From a virus, in IMG/VR virus record IMGVR_UViG_3300027573_000048, positions 1 to 48,313 of that record: a DNA stretch of 48,313 nucleotides. The stretch is one strand, 5' to 3'. Shown piece after piece: positions 1 to 48,313 of the stretch. A program made the position numbers and the translations under genes. Positions within the stretch are counted from its first letter, which is position 1, and each line of letters opens with the position of its first letter. The notes under the pieces were generated by a model. That model ran no database searches, had not been told where the DNA came from, and saw only the letters and a program-made list of their open reading frames with translations.

Positions 1-349
1 TTCTAGGAATTACAAAAACGGGCTTCTCTCCTTTTGTTTTTTCCGCTGCCGTCAGGTTTTCGATTTTTTCGCAATCGCTGCAAGAGCTGCAAGAGCTGCA
101 ATCGCTGCAATAGCTGCAAGAGCTGCAATAGCGGCAAGAGCTGCAATAGCGGCAAGAGCTGCAAGAGCTGCAATCGCTGCAAGAGCTGCAATAGCGGCAA
201 GAGCTGCAATAGCGGCAATAGCGGCAAGAGCTGCAAGAGCTGCAATCGCTGCAAGAGCGGCAAGAGCTGCAAGAGCTGCAATTCCAACATCCTTCGTTTG
301 TTTGGTTGTCTACTTCGTATCCGGGATTTGCACTAGCAAATTCCTGCGA
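1..349. repeat. Terminal redundancy, left copy
   Basis: This segment has the same length and flanking sequence as 47965-48313, so the window is a circular or terminally redundant genome that was opened here. The copies are not identical: they differ only inside the 9-bp repeat array, at 107-151 versus 48071-48115. The cut falls inside a minus-strand gene that runs from 421 through base 1 and on to 47669. Confidence 0.9.
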
Positions 350-421
350 CACCCCATTCAGAGTTTTATCTTCTCTGCCGAGAAATTCGATGTACGATTT
401 AAAAATTTGAGTTTTGTTCAT
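1..421 (-). CDS. Cys-repeat protein, N-terminal part (gene split by linearisation)
   Basis: The frame opens at the ATG at 421-419 and stays open to base 1, continuing at the right end to the stop at 47669. The joined protein would be about 238 aa. Residues 1-44 are an ordinary soluble segment beginning MNKTQIFKSYIEF. Cysteines follow at 45 and 48, then 23 units of (S/R)-(S/D/Y/R)-C fill residues 49-117. Cysteine therefore recurs strictly every third residue, about 25 times, always as TGC. No signal peptide is visible, so a cytoplasmic protein, perhaps metal-binding or a regular solenoid, is more likely than a disulfide-bonded secreted one; that is inference. A start motif TTAAAACTTCA lies 12 bases upstream of the ATG. 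Leucine-rich and Lys/Ser/Cys-rich frames are also open through the array, but only this frame joins to recognisable flanking protein on both sides. Confidence 0.85.
   Translation of the reverse strand, partial: MNKTQIFKSYIEFLGREDKTLNGVSQEFASANPGYEVDNQTNEGCWNCSSCSSCRSCSDCSSCSSCRYCRYCSSCRYCSSCSDCSSCSSCRYCSSCRYCSSCSYCSDCSSCSSCSDCEKIENLTAAEKTKGEKPVFVIPR
71..277 (-). repeat. 23-unit 9-bp tandem array, copy 1
   Basis: There are 23 back-to-back 9-bp units of plus-strand form GCANNNGCK, where NNN is AGA, ATC or ATA. Read on the minus strand each unit is a three-residue block ending in a TGC cysteine codon: SSC, SDC, RYC, SYC or RSC. Because the unit is 9 bp, gain or loss of units keeps the frame. 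Numbered from the left, units 5-9 read SYC, SSC, RYC, SSC, RYC here. The other copy has SSC, SDC, SSC, SDC, SSC at the same places. Confidence 0.95.
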
Positions 422-433
422 AGTGTTAGTTTT

Positions 434-444
434 TGAAGTTTTAA
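434..444 (-). promoter_or_regulatory. Leader motif TTAAAACTTCA
   Basis: TTAAAACTTCA sits 12 bases upstream of the Cys-repeat gene start. The same 11-mer recurs before two other minus-strand starts (3143-3153 and 4118-4128) and once more at 4151-4161. It may be a translation-enhancing A/T-rich leader of the kind used in place of Shine-Dalgarno sites in Bacteroidota; this role is inferred. Confidence 0.45.
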
Positions 445-448
445 TTTG

Positions 449-593
449 TAGAGGGAACAGGATTCGAACCTGCATATTTCTTTGGCTTCTGCTCTCCTGA
501 TTTTTGTGCAGATAAATCGATTATCCGCTCAGGATTTACACCATACCTTTTAACTGCTGCAGCAGTCGCGTTTACCAGTTCCGCCATCCCTCC
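449..593 (-). tRNA. Anomalous tRNA-like element (class II, Leu-like arms)
   Basis: On the minus strand, GGAGGGA (593-587) pairs with TCCCTCT (456-450) as a 7-bp acceptor stem with one G-T wobble, followed by discriminator A. A D-arm GCG/CGC with an 11-base loop containing TGGT looks like bacterial tRNA-Leu. A T-arm GCAGG-TTCGAAT-CCTGT is canonical apart from one wobble. The centre is abnormal. The expected anticodon arm is a 14-nt palindrome, ACTGCTGCAGCAGT, that leaves only a 4-6 nt loop. About 80 nt then precede the T-arm and contain nested hairpins (TCCTGA/TCAGGA enclosing GATAA/TTATC). No CCA is encoded. It could be a tRNA with an insertion, a pseudo-tRNA or a tRNA mimic; the anticodon cannot be assigned securely. 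It lies 27 bases upstream of the Cys-repeat gene. Confidence 0.5.
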
Positions 594-601
594 GGATACT
601 A

Positions 602-1237
602 TCAGCTTGCCTTGCTTACCGACATGGTTATGCCGGCTTCGTCAAGATTTTCCTTCAGCTTCTTTGCAATTGCACGGGCTGATTTTTTAGAAGCTTTTTC
701 AGCAATCACTTCTGATTCGTGCTCATCTTCCCCGAAACCAAGTTCCATTTGCACCGCTGCACATTTGCCGCCGATGTACTGCTCCACTTCGAAAACAACA
801 TCGGCAACATCAGTCTGGAATTGCTCCAGGTGCTGGTATGTTTCCCTGTCATCAGTGAAAGTTTCCGGGCTGGAAAGCTTCAGAACTTTATTGCTGAAAC
901 GCTTCGCTCCGATCAGGATCAATCCACCCTTGTTTGTGAATTTGAATCCGCTCACAGTGATGTTATCCAACTTCTCGGAAGGCTCCTGATCGATGTGCAC
1001 ATTCTTCATTTCCTTCAGATCGCACAAGTGACAGATATGGTTCACTAATTTTTTCAATGCCTTGCGCAAATCATCGTGCACAATCGCATCGCATGCATCG
1101 TCGATGCTTGACATGTACCTTTCGGTTTCAGATTTTTCGGTCCACTTTTCATAGGTGACCGACAGGGAACCATCATCGGAAAGCGAAGCGCCTTTCACGG
1201 TGATTTTTTCATTGGGGTAAGTTGTTTCTTCAGACAT
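602..1237 (-). CDS. Hypothetical protein, last gene of the recombination operon
   Basis: A 211-aa acidic, soluble protein with no signal peptide or membrane segment. It contains a C-x2-H-x2-C stretch around residues 67-74 (NHICHLCDL) and an Ala/Lys-rich helical tail (about 180-205) of a kind that could bind nucleic acid. It follows the RecE-like nuclease by 11 bases and ends 8 bases before the tRNA-like element. I do not recognise the family; position suggests an accessory role in recombination or early phage metabolism. Confidence 0.75.
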   Translation of the reverse strand: MSEETTYPNEKITVKGASLSDDGSLSVTYEKWTEKSETERYMSSIDDACDAIVHDDLRKALKKLVNHICHLCDLKEMKNVHIDQEPSEKLDNITVSGFKFTNKGGLILIGAKRFSNKVLKLSSPETFTDDRETYQHLEQFQTDVADVVFEVEQYIGGKCAAVQMELGFGEDEHESEVIAEKASKKSARAIAKKLKENLDEAGITMSVSKAS

Positions 1238-1248
1238 TGGTTTATGGA

Positions 1249-1896
1249 TTAAGAGTTATGAAATAGACACCAGTATTTGAATGCGAGCTCCTGGTACTTC
1301 GCCCGTCCGGTTTTATAGATATCGGAATCTCTTGTGATGGCAACGGAGAAAACATTGTGCGGAGCTTTCTTTGAAATACCGAACAGCACATCCCTTTCAG
1401 CTCCGGAAATATCCATGTACCAGGCACGCTGACGATCGTAATCAAAGTGCTCGATGGATGCGATGAACTGCTTCTGGCTCGTTGCCGTTGTGCTTTTGAT
1501 GTCACCTCCGTAACGGAGCAGCTGCATCCACAGATCCCACTTGCAGCGAACAGGAAGTGTAAATTCAAAGCCCTGGTAATCGATAACCATTTCCCGGTTC
1601 ATGACCTCCTGAAAAGTTGCCATTGCTTTTATACTGGCATACATGGGAGTTTTCATGAAGGATTTTCGCATAGCCTTCCCCGTTTCGAATTCCTCGCGGG
1701 TGTACTGCTCCCCGTCAACGGTGAACCGGAATTCATTCACTCTATCCGGCTCCGTGATCAGGGCATCTACCAGCGTGCCGAACCGATATGCAGCGGATGC
1801 ATCTGCGATATAGTCGGCACGCTGGAATAGCCTTGCGAGTTCTGACAGGTCGGAGTTTGAAACCTCCTGCCGGTTGAAGTATGGATCCTGGTTCAT
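1249..1896 (-). CDS. RecE-like PD-(D/E)XK exonuclease
   Basis: A 215-aa protein with the layout of phage PD-(D/E)XK exonucleases paired with RecT (RecE C-terminal, DUF3799-like). An N-terminal RFGTLVDALITEP segment (about 39-51) matches the helix with the conserved Glu/His region of these enzymes. The core strand reads KWDLW followed by GDIKST (about 119-136), giving the catalytic D and the D-x-K element. A Q-x3-Y motif in DRQRAWYMD (about 155-163) follows. It would degrade one strand of linear double-stranded DNA to give ssDNA for RecT annealing. Its ATG overlaps the stop of the upstream coiled-coil gene (ATGA), so the two are translationally coupled. Confidence 0.8.
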   Translation of the reverse strand: MNQDPYFNRQEVSNSDLSELARLFQRADYIADASAAYRFGTLVDALITEPDRVNEFRFTVDGEQYTREEFETGKAMRKSFMKTPMYASIKAMATFQEVMNREMVIDYQGFEFTLPVRCKWDLWMQLLRYGGDIKSTTATSQKQFIASIEHFDYDRQRAWYMDISGAERDVLFGISKKAPHNVFSVAITRDSDIYKTGRAKYQELAFKYWCLFHNS

Positions 1897-3137
1897 TTCG
1901 CTTTACCTGCTGATACAACCGGGATATAGTGAACGTCCTTGTGCACGATCTTCTCCCCGGATTTTTTGAAGTGCTTCTCAGCATCCTTACGCATGAATCC
2001 GAGTTTCTTTTCCAGATCCGTTGCTGAAAGTCCGGGAGCAACATTCTTCACGTAGTACTTCAGGATTTCCATCCAACCAGCAACTGAATCCACACGCAGC
2101 TCCACATCCTCCTTCGCATTGGTTGCAGTGTTCGCAGATACAGCCATGGTGTCGAACTGGATCTGTGCCTGGGAAATAGCTTCATCAGTTTTTACCGCTG
2201 AGGAAACCTGTTCCTTTTGCGCCAGCGCTTTCGCTGCCTGGTCTGCAGCTTCTGCCTTTTCACGTTCTTCCTGTTCTTTTTTCAGCTTTGCCCTTTCCGC
2301 TTTTCCTGCATTTTCTATTTCCTGCAGCTCCGCTTTGCGGGATGCGATGCGGTCCATGAAGGATTCAATCTGGTCATCCAACTGGCGGGTTACTTCAGCA
2401 GAAACTTTTTCAAGGCCAGCCGTTACCAAGTCACTGATGATCTGCACCACTTCACCATTGTCAAGGAAGCGAACCGGCACCTGTGTTTTCACCTGTGCAG
2501 CAATAGACCTGGGATAAGAAGTGTCCCATCCCTGCAGGGTATCTTTCAGTGCAGAAAGATTTTCAAGGGTGCTGGAATTAAAAGCAGCAGTCATTTTGCT
2601 CACCTGTTCGGTAACGTAATCGATCGCGCGATTGGAAACCTGTAATTCAATATCAGCTTTGATGGAAACCCGTTCGGCTGATTTACCTGCTTCCACGGCT
2701 CGCTTCTGCTCTTCCTCTCGCTGCTTCTGCACCATGAATGCAGCCCGGTCATTACGGATCTTCACCAGCTTTGCTGTTGGTGCATCAGGAGCCATCTTTG
2801 CAAGCGTGAGCGATGCTTCAATAGCAGTGAACTGGCTGCGGATCTGATCCATTGCTGCGGTGAGTGGTTTCCGGTCACCTTCCAGTGCTGATTTCAGATC
2901 ATCCACTTTTTTTAAGTGAACCGCGATGGCGCGATCTTCTTCATCGGTGATTTGTGAAACCGGAATATTTGCAACCTGAGAAAGAATTCTTTCCGATGCA
3001 GCCAGAGCTTTCGCTGCTCTGGTCTGTCCGATCTGAATCATTCCGTTCACTGATTGCTGAACGATACCTGTAATCTGATCTATCTGATCAGGTGTTAAGG
3101 GTTGTGGCGCTGTGGCCACGGCTGTGGTGGTATTCAT
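1893..3137 (-). CDS. Coiled-coil protein of the recombination operon (DUF1351-like)
   Basis: A 414-aa largely alpha-helical protein lying between RecT and the RecE-like nuclease. Residues about 65-175 (VHLKKVDDLKSALEGDRKPL onward) resemble the DUF1351-type proteins I associate with phage recET loci, and residues about 235-295 form a charged coiled coil rich in E, K and A. The C-terminal 60 residues are Lys-rich. No catalytic motif is visible. By position it probably helps load or scaffold the recombination pair; that is inference. A TTAAAACTTCA leader precedes its ATG by 5 bases. Confidence 0.75.
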   Translation of the reverse strand: MNTTTAVATAPQPLTPDQIDQITGIVQQSVNGMIQIGQTRAAKALAASERILSQVANIPVSQITDEEDRAIAVHLKKVDDLKSALEGDRKPLTAAMDQIRSQFTAIEASLTLAKMAPDAPTAKLVKIRNDRAAFMVQKQREEEQKRAVEAGKSAERVSIKADIELQVSNRAIDYVTEQVSKMTAAFNSSTLENLSALKDTLQGWDTSYPRSIAAQVKTQVPVRFLDNGEVVQIISDLVTAGLEKVSAEVTRQLDDQIESFMDRIASRKAELQEIENAGKAERAKLKKEQEEREKAEAADQAAKALAQKEQVSSAVKTDEAISQAQIQFDTMAVSANTATNAKEDVELRVDSVAGWMEILKYYVKNVAPGLSATDLEKKLGFMRKDAEKHFKKSGEKIVHKDVHYIPVVSAGKAK

Positions 3138-3142
3138 TGTTA

Positions 3143-3153
3143 TGAAGTTTTAA
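3143..3153 (-). promoter_or_regulatory. Leader motif TTAAAACTTCA
   Basis: Second occurrence of the 11-mer, 5 bases upstream of the coiled-coil gene start and within the short gap after recT. No Shine-Dalgarno sequence is present here, so the motif may help define the start. Confidence 0.4.
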
Positions 3154-3164
3154 GATGTTAGTGA

Positions 3165-4112
3165 TTAATAATTATCATCATCAACAGTGATCCTGCTTTC
3201 AGAATTCTGATCACTGCTGCCGTTTGTTGTGGAAGAAAGGTCCTGAGCGTTGTGAGTGCCGTTACCGTTTGACGATTGCGCGATTTGATGTGAAGGCTCT
3301 GCCGGTAAAGCATAATCGATAGCTCCTTCTTCTTCTGTCGCTTCAAGTCTGGAGTAAGCTCCTTTGATATTTATTTTTGGATATGCCTTGAAAGAATGCT
3401 TGATGGTTTTTGCTTTCAGAAAACCTGAGTCGATTTGTCTGCCTGGTCCAGATGTATAAAGCGGATTTGCTTTTGAAAGATCACCGTTACCTTTGTTTTT
3501 ACGATCAGAATATTTCATCAGCCTTGCAATGTCCTCTTTCAAAAGCCATGTATAATCATACCCCCCGTCTTTTTTCAGAAGCTTTAAAAAACAGCCGATA
3601 ACTTCCTCCGTGTGACTGGCAATCATGGAATAATTCACGAATTTTTTCCCGTCCCTTTCTCCGCAGTCAAAAATGTCGCCCTTGTAAACTACAATAGGCT
3701 CCGATGCTCCTTCGAGCTGGCCAGCCAACTGACGAAGTCCGAGTTCACCATAAGGAGAGATTTCAAGGTTCGCACGCTTTTCCCATTGAGGATTTTCCCT
3801 TGTTCCCACATTTACATTTGCAGGCACCAGATAGCAGAGTTTTTTTGTTGGATCCAATGACAGGCCTTGAACTGCCATATCGATGAACGCACCATACAAA
3901 CTGACCTTTGAACATTTTTGTAGTTCCTGATTCTGGGAGAGATTTTTCTGGAAGTGGTATTTCTCCGTTTCATAGATCATTTCTCCCATTTTAGACCCGT
4001 GGACCTTATTGAACACGGTAATGAATTTTTCAGCCACTCTCTGATCTTCCGGAATTTTGGTTACCGCCAGACCATCTAAGAAGTTGACTGTTGTTTGAAT
4101 TGCTGTTGACAT
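3165..4112 (-). CDS. recT: RecT-family single-strand annealing recombinase
   Basis: A 315-aa protein with the RecT core at about residues 25-225. Diagnostic stretches are LSLDPTKKLCYLVPAN (about 84-99), the hydrophobic-glycine block ISPYGELGLRQLAGQ (about 118-132) and a KAKTIKHSF segment near 233. RecT proteins coat ssDNA and promote annealing of homologous strands. The last 50 residues are Ser/Asn/Gln-rich and end in an acidic VDDDNY tail, as in SSB-type interaction tails. It is followed by its helper protein and the RecE-like nuclease in the same operon. Confidence 0.92.
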   Translation of the reverse strand: MSTAIQTTVNFLDGLAVTKIPEDQRVAEKFITVFNKVHGSKMGEMIYETEKYHFQKNLSQNQELQKCSKVSLYGAFIDMAVQGLSLDPTKKLCYLVPANVNVGTRENPQWEKRANLEISPYGELGLRQLAGQLEGASEPIVVYKGDIFDCGERDGKKFVNYSMIASHTEEVIGCFLKLLKKDGGYDYTWLLKEDIARLMKYSDRKNKGNGDLSKANPLYTSGPGRQIDSGFLKAKTIKHSFKAYPKINIKGAYSRLEATEEEGAIDYALPAEPSHQIAQSSNGNGTHNAQDLSSTTNGSSDQNSESRITVDDDNY

Positions 4113-4117
4113 GATTT

Positions 4118-4161
4118 TGAAGTTTTAAATGTTTTTATAATTTTGTTTCCTGAAGTTTTAA
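4118..4161 (-). promoter_or_regulatory. Paired leader motifs upstream of recT
   Basis: TTAAAACTTCA occurs at 4118-4128 and at 4151-4161, a 33-base spacing, in the gap before recT. The upstream copy contains the TAA stop of the preceding gene. The proximal copy is 5 bases from the recT ATG. Two copies about three helical turns apart would also fit a protein-binding site. Confidence 0.4.
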
Positions 4162-4430
4162 ACTGTAGGGCGGTTTCTGATCAGGAGGCTGCCCTCTTTT
4201 ATTTCCTGAAGCAGTATTTCCGGACCGAGCTCCCGCACATTTTTCGCATGCAGCGGATACATTGTGTAAAGCTTCTGCTCTCCCTGGTAAATGAGTGCGT
4301 GAGTTGCAGATCTATCCCTCACGCTGTCGGCAGCAGCTTTGATCGCTGAGAGAAGATCCTCGAACGGTTCTGTGCGATCCACATCCGGATCACCATCGAA
4401 GTATCGTATGTAGGTGTTGTGAAAGTTCAT
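4158..4430 (-). CDS. Small hypothetical protein
   Basis: A 90-aa protein starting MNFHNTYIRYFDGD. I chose the ATG at 4430 rather than a start further upstream in the same frame because it forms an ATGA overlap with the stop of the preceding small gene, and the extension would lie wholly on that gene. It is soluble and mixed alpha/beta, and no motif is recognised. It lies directly upstream of recT. Confidence 0.7.
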   Translation of the reverse strand: MNFHNTYIRYFDGDPDVDRTEPFEDLLSAIKAAADSVRDRSATHALIYQGEQKLYTMYPLHAKNVRELGPEILLQEIKEGSLLIRNRPTV

Positions 4431-4606
4431 TGTACCGATTTTTGCAGGTCCGGAATACGAGATTCCAGATCCTTGATCCTCGCCATGTCGTGAACTGATC
4501 TGGTTGGTTTCTGGCAGAGCGCCTTGTATTCTTTCCGCTTGGCCTCGAGCCATGTTTCGTAAGGCTCCGGGTAAAGGTTCGAGCTGATAATGTGGAAGAG
4601 GTTCAT
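4427..4606 (-). CDS. Small hypothetical protein, 59 aa
   Basis: Found by reading the gap between the regulator and the pre-recT gene. It encodes MNLFHIISSNLYPEPYETW, then a Lys-rich helix, and ends KSVQ. Both ends are ATGA overlaps with neighbouring genes (start at 4606 with the upstream stop, stop at 4427 with the downstream start). That coupling pattern is the main reason to accept so short an ORF. Function unknown. Confidence 0.65.
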   Translation of the reverse strand: MNLFHIISSNLYPEPYETWLEAKRKEYKALCQKPTRSVHDMARIKDLESRIPDLQKSVQ

Positions 4607-4758
4607 ACCATTCGTGTTTTTATAATTGACTTCTGAATCTGACGGGTGTAATCCTTCTTCGCCCGTGGCCGCTTCTTCGGCGGGGTAAGCACCGACCGTA
4701 GCAGGTCCAGCTCCCTGCGCATATGCTCTATCCGGTCGAGGATTTCCTGTCGGGTCAT
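4603..4758 (-). CDS. Small basic hypothetical protein, 51 aa
   Basis: A 51-aa ORF beginning MTRQEILDRIEHMRRELDLL. An amphipathic helix is followed by a strongly basic segment (KKRPRAKKDY), suggesting nucleic-acid contact. Its start overlaps the stop of the Cro-like gene and its stop overlaps the next start, so it belongs to a chain of four coupled genes. Confidence 0.65.
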   Translation of the reverse strand: MTRQEILDRIEHMRRELDLLRSVLTPPKKRPRAKKDYTRQIQKSIIKTRMV

Positions 4759-4976
4759 TTTGATGCAGTTGACGTCAACTTCTTGAATAAACGATCTTTC
4801 TTTCTCCGGTACTTGTCACGGGTTGATATGGCTGCCTGAACCACCTTGTCATTCTCATATTCTGAGTTCAGGACCTGCGACACCGCTTGCTTTGAGACCC
4901 CCGCTTTGTCCGCTATCTCACTGAAGTGGCCTTTAACTTCCTCTTTCAGGTTTAGCAATTCTTGCTTTAAATCCAT
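4755..4976 (-). CDS. Cro-like HTH regulator
   Basis: A 73-aa protein starting MDLKQELLNLKEEVKGHF. A helix-turn-helix lies at about residues 18-45: IADKAGVSKQAVSQVLNSEY has the A-x3-G-V-S-x3-V pattern of a recognition HTH. It ends in a Lys/Arg-rich tail. It is transcribed divergently from the CI-like repressor across a 139-bp region with repeated operators, so it should be the first gene of the leftward lytic operon and the Cro counterpart. I used the ATG at 4976 because a longer in-frame version would extend across the operator region. Confidence 0.8.
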   Translation of the reverse strand: MDLKQELLNLKEEVKGHFSEIADKAGVSKQAVSQVLNSEYENDKVVQAAISTRDKYRRKKDRLFKKLTSTASK

Positions 4977-5115
4977 TTTATTCTTGTTTATATGTTGTAT
5001 TTTTCTTAACCTTGACTTTACGAATTGAATACTTGACAAATATAAGTCAACTTGTTGAATACTTGACAAATTAAATTGAAAAAAGTTTTCAACAATGTCA
5101 ATTAGTTGAATAACA
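4977..5115. promoter_or_regulatory. Divergent lysis-lysogeny control region
   Basis: A/T-rich 139-bp region between the Cro-like and CI-like genes. A perfect 17-bp direct repeat TTGAATACTTGACAAAT occurs at 5025-5041 and 5055-5071, exactly 30 bp apart. The inverted half-sites TTGAC/GTCAA (5033-5037 and 5046-5050, 8-bp spacer) make a palindrome, and further half-sites occur at 5063-5067 and 5097-5101. On the minus strand TATATTTG (5044-5037) matches the Bacteroidota -7 consensus TAnnTTTG and lies within the first operator, so a bound repressor would block the leftward promoter. Confidence 0.75.
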
Positions 5116-5466
5116 ATGAAAAGGAAACCCTCTGAATTCAAAAAGTTAGTACAGGCAATGCTTAAAAAGGAAGGAATGACGCAAGAGCAGCTAGCAAAAA
5201 AGCTGAATATGTCGGAATCCAACCTGTCGCATATGCTTTCTCGTGGCACAACCGACCCCGATATAATGAAGATTATTGCACAATTTTTGAAGTTTGATGT
5301 GAGCCTTTTCAACCGAGACAGCCAAATAAAATCACCTGGTGCGCAAATGCAACCAGTTGAAAAAGATTATCAAAATCAGGTGGAATACCTGAAGGAAATT
5401 ATCAAGGCGAAAGACGATTTGATTAGAGCGAAAGATGAACTGATCGCCAACTTGAAAAGGAATTAG
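5116..5466 (+). CDS. CI-like XRE-family repressor
   Basis: A 116-aa protein with an HTH_3/XRE domain at about residues 8-65 (MTQEQLAKKLNMSESNLSHM is the helix-turn-helix). A short linker and a C-terminal coiled coil follow (about 85-115, with repeated KAKDDLIRAKDELI), probably for dimerisation. There is no peptidase domain, so induction would not be by LexA-type self-cleavage. It diverges from the Cro-like gene and is followed by other plus-strand lysogeny genes. Confidence 0.85.
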   Translation: MKRKPSEFKKLVQAMLKKEGMTQEQLAKKLNMSESNLSHMLSRGTTDPDIMKIIAQFLKFDVSLFNRDSQIKSPGAQMQPVEKDYQNQVEYLKEIIKAKDDLIRAKDELIANLKRN

Positions 5467-5528
5467 AGAGATGGTGTTATCCACGACCCCGTTAAATTTA
5501 TCGCAACTTTGAAGGAAAAATCAAAGCA

Positions 5529-5861
5529 ATGAAAGCAATTTTAACCACCCTTCTAATGATCTTCACCGCCATATCCGTTAGGGCACAAGAGATCCCGGAT
5601 GGCTACAGAGTAGGCAACCTCGATTATTATAATAAACAGTTCCTGTACGGGGCTGGATTATCTGTAACCGGAGCAAGCGCATGTTTAATGTCAATGGCAT
5701 TTATTGATGATCCCAATGCTGGTCCGGCTAAGTACGTGCTGCTGGGAACCGGAACGGCATGCAGCATTATGGGTGTGATCATTCAGATAACAGCCTATAA
5801 GCGAGCAACGAAGCAGCGTGGCTTGAGACTTGACGGTGGAGGTATAGTTTATGGATTTTAA
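5529..5861 (+). CDS. Small membrane protein with signal sequence
   Basis: 110 aa. A cleavable-looking signal peptide (MKAILTTLLMIFTAISVRAQ) is followed by two hydrophobic segments at about residues 40-60 and 70-90. It sits between the repressor and a second HTH gene, so it is probably expressed in the lysogen. Phage membrane proteins in this position often exclude superinfection, but nothing in the sequence proves that here. Confidence 0.7.
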   Translation: MKAILTTLLMIFTAISVRAQEIPDGYRVGNLDYYNKQFLYGAGLSVTGASACLMSMAFIDDPNAGPAKYVLLGTGTACSIMGVIIQITAYKRATKQRGLRLDGGGIVYGF

Positions 5862-5870
5862 TTTTCAAAA

Positions 5871-6266
5871 ATGCCTGGTCATATCGGGAAAGATTCCAAG
5901 GCTGTAACCCAGCGACTGATTCAGGTGCTCAACGTTCTGATCGTATCGGGTAGATTCAAGAGCCGCAGGCAGATCACGCAGAAGCTTGGTGTGTATGAAA
6001 CGCAGGCTTCTAGGTGGTATAGCGGTGAAGGAGCCTGTACAGTTGATGTTCTGGTGAAGGTGGTGAAGGTGCTGGGTGTGGATCCTGCCTGGCTTCTGAT
6101 GGGCACAGGAGAAATGTTTACCAATGCAGATTCCCGTCTGGAAGCCATCGAGAAGCAGCTGGCAATGCTGACTGAAAATAGGCCCGTAAAACCCGGAACA
6201 AAAACCCGGAACAGCCGTGAAAAAAGCAGTAAAAAACGAAGCTTTCAGAAAAAGTTAGCATTATAA
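5871..6266 (+). CDS. HTH protein (XRE-like)
   Basis: A 131-aa protein with a helix-turn-helix at about residues 33-60 (RQITQKLGVYETQASRWYSG) and the LGVDPAWLLMGTGEMF element (about 72-87) typical of phage and Bacteroidota XRE regulators. The C-terminal 40 residues are Lys/Arg/Ser-rich. The coding sequence near its end contains a double ACCCGGAACA repeat that recurs directly in front of the integrase start, so this protein or the integrase may bind there. Confidence 0.8.
   Translation: MPGHIGKDSKAVTQRLIQVLNVLIVSGRFKSRRQITQKLGVYETQASRWYSGEGACTVDVLVKVVKVLGVDPAWLLMGTGEMFTNADSRLEAIEKQLAMLTENRPVKPGTKTRNSREKSSKKRSFQKKLAL
6191..6214 (+). repeat. Double ACCCGGAACA repeat, copy A
   Basis: Two ACCCGGAACA 10-mers with start-to-start spacing of 13 bp, inside the 3' end of the HTH gene. 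The same two-element block, differing by one base, lies at 6359-6382. Paired direct repeats near an integrase gene suggest arm-type integrase sites or an operator; that is inference. Confidence 0.6.
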
Positions 6267-6382
6267 ATCAGCAGTTTATAAATTGAAAAATTGCCTAAGA
6301 TAATCTCGTCCTGGGCACTTTACGAATTTATTATTTAATTATCAGTTAGTTACACTTTACCCGGAACAGAAACCCGGAACAG
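6267..6382 (+). promoter_or_regulatory. Integrase leader, candidate attP region
   Basis: This gap between the HTH gene and the integrase holds an A/T-rich stretch at about 6320-6350 and two CACTTTAC elements, and it ends with the second ACCCGGAACA block (6359-6382) that abuts the integrase ATG. Attachment cores usually sit beside the integrase gene, so this and 7433-7475 are the best candidates. The core cannot be identified without a host junction. Confidence 0.35.
6359..6382 (+). repeat. Double ACCCGGAACA repeat, copy B
   Basis: Second copy of the two-element block, 168 bp from copy A and ending at the base before the integrase start codon. The two copies match at 23 of 24 positions. Occupancy would cover the integrase translation start or promoter, which fits autoregulation. 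Confidence 0.6.
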
Positions 6383-7432
6383 ATGAAGGCCAAATTATCG
6401 ACCAAGAACCCGAAGGATTGGTTTGTGTTTTGGCGTGATAATGAGGGTCGTATCTTCAAAAAGCGGCTGGGAATAAACCGGATCAAATCCATCCCGGAAA
6501 GGCGTGAATTTGGTCGTCAGTTGGTAGCCCAGATGAACCTGGTTTTAAAGGATGGAATCGCCATTATAGATCCTCCTGCCGTAAAGGTTCTCCGGGACAT
6601 TGTGGATGGGAAGAAAAATTCCCTCCGGCACCGGTCATGGCAGAGCTACACTTACGCGATCAATGCTTTTGAGAAGTGGCTTCCTCAGAAGGACATCCGG
6701 ATGCAGGAGATCACCCGTAATGATGCCCGGGATTTTCTGGATTCACTCTCTAAGGCGGGACAGAAAGGCAAATCCATTAACGGCATGCGAGGTTTTTTAA
6801 CAGCTATTTTCAACCATTACGCGGATCGGAATGAAGGGTATATAAATCCCTTCAAGGGCACCCCGAAACGACAGCAGCAGGTCGGGAAAAATATTGCATT
6901 CACCATGGATCAACAGGCAGAGCTGTGGGCAGTGATGAAACCAGAGCTCAGGTTGTTTACCAGGTTCATCTATTTCACGTATATCAGGCCGCTGGAGCTG
7001 CTCAGGCTTCGGTTGAGCGATCTTCACATGGATATGGGTCACATCGTTATTCAAGGGCACCAGAGCAAGAATAAGCGGCAGCAATCGGTTGTGATCCCGG
7101 ATTCATTTTTAAGTGAATTGCAGGCGATGGGTTACAACAAAATGCCACGCGACTGGTACCTGTTCGGAAGAGGTCTGAAGCCCGGACCGGTACCGCTGGG
7201 AAGGAATTCAGTAAGTGCTGCTCATTCGAAACTACTCGAGTCGCTTTCTTACAGCAAGGACCTGACATTATACTCATGGAAGCATACTGGTGTAATCGCT
7301 GCTTACAAAGCGAAAATTGGTCCCTATGAGATTATGCGACAGCTCCGGCACCACTCCCTGGACATGACCATGATTTACCTGAAGTCTCTGGGGCTAGAAC
7401 GGAATGAACAGTTCGGGATGTTAATGAAATAA
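6383..7432 (+). CDS. int: Tyrosine-family integrase
   Basis: A 349-aa protein with an N-terminal SAM-like core-binding domain (about 80-165) and a C-terminal catalytic domain. Box I Arg is R202 (YIRPLELLRLRL) and a basic beta-hairpin lies near 226-233. Box II reads YSWKHTG with K300-H301 in place of the usual H-x-x-R-H, then LRHHS supplies H324, and Y332 is the nucleophile in MIYLKSLG. The W-K-H-T version is one I associate with Bacteroidota integrases, so it probably is active despite the substitution. It would integrate and excise the prophage. Confidence 0.9.
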   Translation: MKAKLSTKNPKDWFVFWRDNEGRIFKKRLGINRIKSIPERREFGRQLVAQMNLVLKDGIAIIDPPAVKVLRDIVDGKKNSLRHRSWQSYTYAINAFEKWLPQKDIRMQEITRNDARDFLDSLSKAGQKGKSINGMRGFLTAIFNHYADRNEGYINPFKGTPKRQQQVGKNIAFTMDQQAELWAVMKPELRLFTRFIYFTYIRPLELLRLRLSDLHMDMGHIVIQGHQSKNKRQQSVVIPDSFLSELQAMGYNKMPRDWYLFGRGLKPGPVPLGRNSVSAAHSKLLESLSYSKDLTLYSWKHTGVIAAYKAKIGPYEIMRQLRHHSLDMTMIYLKSLGLERNEQFGMLMK

Positions 7433-7442
7433 ATTGTATATT

Positions 7443-7475
7443 CGCTTTAACTAAAGTACTTTAAAGCGTAAAGCG
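7443..7475. promoter_or_regulatory. Inverted repeat upstream of small gene
   Basis: CGCTTTAA (7443-7450) and TTAAAGCG (7461-7468) form an 8-bp inverted repeat with a 10-base spacer, and TAAAGCG is repeated at 7469-7475 directly before the next start codon. It could be an operator, a transcript hairpin or part of attP. Confidence 0.4.
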
Positions 7476-7685
7476 ATGGCAACTCTTGACCCCAAAACCA
7501 AACAAGCAATTCTGGCAGGCGCCTTAACAGCAAAAAAACTTCTTGATACACAATTGGAGAATATATCCAACATCGACGATTCAGGATCTGATGATTTAAC
7601 GAACTTTAAAAATTCTGCCTCAGAAGGATTAAAGCAAACAAGAGAATTAATTTCCAGCATTGAAGATCTGGCAAAGCTTTATTAA
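7476..7685 (+). CDS. Small hypothetical protein
   Basis: A 69-aa acidic, helical protein with no cysteine and no membrane segment. It is last in the plus-strand lysogeny group, 43 bases after the integrase, with its own upstream inverted repeat. It ends just before a hairpin terminator. Function unknown. Confidence 0.6.
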   Translation: MATLDPKTKQAILAGALTAKKLLDTQLENISNIDDSGSDDLTNFKNSASEGLKQTRELISSIEDLAKLY

Positions 7686-7688
7686 GAA

Positions 7689-7708
7689 AGCCCGGATTTC
7701 TCCGGGCT
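7689..7708. terminator. Bidirectional hairpin terminator
   Basis: AGCCCGGA and TCCGGGCT form a perfect 8-bp stem with a TTTC loop between two converging genes. On the minus strand the stem is followed by a T-rich run (TTTCTTAAT), so it should end transcription of the lysis block. It may also stop plus-strand readthrough. Confidence 0.75.
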
Positions 7709-7737
7709 GAGTAAGGGCAGACTGCTCCATGAGGAGT

Positions 7738-7944
7738 TTATTTTTTATTTCCAAATAATTTTTCGCAACGAGACTCTTGTCTTTCTACCAACGATTCGCT
7801 TATCCGCAAACAATCATCTGTGTTTTCATAATAGAAGGCTATTTGGCCGTAAAGTGCAGTATAAACAGCCTGATGTTTATTTAATGATAATAAGAAGAAC
7901 ATATCTTCAGGGTTATCAACTTCAAATATATGCAAGTCGTACAT
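7738..7944 (-). CDS. Small hypothetical protein
   Basis: A 68-aa soluble protein starting MYDLHIFEVDNPEDMFF, last of the minus-strand late block and 26 bases after the endolysin-like gene. No motif is recognised. The terminator hairpin lies 29 bases beyond its stop. Confidence 0.6.
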   Translation of the reverse strand: MYDLHIFEVDNPEDMFFLLSLNKHQAVYTALYGQIAFYYENTDDCLRISESLVERQESRCEKLFGNKK

Positions 7945-7970
7945 ACACCAAAAGTAAAAGATTTCCGGAA

Positions 7971-8438
7971 TTAAACAAATTCCTTCGTTCGCTGGAAATG
8001 CATTCCATCACCACGGGAAAAATCGATTCCACACACCCAGCCGGTTTCCCGCCACACCTGGAAGAAAGCTTCAGAGAATGGCGTTAATCCATTTGCAATG
8101 CACTGCTCCCGGGTAAGTCCTAGCGGATTGTCCTTCGCGTTGAAATCAACTGCAAGAGCCCAGGAGTGAATAGAAAGCATGGTTGTAGATCCCCGAACAT
8201 ACCGGACATTGAAACAACCATCGTAGGTTTTTATTTCATGAAGCAACCCCGCTTTTTGTAATGCCTTGAATGTCGCCCGAAGAAAGGGAAGTATGTAAAC
8301 GTTCACATACATCCGTGGAAAGGGAAGCTCCGGGAATTCTTCCTGGCACTTCCAAACAATCATGTTCTGAGCTTCAAACTTTGCAGGATTCAGAACAGGA
8401 TTTCCGAACCGGGAATTTAATAGATCGCGCTGGGTCAT
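7971..8438 (-). CDS. M15-family peptidase, endolysin
   Basis: A 155-aa protein with the M15/VanY-type zinc peptidase pattern. SIHSWALAVDFN (about 93-104) supplies the first His and the Asp of the H-x6-D motif, and GDGMHFQ (about 143-149) supplies the second His. Such enzymes cut peptidoglycan stem peptides. It has no signal peptide, so release would depend on the holin. Its ATG overlaps the stop of the Cys-rich small gene (ATGA). Confidence 0.88.
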   Translation of the reverse strand: MTQRDLLNSRFGNPVLNPAKFEAQNMIVWKCQEEFPELPFPRMYVNVYILPFLRATFKALQKAGLLHEIKTYDGCFNVRYVRGSTTMLSIHSWALAVDFNAKDNPLGLTREQCIANGLTPFSEAFFQVWRETGWVCGIDFSRGDGMHFQRTKEFV

Positions 8439-8626
8439 ATATTTCGATATTCTTTACACTCTTTGAATGTGCCATCCTCTTTTTTAATGAATGGAGATCG
8501 AACAACTTCAGCCGCCTCTTCCCGGTAATTCAGCACGAAATGACGATGACAGCAATGGCGAATAGGACAGCCATGTCCAGTGCAAGCTTTGTCAAATCGA
8601 TATTTCTTCTTGGATTCAAGCGCCAT
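8435..8626 (-). CDS. Cys/His-rich small protein of the lysis block
   Basis: 63 aa. I chose the ATG at 8626, which overlaps the end of the holin gene, over a longer in-frame version. Residues 15-29 hold a dense cluster CTGHGCPIRHCCHRH with four Cys and four His, likely to bind zinc or another metal. It is coupled at both ends to holin and peptidase, so it belongs to the lysis cassette. Role unknown. Confidence 0.7.
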   Translation of the reverse strand: MALESKKKYRFDKACTGHGCPIRHCCHRHFVLNYREEAAEVVRSPFIKKEDGTFKECKEYRNI

Positions 8627-9125
8627 CAGCAGGTTTTGAAATACTCTTAGCTTTTGCAAGATCGATGAGTGCATCGTTTTTCTGACCACTTCCACGTGTC
8701 GAGCCTACCATGAATTGAAACACTGATGCTATCGCGGTTCCGAGCAGAAAGCCCAGAACGGTATCAGCGAACCTGGTAGATGAATCCGGTATTTGAAAGA
8801 AGGTTACTCCGACCAGAAACGTCATTGAAAATAAGCTCCATGCGGTAATGAAATAATAAACGAATCGCTTTGAAAACTTATCCTCCTGTGCGAGTGCGGC
8901 CTTTTGCATATCTCTGGCGCTTGCGGTATCGGCAAGTAGCTGGCCTTCGCGCTTGGTCCATTCTTCCTGGATCATTGTTTCGCGCTGGTTCAGGAGTTCC
9001 TGAATCTTCGCTGCAGCAGCAGCCTTCTCTTCCTTGTTAGTTATGACATCATCCAGGATATCACTCACAGGTTTGAGAACAGCTCCTACACCTTCACCGA
9101 ATATCTTACCCAGAAAGCCACTCAT
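8616..9125 (-). CDS. Holin (3TM-type family)
   Basis: 169 aa from the ATG at 9125, which overlaps the stop of the DUF1508 gene. An amphipathic, Ala-rich N-terminal half (about 1-85) is followed by hydrophobic segments at about 86-108 and 118-140 and a short polar tail. This resembles the holin family with a long cytosolic helix found in gene-transfer agents and many phages (PF11351-like). It would form the membrane lesion that lets the peptidase reach the wall. Confidence 0.75.
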   Translation of the reverse strand: MSGFLGKIFGEGVGAVLKPVSDILDDVITNKEEKAAAAAKIQELLNQRETMIQEEWTKREGQLLADTASARDMQKAALAQEDKFSKRFVYYFITAWSLFSMTFLVGVTFFQIPDSSTRFADTVLGFLLGTAIASVFQFMVGSTRGSGQKNDALIDLAKAKSISKPADGA

Positions 9126-9307
9126 TTGAAGCTGCCCCACTTAATTTCAAAGCCGATAGATTTAAAATCCTCCATGAGTTTTTTAAAGTAGGTCCGGTTT
9201 TGAATTGATTCCGAATGAGCCATTTTTTCACCGTTACGGCCTTTCATAACCCAGTAAAACTGTCCTGTTTTCTTGGATTTTTTTACCTGAATAAATCTCT
9301 TTTTCAT
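9122..9307 (-). CDS. DUF1508 (YegP-like) protein
   Basis: A 61-aa protein with the single-repeat DUF1508 pattern: FYWVMKGRNGEKMAHSES (about 17-34), where Y-W-x-M-K, N-G-E and S-E are the family hallmarks. Function of the family is uncertain. Its position between two lysis-block membrane genes, coupled to the holin by ATGA overlap, is unusual. Confidence 0.75.
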   Translation of the reverse strand: MKKRFIQVKKSKKTGQFYWVMKGRNGEKMAHSESIQNRTYFKKLMEDFKSIGFEIKWGSFK

Positions 9308-9317
9308 GTTGATTGAA

Positions 9318-9626
9318 TTAAAGTTTTGATTCTTCCAGAAGCGAATCGACCCGGACCATCTGATCAGTCGCTTCCTTTATTTTCTGAGTGACATACAGCG
9401 TTATCATGTTGCTGGTCTGTAAATACAGGTCGAGCTTTCGCTTTTCCCGATCCTTCAAATCAGCGATATCATCACTCTGGGTTTTATCAATAGCGGGCTG
9501 CTTTGTTATTGCATCGTACATTTCTTTCTGCATCGATCCAATCCAGAGAATGGCCGCAGTGCTTACAGAAATAGCAATGGTCCGAAACCACGTAAGGAAA
9601 TTTTGTTGTTTATCTGACATACCCAT
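9318..9626 (-). CDS. Single-span membrane protein, lysis block
   Basis: 102 aa with a transmembrane segment at about residues 14-32 and a polar helical C-terminal domain (DDIADLKDREKRKLDLYL), probably a coiled coil. The layout fits an inner-membrane spanin subunit or a holin partner, but no outer-membrane lipoprotein partner is evident. Either M1 or M3 could be the start. Confidence 0.65.
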   Translation of the reverse strand: MGMSDKQQNFLTWFRTIAISVSTAAILWIGSMQKEMYDAITKQPAIDKTQSDDIADLKDREKRKLDLYLQTSNMITLYVTQKIKEATDQMVRVDSLLEESKL

Positions 9627-9650
9627 GTGAACCGGGGGAGGTTTAACGGG

Positions 9651-9664
9651 GTTAGTACACTTAT
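9651..9664 (-). promoter_or_regulatory. 14-bp repeat GTTAGTACACTTAT, copy 1
   Basis: This 14-mer recurs exactly at 10092-10105. In minus-strand direction each copy (ATAAGTGTACTAAC) lies just upstream of a lysis-block gene. A shared regulator or late-promoter element is possible. Confidence 0.5.
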
Positions 9665-9671
9665 GAAATGA

Positions 9672-10073
9672 TTAACGATGTTTGGGAAGCTTCGCTCCGA
9701 TGGCAGTTAAAACAGCCTGCACCCACTCCATAGTGAATACGCCGTTTGATACAAGTCCCATCCCCAGGCCAGTGAGTGCTGTTGTAATGGGTCCCATGTC
9801 TGCCCAGAAACCGAAATTCATCCAGTAGCCAGTGTAAGAAAGTAGGATGGCCACTGCCCACGATACAAACCTGGATGCAGCTCCGTCTAATTTTATCAGG
9901 CTGATGATCCAGCCAGATAAAGGCATCACGATCGCGGTCAGGGAAATGATGGAAACCCAGAATAATGAAAGGTCAATTCCGGGAGGTGCTGGATCTGTGG
10001 GATCGGTTTGCGCAACGGCAGGAACGATGTACATCGTCAATGAGAACAGAAGTAAACAGAATAATTTTTTCAT
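9672..10073 (-). CDS. Membrane protein with signal peptide, holin candidate
   Basis: 133 aa. A clear signal peptide (MKKLFCLLLFSLTMYIVPAVAQ) is followed by a Pro/Asp-rich stretch and three hydrophobic segments (about 36-58, 70-86 and 95-111). It lies first in the lysis block and is preceded by the 14-bp repeat. It could be a second holin or antiholin. Confidence 0.65.
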   Translation of the reverse strand: MKKLFCLLLFSLTMYIVPAVAQTDPTDPAPPGIDLSLFWVSIISLTAIVMPLSGWIISLIKLDGAASRFVSWAVAILLSYTGYWMNFGFWADMGPITTALTGLGMGLVSNGVFTMEWVQAVLTAIGAKLPKHR

Positions 10074-10091
10074 GATTTTAATGTGGTTTTT

Positions 10092-10105
10092 GTTAGTACA
10101 CTTAT
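10092..10105 (-). promoter_or_regulatory. 14-bp repeat GTTAGTACACTTAT, copy 2
   Basis: Exact repeat of 9651-9664, here 18 bases upstream of the membrane/holin candidate and just after the beta-helix gene. Two exact copies upstream of successive genes suggest a regulatory site. Confidence 0.5.
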
Positions 10106-10111
10106 AAGAGT

Positions 10112-11332
10112 TTATTCAATACAGACTTTATTCGCATCACTTTCGATGGAGCAGCCTTGTGTAACTGCCTTGCCAGCGAAACCTGAGAGGATCTGAGCAG
10201 TCGACCGGTCGAAGTTCCTTATCTTCCAGGTGATGCCTCCCTGTGTAGGTGGTTCATTGTAGAAGTATTTACCATCAGAGGGAGCTTTCCAGTATGATAC
10301 ATTGTACAGGTCGATCGTGAGCCAGCCACCTTGTGTTCCGGCATCGATCATGACAGAAGCATAATCGTTTTTAAGGTTGCCGATTTCAACAACTCCACCG
10401 CCCATGCGGAGATATATTGCAGCTTCACCTTGACCAGCTGGCAGCGTTCCAGCTACAGTTTCCCAATGGAAGTTGTTGATGTAATTTCGTTTTGTGGTGG
10501 TATTGGCGAAGGAATTTATTTCGATCCCTCGTTTTATTTTATTGCCTTCCGCAATGCAGGATTCAAACATCACACCTCCGCTTCCGTAGTTTGCGAAAGC
10601 AACGTCACAGGTAAAACCAGCTCCGGCATAAACGCGGCAGTGGTCCACGATCGAACCGTTGCATTGCGAATTGGTGGAAGTTGCTCCGGGAGTATTCAGT
10701 ACATCCAGAACAAAACCACGCTTGCAGCTCGTTGCAAAGGAGCTGATAATCGAAGCATCCAGGTTAAATTTCAAATGGATCGCAGTGGCTGCACCTGAAA
10801 CAATAATACCGGTGAAGCGGGATCCGTATGTCGGTCCTGGCTCGAGTCCGGTTTGTGTTATCGAGCATTTTATTTCAAGATTCTCGATATCATAAAGCGC
10901 CGCGATCATTACGTTAGCATCTGCCATATCCGTAGGCTGCGGCCTTCCCAGAACAGAGAAAGCAGCGGTGCCCGAGGTTTGTATCACCGCAAAGTTTCCT
11001 TTCCACTTCAGGCGGGTATTGTATTTACCCAGGTCAACCATTTTATTGATCCCTTTGAAAGTTCCGTAAGTCGAAATCAGTTTTCCGGTTTGCTGTTCCA
11101 GGTACATCGCATATTGCAGGTTAGCCCAATCGTACAGATCAGTTCCCAGGACGGTCATTCCTTTGTAAACAGCAGGATCTACTCCGGCCTGTGTAACTGT
11201 AGCAGCACCGTTATATCCACCGACAACGATCTCCCCGAAATCGTGAAGCAAATGCGGTGTGATAAAGGTTCGGTTTTGGCTTTGAGCAAATCCTGTAATC
11301 AGGATCAGGGATAAGAGAAATAGTTTTTTCAT
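10112..11332 (-). CDS. Beta-helix surface protein with signal peptide
   Basis: About 406 aa from the ATG at 11332. I prefer that start because it gives a standard signal peptide (MKKLFLLSLILITGFAQS) and avoids overlapping the upstream gene, whereas an in-frame ATG at 11353 does not. The body is a right-handed beta-helix of pectate-lyase-like type, with repeating short strands and Asn/Gly turns (for example NCRVYAG, ESCIAEGNKI). It follows tail genes, so a receptor-binding or polysaccharide-degrading role fits. A Sec signal on a virion-type protein is odd and may mean it is exported to the host surface. Confidence 0.7.
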   Translation of the reverse strand: MKKLFLLSLILITGFAQSQNRTFITPHLLHDFGEIVVGGYNGAATVTQAGVDPAVYKGMTVLGTDLYDWANLQYAMYLEQQTGKLISTYGTFKGINKMVDLGKYNTRLKWKGNFAVIQTSGTAAFSVLGRPQPTDMADANVMIAALYDIENLEIKCSITQTGLEPGPTYGSRFTGIIVSGAATAIHLKFNLDASIISSFATSCKRGFVLDVLNTPGATSTNSQCNGSIVDHCRVYAGAGFTCDVAFANYGSGGVMFESCIAEGNKIKRGIEINSFANTTTKRNYINNFHWETVAGTLPAGQGEAAIYLRMGGGVVEIGNLKNDYASVMIDAGTQGGWLTIDLYNVSYWKAPSDGKYFYNEPPTQGGITWKIRNFDRSTAQILSGFAGKAVTQGCSIESDANKVCIE

Positions 11333-11343
11333 AGTATGTTGGT

Positions 11344-12729
11344 TTATGGACATGCGATTGAATTGAACAGATTATTGTCAGTTGGAAGAGTTCCATTGTA
11401 TGACTGAGAATCAGCCCATGTCAGGTAGGTGTTTGTAACTGTTAAAGTGACTGTGAGCGCATCCACCACGATAGTTCCTACTGCCCCCACTCCGCCGATC
11501 TGCACCGCTAAGGCAGCCCAGAAAGCGGGATATCCAGCATCAGTATAGTTCGGTGAAGTTCCCTGCGCTTCATGATTTCCTGCTTCCGATGAAACACGAA
11601 GCAGCTGCCAATCAGATGAAGGTGTGCCACCGGAAAAAGGAAAGGCGCCCGTTGTGAAGCATTTTATAGAAGTCAGGCCATTATCGGTGAATATGATTGG
11701 TTCGCCGTTCCATGTCCATCCTGTTGGTGGTGCTGGCAACGCCACCCAGAATGTCATAGTACTATCTCCTATGTCCAGAGCTGCACCAGAAGCTGGAATT
11801 AAAAGCTGTAATGATGTAGCTAATGATGCCCCAGAAAATCCACCTGCAGCAAAATCTCCATAACCCGGAGCATTGCCGCTGCCAGTTCCAAATCCATCCA
11901 GTGGCACCTGTGCCCAGTATAGATTCAAGGGCACCGCCGGTGGTGTTACATCGCCGTCACAATAACAAACCACCTGCACTGTATCGTTTTCCAGAACGTT
12001 ATCAGTGAATTCAAGCTTTATCTGGCTGTAAGTACCACCGCAAACATCCAGCGATAGATATTCGCAGAGCGCATCGTCAGTTTCAAAATCATCCAGATCG
12101 TATAATTGTATTATGAGATAGCCGTATGTGAGATCGACCGGGATGGTGAAGATTATCTTACCATCTTCATCCACCTCGCGGGTGGTTGGGTTTAAATCAT
12201 AGCGGACATTTCGCGAGGAAATTCCGTAAACAATTATTTCATCACCGGGAGTAAACCCTTCGATGAAATATTCAGATGCGCACCTTGGAACGGTGTTGTG
12301 CAAATACGTGTCGCAGATATCAAAATCTTCAGCGGCAGGAGAAACGCATGGACAAAACAGGTTGTGAATGGTCTGCTCGAGCGCATTGTTATAAAAGCTC
12401 GTTATGGTGATGCTGCCATATTCAACGGAGCAAATGGTGAGCGTGACGGGTGAACACAAAGCTCTGTTTGCATTGTAATCATCCGCATCGTAGAATAATA
12501 TCTTCAGCGGACCGGATGAAACGTTATTGTAACCAGATGGAACTGAAAAAGAAATTTCACCAGCTCCATCCGAAGTATCTTCTGTCAGCGGGATGGATTT
12601 TCCTCTGGCGGTAATGCCGACAACAATATAATCGGTGTCAGCAGTTAGGCCGGTTGCCACATACTCCTGTACGCAGGCCGGTGCCTGAACAGAAAAACTT
12701 TCGGAGCATACATTGTCGAACAGTGGCAT
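11344..12729 (-). CDS. Modular tail protein with tandem repeats and shared C-terminal domain
   Basis: 461 aa in three parts. Residues about 8-128 and 138-262 are tandem copies of a Cys-containing beta domain, each with a YDxDD(F/Y) element (FYDADDYNANRALC and LYDLDDFETDDALC) and a CxC end. Residues about 270-461 form a domain (YWAQVP, then ATSLQL, PPTGWTW) that is clearly duplicated at the C-terminus of the 859-aa tail protein at 29862-32441. It is probably a tail tip or decoration protein; adhesion domains are inferred. It ends overlapping a discarded upstream start of the beta-helix gene. Confidence 0.75.
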   Translation of the reverse strand: MPLFDNVCSESFSVQAPACVQEYVATGLTADTDYIVVGITARGKSIPLTEDTSDGAGEISFSVPSGYNNVSSGPLKILFYDADDYNANRALCSPVTLTICSVEYGSITITSFYNNALEQTIHNLFCPCVSPAAEDFDICDTYLHNTVPRCASEYFIEGFTPGDEIIVYGISSRNVRYDLNPTTREVDEDGKIIFTIPVDLTYGYLIIQLYDLDDFETDDALCEYLSLDVCGGTYSQIKLEFTDNVLENDTVQVVCYCDGDVTPPAVPLNLYWAQVPLDGFGTGSGNAPGYGDFAAGGFSGASLATSLQLLIPASGAALDIGDSTMTFWVALPAPPTGWTWNGEPIIFTDNGLTSIKCFTTGAFPFSGGTPSSDWQLLRVSSEAGNHEAQGTSPNYTDAGYPAFWAALAVQIGGVGAVGTIVVDALTVTLTVTNTYLTWADSQSYNGTLPTDNNLFNSIACP

Positions 12730-12788
12730 TTTTCATTTTATAATAATGGCGGATTTACGGATCCGCCATCGGGTAAACAGGGCACGGG

Positions 12789-13337
12789 TTACGGAGTAAT
12801 TATCCGGAAGCAGTCGAAGATGGCCTGCGGATATGTGAAGGGAATCGGCATTTCGCTTTGAACGAATTTACCTTCGATTTCACCAGTCACACTCTGCTTG
12901 GCATCAGATGATATCGGACGCTTGGGCTTGAAGGTGGCAGCATTGGAAGAAACATAACCTCTTGTAGCAGTAACGAATCCAAGATAGTACCCGCTGCCGC
13001 GAGCCAACGTGTTATAGTTGGCAACGTTATTCAGGAAGTTCTTATCGTTGAATGTTATTGTTTCCTCAAAGCTTTCAGTTTCTTCAGCAGTATCGCCATA
13101 GCCTTCGGTAGTTGTCCAGTTTCCTCCATCAGAGGATCCACGAACATTCGGGATAATGAGTATGTTACCGGCTGCAATGGCTGTTTCCCATTCGGTTGCG
13201 TCCTCAATATCTACGAATGCATAAGTGGTTTTCTGAAGAAAGAGGTGGCGTATCCGTGCACCTTCTTTTGTCGGGCAGCAATTAGCGAGATAATTCGCAT
13301 TGCTGATGGTACAGTCTGAAGGATAATAGATAGACAT
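12789..13337 (-). CDS. Tail structural protein, candidate tail tube
   Basis: A 182-aa beta-rich protein in the position of a major tail protein after the head-tail joining genes. It has Cys residues near the N-terminus (SDCTISN, NCCPTKEG). The middle (about 75-110) is Gly/Thr/Glu-rich and the rest is soluble. Assignment to the tail tube rests on gene order and size, not on a recognised motif. Confidence 0.6.
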   Translation of the reverse strand: MSIYYPSDCTISNANYLANCCPTKEGARIRHLFLQKTTYAFVDIEDATEWETAIAAGNILIIPNVRGSSDGGNWTTTEGYGDTAEETESFEETITFNDKNFLNNVANYNTLARGSGYYLGFVTATRGYVSSNAATFKPKRPISSDAKQSVTGEIEGKFVQSEMPIPFTYPQAIFDCFRIITP

Positions 13338-13360
13338 AGCTCTTACAGTTGTTTAAGCAC

Positions 13361-13945
13361 TTAGCAACAAATAATTTTAACACAGGCGCCAGAGACGCTG
13401 CATTCGAGTTTGTATTTGAGCCTGATCAGGACGGATTCAGGTTCCAGGGTATAACTTTCAAGACCGAATTCTTCTGCAAGAATCAGCCGTTGATTGAAAT
13501 CACATTGTTGAATAATCGCATCGACGGTTCCGTAATTTGGAACCTCGAAGGATCCGTTTCGAAGTCCGAATTTTACCAGCAGCTCCAGATCATCAGCGTC
13601 AAGCTTTATCTGTTTTCTGCGGGCGAAAATGATCATCGACATATTGGTGACACGGTAGTTTGCTACTTCATCACCGTACTCATCCGTTTTTCTTTCCAAC
13701 CACACAGAATCTTTTGCGATGTGGAAAAGGTTGATCGGATAACTATCATCGACCATCAGATCATCACTGATCACCGATCCATCCGGCTCAAGCGACACCA
13801 GGCGAAACCGGAGCTTATCCTCATCCTCGTAGGGAATGATCGTTGCCAGGGTATCATACCTGGCACCAGCGAACTTTGAATCCTTAAAGGATGTCGCTAT
13901 CAGCTGATCATTGATAAGTCCGCAGATTCTACTTAGGTAGCCCAC
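13361..13945 (-). CDS. Tail completion/neck protein
   Basis: 194 aa from a GTG start that overlaps the upstream gene by 17 bases. No later ATG or GTG precedes the conserved-looking N-terminal region, so the GTG is likely real. It is soluble, mixed alpha/beta, with two Cys pairs at the C-terminus (CSVSGAC, IICC). Position between the gp10-like protein and the presumed tail tube suggests a head-tail joining role. Confidence 0.6.
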   Translation of the reverse strand: MGYLSRICGLINDQLIATSFKDSKFAGARYDTLATIIPYEDEDKLRFRLVSLEPDGSVISDDLMVDDSYPINLFHIAKDSVWLERKTDEYGDEVANYRVTNMSMIIFARRKQIKLDADDLELLVKFGLRNGSFEVPNYGTVDAIIQQCDFNQRLILAEEFGLESYTLEPESVLIRLKYKLECSVSGACVKIICC

Positions 13946-14525
13946 CGATGTATTCTTTTGCTATTGTTATTGCAAGGGTCCGCTCTTCAGGAGCCATGCT
14001 TGCTATTTTTTTCTTTTCTCTTTCTTCCTGCCAGCGCATTTTCTGTAGGTTGAATGGGTTGGAATAACCCAGTCCATAACCATTTCTGGAAGCCAGAACC
14101 TTGAAATCATTTTCCGTTGCCCTGGTCAGTGATACAATCTTTTTCGTGTCTCCGGTCCGGTTGAAATTCGGACGGGCTACTTTATCTTCCTCAATATTTT
14201 GAATGGCGAACTTTGATTTTCCGAACGGAGTGTTTATTCTGCGCTTTGTGAATACTCCGGAATCTTTATTCTTTCCTGCGTTCTTTCCCTTTTTAAACCT
14301 GGTCGCGTTTTCAAACTGACCGGTACGCACTTTCATATAGCCCTTTGAATAAGTTCCAATAGGTTGCAGGTTCGCATCGAGTCCTTTTGTGTGAATGCGA
14401 TCGTGAATTACATTTCGAAGTCCGATTGCTACAGTTCGAAGCATGCGCTCCTTATCCTGAGCGGCACTCAGCATAGCTCCCATTGTTTTTATGGGTTGTG
14501 AAGCATCGATTCGAATCTGTATCAT
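13929..14525 (-). CDS. Virion morphogenesis protein (HK97 gp10-like)
   Basis: A 198-aa basic protein. An N-terminal helix is followed by RIHTKGLDANLQPIGTYS (about 42-59), which resembles the conserved segment of the phage virion morphogenesis/gp10-type tail completion family, and then a Lys-rich variable region. Such proteins sit at the head-tail connector. Gene order, downstream of the capsid, agrees. Confidence 0.7.
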   Translation of the reverse strand: MIQIRIDASQPIKTMGAMLSAAQDKERMLRTVAIGLRNVIHDRIHTKGLDANLQPIGTYSKGYMKVRTGQFENATRFKKGKNAGKNKDSGVFTKRRINTPFGKSKFAIQNIEEDKVARPNFNRTGDTKKIVSLTRATENDFKVLASRNGYGLGYSNPFNLQKMRWQEEREKKKIASMAPEERTLAITIAKEYIGGLPK

Positions 14526-14526
14526 A

Positions 14527-15522
14527 TCAGAAGTTGTAATAGCCCCTGGTTATAGGAGCATCACAGGTTAAGCAGTAATCATCATCATTCATGGTTATTC
14601 CGTTTGTGATAACCTTCATCGCATCGGAGTAATCTTTGAAATAATCATCACGGAGACCAGCAATAATTTTCCTGTCAGTGGTCGTGTATCGATTGAACCG
14701 GTTTGTGGATAATGTCTGAGCCATGATCGTATGACCCAGCAGGTACCAGTATGGCCGGGAGAATTTCTTACGGTTGTTACAGATCACGCTTTCAAATGAG
14801 CATTCGAAGCTGATCGCAGCAGTAAGCCCGTAGGAATAATTATCCGAGAAAGTTCCATTGGAAATTCCACGGATTCTTCCAGGGCAATCATTGCAGCTGC
14901 AAGTGCAGTAGCAACTTGAAAACTGGTAATTCAGACTTTCATTAAGCAGGATCTGTTTTGAAGCCTGGCTGTTTGCGACGTAGTAAAACTTCAGATGCTT
15001 GCACCAGAATGATTCCAGCACATCGAAATAATTCCAGCCTTGCGTTAATGGATCCGCGACAGTGTTTACTGTGAGTGACCACAGCTCTTCTGATGTATCA
15101 TAATCCACGATCTTGATATCGAATTCCCCTGCAGCGACCGCATTCATGTAAAAGCCGATTTTATCGACTCCCACTTTCATCAGCCTGGAAACAGGATGAT
15201 CATAACCAAAGTCCAGCGTGAATCCGTTATCGAATGCTCCGCTGGGTGCATTGCCACTGATAGCGGTTGGAAGTTGAAAGGATCTGGCGATCGAGTTCAG
15301 TTGAACCTTATCGCTCATCAGGATTGTAAAATCCGTCAGGAGTTGTTCCTGTGCGACAATCTGAGTGTCACTCCACAGCCCTGAAATCGTATCCTGATCA
15401 GAATTGGCAATCTTGTCCAGCATGTCCATAGGAATGCCGGGAAGCGAGTTGACGTACAACCCACTCCCCGGTGTTCCTTGTGAACATCCTCTTAAACCAA
15501 CCAGTCCACTTAGGCAGTTCAT
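14527..15522 (-). CDS. Hypothetical virion protein with Cys cluster
   Basis: A 331-aa protein directly after the capsid gene. Residues about 205-217 carry a tight cluster CYCTCSCNDC with five cysteines, and CLTCDAP follows near the C-terminus, so it may bind metal. Otherwise it is beta-rich and soluble. I do not recognise the family; a connector or decoration role is inferred from position. Confidence 0.65.
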   Translation of the reverse strand: MNCLSGLVGLRGCSQGTPGSGLYVNSLPGIPMDMLDKIANSDQDTISGLWSDTQIVAQEQLLTDFTILMSDKVQLNSIARSFQLPTAISGNAPSGAFDNGFTLDFGYDHPVSRLMKVGVDKIGFYMNAVAAGEFDIKIVDYDTSEELWSLTVNTVADPLTQGWNYFDVLESFWCKHLKFYYVANSQASKQILLNESLNYQFSSCYCTCSCNDCPGRIRGISNGTFSDNYSYGLTAAISFECSFESVICNNRKKFSRPYWYLLGHTIMAQTLSTNRFNRYTTTDRKIIAGLRDDYFKDYSDAMKVITNGITMNDDDYCLTCDAPITRGYYNF

Positions 15523-15534
15523 TGCTGAAATGCG

Positions 15535-16644
15535 TTAAGCGTTGGTGGTGGTATAAGCTAAGGATCCACGGTTTCCATCCAGGATATCGCCAGTGCGATA
15601 AGCGTTAGATGGAATTGGATACAGATCGAAAGTTTTAGAAACAATCATGTTGTAACCAGGTTGAAGAGTTACCCCTTCCACTCCGTTTACATATCCGATT
15701 TCCTCAGCACAGTCGTTGAACCGTAACTGGTAATCGAAATACACCATGATCTGGCGAACATTCACTCCGTCGAATGCCAGCATCGGAAGAACAAGTCCAC
15801 CGAAGATTGAAGCTCCGGGAGGGTTTGACCACATCATTCCCTGGTACTTCCTTACTTCGATCAGCTGAACTGCATTGGGTTCGTAAACCAAAATGCGTTC
15901 TGCGTTTCCAGAAATAAGGGCAACATCTTCATCCCACCAGAAATCAATTCCAGCGGCCTGAATGCGGGTGTTGATTCCGGATTGATCCGGGCTTTTTGAA
16001 GCTTGCTGCATCATGTGCATAGCCATAAGGCCAGCACCGACCACCTGTGGTTTTTCATTAAAACCATTGAACTTGTAGTCGTAATGCAGCTTGTTCAAGC
16101 CCTGATTCAGTGGGTTGGTGGCTGTTGAAAGAGGGAGGTTCAGAGCAACAGCGGTGTTGTTTCCTGTTGCACGGTGATCACCAATAGCAGCAAGGCCGGT
16201 TGTGATCAAATCGCGGTTTACTGCAGTGAGCAGCGCATTTGCTCCGGAGCGAAGCGTATCCATGAATTCAAACATCAACCGCGTGTTGCCTACCGAAGCA
16301 GGAGCGGAAGCGTATTTGTCAAACTGGGATATTGTTTCGTTGGAGATGTGGAATGCGAACTGACGGAAACCGGTAACAGAAACTTCATCCTCCAGATAAG
16401 GATTCGTGTTTGTTACGTCGCAGGAAGGAGTTGTTGATGTTACGTCGGGCGTAAAGCGTTGCTTGCGCTTCACCTTTACAGGTTGAATGTGCCCCTGACC
16501 AGCATCGTATTTAATAGCGGCAGGATCGTCGGCAACGTACAGTTTGGACAAAAACCCTTTCGGGTGTACCTTGTACGCCGGATCTGCCCCTTTGTTGACA
16601 TCCTGAGAAAAATTCAGGAGGCCAAGCGAGAAGCCATTAGCCAT
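15535..16644 (-). CDS. Major capsid protein
   Basis: A 369-aa soluble mixed alpha/beta protein. It directly follows a scaffold-like gene and precedes connector-type genes, the standard place for the capsid. The size is right for an HK97-fold subunit. A loop rich in charged residues lies at about 40-70, a long helix-rich spine region at about 100-160, and a beta-rich C-terminal half follows with a VYFDYQLRFNDCAEEIGYV strand set. There is no fused protease. Identification rests on order, size and composition. Confidence 0.72.
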   Translation of the reverse strand: MANGFSLGLLNFSQDVNKGADPAYKVHPKGFLSKLYVADDPAAIKYDAGQGHIQPVKVKRKQRFTPDVTSTTPSCDVTNTNPYLEDEVSVTGFRQFAFHISNETISQFDKYASAPASVGNTRLMFEFMDTLRSGANALLTAVNRDLITTGLAAIGDHRATGNNTAVALNLPLSTATNPLNQGLNKLHYDYKFNGFNEKPQVVGAGLMAMHMMQQASKSPDQSGINTRIQAAGIDFWWDEDVALISGNAERILVYEPNAVQLIEVRKYQGMMWSNPPGASIFGGLVLPMLAFDGVNVRQIMVYFDYQLRFNDCAEEIGYVNGVEGVTLQPGYNMIVSKTFDLYPIPSNAYRTGDILDGNRGSLAYTTTNA

Positions 16645-16671
16645 AGTTTTGTGGAGATTTTAAAACTGGTA

Positions 16672-17553
16672 TTATTGCATACCAGCCCGCAGCTCAGCAT
16701 ATGCTCCTTCAGGGGAGCGGTCGCTAGATGGTGGTCGCAGCAATGGTTTATCATCACCTTGTCCACCAGTGCCGGGGCCAGCACCTTTACCCTTGTTAGG
16801 GTCAGCAGCTTTTAACAGTGGAGCGATCCGCTGTTCAGTGAATGTTTTAAAATCCACCTTGGTTTGTTTGGCATCATAATAGTCAGTGCCGTCCTGCTTG
16901 ACTAATTTGAATTGCCCGTTCTCGCGGATAAGCTTGGCTCCGATTTCGGATAAGCCTTCACGAAGAATTGTGCGAGCGGTGATCACGTTGGGACGTTTTC
17001 CAGCCGCTTCGTTTGCATATGAATATTCTCCCAGAATTCCATCCAGGAGTAGTTCGTCTTCTTTAACAGCAAATGCATCAGCCTGCTCCTTGAGCTTTGT
17101 TTCATGCTCGGTTTTCATCCGGGTAATTTCTTCCCTGGCTTCATTGATCTTCAGTGTAAGTTCAGCCTGATCACCTGGCTTTGCTGTGGATTTTTTCTTA
17201 ATCAGACCGTCCAGCTTTGATGAAACTGCACGAAGCCTTTTGTAAGTGGTATCGTGCTTTTTTATATCAGCAAGTTCGTCTGCTTCAAAACCAGCAACCG
17301 TTGTCAGGTTGTCGATTTCTTTATCCATACCATTGTAGATTTCCGCTTCTACGGTTTTGCGTAGTGCATCCCTGACGGGTTTAGATGCTATGGCAGCATC
17401 CACATTCATCAGATTAGCTTCGATGGCATCGGTTAAATTTTGTGGGATTGCTTTGCCCAGTGCGGCATCAGAAAGCAGGGTTTTTAATTCCTGGTTATCA
17501 TCGGCAATGCCGGCTTTTTTTGCAAGGGATAAAATCAGTTCAGCTGTTGTCAT
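16672..17553 (-). CDS. Scaffold protein
   Basis: A 293-aa acidic, highly helical protein with a coiled-coil segment at about 95-165 (Lys/Glu-rich with heptads) and a flexible Gly/Pro-rich C-terminus (about 252-285), directly upstream of the capsid gene. This is the common form of phage scaffolds, which template procapsid assembly. No protease motif is seen. Confidence 0.7.
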   Translation of the reverse strand: MTTAELILSLAKKAGIADDNQELKTLLSDAALGKAIPQNLTDAIEANLMNVDAAIASKPVRDALRKTVEAEIYNGMDKEIDNLTTVAGFEADELADIKKHDTTYKRLRAVSSKLDGLIKKKSTAKPGDQAELTLKINEAREEITRMKTEHETKLKEQADAFAVKEDELLLDGILGEYSYANEAAGKRPNVITARTILREGLSEIGAKLIRENGQFKLVKQDGTDYYDAKQTKVDFKTFTEQRIAPLLKAADPNKGKGAGPGTGGQGDDKPLLRPPSSDRSPEGAYAELRAGMQ

Positions 17554-17876
17554 CTACGGCCGCCTTTCCCGGTTTTTGAAGATGAGGATTTAGAATCACC
17601 GGAGCCCGCCTTCAAGTCAATCCCGCTTTTGAGTGGCTCCTCGATGTCAGCAGTCACTACTTTGTGATTTGCTTCATATTCCGCAACCGCTTCGGGGAAG
17701 TACTTACGCACCTCTTCCAGTTTCGGGCGAGAGATTCTGTACTTCTCCTTTTCGTTTTGGCTACGGGAGTTTCGGGTTTCGAAATGCGAAGCTGTTGCTG
17801 CTGGAAGCACCGAAATCTTACCGCTTTTGGCGTCCGTAAGCTTGATGTACTTGTCCAGAAATTCGTTTAATACCAT
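17550..17876 (-). CDS. Hypothetical protein upstream of scaffold
   Basis: 108 aa from the ATG at 17876. A longer in-frame version would run back into the divergent promoter region, so I reject it. It begins MVLNEFLDKYIKLTDAKSGK and ends in a Ser/Lys/Gly-rich disordered tail. Its stop overlaps the scaffold start (ATGA). It may be a small head protein; function unknown. Confidence 0.65.
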   Translation of the reverse strand: MVLNEFLDKYIKLTDAKSGKISVLPAATASHFETRNSRSQNEKEKYRISRPKLEEVRKYFPEAVAEYEANHKVVTADIEEPLKSGIDLKAGSGDSKSSSSKTGKGGRR

Positions 17877-17966
17877 GTTGCCCTGTTTAAAAGTTGTTCG
17901 TAAAATTAAACCTTGCGTTAATTCTGGACACTTTGCGTTGATATTTTTGACGGCAATCGTACCAGC
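17877..17966 (+). promoter_or_regulatory. Promoter region of the glycan cassette
   Basis: Divergent gap between the late head genes (minus) and the plus-strand cassette. TATTTTTG (17942-17949) matches the Bacteroidota -7 box TAnnTTTG and lies 17 bases before the first start codon. TTGCGTT is directly repeated at 17913-17919 and 17933-17939, 20 bp apart, which could be a regulator site. An independent promoter here would let the cassette be expressed from the prophage. Confidence 0.5.
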
Positions 17967-18158
17967 ATGGCACAAAAGACCCTGAAAAAGAAAGTGGACC
18001 CGAGAGGTTTAAAAATTTACCGAAGTAAGCTTCCCAAGGATGTATATGAAATCCTTATCGATGTTCAAAAGGAAAAGGAGAAACAATCTCCCGAGCAGAA
18101 TGGGCTTAGTCTGGAATCTATCATTTACATGATGATCCGAAAATATAAGCCAGCATGA
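17967..18158 (+). CDS. Small basic protein, first gene of the glycan cassette
   Basis: A 63-aa Lys-rich protein. Residues about 15-60 (LKIYRSKLPKDVYEILIDVQ onward, ending SLESIIYMMIRKYK) have the strand-helix-helix layout of ribbon-helix-helix regulators. It may control the divergent promoters beside it. Its end overlaps the glycosyltransferase start by 4 bases (ATGA). Confidence 0.6.
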   Translation: MAQKTLKKKVDPRGLKIYRSKLPKDVYEILIDVQKEKEKQSPEQNGLSLESIIYMMIRKYKPA

Positions 18159-18805
18159 GCTACACCTGCCTGATTCCAGTTTTCAATACCCCGCCAGCAC
18201 ATTTAATTGTTGCGGTAGATTCGGTATTGAATCAGAATGGAATAAAATGTCCTGTTGTGATCATCGACGATGGTAGCAAGGATAAAGGAACACGCGATGC
18301 TCTTGAGAAATTAAAATCTGATCGGGTTACTGTGCACCGTTTGGATAATAACTACGGAACGCCGACTGCACTTAATTACGGGCATGAGATCATTCAGAGT
18401 GAATGGATCTTCCTGATGGGTTCTGATGATATCAACAGCCCTCACCGGTTCGGTACGCAAGCTGAATACCAGAGAACGCATCCGGAAGTAGATGTGATCG
18501 GCACCTGGCTCTGGGCATTCCGGGAGGGTAAAACACCATTCAACAGAAACGATGCGCTTTTCCGGTTTGAGCATGCGGAAGTTCCTTCGCCCAGAATGTA
18601 CCCTTCGCATCATCCTTACTTCATGGTCAATCACGGAACGGTACTTTACCGGAACCAGGTAGTGAAGGATGGAGGATTATACAACACCAAGTGGAAGCGT
18701 GGTCAGGATGTTGAATTGTGGGAGCGCCTTTATAAGGCAGGTGCTAAATTTCGAAACGTGACACGGGTTTTATATGCCATGCGGAGGGGTCCGAACGCGA
18801 AATGA
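18155..18805 (+). CDS. Family 2 glycosyltransferase
   Basis: A 216-aa GT-A fold enzyme. The N-terminal CLIPVFNTPPAHLIVAVDSV is the usual start strand, VVIIDDGSKDKGT (about 34-46) binds the nucleotide sugar, and MGSDDIN (about 88-94) is the D-x-D-type metal site. A late His/Glu region (ELWERLYKAG, about 188-197) is where the catalytic base is normally found. No membrane segment is seen. It is overlapped by the next transferase (ATGA), so the two are co-translated. Confidence 0.88.
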   Translation: MSYTCLIPVFNTPPAHLIVAVDSVLNQNGIKCPVVIIDDGSKDKGTRDALEKLKSDRVTVHRLDNNYGTPTALNYGHEIIQSEWIFLMGSDDINSPHRFGTQAEYQRTHPEVDVIGTWLWAFREGKTPFNRNDALFRFEHAEVPSPRMYPSHHPYFMVNHGTVLYRNQVVKDGGLYNTKWKRGQDVELWERLYKAGAKFRNVTRVLYAMRRGPNAK

Positions 18806-19506
18806 AAATCGTGATTGTAACCGCTGTCTGGAAGCGTCCCAATGTGTTCGCGCTATTTGCAAAAGGTGTTCATCACTTGCAAGCTCATGCCGCTAAAAGT
18901 GGTTACCAGGTTAAAGTTGCTATTTCCGGAAGCGAAGGAAGGACCAGCGAGAAGATGGTGAAGTCGCAAGGATTCAATTACGTGGAGCGTCCGAATCAAC
19001 CTCTTGCCAGGAAGATGAATGCCGCTCTGAAAGAAGCAAGAAAAATGGATCCGGATTATGTATTACTGGTGGGCTCCGATACTGTTATTCACCCGTCACT
19101 TTTTGATGTGTACGATGAATACATTCAGCAGGGCATCGATCTGATTGCGGCTCTGGATTGGTACTTCTACGACTTACGAACACTCCGCTGTTCATATTGG
19201 GGAGGGTATATTGATAGCAGAGCGGGGCATCCGTGCGGTTGTGGTAGAGTTGTTTCCCGGGAGCTGCTGGATAAATGGGACTGGAAAATATGGGAGGATC
19301 GGCACTCCTTCGGCCTTGATAATTCCATGCAGCTGCTGATCAACAAAGGCAACTTTACCTATGCCACATTCAAGATGAAGGAGAGGCAGGCATTCGGTAT
19401 TGAAATTAAATCGGAAGTGAACATGACTCCGTTCCAGCTCTGGCCAAATACCAGCCTGATCGAAAATCAGAAGCTAATGTCAAACTTTAAATACTTACTT
19501 AAATAA
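18802..19506 (+). CDS. GT-A type glycosyltransferase
   Basis: A 234-aa protein with a GT-A layout: IVTAVWKRPNVFALFAKGV at the N-terminus, PLARKMNAAL (about 72-81), and VLLVGSDTVIHP (about 91-102) as the presumed nucleotide-sugar/metal site with a single SD in place of D-x-D. It ends with an acidic/aromatic region. It is coupled to the preceding GT2 gene. A role in building or decorating a surface glycan is inferred from the cassette. Confidence 0.75.
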   Translation: MKIVIVTAVWKRPNVFALFAKGVHHLQAHAAKSGYQVKVAISGSEGRTSEKMVKSQGFNYVERPNQPLARKMNAALKEARKMDPDYVLLVGSDTVIHPSLFDVYDEYIQQGIDLIAALDWYFYDLRTLRCSYWGGYIDSRAGHPCGCGRVVSRELLDKWDWKIWEDRHSFGLDNSMQLLINKGNFTYATFKMKERQAFGIEIKSEVNMTPFQLWPNTSLIENQKLMSNFKYLLK

Positions 19507-19507
19507 T

Positions 19508-19822
19508 ATGCAAACCATCAACATAAGCAGAAAATTACTTCTTGATAAAATGAACAACATTCACGAGCTGGAAAAGTCTGGCCATGTTCTTTTTGATGTC
19601 AATATGTCAAAACTCAATGATATCCGTAAGTATAATGGCTATCGGACGCAGGGAATTGTTGATCATTTAAATGAACTGAAAGCGGAATTCCTGGAATTTG
19701 ATGGAGACAAGATTAAGAAGGATGAAAAGGGTAAGGCTGTTTTCAAGGAAGGGAAAACCGAAGCGGATTACATGAAGCTGTACAATGAATATATGGCTGT
19801 TGAGGTGCCGTATCAATACTAA
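19508..19822 (+). CDS. Hypothetical protein in glycan cassette
   Basis: A 104-aa charged, soluble, helical protein with no motif I recognise. It begins 1 base after the preceding transferase stop and ends 4 bases before the amidotransferase, so it belongs to the operon. Confidence 0.65.
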   Translation: MQTINISRKLLLDKMNNIHELEKSGHVLFDVNMSKLNDIRKYNGYRTQGIVDHLNELKAEFLEFDGDKIKKDEKGKAVFKEGKTEADYMKLYNEYMAVEVPYQY

Positions 19823-19826
19823 TAAT

Positions 19827-21206
19827 ATGTGCGGAATAGCAGTTGTAAAAGGCGGCTCACTGGAGCAGTGCAAGATCATGACCGAGGCCATAAAGCATCG
19901 GGGTTATAGCATTGAATATTTTTCGCATAAAGATTTTCATGTTGGATTTGTGCACCTACCGATTCAGGAATTAAAAAATCCAAGAGGTAGTTACCAGCAT
20001 GGAATCTATATTGTCTGGCTGAATGGATATATTTCGAATTATCGAGAGCTGGCAGAAAAGTATAATTTTTATCTTGAGAGTGATAGTGATACGGAATTTT
20101 TAGCTCAGTATTTTGATAAGACGGACTACATTCTACGAAAAGAGCTCAGCGAGTTGAATGGCTTTTTTTCAATCGTGGTTTATGATGTAATCAGCAAGGA
20201 ATTCGTAATACAATCAGACAGGTATGGAATTAAGCAGATGTATTATACCAGAAATGCTTGCGGAACCGAATTCTATTGTAGCGAAGTTAAGGGCCTGCTG
20301 AAATTGGGTTATGAAAACCCACTGGATCCAGACGCTGTTGATGACTGGCATCACTCGCTGGGTACTTTGACCCGCGACACTATTTATAAAAGGATCGTTC
20401 GGTGGGAGAAAATTCATCCTGTAAAAAATTATACAAATTACAAGACACTGAATGAACTCACCTTCGAGGAAGCTCAGGAAAAGGTTGCACAGCTCTGGGC
20501 GCAGTCGGTCCGGAGAAATAAAATCACCCACCTGAAAACCGGGGTGATGCTTTCTGGTGGAGTGGATTCAGGAATGATCGCTCAGGACTTCCGGCCGGAT
20601 TACAGCTTCTCGATGGATTACCAGGAGGGAGAGCTTTCTGAATATGATGGTTTCAAACAGAATTCGCAGGGTATTCACTATACCATGATATGCTCGAAAG
20701 AGCTTGCGAAGAAATATTCCCGGGTTGCACGCAGGTACCTGGATGATCTGAAGGCTGGGTCCTGCTACACCAATTTCGCACTAACTGAACTTGCCAGCAA
20801 ATTCTGCAGGGTGCTTTATTCCGGAGCTGGTGGTGATGAATTATTCATGGGTTATTCACACCGTTATGACAAGCCGATTAACGATGTGATCCGCAGAACT
20901 CCGGGACATTACCGGATGCACAACATGACTCACCGTGATTACGATTTCGCATACCTGCGGGGTATCCTCACGGTGGAGGATCGATGCTCTGGAGCGTATG
21001 CGATGGAAACCAGGTACCCTTTCCTGGACAATGACCTGGTTGATTATGCCATGCGATTACCAGAGGAGTGGGTTCGCGAAAAGAAAATCCTTAAAAGCAT
21101 TTCCGGACTTCCGGACAGTATAACTACAGCCAAAAAACGAGGCTGGTCAAATCCCTATTACACAAACCGGGAGTGGACCGATTTCATGATGGCTGATAAA
21201 AAATAA
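19827..21206 (+). CDS. asnB: Asparagine-synthase-like glutamine amidotransferase
   Basis: 459 aa. I start it at 19827 because this places Cys at position 2 (MCGIAV), the nucleophile exposed in class II glutamine amidotransferases. HRGYS (about 26-30), NGYISNYREL and SDTEF complete that domain. The synthetase half has LSGGVDSG (PP-loop, about 241-248), AGGDELFMGY and the ETRYPFLD segment of AsnB enzymes. It would hydrolyse glutamine and use the ammonia, with ATP, to amidate a carboxylate. In a cassette with glycosyltransferases and an acyltransferase, the substrate may be a sugar acid, as with AsnB relatives in O-antigen loci, or aspartate. Which is not decidable from sequence. Confidence 0.88.
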   Translation: MCGIAVVKGGSLEQCKIMTEAIKHRGYSIEYFSHKDFHVGFVHLPIQELKNPRGSYQHGIYIVWLNGYISNYRELAEKYNFYLESDSDTEFLAQYFDKTDYILRKELSELNGFFSIVVYDVISKEFVIQSDRYGIKQMYYTRNACGTEFYCSEVKGLLKLGYENPLDPDAVDDWHHSLGTLTRDTIYKRIVRWEKIHPVKNYTNYKTLNELTFEEAQEKVAQLWAQSVRRNKITHLKTGVMLSGGVDSGMIAQDFRPDYSFSMDYQEGELSEYDGFKQNSQGIHYTMICSKELAKKYSRVARRYLDDLKAGSCYTNFALTELASKFCRVLYSGAGGDELFMGYSHRYDKPINDVIRRTPGHYRMHNMTHRDYDFAYLRGILTVEDRCSGAYAMETRYPFLDNDLVDYAMRLPEEWVREKKILKSISGLPDSITTAKKRGWSNPYYTNREWTDFMMADKK

Positions 21207-21210
21207 ACTG

Positions 21211-21414
21211 ATGGCAAAATTTAAGATTATTTATAACGAAGCAGCTCTCCTTCAGGACCAATATGTTGAAGCGGACGAGATTGAAATAAATGAATCTTTT
21301 ATCGTCTTTTTAAAAGAAACTCCGGTCAGGCCCGGTAATCCGCGCGATGCAGAACCAAAGCTTTTTATCCACCAACAATACATTTTTAAAGTTGAAAGGC
21401 TGCCAGAGGAATGA
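21211..21414 (+). CDS. Small hypothetical protein
   Basis: A 67-aa beta-rich protein (KFKIIYNEA, ESFIVFLKE, YIFKVERLP). It starts 4 bases after the amidotransferase, and its stop overlaps the next start. No family recognised. Confidence 0.6.
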   Translation: MAKFKIIYNEAALLQDQYVEADEIEINESFIVFLKETPVRPGNPRDAEPKLFIHQQYIFKVERLPEE

Positions 21415-21641
21415 GCGATTATTTCTTCCCGATTCCGGTTTTCATGCCAGTTTCCTCACCAGGCGAATCGCATTCAGCACACTATTCATGCGACTGCAAT
21501 CGCTCATCGGGAAGATTTGGGATGCTGACCCTACAGCAGGTACTTAATAATTTTTATAAGCCCTCTCCGATAAATCCGTGGCTAAAATTATTAATGAAAT
21601 CCGAACCGCTTGATGATAGTTTAGACCCTAAAGTCATATGA
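21411..21641 (+). CDS. Small hypothetical protein with Cys pair
   Basis: A 76-aa protein with ATGA overlaps at both ends, which supports it as a real gene. It contains HYSCDCNR near residue 26. No function is recognisable. Confidence 0.55.
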   Translation: MSDYFFPIPVFMPVSSPGESHSAHYSCDCNRSSGRFGMLTLQQVLNNFYKPSPINPWLKLLMKSEPLDDSLDPKVI

Positions 21642-22177
21642 ACCCAACAGACGACATCTACGAAATGGAAGATTACAACGAATACTCGTTCCGGTACGAT
21701 CCCTCCAATAAGATCCATCGCACTGCGATCATTGATCCTTGCGTGAAAATCGGAAAGGGTAATGTGATCGGGCCGTACACCGTGATCGGTTCAAATGGTG
21801 AGATCCGGAACGTGAAGGAATTTCACGGCAGCGTGATCATCGGTGACAACAATGTGATATCCGAACATGTCACTATACAGCGACCAGAATTATTGGATAA
21901 GTCCACTGTGATTGGAAACGGGAATCTGATCATGGCTCATGCTCATGTAGGCCATGACGTTACAATCGGAAACGATTGCGAAATATGTACCGGTGTTATT
22001 CTGGGAGGCTATGCTACTATTGAAAACGGAGCGAAATTAAAGCTCGGAGTCACGCTTCGGAACCGTAAGAAAGTAGGCGCGAATGCTGTGATCGGGCTTG
22101 GAGCTGCTGCCGTGAAAGATGTTGAAGCTGGAACTATTGTGGTAGGAAATCCTGCCAGGCTTTTACAGAAAAAGTAA
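21638..22177 (+). CDS. LpxA-like hexapeptide acyltransferase
   Basis: A 179-aa left-handed beta-helix protein. Hexapeptide repeats of the form (I/V)-G-x4 begin at about residue 23 (IHRTAIIDPCVKIGKGNVIG) and continue to about 165. MAHAHVGHDVTIGNDC (about 97-112) is the His-rich catalytic loop of LpxA/LpxD-type and sugar O/N-acyltransferases. VVGNPARLL is the usual end. It would acylate a sugar, consistent with the neighbouring transferases. Shorter than LpxA (about 260 aa) and without its C-terminal helical domain, so it is more likely a sugar acetyl/acyltransferase than LpxA itself. It ends 9 bases from the convergent tail fibre gene. Confidence 0.85.
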   Translation: MNPTDDIYEMEDYNEYSFRYDPSNKIHRTAIIDPCVKIGKGNVIGPYTVIGSNGEIRNVKEFHGSVIIGDNNVISEHVTIQRPELLDKSTVIGNGNLIMAHAHVGHDVTIGNDCEICTGVILGGYATIENGAKLKLGVTLRNRKKVGANAVIGLGAAAVKDVEAGTIVVGNPARLLQKK

Positions 22178-22186
22178 TCCCCTTTT

Positions 22187-24898
22187 TTAGTAGGAAACTA
22201 TTATATATCCACCCATCGGGCAGGTAGCTGGATTTGTTGCCGGCCATGTCGGATTCACAAACTTCATTTCAATAAAATCTCCTGCAGTTACAGCAATGCT
22301 AAGGGCTGAATTGACCCAGACTCTTTCTTGTGTGTTTACTGATAATGTTTGCACAAGGGTGTCTGTTGTATTGTTCAACCTGATATATAGGCTCCACGCC
22401 TCGTTTGTTCCAGCCGTTGAGCAAAACATAGTAAGACAACAATTGGTAATTGTTCCGGTCTTTTCCATTCGTATTCTTCTCTGACCTGTACTTGTAGCAA
22501 CAGGGGCAACCATCATAGTTCCGAAATAAACACTTTGACCGTCAGCGGGTGACCATGTAATAGCACCTATATTGATCCCGAAGCTTCGTTCCGGCACAGC
22601 CCAATTACCTACCCCATTCATGAATTCGGTGGCAACGTTGGAAAGTTTTTTGAGAAAACCGTGTGCCCCTGTTGTAGCGTTGTTCGTGGTATTATCTGCC
22701 AGCGTGATTTCAGATTCCACCACATTAGCAACTGAAAAAACTCCGGAAGTTGCCTTTACTACTCCCGTTCCTGTTGCCCGTTTTATGAGCTTTCCTGTGA
22801 CACCATCGAACAAAGCGATCTCACTGGCTACAGAGCTGGCTGGACCCACCACATCACCCGTTCCGGAAATAGCAATATCTCCCGAACCAAGTAACGAAGT
22901 GCTGTTAATAGTTTTGATGTTTGTTCCAGATACTAAAATCGCCTGATACAGCGTATCGAAATAGGTTTTCAGAAATGCTTTGACGTTTGTCCAGGTGATC
23001 TTTTTAACCACGGAAGATTCTACCGTTGCAACCAGGTCGGAATTGTTCGGAGTGGCTGCTGCTGCTGCGTTGATGGTGGCTCCTAATGTGGCTGTAGTTT
23101 CGCCTGTTGCTACCAATGGCCGTTGAGGTGTTCCGTCCCCTGTTATCGTCACGCCGTCAGCCCGTGTATTGAACTGCACGTGATCATCGTCAGGTATGTA
23201 GCTATTGGCAATTACCCCGGTTTCAAAGTTTGCTGCAACATTGAGCTTGGTATTGTCGTTCATGTTTACATGCTTGACATACCAGTAAACCGGATAATCA
23301 GGATCGCCTACAGCCCGAAGTTTGGAATCAATATCATCGGCGATTGAGTTGCTGATAAAAATGTGAAGTGACGAAGTCGGGTCTCGGTCGTTGTCTCCTT
23401 CAATCAGTACCGGCATATCGGCGACTACAACCGATGACCTGATTTGATTGATCACAAATTGACCCTTGCCAGCACGAAAACGAATAGCGGCGCGAGTACA
23501 TCCGGCAAACTCCATGTAGATGTTATTCAAGTTGCAGACATTAACCCCTAACGTACCATCGTTATCATAAAAGAAATGATGATCTGAGCCTACATCGCCT
23601 TCAAATGTTAGCACATTGCCGTGAATAGTATGATTCCCGTTACAATAAAGCGCAGCGACAGGCGTGTTTCCGGGGGAATTATAAGAACGGAATTGTGTTA
23701 TGTTGCTGACGTTTGACTGAGCGTTTGAAAAACCTGCATCCGTCCACTGCCCGTTCCATAATTTAATTCCATATTCTTTATAGTCGGATATATTGCAATT
23801 GTCAAAGTTTGATTCCAGGCAAAATTGACAATCTACCATAACCCCGGCAGATTCGAAGTTCATATTTTTGAACTCACTTCTTGAGGTTGCTCCAAGACGT
23901 ATCAGTGTATCGGCATCAGTTGAACCCCCGTCGCCTCGCAATACTCCATTCCAGAAGCAGTACTGATACCCTATTAATGCATCAGCATCGTCCTGGTCGG
24001 CAGGGTAGCGATCAAACAGAATCATATCGCCGCCCGATGAATTGCGTATTCGGCTCCCTGCAAAATCTATAATGAAAGATAAGCTATTGATGTTGCTGGC
24101 TACGTCTTTTATTCGAGGCAGATAAAGCGTTTTGTTTACGTAATATGATTTAGCTACTCCCGGCGCAATCATTAAGGATGCGCCGTTTTCCTTTGCGTAA
24201 AAAAACATTTCCTGCCATGAAACCGTGTCAAGGGTGAATCCTGCTGCCGTTAATCCACCCGGATAATTTGCTGCTGTTTTAGGCCATGCAAGTGCCGCTG
24301 TTCCATCACTATATCCTAGCGAATTAAGAAGCTGATTAGCCCCGGTTCCTGTAGTATTGCCATCGGAAAACATTTCAGGAGTAAGAAACTGGCCTGAAGA
24401 TATCAGTGCTGCGATCAGATCATCTTCTGTAACAAAAACATTTCCAGCATCTGGCGAATCAGCCCCGTTAAGGGCATCAAGAATATCTGCTGACAAACTT
24501 GACGCGGTTGCCACCAGAGGGTTGCCGGGAGTACCATCCCCTGTTATTGTTACCCCATCAACAGATATTTCAACTACCGGATTAGCCGGATCGGTATTAT
24601 CGGTATTAAGCCCAGTAACAGACATCACCGATCCTCCTGTGGCACCTGCCATCATTACTTCGATGGCTGCAGCCAGATCGGTTGCGTTGGCTTCTGCGGG
24701 GCTGGTTACATCGCTAAAAAGAAAAGTGCGTTCGAATTTCCTGCTGTTCTTTCGCTCAGCATCATGATAAAAAATGGTAAGGTTTGGCTCGGAAACCTTC
24801 AGCTTAATGTACTTCTTCTTGATGTATCGATCGACCGTTCCGTCAATCGTGAGCTTTATAAAATCAGCATCGAAATCCGTGAAGGTATAGGTAGCCAT
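22187..24898 (-). CDS. Tail fibre/tailspike with beta-helix
   Basis: 903 aa. Residues 1-80 are probably the virion attachment region. The motif DGVTITGDGTPxxPLVAT occurs twice (about 115-132 and 583-600) and brackets a pectate-lyase-like beta-helix (about 190-570), which opens with a segment like those at the start of other phage tailspikes (WQEMFFYAKENGA). The C-terminal third is repetitive and ends in a beta-rich domain (about 770-903). Probable host-receptor binding protein, possibly a glycan depolymerase. It converges on the glycan cassette, a juxtaposition that links receptor recognition and glycan change. Confidence 0.82.
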   Translation of the reverse strand: MATYTFTDFDADFIKLTIDGTVDRYIKKKYIKLKVSEPNLTIFYHDAERKNSRKFERTFLFSDVTSPAEANATDLAAAIEVMMAGATGGSVMSVTGLNTDNTDPANPVVEISVDGVTITGDGTPGNPLVATASSLSADILDALNGADSPDAGNVFVTEDDLIAALISSGQFLTPEMFSDGNTTGTGANQLLNSLGYSDGTAALAWPKTAANYPGGLTAAGFTLDTVSWQEMFFYAKENGASLMIAPGVAKSYYVNKTLYLPRIKDVASNINSLSFIIDFAGSRIRNSSGGDMILFDRYPADQDDADALIGYQYCFWNGVLRGDGGSTDADTLIRLGATSRSEFKNMNFESAGVMVDCQFCLESNFDNCNISDYKEYGIKLWNGQWTDAGFSNAQSNVSNITQFRSYNSPGNTPVAALYCNGNHTIHGNVLTFEGDVGSDHHFFYDNDGTLGVNVCNLNNIYMEFAGCTRAAIRFRAGKGQFVINQIRSSVVVADMPVLIEGDNDRDPTSSLHIFISNSIADDIDSKLRAVGDPDYPVYWYVKHVNMNDNTKLNVAANFETGVIANSYIPDDDHVQFNTRADGVTITGDGTPQRPLVATGETTATLGATINAAAAATPNNSDLVATVESSVVKKITWTNVKAFLKTYFDTLYQAILVSGTNIKTINSTSLLGSGDIAISGTGDVVGPASSVASEIALFDGVTGKLIKRATGTGVVKATSGVFSVANVVESEITLADNTTNNATTGAHGFLKKLSNVATEFMNGVGNWAVPERSFGINIGAITWSPADGQSVYFGTMMVAPVATSTGQRRIRMEKTGTITNCCLTMFCSTAGTNEAWSLYIRLNNTTDTLVQTLSVNTQERVWVNSALSIAVTAGDFIEMKFVNPTWPATNPATCPMGGYIIVSY

Positions 24899-25025
24899 AC
24901 CGTAAAATTATATAAAAACACGGAATGTGTAGATAATTTACTTAAGGTAAAGCCGTATATTTGTTACCGGTTTGGTATTCTTCTGTTCATCATGAAAGCC
25001 GGGATCTTTAAAAGGGTTCCGGTTT

Positions 25026-25220
25026 TTATGTTCCCTGCTTTCGCAGCTTGGCATACTGCTCGGATGTAAGGCTGGAAAGAAACCACTCCATACCTGTGGG
25101 TCCAAAATCACCGGCACGATTCATTTCTAAGGCTTTTTCATAAAGCTTTTTCAACTGCTCCATATCGTTTTCAGCGGCAGCAATCGCCACATCCTCTGCC
25201 AGCTTTTGAATCTCTTCCAT
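25026..25220 (-). CDS. Small acidic helical protein
   Basis: A 64-aa protein beginning MEEIQKLAEDVAIAAAEND, all-helical by pattern. It follows the MuF-zincin gene with 1-base overlap, in the head module. No function recognised. The 127 bases between it and the tail fibre hold no further ORF I can support. Confidence 0.6.
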   Translation of the reverse strand: MEEIQKLAEDVAIAAAENDMEQLKKLYEKALEMNRAGDFGPTGMEWFLSSLTSEQYAKLRKQGT

Positions 25221-27016
25221 TATTTGGCTTCTTTAATTGTTTTTAGATCGATACCGTATTCCTTTGCTGCACTTTCAAATAATTCGAATGCTTTAGGATA
25301 TAGCTTCTTAAATCCAGATCTGTTATAAATGTACGAAGAAAAGCTCTCAGACCAAAATTCCGACCAGTTGAACTGTCCATAAATGGTTGGGGCATCATCC
25401 AGTGTCACTTTCAACTTTTGAGCCAGTGCCTCCATCTTTTTGCGAGGCGCATCTTTGTGAGGAATTGGATCGTATTTATTGTGAATCAAATGTCCCATTT
25501 CATGCGACACAACAGGTGCTTTGTTGGTGGGATTAAGTATGCCGACAGACCACTGCTTTACCATTCCGGTATCATCAATCTTTGCAATAACCACACCTTT
25601 TTCATCAGCTATTACTCTGCCATGACGCCTGGAAATTGCCTCTCTGTATTTTGGAAATTCCTTCAGCAAGTCTTCCGAATCGGTCAAATTGAAAAGCTTT
25701 TCATTTGATTTGAACTCGATAGTATCTCCTGTTTTCACTTTAACAGAAACACCGCGATTGTCAATGAAACACGCCCCATCAGTATTTGAATCCATTTGTG
25801 GAATTGAACGAATGGGAGCTCCCACTTCGCTGGAGAATTTTACTATTCCATTAAGGTTTGCAGCATCGGTAGGTCTGACAATTGATACAGTGGTCTTAAA
25901 CTCATTAGCAATATCAGTGGCACCGTCTGCATTGTTGGTTACAGACTGAAGGTCATCATTGATTTGCTGCGGATGCTTCGAATAGAATTTCGCTTGTGTA
26001 AATTTCTTTTCTTCCTGTGCCGGCTGAGGATCCGGTTTTGGTGGTTCCGGTGGTTTTGGTGGTTGAATTGGTGGTTTTGGTGGAGGCGTTGGTGCTGGAG
26101 GGTTTCCAGCGATCTGATCCCTGAGATTTTTCGGCACTACCGCATCGGGAACTCCACCGAATTGGTGACCGCAATTCCATCCACCGCGACGCTGACCGAT
26201 ATTTGTTTCGTCAGTTTTATCGATCATTCCTGATGGCAGTCCGGTTTTTTTATTACAGGGAATATCAGATGAGCAGATCTTCACTCCATCGATGTTATCA
26301 AAAATCACAGTGCGAAGTTCCGACTGGTGCACATACTTTTTCTTTGCCATGTGAACGCACCAGGGCCGCGATGTTTCAAGGAGGCTTCCTGTGTACATGC
26401 GCCATTTGAATCCCAGATCCTGGCTGATCGTTTCATTGTAGTTTGCCGAAAACGTATTGATGGAAGTAACAGTATATGTTTTCAGGTGCTTTGATACGAG
26501 CCCGGGATTATCTGTAGTGGAAACAATCTGACTTTTCAGGCCGTCCAGAAGTGAAGCGTAGCTCCCTCCTTCGGTGATCGACCGCTGAATCATCTTCTGA
26601 ATAGGAGTTGTGATGTTTGTGTCCACACCTGATTCGGTGAGATCTGAGGCCGTCTGGCGAATTGCATCCTGCTTGACTGCCTTGAGTACCTTCGGGGCAG
26701 AGAAGTTCTCTACCATCGAAGAAAAATAACTATTCTGAAGTGTTTCTACCGTTGAGAATGTTTTCAGGAATTCCTTCACGTTGGACTTATACTTCGGAGA
26801 CAGGATGATTTTCTCGATCTCGGATTTCAGACTTGAAATCATCCGGATGTTTTCGCCCGTCATGGAAATTTTTCCTCCGGAGATTTTGAGCTCCTTGGTT
26901 AGATCCACAACTTTTTCATACACCTGCTTTTCGATTCCGGAAGCAGATTTTTCAAACCTGGCAACTGAATCTTCCAGCGTCTGTACAATTTTATCGAGCG
27001 ATTGCTGCGGGGTCAC
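25220..27016 (-). CDS. MuF-like head morphogenesis protein fused to a zincin metallopeptidase
   Basis: 598 aa from a GTG start that overlaps the preceding stop (GTGA). Residues about 1-185 are helical. Residues about 190-295 fit the MuF/SPP1 gp7 minor head domain: RMYTGSLLETSRPWCVHM is followed by GGWNCGHQFGGVP, the usual W-N-C end. A Pro-rich linker (about 312-335) joins a C-terminal domain with HEMGH (505-509), a zincin H-E-x-x-H, and likely third ligand E553 or E557 in SEFWSESFSSYI. Minor head proteins are carried in the virion, so the peptidase could be injected with the DNA or act in assembly. Confidence 0.82.
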   Translation of the reverse strand: MTPQQSLDKIVQTLEDSVARFEKSASGIEKQVYEKVVDLTKELKISGGKISMTGENIRMISSLKSEIEKIILSPKYKSNVKEFLKTFSTVETLQNSYFSSMVENFSAPKVLKAVKQDAIRQTASDLTESGVDTNITTPIQKMIQRSITEGGSYASLLDGLKSQIVSTTDNPGLVSKHLKTYTVTSINTFSANYNETISQDLGFKWRMYTGSLLETSRPWCVHMAKKKYVHQSELRTVIFDNIDGVKICSSDIPCNKKTGLPSGMIDKTDETNIGQRRGGWNCGHQFGGVPDAVVPKNLRDQIAGNPPAPTPPPKPPIQPPKPPEPPKPDPQPAQEEKKFTQAKFYSKHPQQINDDLQSVTNNADGATDIANEFKTTVSIVRPTDAANLNGIVKFSSEVGAPIRSIPQMDSNTDGACFIDNRGVSVKVKTGDTIEFKSNEKLFNLTDSEDLLKEFPKYREAISRRHGRVIADEKGVVIAKIDDTGMVKQWSVGILNPTNKAPVVSHEMGHLIHNKYDPIPHKDAPRKKMEALAQKLKVTLDDAPTIYGQFNWSEFWSESFSSYIYNRSGFKKLYPKAFELFESAAKEYGIDLKTIKEAK

Positions 27017-27186
27017 GTAACGTTGTGTTTTTTCCGAAGCTCTAAAAACAGATTTATCTTTTCATCTTCAGAAAGCGGCTCCTGATTCCGCTCCACCCTG
27101 AGCTTATTTTCAAGCGGAACCAATACCTTACAGAAGGCTTCGAAATCCTCTAAAAAAATAGTGTCGTTGACTTCAATCGTAATCAT
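27013..27186 (-). CDS. Small hypothetical protein, 57 aa
   Basis: An ORF shorter than 60 codons between portal and MuF-zincin genes. It encodes MITIEVNDTIFLEDFEAFCK and ends LRKKHNVT. Its stop overlaps the GTG start of the MuF gene, and it starts 3 bases after the portal stop, so it fills the gap exactly. Function unknown. Confidence 0.65.
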   Translation of the reverse strand: MITIEVNDTIFLEDFEAFCKVLVPLENKLRVERNQEPLSEDEKINLFLELRKKHNVT

Positions 27187-27188
27187 AT

Positions 27189-28925
27189 TTATTCAGTATC
27201 GTCAGGAATTACCTCAGCAGCGGCTGAAGTTTCTTTAATAACCTGGTCTGCGAATTTGGTAATGATTTTTATTTTCTCAGCATGCGGCAGCTTCTCAAAG
27301 TTAGTATTTTCCTTTATTGCCCTATCCACAAACTGCATGATGTTAGAGGAAATAACATAAGTCTGCTGCGTGATTCCCCGGTTAGATAACCTCACCATTT
27401 TATCATCTTCGGAAAGACCGGAAAGCGGGTCCAGAGAAAGAATCATTTCAAGGCGAGCACGAACCTCCGGCTCTGCATTGAACTCCTTACTCGCGAAAGC
27501 TTTTTCAGCTTCATTGATCAGAAGCGGGTTCACTTTGTTGGTACGCATCTTCCCGATGTTATCCACCAGGATGCTGGAAGAAATCACATCGAATTTTTCG
27601 CACACTGGTATCACAGGAAGCATTTCCCTGCGTTTTTCCGGATTGGGAACAACAGTCCTGTACCGCTGTTCGGTTGTATGGAATGCGATATTGTCCTGGT
27701 TGCGGACCATATCTTCATGCCAGGACTGCACGTAATTATTTGTTTCGTCCCGGTCCACTTCTTTTGCAATTCCAGACTGAGCCAGCTGCACCTTTGCCAG
27801 AAATTCCATGTTCACCGATGCCAGGGCTTCGTACTTGTGATTTTGAATCCTGGTGTCCTGCACCTTGATGATTTCAACATCCTTTGCAACGATTCCCTTT
27901 GGAGGTACCGGGACAGGATTGTCTCCAACTTTTCCGGGTTTTACTTTAGTTGTTTCGTAGGGAGAAGGCATTAAAAATCCATCCTTGCACTTTGCGTTTT
28001 TGCATTTTATGGTACCTTCTTTCGTATCCACTTTTCCAACTCCCTTACATGCGGGGCACTGAACACTGGTGATCTCCCAGCCTTCCAGAAACAGGTGCGT
28101 TACAACTCCTGCCTGTAGGTCAGAATATTCCCTGACCGCTTCATTCAGGTAGGGAAGCATCGGAGCAAGTCGGGATTCCAGTAAGAAATCAGCATCCTGA
28201 GTTTTCTTCACTACACCTCCAATCTTCCATGCAGGAAGCTTCCCGTAACCGTTAATGAATTCTCCCATCAGCCGGAACTTACCGTCGTCTTTTTTCTCCC
28301 ACCGCTGAGTGACATCCCTGTCAATGTAGTAATACACTTCCCCGTTGTGGTATGTGTACTCTCCCATGCGGAACGTGCTGGTATCGGTAGATTTTATTAC
28401 AGCATATTCGTCCTGGACATAATCAATGATCTTATCTGAATTGAATATGAATGGGTATGGCTTGATGTATTGACCAGCGGCAAATTCCCATGATTTATCA
28501 GAGGGCATTACCACGCATAGCGCATTGGCATCAACACCCATTTGCTTGAGCAGAACGGTGAATGACCAGTTTGTAATTGAGGTAAAAAACGGAAATCCTT
28601 TATCGAAATAATCCTGCAGGGTTTCCCCTTTCAGAATTACTGCCGGCTGGGAGTCCGCTGCAAAGTTGATTGCGTAATCTTTCGATTTGCGGATCCGGTT
28701 CAGCGAAGTAATTACCTTATTGATCGTCGGCTTTCCGATATGCTGGAAAATAAGTTTCCGGTAATCCTTCACATGAAGTGGCTCCGATGGGCGGCGCTCT
28801 TCAATCAACTCACGAGGGTATTCGCCATCCAAGTGCACCTTCAGCTCGGCATACATTTTCACAGTATCCCCGTGCAGCTTATGCTTAAAGCCGCTTTCAG
28901 TATATTTTTTAATGTCGAATGCCAT
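27189..28925 (-). CDS. Portal protein with zinc-ribbon insertion
   Basis: A 578-aa protein in portal position, next to a MuF-type head protein. The alternating beta/alpha middle with a long helical segment (about 375-470) and an acidic C-terminus fits portals. Inserted at about 288-315 is a four-Cys module, C290-x2-C293 and C308-x4-C313 (CPACKGVGK, KCKNAKC), like a DnaJ-type zinc ribbon, which is not part of usual portals. The portal forms the dodecameric ring for DNA entry and joins head to tail. Confidence 0.72.
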   Translation of the reverse strand: MAFDIKKYTESGFKHKLHGDTVKMYAELKVHLDGEYPRELIEERRPSEPLHVKDYRKLIFQHIGKPTINKVITSLNRIRKSKDYAINFAADSQPAVILKGETLQDYFDKGFPFFTSITNWSFTVLLKQMGVDANALCVVMPSDKSWEFAAGQYIKPYPFIFNSDKIIDYVQDEYAVIKSTDTSTFRMGEYTYHNGEVYYYIDRDVTQRWEKKDDGKFRLMGEFINGYGKLPAWKIGGVVKKTQDADFLLESRLAPMLPYLNEAVREYSDLQAGVVTHLFLEGWEITSVQCPACKGVGKVDTKEGTIKCKNAKCKDGFLMPSPYETTKVKPGKVGDNPVPVPPKGIVAKDVEIIKVQDTRIQNHKYEALASVNMEFLAKVQLAQSGIAKEVDRDETNNYVQSWHEDMVRNQDNIAFHTTEQRYRTVVPNPEKRREMLPVIPVCEKFDVISSSILVDNIGKMRTNKVNPLLINEAEKAFASKEFNAEPEVRARLEMILSLDPLSGLSEDDKMVRLSNRGITQQTYVISSNIMQFVDRAIKENTNFEKLPHAEKIKIITKFADQVIKETSAAAEVIPDDTE

Positions 28926-28933
28926 CGGTCGTT

Positions 28934-29851
28934 TTAGATTTTTTGACGGTTAAGAATCGGGAACTCGTTTTTATCCCGGAGCGTGAAGACCAGGTTCTGT
29001 AGTTTTGCAGCGTTCAGAGCTGCCTTTATCTGGTTGTTATAGATATCTTTTTGCTGATCAGAAGTTACTTTCCCTCCTACTGAATACGCCCACTTTGTTG
29101 ACATTATCGTGGATAAAGGTTGTGGCTGCTCCTTCATAGCGCCTCGCTTGAAATCCCAGAAAATTGGATCGAAGTTCTCCTGGTGCGGATAAATTCCAAG
29201 TGTTGACGTTGCGATATTGAAAGCATATTCATCAGGCACAGCTCCACCGATTGCAACAGTTCTGGTTTTTGGTGAATCGTAAATTTTCTTCACCAGGGCG
29301 AAAAGCTTTTTTGTCTCTGTGCTCTTTTCGAAGTAGATCATTTCCGAGCGGAGCATGTTGAGCCTTCCCTTTTCTTTCACAGCAGGGTATTCCTCGATGA
29401 TATCGTAATGATCAGCCCAGAAATGATAAAAGCCGGTTGACTTCAAAACATTATTTACCGCATCGAAATACCCTTCACTCTGCATAGCAAACGGAACTCC
29501 AGAGAGAGAATCCATCGCCTCGGAAGCTGTTTTACGAGGAAGCCATGCCATATCCACATCCAGATACATTGTTTTCTGGTAAGGGCTCAGATCATACAGG
29601 CGTGTTTTTGCTTTTACAAACTGTATTCTCCCGTTATGATTATAATGCTCAGGTAATAGCGGCACCAGGTTAGCATTCAAAACACCAGTTATCGCTCCGT
29701 GCAGGGCATTGTTTATTGCTCCTTCAGAATAAAACAGTGTGATCGGGATATTCTTATCCTTGGTTCGAATGGTTGCAATTAAACCCAGCGCGGCCTTTCC
29801 GTAAATCGGATGAAAGCCAGCCATTAAAACAATTCCTTTGTCTTTTTTCAT
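28934..29851 (-). CDS. GT-A glycosyltransferase inside the structural operon
   Basis: A 305-aa protein with the GT8-like pattern: KGIVLMAGFHPIYGKAALG at the start, TLFYSEG (about 38-44), and YLDVDMAWL (about 96-104) with the D-x-D metal site. There is no membrane segment. Unlike the transferases at 18155-19506 it is transcribed with the late virion genes, between portal and tail, so it may glycosylate a virion protein. It is 10 bases from the tail protein stop. Confidence 0.75.
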   Translation of the reverse strand: MKKDKGIVLMAGFHPIYGKAALGLIATIRTKDKNIPITLFYSEGAINNALHGAITGVLNANLVPLLPEHYNHNGRIQFVKAKTRLYDLSPYQKTMYLDVDMAWLPRKTASEAMDSLSGVPFAMQSEGYFDAVNNVLKSTGFYHFWADHYDIIEEYPAVKEKGRLNMLRSEMIYFEKSTETKKLFALVKKIYDSPKTRTVAIGGAVPDEYAFNIATSTLGIYPHQENFDPIFWDFKRGAMKEQPQPLSTIMSTKWAYSVGGKVTSDQQKDIYNNQIKAALNAAKLQNLVFTLRDKNEFPILNRQKI

Positions 29852-29861
29852 ATTTAGTTAA

Positions 29862-32441
29862 TTAGCATGATACTTCTGGGAAGGCATCGGTTTGAGTTAT
29901 TCCATTAAATGATTGTACGAATGCGAATGGGAAGTGGGTATTCTGCACCTGAAGCTGGACTGAAGTACCATCGACAGTTGATGTTCCAATAGAGCCAATG
30001 CCTCCCAGCTGAGTGGCATAAGCTGCCCAGAATGCTGCGAAGCCTGGATCATTATAGACCGGTGACGCACCCTGCACTTCATGAGATTGGAAGAGGGAAA
30101 CGATTCTGAACAGCACCCAAAGTGAAGTGTCTGCAAACCCGATCGCTCCGGTATCGTAACACTTCGCGGTAGTAACTCCTGCATCAGTGAATGATATCGG
30201 GTTTCCATCCCAGGTCCAACCTGTTGGTGCTGCAGGAAGTGCAACCCAGAAAGTGTAATTCGCATCACCAACATCCAGAGAAGCGCCTGATGATGGAATA
30301 ATCAACTGCAAGGAAGTTGCTAAAGCGGCAGCATCGCCAAAGGATCCGGTGCCGAAACTGCCATAAGATCCGGCCACACCCGAGTGTGCGCCAACATTCG
30401 GCACCTGTGCCCAGTAGAAATTAAGGATATAGAAATCATCAAATGCATCGCTGTAGAAGTAGCAGGATCCGCATTTGAGTTCCACCCGGAAATGGAATGA
30501 AACACCTGGATGATCGAATTCAATACCTGCTGCAAGCTCTGTAGTAGAGTGCCAGATTGTAGCATTTGTCCAGTTAGCTCCACCATCCACGGATATCTGA
30601 ATTCGTGCGGCACATGCCGTGAAAAGCGTGGTAGCTGCATACGTGATTACGCCAGCATCTTCAGTCGGAGCTTCGCCATCCATAATCGGGAGCCACTCTT
30701 CATTCACTTCATTCCATTTGAATGGACCGCGATAACCGGAAAGGTGTGCAATGACATAACTGTTGTTAGAGCAGGATATAATTTCACCGGTGAAATCGTC
30801 GCCGTCGAATTCCTGAAGCTGATTCAGATCCTCGTTCATATACCAGCCTTCAGCATCTGCATCAGCTGCGAATCCGATAGCCGTTCCGCATACTTCAGGA
30901 CAGGCTGCAGGTGGATTTGCAGAAGCACAATCGGTGCAGTTGGTGGCATAAGTTACCGACTCAACTTTTGCCAGCTGGAATGTTGCCCGGGTAACAGACT
31001 GGCGGGCATTTTTTGCCCAACCCGTAGCATAAGAATTCCCCTTGAAGAAATATTCCGTACCATCTAAAGTGAATGTTGAACAAAGTAGTGCGGAGGAAAG
31101 GGCATCGTGAGCGATTTCATCTATCCGGTCTGTTTTTGCCTGGTAAATCTTATCCTTTTCGGACGACACTCGAGAATTGACTCCATCGCCGTACAGGTAA
31201 CTGGTCTCCTTGATTGGATAACCGGGGCCCCATTTCAGAATGGGAACCCGCATTGCCAGCTTAAAATCACCACGGAAATCAAATCCGTGAGCAAAACAAT
31301 CAGCATATGCTTCAACCCATTTAGTGCAGGGGAAAGATTCACCAAACTTTAAGCAGTTTGAATAAAGCGGATCTTCTAGCGGAGCGCAGTTGCCTTGAAC
31401 TTTAATCCGGTAGCATCCCATCGGAATAAGTTCATCGGTATCAGGATCCAGATCATCAAGGAAATTAAATTCAAAGTGAACGTTTATGCGATCTTCGGAA
31501 ACAGAAAAGAATGGAGTAAGGTCCGCGATATCGGTGCCGTTCATATCAACCAACATCAGCGTTCCGATCTCGGTCAGGATATAAATTTCTTCAATAGTGA
31601 CTATGCCATCAAAATCAATGGAAGGATGGATTGCAAAACCAGTTCCGGTGCCAGTCTGAATGAGCCTGGTATAAGAACCATTTGATGAAAGTGCCCCCGT
31701 GCTGTTGATTCCCATTACTACATCGACAGATCCAGCAGTCGTGTTTTGAATCCTGATCTTTACCTGGTAGGATTTGTTAGCCAGGAAAATATCATTAATC
31801 GCTTCCAGAGGATCCACCGAACCAACTATGTGTGTGTAGGAATTGCTTTCAGCATCATAGGACCAACCGGGACCATCATAACAACTTATGACCCGTTCCA
31901 TGATAATGTCATCTACCAACCCAATGGAAGCCGCATTGCACGCTACTGTAACAACACAAGGATTAACTGAATTGTAAACTACCACATCTGTATTGCCAGC
32001 CACAGAAAGCGTATCGTAAGGATTACCATTAACAAGAACTTGAAATTGCCCATTTGTGATAGTTGGAAAGCCTACCCGTAACCGGTACGTGCCAGGATCA
32101 ATGGCGATTGACTGGCTGAAAGTGGCTGCAAATATGGTTGCGGATTTTTCCATGGCACCCACTCCGTCCCAGGCGAGTCCAGTCCCTGTTAATGTCCAGC
32201 CAGCGATATCGGTGTTAAATGTTCCGTTTGTGATTACATTAGGCCCGTAGGTAGGTTCATCGTCAAAACAAGCAAGATTACTTCCGCAGGGCAGGGCTTT
32301 TATCTGTAGATAAACATCATCATCATCCTCGAATATCTGACAATAGCCCGAATCCAGAAATGATAAACACGGATCCACATCCAGATCAAATATGACTGGT
32401 TGATTGGGTATAAATTCAAGTCCGGAGCTTTGTAGTGGCAT
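29862..32441 (-). CDS. Large tail protein with shared C-terminal domain
   Basis: 859 aa, beta-rich with many Cys. An N-terminal part is followed by carbohydrate-binding-like segments (about 65-175) and a Cys-rich middle (CTDCASANPPAACPEVC). The last ~190 residues (about 669-859: NFYWAQVP, ATSLQL, PPTGWTW-type) are homologous to the C-terminus of the protein at 11344-12729. It follows the tail hub gene, so it is probably a tail tip or fibre. It would carry the same ligand-binding or assembly domain at a second place in the virion. Confidence 0.75.
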   Translation of the reverse strand: MPLQSSGLEFIPNQPVIFDLDVDPCLSFLDSGYCQIFEDDDDVYLQIKALPCGSNLACFDDEPTYGPNVITNGTFNTDIAGWTLTGTGLAWDGVGAMEKSATIFAATFSQSIAIDPGTYRLRVGFPTITNGQFQVLVNGNPYDTLSVAGNTDVVVYNSVNPCVVTVACNAASIGLVDDIIMERVISCYDGPGWSYDAESNSYTHIVGSVDPLEAINDIFLANKSYQVKIRIQNTTAGSVDVVMGINSTGALSSNGSYTRLIQTGTGTGFAIHPSIDFDGIVTIEEIYILTEIGTLMLVDMNGTDIADLTPFFSVSEDRINVHFEFNFLDDLDPDTDELIPMGCYRIKVQGNCAPLEDPLYSNCLKFGESFPCTKWVEAYADCFAHGFDFRGDFKLAMRVPILKWGPGYPIKETSYLYGDGVNSRVSSEKDKIYQAKTDRIDEIAHDALSSALLCSTFTLDGTEYFFKGNSYATGWAKNARQSVTRATFQLAKVESVTYATNCTDCASANPPAACPEVCGTAIGFAADADAEGWYMNEDLNQLQEFDGDDFTGEIISCSNNSYVIAHLSGYRGPFKWNEVNEEWLPIMDGEAPTEDAGVITYAATTLFTACAARIQISVDGGANWTNATIWHSTTELAAGIEFDHPGVSFHFRVELKCGSCYFYSDAFDDFYILNFYWAQVPNVGAHSGVAGSYGSFGTGSFGDAAALATSLQLIIPSSGASLDVGDANYTFWVALPAAPTGWTWDGNPISFTDAGVTTAKCYDTGAIGFADTSLWVLFRIVSLFQSHEVQGASPVYNDPGFAAFWAAYATQLGGIGSIGTSTVDGTSVQLQVQNTHFPFAFVQSFNGITQTDAFPEVSC

Positions 32442-32445
32442 GATG

Positions 32446-34422
32446 TTAATGGTTTATCGCAGCCGATAAGAGTTTGATTTTTGCAATACCGCTTTTTTTG
32501 TGGTGCTCAATGCTTTCCACCCATCCCGAGGCAATGTTTCCCTTCACGTCGGTGAATTCCAATTTATAGATTGGTTTATTTTTGATTTGCAGGAACTGAG
32601 CAGATGACATAGGAACTTCAACTTCAAAATTCTCCGCGATATAATCCTCGCTATTGACCAGGGTGACCTGACCGCCCTGTGTTCCGGAGGAAATCATTTC
32701 ATGATAAATCGGATCATCTATTTTGTGTGAGCCGGCATAATTTACCTGGAGAAATAATAAATCCCCGGCAGACAGGAAGATGGAGGGTGATTCGATTGTG
32801 ATTCCGGTTGGATTTATTGGAAATGTTGGCACAGTGATCTCAACTGGGTATGAAGCTATTAATACCATCCCTGAATCGTATCGTTTCCATGTTGCCCGAA
32901 TTATGGTGCCCGTGAGTAAAGTGCCAGAGGTCAGAAACAAGTCAAATCCAAACCGAAACCGGAAAACATTTTCTGTCAGCGGGGAAAAGCAGCTATCCAT
33001 CTGGGCTATCAGCGCTCCTTGTACCGTGCCATTACCGAATTCATTGCTTAAGTCGAAATTCGGTGCTGTGAAATCATCCCCGAATGGATAGAATGTCCAC
33101 TGAACCTCAATGGTGTTTATGATCGTGGCAGGAACGGTGATTGTTTCTGTATGTGTTCTTTGCGCCCGGAATCCAGTATCCTCTTGATTCAGGTATTTTA
33201 CAAGCGTTGAGGGGATCCGCTTCAGATTTCGTTTTGCAACTTCATAATTAAAAAACCGGGTATTGTAATAAACTTCAGGAGGAATTCCGAATACATCACC
33301 CTTTATTGCATCTGCAGTAAGAAGGGTTGTGTCCAGAGTTTCGCAGTCGATAACGATAATGTCTCCGTCGTAAGAATCATCCCCATCAATATAAATCGAT
33401 GCTATTACGTTTGAAGAAATCACCCAGTCACTTCCAAGATCCAGAACCGCGTTGATATTACACGTTCCGGTTACTGCATATTGCTCCTGCTTACATCCGA
33501 AAAGATTGATCTGGTCGGGGAATGCTCCTTCTCCAGCTGCACAGCCCAGCGATTCAATGATGTCGGCAGTGCCCAGCGTAACAGCTGCAAAATTTCTCGC
33601 CTGGTCAATAGACTGAATGATCTGGTAAACATTATCAACTGTAAACCGAACAGTATCGTTTAGTGTGTCATCCGTACGCTCCAGCACAAAAACAGGAAGG
33701 CCGGAGGTATAGTCGATGTACCAGGAAAGATCGCAAAGCCTGCATACATTCTTCAGGTAGTTTTCGAATGTCAGCAGCACGCCGTAAGGTGCATTTTGTG
33801 GATCACGGACCAGAAGCCCGTTAGTAAGCATAGCTCCTTCGAATTCCCCACCGATGTCCAGTGCTGTGGATCGGAAGCTTACCAGGCCATCCGTCATGAA
33901 GTTGATCAGATATGAACCGGCATCATGGAAGCGGTATGCTAGCGCCACGGGAGTTGCAAGATCAACACCTGTGCAGGGATCATACATCTGGATCTGATAA
34001 ATTGGAAGGTCGGCGATATCGCTTCCGTTCTTGGATTTACCAGCGTTCAGCGATACCTCCAGCTGCTTGTTATTATTGATCCTGGAGAAAAAAGAATTAT
34101 CAACCAGCTCGCATTGTGCATTACATTTTGTAACGTTCAGCTTTGCGCCCGATACGAAAATATATCCACGGAAAGCCGGCGCATAATCATTTCCTCCTGC
34201 ACATGCTTCCTCAACAAATACATCGATCAGCTGGCAGAAGCCCAGCTTACGAACCTCGCGAATGATTGCGAATGCTTCTCCGGAAAATGTAAGCTGTGCC
34301 CGCTCCAATGCCATGACTCCTCGCATTTCGTGATCGCGTTCCAAATAACTCTTCCATGCCTCCCACCCTTGCGGATCAGGAACCAGTGTGTTATTCAGAT
34401 ACCATCGGAACTGAGGATTCAT
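32446..34422 (-). CDS. Tail hub/baseplate-type protein
   Basis: A 658-aa protein directly after the tape measure gene. The N-terminal RWYLNNTLVPDPQGWEAW and several Cys pairs precede a mostly beta C-terminal two-thirds with a long insertion (about 310-560). Position matches the distal tail/hub proteins of siphoviruses. I do not recognise a catalytic domain. The last 40 residues are Lys-rich. Confidence 0.65.
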   Translation of the reverse strand: MNPQFRWYLNNTLVPDPQGWEAWKSYLERDHEMRGVMALERAQLTFSGEAFAIIREVRKLGFCQLIDVFVEEACAGGNDYAPAFRGYIFVSGAKLNVTKCNAQCELVDNSFFSRINNNKQLEVSLNAGKSKNGSDIADLPIYQIQMYDPCTGVDLATPVALAYRFHDAGSYLINFMTDGLVSFRSTALDIGGEFEGAMLTNGLLVRDPQNAPYGVLLTFENYLKNVCRLCDLSWYIDYTSGLPVFVLERTDDTLNDTVRFTVDNVYQIIQSIDQARNFAAVTLGTADIIESLGCAAGEGAFPDQINLFGCKQEQYAVTGTCNINAVLDLGSDWVISSNVIASIYIDGDDSYDGDIIVIDCETLDTTLLTADAIKGDVFGIPPEVYYNTRFFNYEVAKRNLKRIPSTLVKYLNQEDTGFRAQRTHTETITVPATIINTIEVQWTFYPFGDDFTAPNFDLSNEFGNGTVQGALIAQMDSCFSPLTENVFRFRFGFDLFLTSGTLLTGTIIRATWKRYDSGMVLIASYPVEITVPTFPINPTGITIESPSIFLSAGDLLFLQVNYAGSHKIDDPIYHEMISSGTQGGQVTLVNSEDYIAENFEVEVPMSSAQFLQIKNKPIYKLEFTDVKGNIASGWVESIEHHKKSGIAKIKLLSAAINH

Positions 34423-37385
34423 TTTCGGTATATGAGTGATAAGGGTGTTTGAAGTTGTGAGAGCTGTGAATTCACAGCATGAAGCATAGCGGCATTTGAG
34501 CGGTCGGAAGCAATTACAGAATCATTGAGTGTGTCCAAGTCTTCCCATTGTGCATCTGCAATAGCCCGTGCGAGGCTCTTTTCATTGATCTGAGCTCCTG
34601 CGATCTGCATGAGAACCGCTTTCTGTGCAAGTTCTTTTCCTATGGAAGGCCGCTGGAAATTACCGTAAGCAGATACACTTGGCATGTCAATTCCTTTTCC
34701 GGCTAACATCGCGTTTGCGAAATCCGCTGATACTTTATCGTTGTGAATAGCAGAAAATGCCGGGAAGAAAGCTTTGTTTTTATCTGCCGAAAACACCCTT
34801 TCCCCTACTGATAATCTGGCAGGGACATCATCTGAAGTGGATGTTCCGGGACCCTTTACGAATTCAACTCCCTTTGCAAATCGCGGCGGTGTCTGGCTTT
34901 CAATCTTTGCGATTTCAATAGCTCCCAATGCTGCTGATAATGCAGCCAGGATGTAACCCTGCGGAGGCCCGGTTGCGATTGCTGAGGTAACTGCCAGTGC
35001 AGTGTTAATGATTGCCTGGGAAAGTTGTGCAGACTTCTGGGCTTCCCATGCTTTAAGCTTTGCCTTTGCTTCTTCCTGGCGGTATTTTTCTTCAATATCC
35101 TGACGCTCTTTGGTGGACAATTTTTTGTTTGCAAGTTCCGCATCACGCTCCCGCTCGATCGCTTCCAGTTTCGCATCAAGCGTGTTCTGGATTTCCTGCA
35201 TTTCAAGATCGGTCCGGAATTGAGTTATCGCAGTTGCAACCTGGATAGCCATATCGGTGTACTGCTTTATCGCTGCACGCTGACGATCCAAATCCTGTTG
35301 GCGCAATTCCTCCAGCTGATCGTAATATGCTTTATCTGCATCGGCTTTCGCCTGGTTGGTTTCCGCATCGATCTTTTGAATTTCCGTTGAAAAAACTTTT
35401 TGATCAGCAACATTCTTTTCCGATAACTCAAAAGTTCTCTGAGCTGCTAGTTTATCAGCATCTGCTTGTGCTTCTAATAGCTGCTTGTGAAGCTCCAGCT
35501 GTTGAGCACTACCCTGTTCTGTACTTGCAAGTCCGGCCTCGATCCGATTCTGATCTGATGTGTTTAATTTTTCCTGAAGCGCGAAAGTTTGTTCGATTAT
35601 TTCTCTTTCATTTTCAAGCTTCAGCTGCCGGACCTCATCATTAGCTCTTGCAATAATCAGTAGCCGTTGCGCTTCGGTATTTTTGGTGCCTTCCAGCGAC
35701 AGCAGATCAATCTGAGCCTGCTTCTGAATGAGAGCAGCCTTTAATCCTTCCTCTTGCTGTGTACCCTTTTCAACTTCGATCAGGTGGGTTTGAATAACCG
35801 CCTTTTCATCTTCGAGTCTTTGCAGCAGCAATTCCTTTTCACGTTGCTTCTGCTTTTCAAGCTCTTCGATTCTTTTCCTGGCTTCTTCCCTTTCTGCCTG
35901 GGTTAAATTTTCCCTGGCAACGAGTTGCTCTTTTGTGGAATTAGCAATGTTATCCCGGAGCGATCTTTCAAGGTTGATCCTGTCGTTAATTGTTCCCAGT
36001 AATATTTCGGCAGATTCGATCTCTGCATCCAGATCCTCGTTACCAGCCCTCCGTTCGTCTTTAAGATTTTTAATTACCTGTAACTGTTCACGGTAATCAT
36101 CATTCAGCGCTTCAATGGAATTGCGCTCGTTTTCAAAGAATGCTGCTGAGGTAATTGCTGCATCCTTTTTAGCATCGGCAATCTGAACTTCTATTTTTGC
36201 CAGCTCAATAGCCGAAGCGCCTCGAGCCCTTGCAAGAGCAAGTTCGGTTTCCAGAGCTTTAATTTTAATTTCTTCCTGAGCTGCAAACGTTGCTTCCAGT
36301 TGCTTTAACAGCGTGAGTGATTCAGCCTGTTCTTCATTAAGTTTTTTCTGGCTTTCAGCAGCTGTATCAGCATGGTTTGAAAAGATTAACAATGCACCGG
36401 CGAGAGCTCCCAATGCAGCCACGAGAAGTCCTGCAGGATTAGCAGCCATTGCAGCATTAAGGGCTCGCTGCGCGACAGTTGCCGCAACCCTTATGATTAC
36501 GCTTTTGCTTTCAAGACCGTTTTCAACAACGGTCAGTGCATTCTTAAGCTTCAGCTGAGTGTTGGTGATCAGCTGAATTGCTGCCGATTCTTTCTGTAAC
36601 AGATTTTGTATCTGCTGAAGTCCATTGGAAATATTCAGCAGGGCAACCAGGCGAAGCTGAACTTCCTGCATGTCCTCCAACCGGAATCCGAATAATGCTG
36701 CCGATCCTTCTGCAACCTGGAATGCTCCGGTTACTCCCTGAATGGCCTGAACAGATCCATCCAGACTCCTGGTATCACTTGCCAGGTTACGGACCTGAAG
36801 GTTTACATCGCTGATAGCGTCTTCCAATTCTGCAGCTCGCTTAACGGCTTTCTGGAATTCTTCTTCGGGAAGCGTGCCTGATGCGAGATCCTGTTTCAGC
36901 TGACGAAGCTCTGTTCTGAGCGAAACAACATGCCCGCGAACATTTTCAACACCCTTCTGATTTGAAAAAGTTGTATTGAGAATCTTACCCAGCTCCTCGA
37001 AAGAAAGTCCTGTTTCCTTAACGTCCTGTGCTGTTACCTGGGCAACCTGACCGGTTTTATTGAACGCTTCCTGAACCTTCTGGATGAAAGTATTCAGGGC
37101 TGAGGAGGTGGCTCCTCCTGCGAGATTCTTGGAAACATTATCCAGTTGCTTACCCGCCTTTTCGAAGCCGGCAGCCATGGTCTGGGCGCCTTTGGTAGCC
37201 TTATCTGATTGAGCATTGACAGTAGAAAGACTCTTTGCCCGCTGGTCCAGCTCCTGATTCGTTTTGCGGATCAGGTCGGCAGTCGTTTTGTCCACAGCAC
37301 CGATCTTTTCAAGTTGATCGATCGCCGGCTGGAATTTACTGGTGTCAGCTATCAGCTCTATTACCAGCTGATCCGTTTGCGCCAT
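34419..37385 (-). CDS. Tape measure protein
   Basis: A 988-aa protein that is almost entirely helical, with long coiled coils (about 360-790) and hydrophobic segments at about 315-340 and 820-850. Glu/Lys/Gln-rich heptads dominate. The C-terminal FAKGVEFVKGPGTSTSDDVPARLSVGERVFSADKN-type region is a frequent ending of tape measure proteins, although I give it here only in outline (about 860-905). It sets tail length and is ejected with the DNA. It overlaps the hub gene by 4 bases, and the -1 chaperone extension runs into its first codons. Confidence 0.88.
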   Translation of the reverse strand: MAQTDQLVIELIADTSKFQPAIDQLEKIGAVDKTTADLIRKTNQELDQRAKSLSTVNAQSDKATKGAQTMAAGFEKAGKQLDNVSKNLAGGATSSALNTFIQKVQEAFNKTGQVAQVTAQDVKETGLSFEELGKILNTTFSNQKGVENVRGHVVSLRTELRQLKQDLASGTLPEEEFQKAVKRAAELEDAISDVNLQVRNLASDTRSLDGSVQAIQGVTGAFQVAEGSAALFGFRLEDMQEVQLRLVALLNISNGLQQIQNLLQKESAAIQLITNTQLKLKNALTVVENGLESKSVIIRVAATVAQRALNAAMAANPAGLLVAALGALAGALLIFSNHADTAAESQKKLNEEQAESLTLLKQLEATFAAQEEIKIKALETELALARARGASAIELAKIEVQIADAKKDAAITSAAFFENERNSIEALNDDYREQLQVIKNLKDERRAGNEDLDAEIESAEILLGTINDRINLERSLRDNIANSTKEQLVARENLTQAEREEARKRIEELEKQKQREKELLLQRLEDEKAVIQTHLIEVEKGTQQEEGLKAALIQKQAQIDLLSLEGTKNTEAQRLLIIARANDEVRQLKLENEREIIEQTFALQEKLNTSDQNRIEAGLASTEQGSAQQLELHKQLLEAQADADKLAAQRTFELSEKNVADQKVFSTEIQKIDAETNQAKADADKAYYDQLEELRQQDLDRQRAAIKQYTDMAIQVATAITQFRTDLEMQEIQNTLDAKLEAIERERDAELANKKLSTKERQDIEEKYRQEEAKAKLKAWEAQKSAQLSQAIINTALAVTSAIATGPPQGYILAALSAALGAIEIAKIESQTPPRFAKGVEFVKGPGTSTSDDVPARLSVGERVFSADKNKAFFPAFSAIHNDKVSADFANAMLAGKGIDMPSVSAYGNFQRPSIGKELAQKAVLMQIAGAQINEKSLARAIADAQWEDLDTLNDSVIASDRSNAAMLHAVNSQLSQLQTPLSLIYRK

Positions 37386-37653
37386 TGTTCAGGTAGAACT
37401 TTTTGCACTGATCTAAAAAAAAGAAGTAATCATAAATCGATAACTCCTCTACTTTTCTTTGTGGCGGCAACCACCTCTCCAGGGACATTTGATCGAGTAA
37501 CTGATCATGAACTAGAGATTGGATTTGATGGATGAAAGATGATTTGAGTGTATCTCCCTCACCATCCGGATCACTTGTGAATAAGTCTGGAAATTCTGTT
37601 CGTACTCTTCCATATACGGAATCAACTCCTTGACAGGCTTGGAGAAAAAAAAA
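37345..37653 (-). CDS. -1 frame extension of the tail assembly chaperone
   Basis: A 102-codon frame with no early ATG. It opens immediately after a TGA and begins on a run of nine T (37653-37645), in which T TTT TTT is a canonical -1 slippery heptamer in the frame of the upstream gene. It stays open past the frame-0 stop at 37512, fills the gap before the tape measure gene and ends at 37345, 41 bases inside it. Near its end it reads VEELSIYDYFFFLDQCKKF. This matches the gpG/gpGT arrangement of tail assembly chaperones. The frameshift itself is inferred. Confidence 0.65.
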   Translation of the reverse strand, partial: FFFLQACQGVDSVYGRVRTEFPDLFTSDPDGEGDTLKSSFIHQIQSLVHDQLLDQMSLERWLPPQRKVEELSIYDYFFFLDQCKKFYLNNGANGSAGNRADS

Positions 37654-38144
37654 TCATGCTCGGTAACGGACTCTTTCCAGAATGGAATTTTTATTTCCAG
37701 ATTGTAAGCCATGTCGTACCGGTGCGGATTCTCCGTTTCGTCGAAGTACACAATCGAGGCCAGCTTCCAGACTAAATCCGGCTCGACAATGAACATCATT
37801 CTTTCCTTTCGGTAATTTAGTATTTTCTCCCAGTCTCCAATGGCTGTGAAGGCGTCTCCAAGATTGATTTTACCGGCTTCCCCGGAAATAGCGTAACGTA
37901 TTTTCTGCAGCAGGATCAGCTCGGCATCCAATTCCTCCTGGTACAAAGCTTTCGAAGTTCTCTTGTTCAGCTCGTCGTAGAACACCATAGCCTGAAGACC
38001 TCGGAGCGATGGTGTTTTGAAGATGTCAGGATATTTCCAGTACGTTTTATCGGCAATGTCGAATGCGAATTTCACCGGCTCATGAACTGGGACCGGGAAA
38101 ACAGGTGTGCGCTGCGAATTCTTACTGGCGGTTCTTACCTGCAT
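37512..38144 (-). CDS. Tail assembly chaperone (frame 0 product)
   Basis: A 210-aa soluble, mixed helical protein directly upstream of the tape measure gene, as for lambda gpG. Residues about 30-55 and 75-125 are helical; EHDFFFSKPVKEL (about 162-174) is coded over the T9 slippery run. The frame-0 product ends HLSSIKSNL. No motif identifies it, so the call depends on position and on the long -1 frame. Confidence 0.65.
   Translation of the reverse strand: MQVRTASKNSQRTPVFPVPVHEPVKFAFDIADKTYWKYPDIFKTPSLRGLQAMVFYDELNKRTSKALYQEELDAELILLQKIRYAISGEAGKINLGDAFTAIGDWEKILNYRKERMMFIVEPDLVWKLASIVYFDETENPHRYDMAYNLEIKIPFWKESVTEHDFFFSKPVKELIPYMEEYEQNFQTYSQVIRMVREIHSNHLSSIKSNL
37645..37653 (-). promoter_or_regulatory. 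Slippery sequence T9 for -1 frameshift
   Basis: Nine T residues on the coding strand. In frame 0 the codons are GAT TTT TTT TTC, so T TTT TTT satisfies X XXY YYZ. The -1 frame has a TGA ending just before the run and then none for 102 codons. Confidence 0.65.
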
Positions 38145-38385
38145 TAGCGAGAACGTTTTGAAGTTGATACAGCGGGTGAACGCTTACCCCTGACTGCTTT
38201 GGTTTTGACAGCTCGATCTTTCCCGTGCTTGGGTAAATCCGAACGTTTATGCTTCCGCTGGCCTGATCCTTCCAGTCCTCTCCGTAAGTCTGACAACCGC
38301 ACGGAGCCCAGAATGCGAAGCCCGCGACCTTTAGTTGATTCTGCATTTGCAGCGATAGTTTGGATATGGAAGCAGATTGTTTCAT
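38122..38385 (-). CDS. Small hypothetical protein
   Basis: An 87-aa soluble protein with FWAPCGCQTYG (about 25-35). Its C-terminus overlaps the chaperone start by 23 bases. It shares about 240 bases, in another frame, with the longer membrane ORF to the right. Its composition is ordinary for protein, whereas the other frame becomes Arg/Lys/Ser-rich here, so I favour this frame for 38144-38385. Confidence 0.6.
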   Translation of the reverse strand: MKQSASISKLSLQMQNQLKVAGFAFWAPCGCQTYGEDWKDQASGSINVRIYPSTGKIELSKPKQSGVSVHPLYQLQNVLANAGKNRQ

Positions 38386-38683
38386 GTACTGAAGCGATTT
38401 GCATGAGGATGGATATAAACCCGTTGATGCCGATGGTCAAAATGCAGATAAGGGGAATCTGGTAAGCGGGATCCGCAAACCCGTATCGATAATGGAACGC
38501 TGCACACTGAACAAGTGACCATATCCCTCCCATGCACAGCAGGCAGTCGAATAGCGGCTTTGAAAACCATGAGTAACCGGTAGCATCGGAAAGGAAAGCA
38601 AGCAGGTTTCCCGGGCGTGTGACCTTGTGAATGGCCAGGCATACCAGGGAGAAGACAACTGCAAGGATCAGGATGGTGGACAA
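38144..38683 (-). CDS. Membrane protein between terminase and tail genes
   Basis: A 179-aa frame. Residues 1-100 are a convincing membrane protein: hydrophobic segments at about 1-20, 43-63 and 74-95, with a FDCLLCMGGIWS Cys pair in the middle that resembles a family common in Bacteroidota phages. From about residue 110 it becomes basic and low in hydrophobics, over the 87-aa gene in another frame. The real product may end early through a frameshift or the overlap may be genuine; the C-terminus is uncertain. Confidence 0.6.
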   Translation of the reverse strand: MSTILILAVVFSLVCLAIHKVTRPGNLLAFLSDATGYSWFSKPLFDCLLCMGGIWSLVQCAAFHYRYGFADPAYQIPLICILTIGINGFISILMQIASVHETICFHIQTIAANAESTKGRGLRILGSVRLSDLRRGLEGSGQRKHKRSDLPKHGKDRAVKTKAVRGKRSPAVSTSKRSR

Positions 38684-38755
38684 ATCTTAACGGAATGTTT
38701 ATTAACAACACCAAAAGTAAAGATATTTTCAACACTTCAAATCCCGCAATAAAAT

Positions 38756-40075
38756 TTATACCTCCACGAACCTGTTGAAAAGATACCGCATCGTGTCCAG
38801 GCAGTCCAGCTGCTGAGTCGGATCCTCCCGGTTTTCTTTTTTCAGCTTTCCATCAGCCCGGATTTCTCCGAACATACAATCGAAGATCAGCCCCTGGCAG
38901 TTTTCCTCATCCATCAAAACATCGAAGGAAGCGAGCACCCGGTTGCAGTGCACCTGGTTTTCCTCAATCTTGGGATTGTTCCTGAGCTGAATCTGGCCGT
39001 CCATGAGCCTCAGCTTATCCTGTATCACGTCGTAGTAGTTCAGATCATCCCGAACCAGCGCTGAGGAGTTCAGGCCCGTAGAATCGCCTGTAACGATGAA
39101 ATCCGCATTCGGATAACGGGTATCAATCACATCGCAAAGCTTGTAGATGTCCGAATTGGGAAGCTTGATCACCTCCACGCACCGGATTTTATCATCACCA
39201 GGTAGCTGCCATATGGAGCAGCATATCGGGTTTCGGTTGAAGTCAAAGCTCAGGTAAGTCATGTGCTTGGGATCAAAAACGACCCTTCCTACATGCTTGG
39301 TAGCTTTGAAATTGTAAACAAACGGGCTGGTTACCTCGCGAACACCGAAAAGCCCCTTGGTAAACACCCGGTGCCAGTAAGGATTTGATTCCAGCAACCC
39401 CTCATGGAACGCGATACGCTGAGCTGGACAGAAAGGGTTGTGATCATACGTCGCATGCGTTACCCGGTAGGTCAGGTTGTAGGATTTTCCTTTCACCTCG
39501 TAGGTTTTAACCGCCCTGAAGTCTTCTCCTTCTGGCTTTCCCTTGAAGAATTGCTTCCAGAGCCAGAAATCCTGGTACCGGCCGTCGCACTCCGGGTTGA
39601 AGGTCATATCGACTTTGATCCTTCCGTAATCCGAACGCAGGGATGTGATCAGCACGGTCCAATCATCTTCGGTGAGCTGGTTGCCTTCCTCCACCCAGGT
39701 GTGTGATGGGTTGGAAAATGATTTGATCTTTCCCGGATCATCAAAACCCCGGCCGACAAACCGGTTTCCATTTGCGCAGATGATTTCCAGCGGGTGGGTT
39801 TTAAAAACAAACAGATCCTCCAGACCCCACTTGGAAACCACATCCTTGATCATCTGCCACTGGGATTCCTGTACGGTATTGAATTGTTTCTTTGCCAGGA
39901 TGCAGCGGAAGTAGGAATCGCTGAGGCATTTTACGATGTAACGCTGTGCAGTGTCGCGGGATTTACCGGAGTCGCGGCCTCCGTAGATCAGATCAATGTC
40001 GATATCTTCATCGACAGATAGGTGGTGAAACCTGTCCAGAAAAGCCTTCTTTGGAATACGGATGTTGTAGTTCAA
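38756..40075 (-). CDS. terL: Terminase large subunit
   Basis: A 439-aa packaging ATPase-nuclease. Walker A is GGRDSGKS (32-39), and HTWVEEGNQ (125-133) holds the Walker B acidic pair E129/E130. The C-terminal nuclease has FDFNRNP (about 276) and VTGDSTG (about 336) for its metal-binding Asp residues. Terminase_3-type length. It cuts concatemers and drives DNA into the head through the portal. It starts overlapping the small subunit stop. Confidence 0.93.
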   Translation of the reverse strand: MNYNIRIPKKAFLDRFHHLSVDEDIDIDLIYGGRDSGKSRDTAQRYIVKCLSDSYFRCILAKKQFNTVQESQWQMIKDVVSKWGLEDLFVFKTHPLEIICANGNRFVGRGFDDPGKIKSFSNPSHTWVEEGNQLTEDDWTVLITSLRSDYGRIKVDMTFNPECDGRYQDFWLWKQFFKGKPEGEDFRAVKTYEVKGKSYNLTYRVTHATYDHNPFCPAQRIAFHEGLLESNPYWHRVFTKGLFGVREVTSPFVYNFKATKHVGRVVFDPKHMTYLSFDFNRNPICCSIWQLPGDDKIRCVEVIKLPNSDIYKLCDVIDTRYPNADFIVTGDSTGLNSSALVRDDLNYYDVIQDKLRLMDGQIQLRNNPKIEENQVHCNRVLASFDVLMDEENCQGLIFDCMFGEIRADGKLKKENREDPTQQLDCLDTMRYLFNRFVEV

Positions 40076-40578
40076 TCAACGGTCACGGATATGTTCACTG
40101 TTTTCTGCTGGTTGTCCTTCTCGAAAAGTCCCACATGTCGGCCCAGAGCATCCAGCGCCTGCGGTTTGCTGTGCATCTTGAATTGAATCACATTCACCAC
40201 TCGCTTGGCCTTCCTGTCGTAGTAGGAAGATGTCTTCACCGATTCAATGGCTGCTGTAATTTCGCGGGGAAGCTTTTTCAGGTTGACCATCCCGCCATCC
40301 TCATCCAGAAAGTCCACGATGTTTGCTTCAATAATTTTCTTGTATTCCCGTGCAATCCCTTCCACGGTTACCTCCAGCCTGGCTGCTGTCTTTGCCTGGA
40401 GTTCTTTGATTTTGTTCTTAATCTTTGGCTGCTTCATCAGCTCGTGAGCTGTGATGTGCGATCGCGTTTTTGAATACCCGGCACGAGCAGCTGCAGCTGC
40501 CCCGTTGAGATCCACCACGAATTCCTGGCAGAATCGTTCCTGAATTGGGGAGAGCTTGTTGGATTTTGGCTTGATCAT
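40072..40578 (-). CDS. terS: Terminase small subunit
   Basis: A 168-aa protein of Terminase_2 type. LSPIQERFCQEFVVDLNGAA (about 10-29) and AARAGYSKTRSHITAHELM contain the N-terminal HTH, the usual DNA-recognition element. A central helix region and a C-terminal beta segment (about 135-168) follow. It directs TerL to the packaging site and is coupled to terL by overlap. Confidence 0.9.
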   Translation of the reverse strand: MIKPKSNKLSPIQERFCQEFVVDLNGAAAAARAGYSKTRSHITAHELMKQPKIKNKIKELQAKTAARLEVTVEGIAREYKKIIEANIVDFLDEDGGMVNLKKLPREITAAIESVKTSSYYDRKAKRVVNVIQFKMHSKPQALDALGRHVGLFEKDNQQKTVNISVTVD

Positions 40579-40607
40579 CTTAACGCAATGTTTACAAAAT
40601 TAACGAA

Positions 40608-40931
40608 TTATTCAGAATCCGCAACTTTAACCATTTCAGCTTGAACGATGATGAAGTTTAGGACCTTGGAATAACAGGGAGCGCATCTCATATCCAGCAT
40701 TGTGCCGTGCTTTGCGTTGTAGTGTGCGAATGATTTAACCCAGAGAGCGCTGCCCCTGAACCGAATTCCGAAATTTTGTTTCATCCACTGAATAGCTTCG
40801 GCATGAAATGGGTTTTCCTGAGAAGCAATAGCATCGTCAACAATTTTCCTCACCTGGCTGCACCTGGTTTGTGCATCTGTGGTGAGATCCGTCAGGATGG
40901 TCCTGATTTCTTTTAGTGTTTCGGTGGTCAT
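40608..40931 (-). CDS. Hypothetical protein
   Basis: A 107-aa soluble protein with Cys at about 80 and 83 (MRCAPCYSK) in its C-terminal half. It precedes the terminase by 29 bases and overlaps the upstream gene stop by 4. No family recognised. Confidence 0.65.
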   Translation of the reverse strand: MTTETLKEIRTILTDLTTDAQTRCSQVRKIVDDAIASQENPFHAEAIQWMKQNFGIRFRGSALWVKSFAHYNAKHGTMLDMRCAPCYSKVLNFIIVQAEMVKVADSE

Positions 40932-41260
40932 GAGATTTTCGAATTGATAAATTTTATGAACTCAACACATCGGTGATGTAGGTTCGGCAAGTCAGCTTCC
41001 ATCACACACTGATTCAGTCCTAACTTCAGGAAAAGAATTTGCTGATCATCTTCGTGGTGGGCTTTCAGTTTTTTGAACACCGGCATGATCGCATTCCAGT
41101 CGCTGTCGTAATAAAAATTAACAGGATCTTCCCTGCTTAGCAGCTTCGAGGTTCTGGGAGAATCACCTGGGACCCATCCAGCCCCTCTTGTCCTGGTGAG
41201 CTTTTCGCCCATAAACACAGCGATCAGCTGGTTTCCGGTTTCGATTTCTTCTCTGGTCAT
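40928..41260 (-). CDS. Hypothetical protein
   Basis: A 110-aa protein with an N-terminal Gly/Arg/Trp segment (LTRTRGAGWVPGDS) followed by an acidic helical part. It is of a type common in Bacteroidota phage replication blocks (short protein around a GWVPGD motif), but I can give no function. ATGA overlaps at both ends. Confidence 0.65.
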   Translation of the reverse strand: MTREEIETGNQLIAVFMGEKLTRTRGAGWVPGDSPRTSKLLSREDPVNFYYDSDWNAIMPVFKKLKAHHEDDQQILFLKLGLNQCVMEADLPNLHHRCVEFIKFINSKIS

Positions 41261-41697
41261 ATTTCCTTGATTTCAATGTTGAATATTGCTTTCATCAGCT
41301 TGCATTTGATCCGGTATGCCCGGTTCTTTCGGGTGATATCGCTCTTCACATCCTCGACGATTTCCTTCCCCGCGAGCGTGTAAACAAAATCAGCAACGTA
41401 GGAGCAGACTTTCATCCCGCCGATCACAAAGTCATACCGGACCTGTAACCTGAGATCGTGGATCTGCTTGTAGCGCTGCATCAGGTTCAGTTCCTGGTAC
41501 CGGTCAGCTTCCTTGATCGAATCGAACAGGATCCCATCGCGAAGCTGCTTCTGGTTTCGGTATTTGGAAGGTTTCGGCGCTTCGATGACATTTCCAACGG
41601 GCCCAGGATAAATTATCTTCCCGGCTCCACCGGTTACAGTGAGCTGCTTCTGCAGGATCGCTTCCATGGTCCACGGTTTGGATTTACTCATTGCCAC
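41257..41697 (-). CDS. DUF1064 nuclease-like protein
   Basis: A 146-aa protein with the DUF1064 pattern: KYRNQKQLRDGILFDSIKEADRY-like opening (about 40-62), LQVRYDF, VADFVYTLAGKEIVEDVKS (about 109-127), where D and E-D-V-K form a PD-(D/E)XK nuclease core, and a final KCKLMKAIF. The family occurs in phage replication blocks; Holliday-junction resolution or endonuclease activity is proposed. The first 10 bases overlap the preceding gene. Confidence 0.85.
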   Translation of the reverse strand: MAMSKSKPWTMEAILQKQLTVTGGAGKIIYPGPVGNVIEAPKPSKYRNQKQLRDGILFDSIKEADRYQELNLMQRYKQIHDLRLQVRYDFVIGGMKVCSYVADFVYTLAGKEIVEDVKSDITRKNRAYRIKCKLMKAIFNIEIKEI

Positions 41698-42473
41698 TTG
41701 ATGAATTTTTTAATCATTTGTTTTCGGCATTCCAGTTTTGCATCATCATCGATCCGTGAAAGCTCGGATGAATATTCCTTGGTGGACAGCTCGAACTGGC
41801 GAGCTGAAAGTTGCTTCTCGAGTCTTTCACAAATGCTTTCGAACAGTTCCCATTTAACCTGGTTGGTAACTTCAATCATCAGGGCGTCCTCCATGTGATC
41901 GTAAACTTTGCTCCATGCCCAGTACTCCGGGAATTCACCATCGTGCTTCTTCAGGTAGCTCACCAGCCCGTTGTAACATTCCTCTGGAGTTTCTTCTTTG
42001 GGTGGTGGCGGTGGAGGAATAAGAGCCTGAACACGTTTTTTCACTTCGATTTTTTTGGTGAGGTAAAATTCCATCACCTGGGAAATGAAGTTGATGTCCA
42101 GCAGCTGGTAATGCTCCACGCGAGTTGATAATTCTCCTGCGGCATTCATCAGTACAGCCAGTCGAATATCCTCGAAAGTGAATCCCTTCAGGTATGTCCC
42201 GAAGTATTCCCACAAAACCGATTCAAAAACCTCATCTGGTGGTTCGGACCGGATCGATGCTGTGACCATGATCGCAGCAATGGTCTGCTTGAACTTGAGC
42301 TGTGCCATTTCCGGATCGATTTTACTCAGCGTTCCGATTGTGAAATCGGAAGTGAGCGCTTCAACTACCCTTGTCTCTGCTAGGCTTAGTTGCGATCGGA
42401 CGGCGCATGTATTGCTCCAAAGATCCTTTTGCCACTGCTCCGCATTTCTCTGAACTTGAATTGCTTGTTCCAT
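41688..42473 (-). CDS. Replication-associated protein, hypothetical
   Basis: A 261-aa helical protein with a poly-Pro stretch (IPPPPPPKEE, about 151-160) linking two helical halves. It follows the DnaT/Lin1244-like gene with a 113-base overlap, so the true start may be later (for example the Met at about residue 56). It is likely in the replication group, but no enzymatic motif is seen. Confidence 0.6.
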   Translation of the reverse strand: MEQAIQVQRNAEQWQKDLWSNTCAVRSQLSLAETRVVEALTSDFTIGTLSKIDPEMAQLKFKQTIAAIMVTASIRSEPPDEVFESVLWEYFGTYLKGFTFEDIRLAVLMNAAGELSTRVEHYQLLDINFISQVMEFYLTKKIEVKKRVQALIPPPPPPKEETPEECYNGLVSYLKKHDGEFPEYWAWSKVYDHMEDALMIEVTNQVKWELFESICERLEKQLSARQFELSTKEYSSELSRIDDDAKLECRKQMIKKFIKWQ

Positions 42474-43143
42474 TGTTACGATTTGTTACTTTTTGGTTTT
42501 TAATTTTTTTTTCACCCCTAATCCAGTTCCTGACTGCTGCCTTCCAGTCTTCCATCGGGGCGTTTGATTTTCCGACCAGCCAGCCGTTGGCGGAATAATG
42601 ATCAAAAAATCCCGCGGCCAGATCTTTTATTTTTTCAACCTCGACTTCAACATTTCCTTCCAACAAAAAATTTTCAATTTCAATCACTTTTGGTTTTTTA
42701 AAAACAAAAAATCCTTTTATATTATCTTCTTTTCTTTTCTTTTCTTTTCTTTTCTTTTCTTTTATAGCGATACTTTTGCGATCACTTTGCGATTCACTTG
42801 CGACAGGTTTGGGATTTTCACCCCACCTTTTTTTGTTTCCATTTTTACCAGAAACGCTCCTTTTTTTGGAAATTTCGATGGCGGATTTTAACTGCTTTTT
42901 CAGGAAATCGATGGTGATCATTTTGCCATTGACCTTGATTATTTTATTATCAATAAGCTCCTGAAGCAGCGCCGGCTTTTCGAATTTTTTATTTATCTGG
43001 TCCAGGGATAGTTCACAATCGCGCTGCCAGTAAATCGCTTTGATGTTGGTGAATAATCCTTGCGCCTCGAGGCTGCAGAATTGTATGGAGCCGGTGAGGT
43101 ATTGCGCTGGTTCGAATTGGAAGTAAGGAAGCTCTTTAGCCAT
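42361..43143 (-). CDS. Replication initiation-type protein (Lin1244/DnaD-like)
   Basis: 260 aa. Residues 1-85 (PYFQFEPAQYLTGSIQFCSL) resemble the N-terminal winged-helix domain of phage replication proteins of Lin1244/Lin1753 type. A Lys/Arg/Glu-rich linker (about 126-140) coded by tandem AAAAG units joins a C-terminal helical domain (about 170-215, ending in a WKAAVRNWI motif as in DnaD-like tails). It probably binds the origin or loads the helicase. Overlap with the next gene is long. Confidence 0.65.
   Translation of the reverse strand: MAKELPYFQFEPAQYLTGSIQFCSLEAQGLFTNIKAIYWQRDCELSLDQINKKFEKPALLQELIDNKIIKVNGKMITIDFLKKQLKSAIEISKKRSVSGKNGNKKRWGENPKPVASESQSDRKSIAIKEKKRKEKKRKEDNIKGFFVFKKPKVIEIENFLLEGNVEVEVEKIKDLAAGFFDHYSANGWLVGKSNAPMEDWKAAVRNWIRGEKKIKNQKVTNRNNGTSNSSSEKCGAVAKGSLEQYMRRPIATKPSRDKGS
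42730..42763 (-). repeat. (TTTTC)6 pentanucleotide repeat in coding sequence
   Basis: Six TTTTC units plus TTTT. On the coding strand this is (AAAAG)n and gives the KEKKRKEKKRKE linker of the replication protein. The unit is 5 bp, so gain or loss of one unit would shift the frame; three units restore it. Confidence 0.85.
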
Positions 43144-43169
43144 TGTCAGGTTTCGTTTTTGGTTGGTTG

Positions 43170-43385
43170 TTATTCGTTAAAATATTCACTGTTATCTTGC
43201 ATGCATTTACTACAGAATAGCTCCGGATAGTACCAGCATTTGTGTTTCCCGCAGCGCACCATTCCCCGATCGGGATAGGATTCAAGCCGTGTTGCCAGGT
43301 AGATGAATATTCCAATGGTCAGCAGCACGATGATGAAGAATGCCACGATGGCGATGGTGAGAAGGAAGGAGGAGTTTGGTGTCAT
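43170..43385 (-). CDS. Single-span membrane protein with zinc-ribbon-like tail
   Basis: 71 aa. A strongly hydrophobic segment at about residues 7-33 is followed by CGKHKCWYYPELFCSKCMQ (45-63), with C-x4-C and C-x2-C pairs likely to bind zinc on the cytoplasmic side. It overlaps the methyltransferase stop by 4 bases. Role unknown. Confidence 0.65.
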   Translation of the reverse strand: MTPNSSFLLTIAIVAFFIIVLLTIGIFIYLATRLESYPDRGMVRCGKHKCWYYPELFCSKCMQDNSEYFNE

Positions 43386-45088
43386 GCTGCTTCTGTTTTT
43401 TCAAATGTTGTGAGCGAGAGTGAAATTGCTTCGATGATCTTCTGTGCGACCAGCGGCACCACGGAATTGCCGATGAACTTTTTCTGATCAGCCTGTGATC
43501 CTACCAGCACATAGCCGGCAGGAAAGCCTTGAATTTTTAACAGCTCCGACACTTTCAGCATCCTCATCAGGATGTCACTGATCCCGTACATTGCCATGAA
43601 CTCTTTAATCTTCACGGTCATTTCCGAATCACCTTCATACACCGGGATGTTGTATTCACCCTCGTTGATCGTGATCAGATACAGCGGTGCTTTATCCTGA
43701 CGGGCAATGATGGTGCAGCACGGATCCTCAATAGATCCACCGTTACCATTCCACTGCGGATTGACCAGGTAGTGATGATGCCGGTCAGCTGTGATAGTTC
43801 TGGAAGGCTCCTCAATGGAGGCAGGATCATTATTGAACTGCGTGTCCATGATGAAAGGCTTGGCAGTAACCAGGTTCATTTTCGGCGAAGGCATCACAGC
43901 TCCTGCAGGATTCTGTATGCTGGAAGATTCACCACCATTTGAAAAGTCCCGGTTTATAAATTGTGAAGTCACTAAACTGCTGCATGCTTTTGTTCTGATC
44001 ACAGGATGTGGCTTGTTGATATCTGAATCCGTCCCGCTGTTCGTGTAGTAATGTTTTAAGAACTGCACTGTATTTAAAGCCTGATTGTTCACCGTCATGA
44101 TGGTGCCGGCCGGACCAGTAATAGGAATAGATTTTCCTGCTGGCTTCCCTGAAAAGTTCTTTGTGATGAAATGAGCCTTCACAATTCCAAGCCTTCCCTG
44201 AGCTGCGATCACCGGACATGGTTCATCAATACCAGGTGGAATATGCTTACCTGTTTCCTTGTTGATGGAATTGTATTTGAGAAGAAAATGCTCTTTCCCT
44301 CCTGCAACATATTTGATCAGCCCGGCATAGATCCTCGACAGCGTTTTTTCTGACAGATCCTTTTTGCGATTAAATATTGATTTACCATGATCGTCCAGGT
44401 CCAGCACTTCCTTCACAGCTTTCCATTTTTCGAGCTGTCCAAACATTCCTTCCTTCTTTGGATTCTTCGCGTGTGTCGGCTCCGGCCATGCGACCGGCAT
44501 TCCTGAAGCTGCGAAAATTCCGAACAGCCTACGGCGGGAAGTGTATGCTCCGAAGTCAGCGGAATTCAGCTTACGGTAATCATAACTATATCCCATGTTC
44601 TGGATGTGGTTGCACCACTTCACATAGTCACTGCCCTGATCCTTGCTGACCGGTTTCCCGTTTTCATCCAGCGGACCCCAGGACATGAATTCCTCCACGT
44701 TCTCGAACATGAAATACTCTGGTCCGATCGCATCGAGATAGCGGTACATATCAAGAGCCAGTGTTCTGGAATCAGCATCGCGGGGTAGCCCACCCTTTGC
44801 TTTTGAAAAGTTTGTGCACTCGAGCGAAGCCCACAGAACGATCACAGCATCGGGATCCGTGGCTCGGATCTTTGCAGCTAGCTGTGTTAACCTGGAAACA
44901 TCGAAAGCCCGGATGTCCTCGATGAAATGCACCACCTTCGGATGATTGGTTTCGTGGGATGCGATCGCTCCCGGATCATGGTTGATGCATGCAATCACCT
45001 GGGCAACTTTCTTTCCGTCAAGGATTGCCTGTTCAACTCCGGTCGTAGTGCCACCTGCACCGCAGAATAAATCGATAAAGTAGATCAT
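43382..45088 (-). CDS. dcm: DNA C5-cytosine methyltransferase
   Basis: 568 aa. Motif I is FCGAGG (8-13); the catalytic Cys is C91 in LECTNFSKAKGG, a variant of the usual PCQ motif; ENV is at 129-131; TSRRRLFG (about 176-183) matches motif VIII. The target-recognition region (about 270-500) holds about six degenerate repeats of form I-x2-P-x3-I-x(5-8)-(L/V)V. Motifs IX-X follow (LLKIQGFP, KKFIGNSVVP). It probably protects phage DNA from host restriction; no cognate restriction gene is seen. Coupled to the helicase by overlap. Confidence 0.92.
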   Translation of the reverse strand: MIYFIDLFCGAGGTTTGVEQAILDGKKVAQVIACINHDPGAIASHETNHPKVVHFIEDIRAFDVSRLTQLAAKIRATDPDAVIVLWASLECTNFSKAKGGLPRDADSRTLALDMYRYLDAIGPEYFMFENVEEFMSWGPLDENGKPVSKDQGSDYVKWCNHIQNMGYSYDYRKLNSADFGAYTSRRRLFGIFAASGMPVAWPEPTHAKNPKKEGMFGQLEKWKAVKEVLDLDDHGKSIFNRKKDLSEKTLSRIYAGLIKYVAGGKEHFLLKYNSINKETGKHIPPGIDEPCPVIAAQGRLGIVKAHFITKNFSGKPAGKSIPITGPAGTIMTVNNQALNTVQFLKHYYTNSGTDSDINKPHPVIRTKACSSLVTSQFINRDFSNGGESSSIQNPAGAVMPSPKMNLVTAKPFIMDTQFNNDPASIEEPSRTITADRHHHYLVNPQWNGNGGSIEDPCCTIIARQDKAPLYLITINEGEYNIPVYEGDSEMTVKIKEFMAMYGISDILMRMLKVSELLKIQGFPAGYVLVGSQADQKKFIGNSVVPLVAQKIIEAISLSLTTFEKTEAA

Positions 45089-46767
45089 AAAGCTTCCTCC
45101 ATTTTAGGTTGATTAAATAAGTCGATCAGTTTGTTGATGGTGCTGGTTTCAATTTCTCCCACGTTGCCAACGACCTGGTTGTGCATTTCCCGTTTCTCCT
45201 GGATGATCTTGTAAATCTTTTCATCGATCGTTTCACTTCCCAGGAAGTATGTGCACATCACAGAGTCCTGCTGCCCGATACGGTGTGCCCTGTCTTCGCA
45301 CTGATCGCAGTCGGCAGCAGTCCAGGGAAGTTCAATGAACGCAACCCGGGAGCTGGCTGTAAGCGTGAGGCCAACTCCTGCAGCTTTGATCGAGCACAGT
45401 ATCAGTTTGCAGGAAGAATCATTCTGGAAGCGGTCAACAGAAACCTGCCGGTCGCTCATGGAATCATCCCCGCGAACGGTAACAGCATCCGGATAGTCCT
45501 CCATCAGCTTTGCAAATACTTCCTTCAAATGTGCAAATACAATCAGCTTCTCACCTGCCTCAATCGTGTCGTCAATAAACTCCCGGACTTCTTTGATCTT
45601 CCCGCGTGCAGAGATCGATTTACAGACACCGATTTTCACCATGACCTCACCGCGCATGCTACGTGCGATCTGCTCATCGGTGGCCTCCCTGTATTGCTTT
45701 AGGTACACTTCCAGATCCCGGATAGCATCGTTGTATTCTTTACGGGTATTGATATCACAAAGTATCACCTGGCGCATTTTCGCAGGAAGTTCCTTCAGCA
45801 CTTCCTCCTTCGCCCTACGGTAAAAACAATGCTGGTTCAGTTTATAGTTCAGCTCCTTCAAATTGGAGGATCCGTTTCCTCCCTGACAGTACCTGGTAAT
45901 GAAAGTGGGATATGGTTTTATGTTACCGGTAATATCGTTCAGCCTTCCGATGATACCCAGCTGGGCACACAGGTCCGAAGGTTTATTTAAGACAGGCGTT
46001 CCGGTAAGCGCCAGACGGAATTCTTTTCCTTCTGCAATGCCGCGAGTGAGTTTTGTCTGAAGCGCACTGAATGATTTTACCCGGTGACTCTCATCGATGA
46101 TGATGCTTTTGAAATTGTCTTTGAAGTCGGTGAATTCAATATCTTTCAATCGGACGGATTTGCCGGAGGCTGGCATCTTGTGTACGAAATACTTTTTCAG
46201 GGATTCATAATTCACAATCACCACATCCACATTGTACACTCCGCTGTTCCAGTATTTCCAATTCTTAACAATCCGTTCATCAAGTACCAAGGCCCGGCGC
46301 TTTGTCCACTTAGCCCATTCCCGCTGCCAGTTGATCTTCAGCGATGAGGGACAGACTACAATACACGGGAAAGCATTTGCTCCCTGAACGATGGCAATAC
46401 TCTGAGCCGTTTTACCAAGACCAGGTTCATCCCCGATGATCAGTTTCTTTTTCTCAAGGCCGTAAGCAACTCCAAGTTTCTGGAATGGGAAAAGCTCTTC
46501 CTTCAGATCAATCACCGTGGTCAGCTCCGGCATGGGTGGAAGCGGATCCATATTTATTTCCTGGTGTGGATTGTTCTGGTCGATGTATGCGAAGTGATAT
46601 TTCTTTGCGAACTCATCCACCTGGGAAGCATAGGTAAGCGGCACCGCCCAGCATTTTTTATCAGCCATCCAGCGGCGAGCAGGAAGACGCTTCAGTGCAT
46701 CAACAATAAACTGCCGGTACTGGAAGCTGATCTCGAACTGGTTTCTGCCCTTTACAATCTGGTTCAT
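45085..46767 (-). CDS. SNF2-family helicase (SMARCAL1/HARP-like)
   Basis: 560 aa. An N-terminal HARP-like domain (about 5-60: FEISFQYRQFIVDALKRLP, then KCWAVPL) precedes the SNF2 ATPase. Walker A GDEPGLGKT (112-120), motif II DESH (225-228), LTGTPVLN (about 255) and the C-terminal motif VI EDRAHRIGQ are all present. Such enzymes anneal or remodel DNA at forks. In a phage it may serve replication or recombination. It is coupled upstream and downstream by ATGA overlaps. Confidence 0.9.
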   Translation of the reverse strand: MNQIVKGRNQFEISFQYRQFIVDALKRLPARRWMADKKCWAVPLTYASQVDEFAKKYHFAYIDQNNPHQEINMDPLPPMPELTTVIDLKEELFPFQKLGVAYGLEKKKLIIGDEPGLGKTAQSIAIVQGANAFPCIVVCPSSLKINWQREWAKWTKRRALVLDERIVKNWKYWNSGVYNVDVVIVNYESLKKYFVHKMPASGKSVRLKDIEFTDFKDNFKSIIIDESHRVKSFSALQTKLTRGIAEGKEFRLALTGTPVLNKPSDLCAQLGIIGRLNDITGNIKPYPTFITRYCQGGNGSSNLKELNYKLNQHCFYRRAKEEVLKELPAKMRQVILCDINTRKEYNDAIRDLEVYLKQYREATDEQIARSMRGEVMVKIGVCKSISARGKIKEVREFIDDTIEAGEKLIVFAHLKEVFAKLMEDYPDAVTVRGDDSMSDRQVSVDRFQNDSSCKLILCSIKAAGVGLTLTASSRVAFIELPWTAADCDQCEDRAHRIGQQDSVMCTYFLGSETIDEKIYKIIQEKREMHNQVVGNVGEIETSTINKLIDLFNQPKMEEAL

Positions 46768-46937
46768 CGAATTCTTCTGATTATTACGATATGCTCAATT
46801 TGTTCTGCATAGAATACCTTTCCATCTTTAGAATAATTGCTGCATAAGAATGCCGCCTGGGTCATGGAGTTGGGATAGATAAAAGCTTCCGTCACTTTCA
46901 GCGACTTCATTTTACTTTTATACAGGACTCGTTTCAT
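46764..46937 (-). CDS. Small hypothetical protein, 57 aa
   Basis: An ORF between 46934 and 46767: it begins MKRVLYKSKMKSLKVTEAF and ends VIIRRIR. Both ends are ATGA overlaps with neighbours. It is basic and has no recognisable motif. The exact coupling on both sides is the evidence that it is a gene. Confidence 0.65.
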   Translation of the reverse strand: MKRVLYKSKMKSLKVTEAFIYPNSMTQAAFLCSNYSKDGKVFYAEQIEHIVIIRRIR

Positions 46938-47152
46938 GCTTTCGATTTCAGTATTAAAAAATGCGATTCGTCCGGGAATAGCTGCAGTGATTTTGTTTCA
47001 CAGTACAGCTGGATGAACAGCATCCTGTCGATATCTTTTTCAATTTGTTTTGCAAGCCACTGAGCATTATTCTCCATAAACCATTTGATCATTTCTCGTT
47101 TTACTCCAATCTCTTCGGAAAGCTCCCGATGGCGCTGGAGAAAACGGTTCAT
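46934..47152 (-). CDS. Small hypothetical protein
   Basis: A 72-aa helical protein in the early block, coupled to both neighbours by 4-base overlaps. No motif recognised. Confidence 0.65.
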   Translation of the reverse strand: MNRFLQRHRELSEEIGVKREMIKWFMENNAQWLAKQIEKDIDRMLFIQLYCETKSLQLFPDESHFLILKSKA

Positions 47153-47496
47153 ACAACCCGCTTATCAGCATCGTGTAAATAGCAACCATTGAACTGAGCA
47201 TTTCCGCAAGTACATTCCAGGCAGTACCTAGCTTGCTTCTCTCCTAAATCGTAACGAATAACAGCTTTCACTTTCACACCGGCTTTATTAAGATTCGCAA
47301 CCCGCTGAGAAAGGCAATCAATTCCCATCACGGTGCCGGCATAATACTTATCGATCTGCATGTTATTCTTCTGCCAGAATGCAAGGAGCTTGTGACAGTT
47401 GGATTCAGCCCTGTTCTTATTCTCCACCCTTGCCAGGTAGATCTGTGTTGCGCGATCTTCGGAGAATGGGATTGTGAGTTGCTGCTGTGCGTTCAT
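47149..47496 (-). CDS. Small hypothetical protein with Cys motif
   Basis: A 115-aa protein with YCLECTCGNAQFNGCY (about 91-106), four cysteines in a compact region suggesting a zinc knuckle. The N-terminal half is helical. Coupled by ATGA overlap to the genes on both sides. No function recognised. Confidence 0.65.
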   Translation of the reverse strand: MNAQQQLTIPFSEDRATQIYLARVENKNRAESNCHKLLAFWQKNNMQIDKYYAGTVMGIDCLSQRVANLNKAGVKVKAVIRYDLGEKQARYCLECTCGNAQFNGCYLHDADKRVV

Positions 47497-47663
47497 GATT
47501 CAAATTTTAATTCATGATCAGAAAACTCGCGCTTGCCTGATTTTGGAGCTGAAGGAGGAAACGATCCTTGGGAATCGTAGTCATGCCATCTTCCTCCATT
47601 GAGTTTATACACTTTAATTTTTTCGCCTGTCGCGATTACGGTAGCTTTTTTGATTTGTCCCAT
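47493..47663 (-). CDS. Small hypothetical protein, 56 aa
   Basis: An ORF in the gap between 47497 and 47668, beginning MGQIKKATVIATGEKIKVYK and ending ELKFES. The N-terminal half (KVYKLNGGRWHDY) looks like a small beta-strand domain. Its stop overlaps the next start (ATGA), and its start is 5 bases after the Cys-repeat gene stop, so it joins that gene to the early operon. Confidence 0.65.
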   Translation of the reverse strand: MGQIKKATVIATGEKIKVYKLNGGRWHDYDSQGSFPPSAPKSGKREFSDHELKFES

Positions 47664-47668
47664 GGTGA

Positions 47669-48313
47669 TTAAGCTTTTTGCAATTTAGATTCCTCCTCGG
47701 CACAGCGCTTAATATCTTCCATCGCGTCCTCATTGTTTTTAAAGAATTGGTGCAGGTGAACTTCAACAGGACTGGATTCCCGGTAAATCAGCATTGCTGC
47801 GAAGGCTGTATCGGTTTTATCTTCCAGCTCCTTTCCTTCTTTCCCGGCCAGTACCGTAACCCATCCCGCACGGCAGTGTGTTGTGTCACAGGAATGCCAG
47901 CTTTCCATATTCAAAGCATCAGGTTTGCTGACGGCATCAAGAACTTTCTGGTGAATATTTTCAATTCTAGGAATTACAAAAACGGGCTTCTCTCCTTTTG
48001 TTTTTTCCGCTGCCGTCAGGTTTTCGATTTTTTCGCAATCGCTGCAAGAGCTGCAAGAGCTGCAATCGCTGCAAGAGCTGCAATCGCTGCAAGAGCTGCA
48101 ATCGCTGCAAGAGCTGCAAGAGCTGCAAGAGCTGCAATCGCTGCAAGAGCTGCAATAGCGGCAAGAGCTGCAATAGCGGCAATAGCGGCAAGAGCTGCAA
48201 GAGCTGCAATCGCTGCAAGAGCGGCAAGAGCTGCAAGAGCTGCAATTCCAACATCCTTCGTTTGTTTGGTTGTCTACTTCGTATCCGGGATTTGCACTAG
48301 CAAATTCCTGCGA
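47669..48313 (-). CDS. Cys-repeat protein, C-terminal part (gene split by linearisation)
   Basis: Open from the window edge through the array to the stop at 47669, continuing the frame that starts at 421. After the Cys array (48241-48035) come residues EKIENLTAAEKTKGEK and then a conserved domain: WHSCDTTHCRAGWVTVLAG, TAFAAMLIYRESSP and NNEDAMEDIKRCAEEE. I know this W-H-x-C-x-T-T-H-C-R-A-G-W signature from memory as a widespread phage and bacterial protein family of unknown function. Only the C-terminal 81 residues are preceded by a start codon in frame (TTG at 47914), so a start-based gene call would miss the rest. Confidence 0.85.
   Translation of the reverse strand, partial: SQEFASANPGYEVDNQTNEGCWNCSSCSSCRSCSDCSSCSSCRYCRYCSSCRYCSSCSDCSSCSSCSSCSDCSSCSDCSSCSDCSSCSSCSDCEKIENLTAAEKTKGEKPVFVIPRIENIHQKVLDAVSKPDALNMESWHSCDTTHCRAGWVTVLAGKEGKELEDKTDTAFAAMLIYRESSPVEVHLHQFFKNNEDAMEDIKRCAEEESKLQKA
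47965..48313. repeat. Terminal redundancy, right copy
   Basis: Second copy of bases 1-349. Outside the array the two agree base for base as far as I can read, while array units 5-9 differ. Equal length with different content argues against simple slippage in one lineage and for two variants in the sampled population, or for an assembly error. Confidence 0.9.
48035..48241 (-). repeat. 23-unit 9-bp tandem array, copy 2
   Basis: Same number of 9-bp units as at 71-277. From the left the units read SDC, SSC, SSC, SDC, then SSC, SDC, SSC, SDC, SSC at units 5-9, and agree with copy 1 from unit 10 to unit 23. In protein order the variable stretch is residues about 91-105. All cysteine codons remain TGC. 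Confidence 0.95.

Follow-up and report, generated by a model that had tools for sequence, protein, structure and literature searches.

A phage protein with cysteine at every third residue: a candidate solenoid rod in front of a constant C-terminal domain

The window analysed here (the whole 48,313-nucleotide stretch of the viral record IMGVR_UViG_3300027573_000048) encodes a protein in which unbroken x-x-C units stand between a conserved N-terminal module and a C-terminal domain with the signature WHxCxTTHCRAGW (PHROG 31265). We propose, with slightly less than even confidence, that it is a scaffold of the phage early region, built from the N-terminal module, a narrow and fast-changing solenoid rod of cysteine triplets and a constant helical C-terminal domain.

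Results

When the two ends of the contig are joined, the minus-strand frame encodes 238 amino acids plus the stop, with 28 cysteines, the count being identical with either copy of the end overlap. Both joins were checked for stop codons and contain none internally, and in both the strict cysteine period described in the sequence-only reading, 23 (S/R)-x-C units without interruption, was confirmed. Positions 47669-48313 of the minus strand alone yield 214 of the 238 residues with no join required; the left contig end is needed solely for the first 24 residues (MNKTQIFKSYIEFLGREDKTLNGV; 350-421, minus strand), a conserved module aligned in 12 sequences. The gene had been described as having no in-frame starts, which proved incorrect: there is an ATG at 421 (MNKTQIF...) and a second one further upstream at 475. 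The array, with 23 (S/R)-x-C units each 9 bp long, occupies 71-277 in the left allele and 48035-48241 in the right allele (both minus strand). It is preceded in each by EGC WNC (278-295 and 48242-48259, minus strand), which is extra to the 23 units. In the linker (47969-48034, minus strand) the sequence after the last cysteine is EKI ENL, in which I and L occupy the place of cysteine and the triplet phase is kept. The conserved C-terminal domain (IENIHQKV ... WHSCDTTHCRAGW ...), predicted to be all-helical, lies at 47669-47968 (minus strand), with the stop codon at 47669-47671.

On the plus strand the array gives a shorter cysteine-periodic shadow run of at most 13 units. Judging by sequence conservation, the minus frame is the array gene, because dozens of relatives conserve both the N- and the C-terminal domain in this frame, and because relatives write the S-x-C pattern with different codons (TCC/TCT/TCG/TCA or AGC/AGT for serine, TGC or TGT for cysteine). 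Annotation of a shadow frame, as suspected earlier, does occur. The Flavobacterium phage FL-1 locus (KY421186) has the same N-terminal module and C-terminal domain as the window and an array of 36 units, but unlike the window its true frame is interrupted within the C-terminal domain and it is annotated in the shadow frame: the GenBank CDS APZ82901.1 (MKLTMVVGIAPVASVAPIAP...; L001 3618-3962, KY421186.2 26567-26911) is a shadow frame of the homologous cysteine-triplet gene.

Positions 1-349 of the window match 47965-48313 except for eight bases, every one of them within the array. The two array copies are distinct alleles of equal length, differing by one cluster of eight changes (...RYC SSC RYC SSC SYC... 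versus ...SSC SDC SSC SDC SSC...). For 14 of 63 triplet proteins the contig ends upstream of the C-terminal motif at a distance of up to about 700 bp, in or near the array; for one of the 63 it ends at equal distance downstream. The phage contigs G005, G006 and G007 have the two halves of the gene, N-terminal and C-terminal, at opposite ends, and the ends overlap exactly inside the array by 81 bp (G006) and 127 bp (G007). Since contigs of relatives repeatedly break in or near the array, the ends of the window are best read as an assembly effect, and the window most likely represents a circular map, about 47,964 bp long, which the assembler opened in the repeat. The gene had been thought to span the genome ends; the pattern in the relatives indicates a contig broken in a repeat, not a biological phage end. 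G007 contains two paralogous cysteine-triplet genes (L332, L336, L358, L359), one of which is split by the contig ends.

The feature had been called rare, a description that does not apply to phages: a search of viral contigs and bacterial genomes found about 120 distinct arrays with the same cysteine period in phage and prophage proteins. Arrays were counted only if a recognised flanking module was present; the DNA-pattern scan of viral contigs returned mostly low-complexity shadow frames. The family has at least two types of N-terminal module, xTQIFxxYxxFLxREDKxxNGV...CWNC and WxxDxxGNxxSVEYFGSxEAAxxALxSLxNC, and other C-terminal contexts also occur behind the arrays, for example GSRNxxTTxYW...CGCFKG. 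Array length ranges from about 9 to 59 units, a few proteins retaining only about five. Pfam and NCBIfam hold no family for the window protein, and in PADLOC-DB it had no match to a known anti-phage defence system. PHROG 31265 matches the C-terminal domain (7e-28) and PHROG 15341 the array and its surroundings (3e-15), both annotated only as of unknown function. Our literature search found no paper on a phage repeat with cysteine at every third residue; PMC7379824 deals with unrelated eukaryotic cysteine-rich repeats.

In 122 arrays the third place was cysteine in 3420 of 3438 units (99.5%), a figure that leans high as the search pattern required runs of cysteine. The 18 other residues at this place were S (9), L (3), A (2), F, I, G and T. 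Histidine, aspartate and glutamate were absent among these 18, as were arginine, tyrosine and tryptophan, although the latter are one base change away from cysteine. In 62% of 105 proteins, L, I, V, M or F held the cysteine phase directly after the last cysteine; for the other two phases the share of such hydrophobic residues was 9% and 2%. Among the listed proteins with the second N-terminal type, 'xSL' or a similar triplet just before the first cysteine likewise puts leucine in cysteine phase. The small or hydrophobic replacements and the hydrophobic residue in phase past the last cysteine point to a cysteine place that faces inward, and speak for a buried core rather than a metal ladder.

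In the divergent arrays L212, L198 and L196 nearly every triplet differs and the cysteine is retained. This free variation of the other residues, together with the different codons used between phages, shows selection of the period at the protein level. The order of unit types within arrays is near random. No lag stood out when higher-order periods were sought, the largest deviations from shuffled unit order being about 3 standard deviations, and array length had no preference modulo 2, 3 or 4; the size of a coil therefore cannot be read from the arrays. Per unit, the arrays carry a mean net charge of -0.15; so slight a negative charge speaks against strong mimicry of DNA.

The conserved domain noticed in the sequence-only reading was substantiated by an alignment of 32 sequences in which 25 columns are invariant, among them W-H, C, H-C-R and G. 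AlphaFold2 predicted it as all-helical, mostly with pLDDT 84-97 and with a less certain stretch at 58-64. The same domain is found elsewhere behind pentapeptide repeats and behind 20-residue GVTSVGYVSLDSGATLTLPE, ALTSVGGxLxI and LSVGGWLDLSGTSITALPE repeats; alignment of two groups of the domain with hhalign gave a probability of 99.7% (E 6e-27). Several of the repeats preceding it are 19-20 residues long, and from their sequences we read these as probable solenoids. A variable linker parts the array from the domain in the triplet proteins, but not in the pentapeptide ones. As for prevalence in hosts, the domain is sparse in bacterial families, with counts of 3 in 222 genomes and 4 in 398. A relative of the domain (L349) stands behind a short DQIGGLS/YQIGWLS repeat, which adds a further repeat type to this slot, and one bacterial genome (G289) encodes two proteins sharing the domain (L352 and L353) with 12 versus 37 copies of the GVTSVGYVSLDSGATLTLPE repeat.

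Array length differs between near-identical contigs. L010 and L011, whose flanks are 100% identical over 10.4 kb, have 28 versus 25 units; L192 and L213 (flanks 99.9%) have 28 versus 16, and L197 and L226 (flanks 98.6%) have 30 versus 50. The two ends of the window, which differ only within the array, and the unequal repeat counts of L352 and L353 add to this picture. Arrays appear to be hypervariable and to change faster than the surrounding DNA, with the serious caveat for the triplet cases that the data are mostly metagenome assemblies, in which tandem repeats can be mis-assembled.

Upstream of the array gene lie a RecE-like exonuclease (PDDEXK DUF3799, PHROG exonuclease VIII; 1249-1896) and a RecT-like single-strand annealing protein (3165-4112), both on the minus strand. 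Across the join are an SNF2-type helicase and a cytosine methylase. The commonest neighbour cluster, found at 26 of 140 loci, is a YqaJ-type recombinase judging by its sequence, and YqaJ is the most frequent Pfam family among downstream neighbours. The RecT, exonuclease VIII and YqaJ neighbours place the array gene in the early recombination/replication region, and this gene neighbourhood lends support to a possible role in DNA metabolism or in countering host defence.

Directly upstream of the gene, at 449-593 (minus strand), there is a tRNA-like sequence (Rfam tRNA, 39.2 bits) whose anticodon arm carries a long insert. With ARAGORN it is detected only if introns are allowed, the program calling a 60-nt insert and Pro AGG; it may be an intron-bearing or a decayed tRNA. 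Elsewhere in the window, 25220-27016 (minus strand) encodes a head-morphogenesis-like protein (PHROG 324), to the C-terminal part of which the Pfam domain ATLF matches below threshold (E 2.6e-4; 21.2 bits, cut-off 27.4), and 42727-42763 is a TTCTT microsatellite of 7.4 perfect copies.

Discussion

A solenoid, one of the folds first suggested for the array, is favoured by these sequence comparisons as the most likely one. The best reason is that known or apparent solenoid types swap into the same slot in front of the C-terminal domain, and the burial evidence from the cysteine phase agrees with it. Structure prediction and structure searches weigh against it: AlphaFold2 produced no confident fold for the array in two runs (pLDDT 25-44 and about 30), no solved structure in the PDB matched it significantly, and the only good viral fold match was a 74-residue viral protein with 54% identity. 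The Tenebrio antifreeze protein is a narrow beta-helix with a small inward residue (C, S, C, A) at each third place. It (PDB 1ezg) ranked first among the PDB matches of the divergent array L198; E values for this protein were 0.027-0.13, not significant. In contrast to the array, it has cysteine at just half of the inward places, is secreted and disulfide bonded, and has a 12-residue coil; no period of its TCTxSxxCxxAx type was detected in the arrays.

Pentapeptide-repeat proteins, which are beta-solenoids able to mimic DNA and act on gyrase (reviewed in PMC10886550), offer a second analogy. Like the array, pentapeptide repeats (PF00805; MfpA, Qnr) are short, occupy the same slot in front of the same C-terminal domain and draw on few residue types where the side chains face outward. 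They differ in the unit, which has three residues with cysteine in the array and five with A-x-L in the pentapeptide proteins. The pentapeptide fold is a right-handed quadrilateral beta-helix, a shape looked for in the AlphaFold2 models of the array, which were of low confidence. A search for the A(D/N)Lxx units of PF00805 gave no Pfam match in the window protein, whereas the pentapeptide relatives do match.

A metal-thiolate array, in which CxxC steps bind Zn, Cu or Fe-S in the manner of a metallothionein or metal wire and buffer metal or sense redox, would explain why 99.5% of units keep the cysteine. The spacing of the array is indeed that of classic metal ligands, CxxC and CxxCxxC; photosystem iron-sulfur subunits are among the weak PDB matches (E 2-3), and the C-terminal domain holds a conserved H-x-C-x3-H-C pattern. 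This reading is nevertheless rather unlikely, as H, D and E never replace cysteine, hydrophobic residues in cysteine phase close the array, unit counts have no preference modulo 2 or 4, and the other repeats that occur in this slot are not known to bind metal. That the array is instead a disordered tail of reduced thiols, a flexible polar linker serving as redox sponge or spacer before the C-terminal domain, is unlikely. The very low AlphaFold2 confidence over the array and the wide range of array lengths would fit it, but a spacer needs neither cysteine at each third place nor a hydrophobic end in phase.

At the DNA level, serine and cysteine codons are near-uniform within one gene, so that the units look homogenised, and contigs frequently break in the arrays. 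Both would be expected of a tandem repeat that expands chiefly by slippage under little protein selection. Yet the same S-x-C pattern is encoded by different codons across phages, and divergent arrays retain cysteine while the other two residues vary freely. This reading was already disfavoured and we regard it as very unlikely.

Under the preferred solenoid reading, the array would be a very narrow rod with the cysteine of each unit turned inward to the core and the two polar residues facing outward, a counterpart of the pentapeptide-repeat beta-helix found in its place in relatives. Recombination would gain, lose and exchange 9-bp units with the cysteine frame preserved, so that both the length of the rod and the residues on its surface would shift quickly. 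The protein could then act as a variable binding rod carrying a constant C-terminal domain. For this function, binding is the best account our analysis offers, with the pentapeptide-repeat proteins serving as analogy. The retention of cysteine in nearly all units is stricter than a merely buried place usually requires, which hints at thiol chemistry. Taken more broadly, the constant C-terminal domain may be joined in phages to several unrelated hypervariable solenoids, including a new cysteine-core rod of three-residue units, reshuffled in surface and length within populations, and form a quickly diversifying phage binder system that relies on recombination of tiny repeats instead of a diversity-generating retroelement; we consider this wider proposal possible but on balance doubtful.

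The arrays explain why some complete phage genomes appear in the records as linear fragments; they also explain why the gene has been overlooked or annotated in the wrong frame. In a protein that is presumably cytoplasmic, cysteine at strictly every third residue would represent a new repeat fold or a new metal scaffold, and phages encode relatives often enough for expression and structure determination. One domain behind several kinds of repeat suggests that a class of modular phage proteins has been overlooked.
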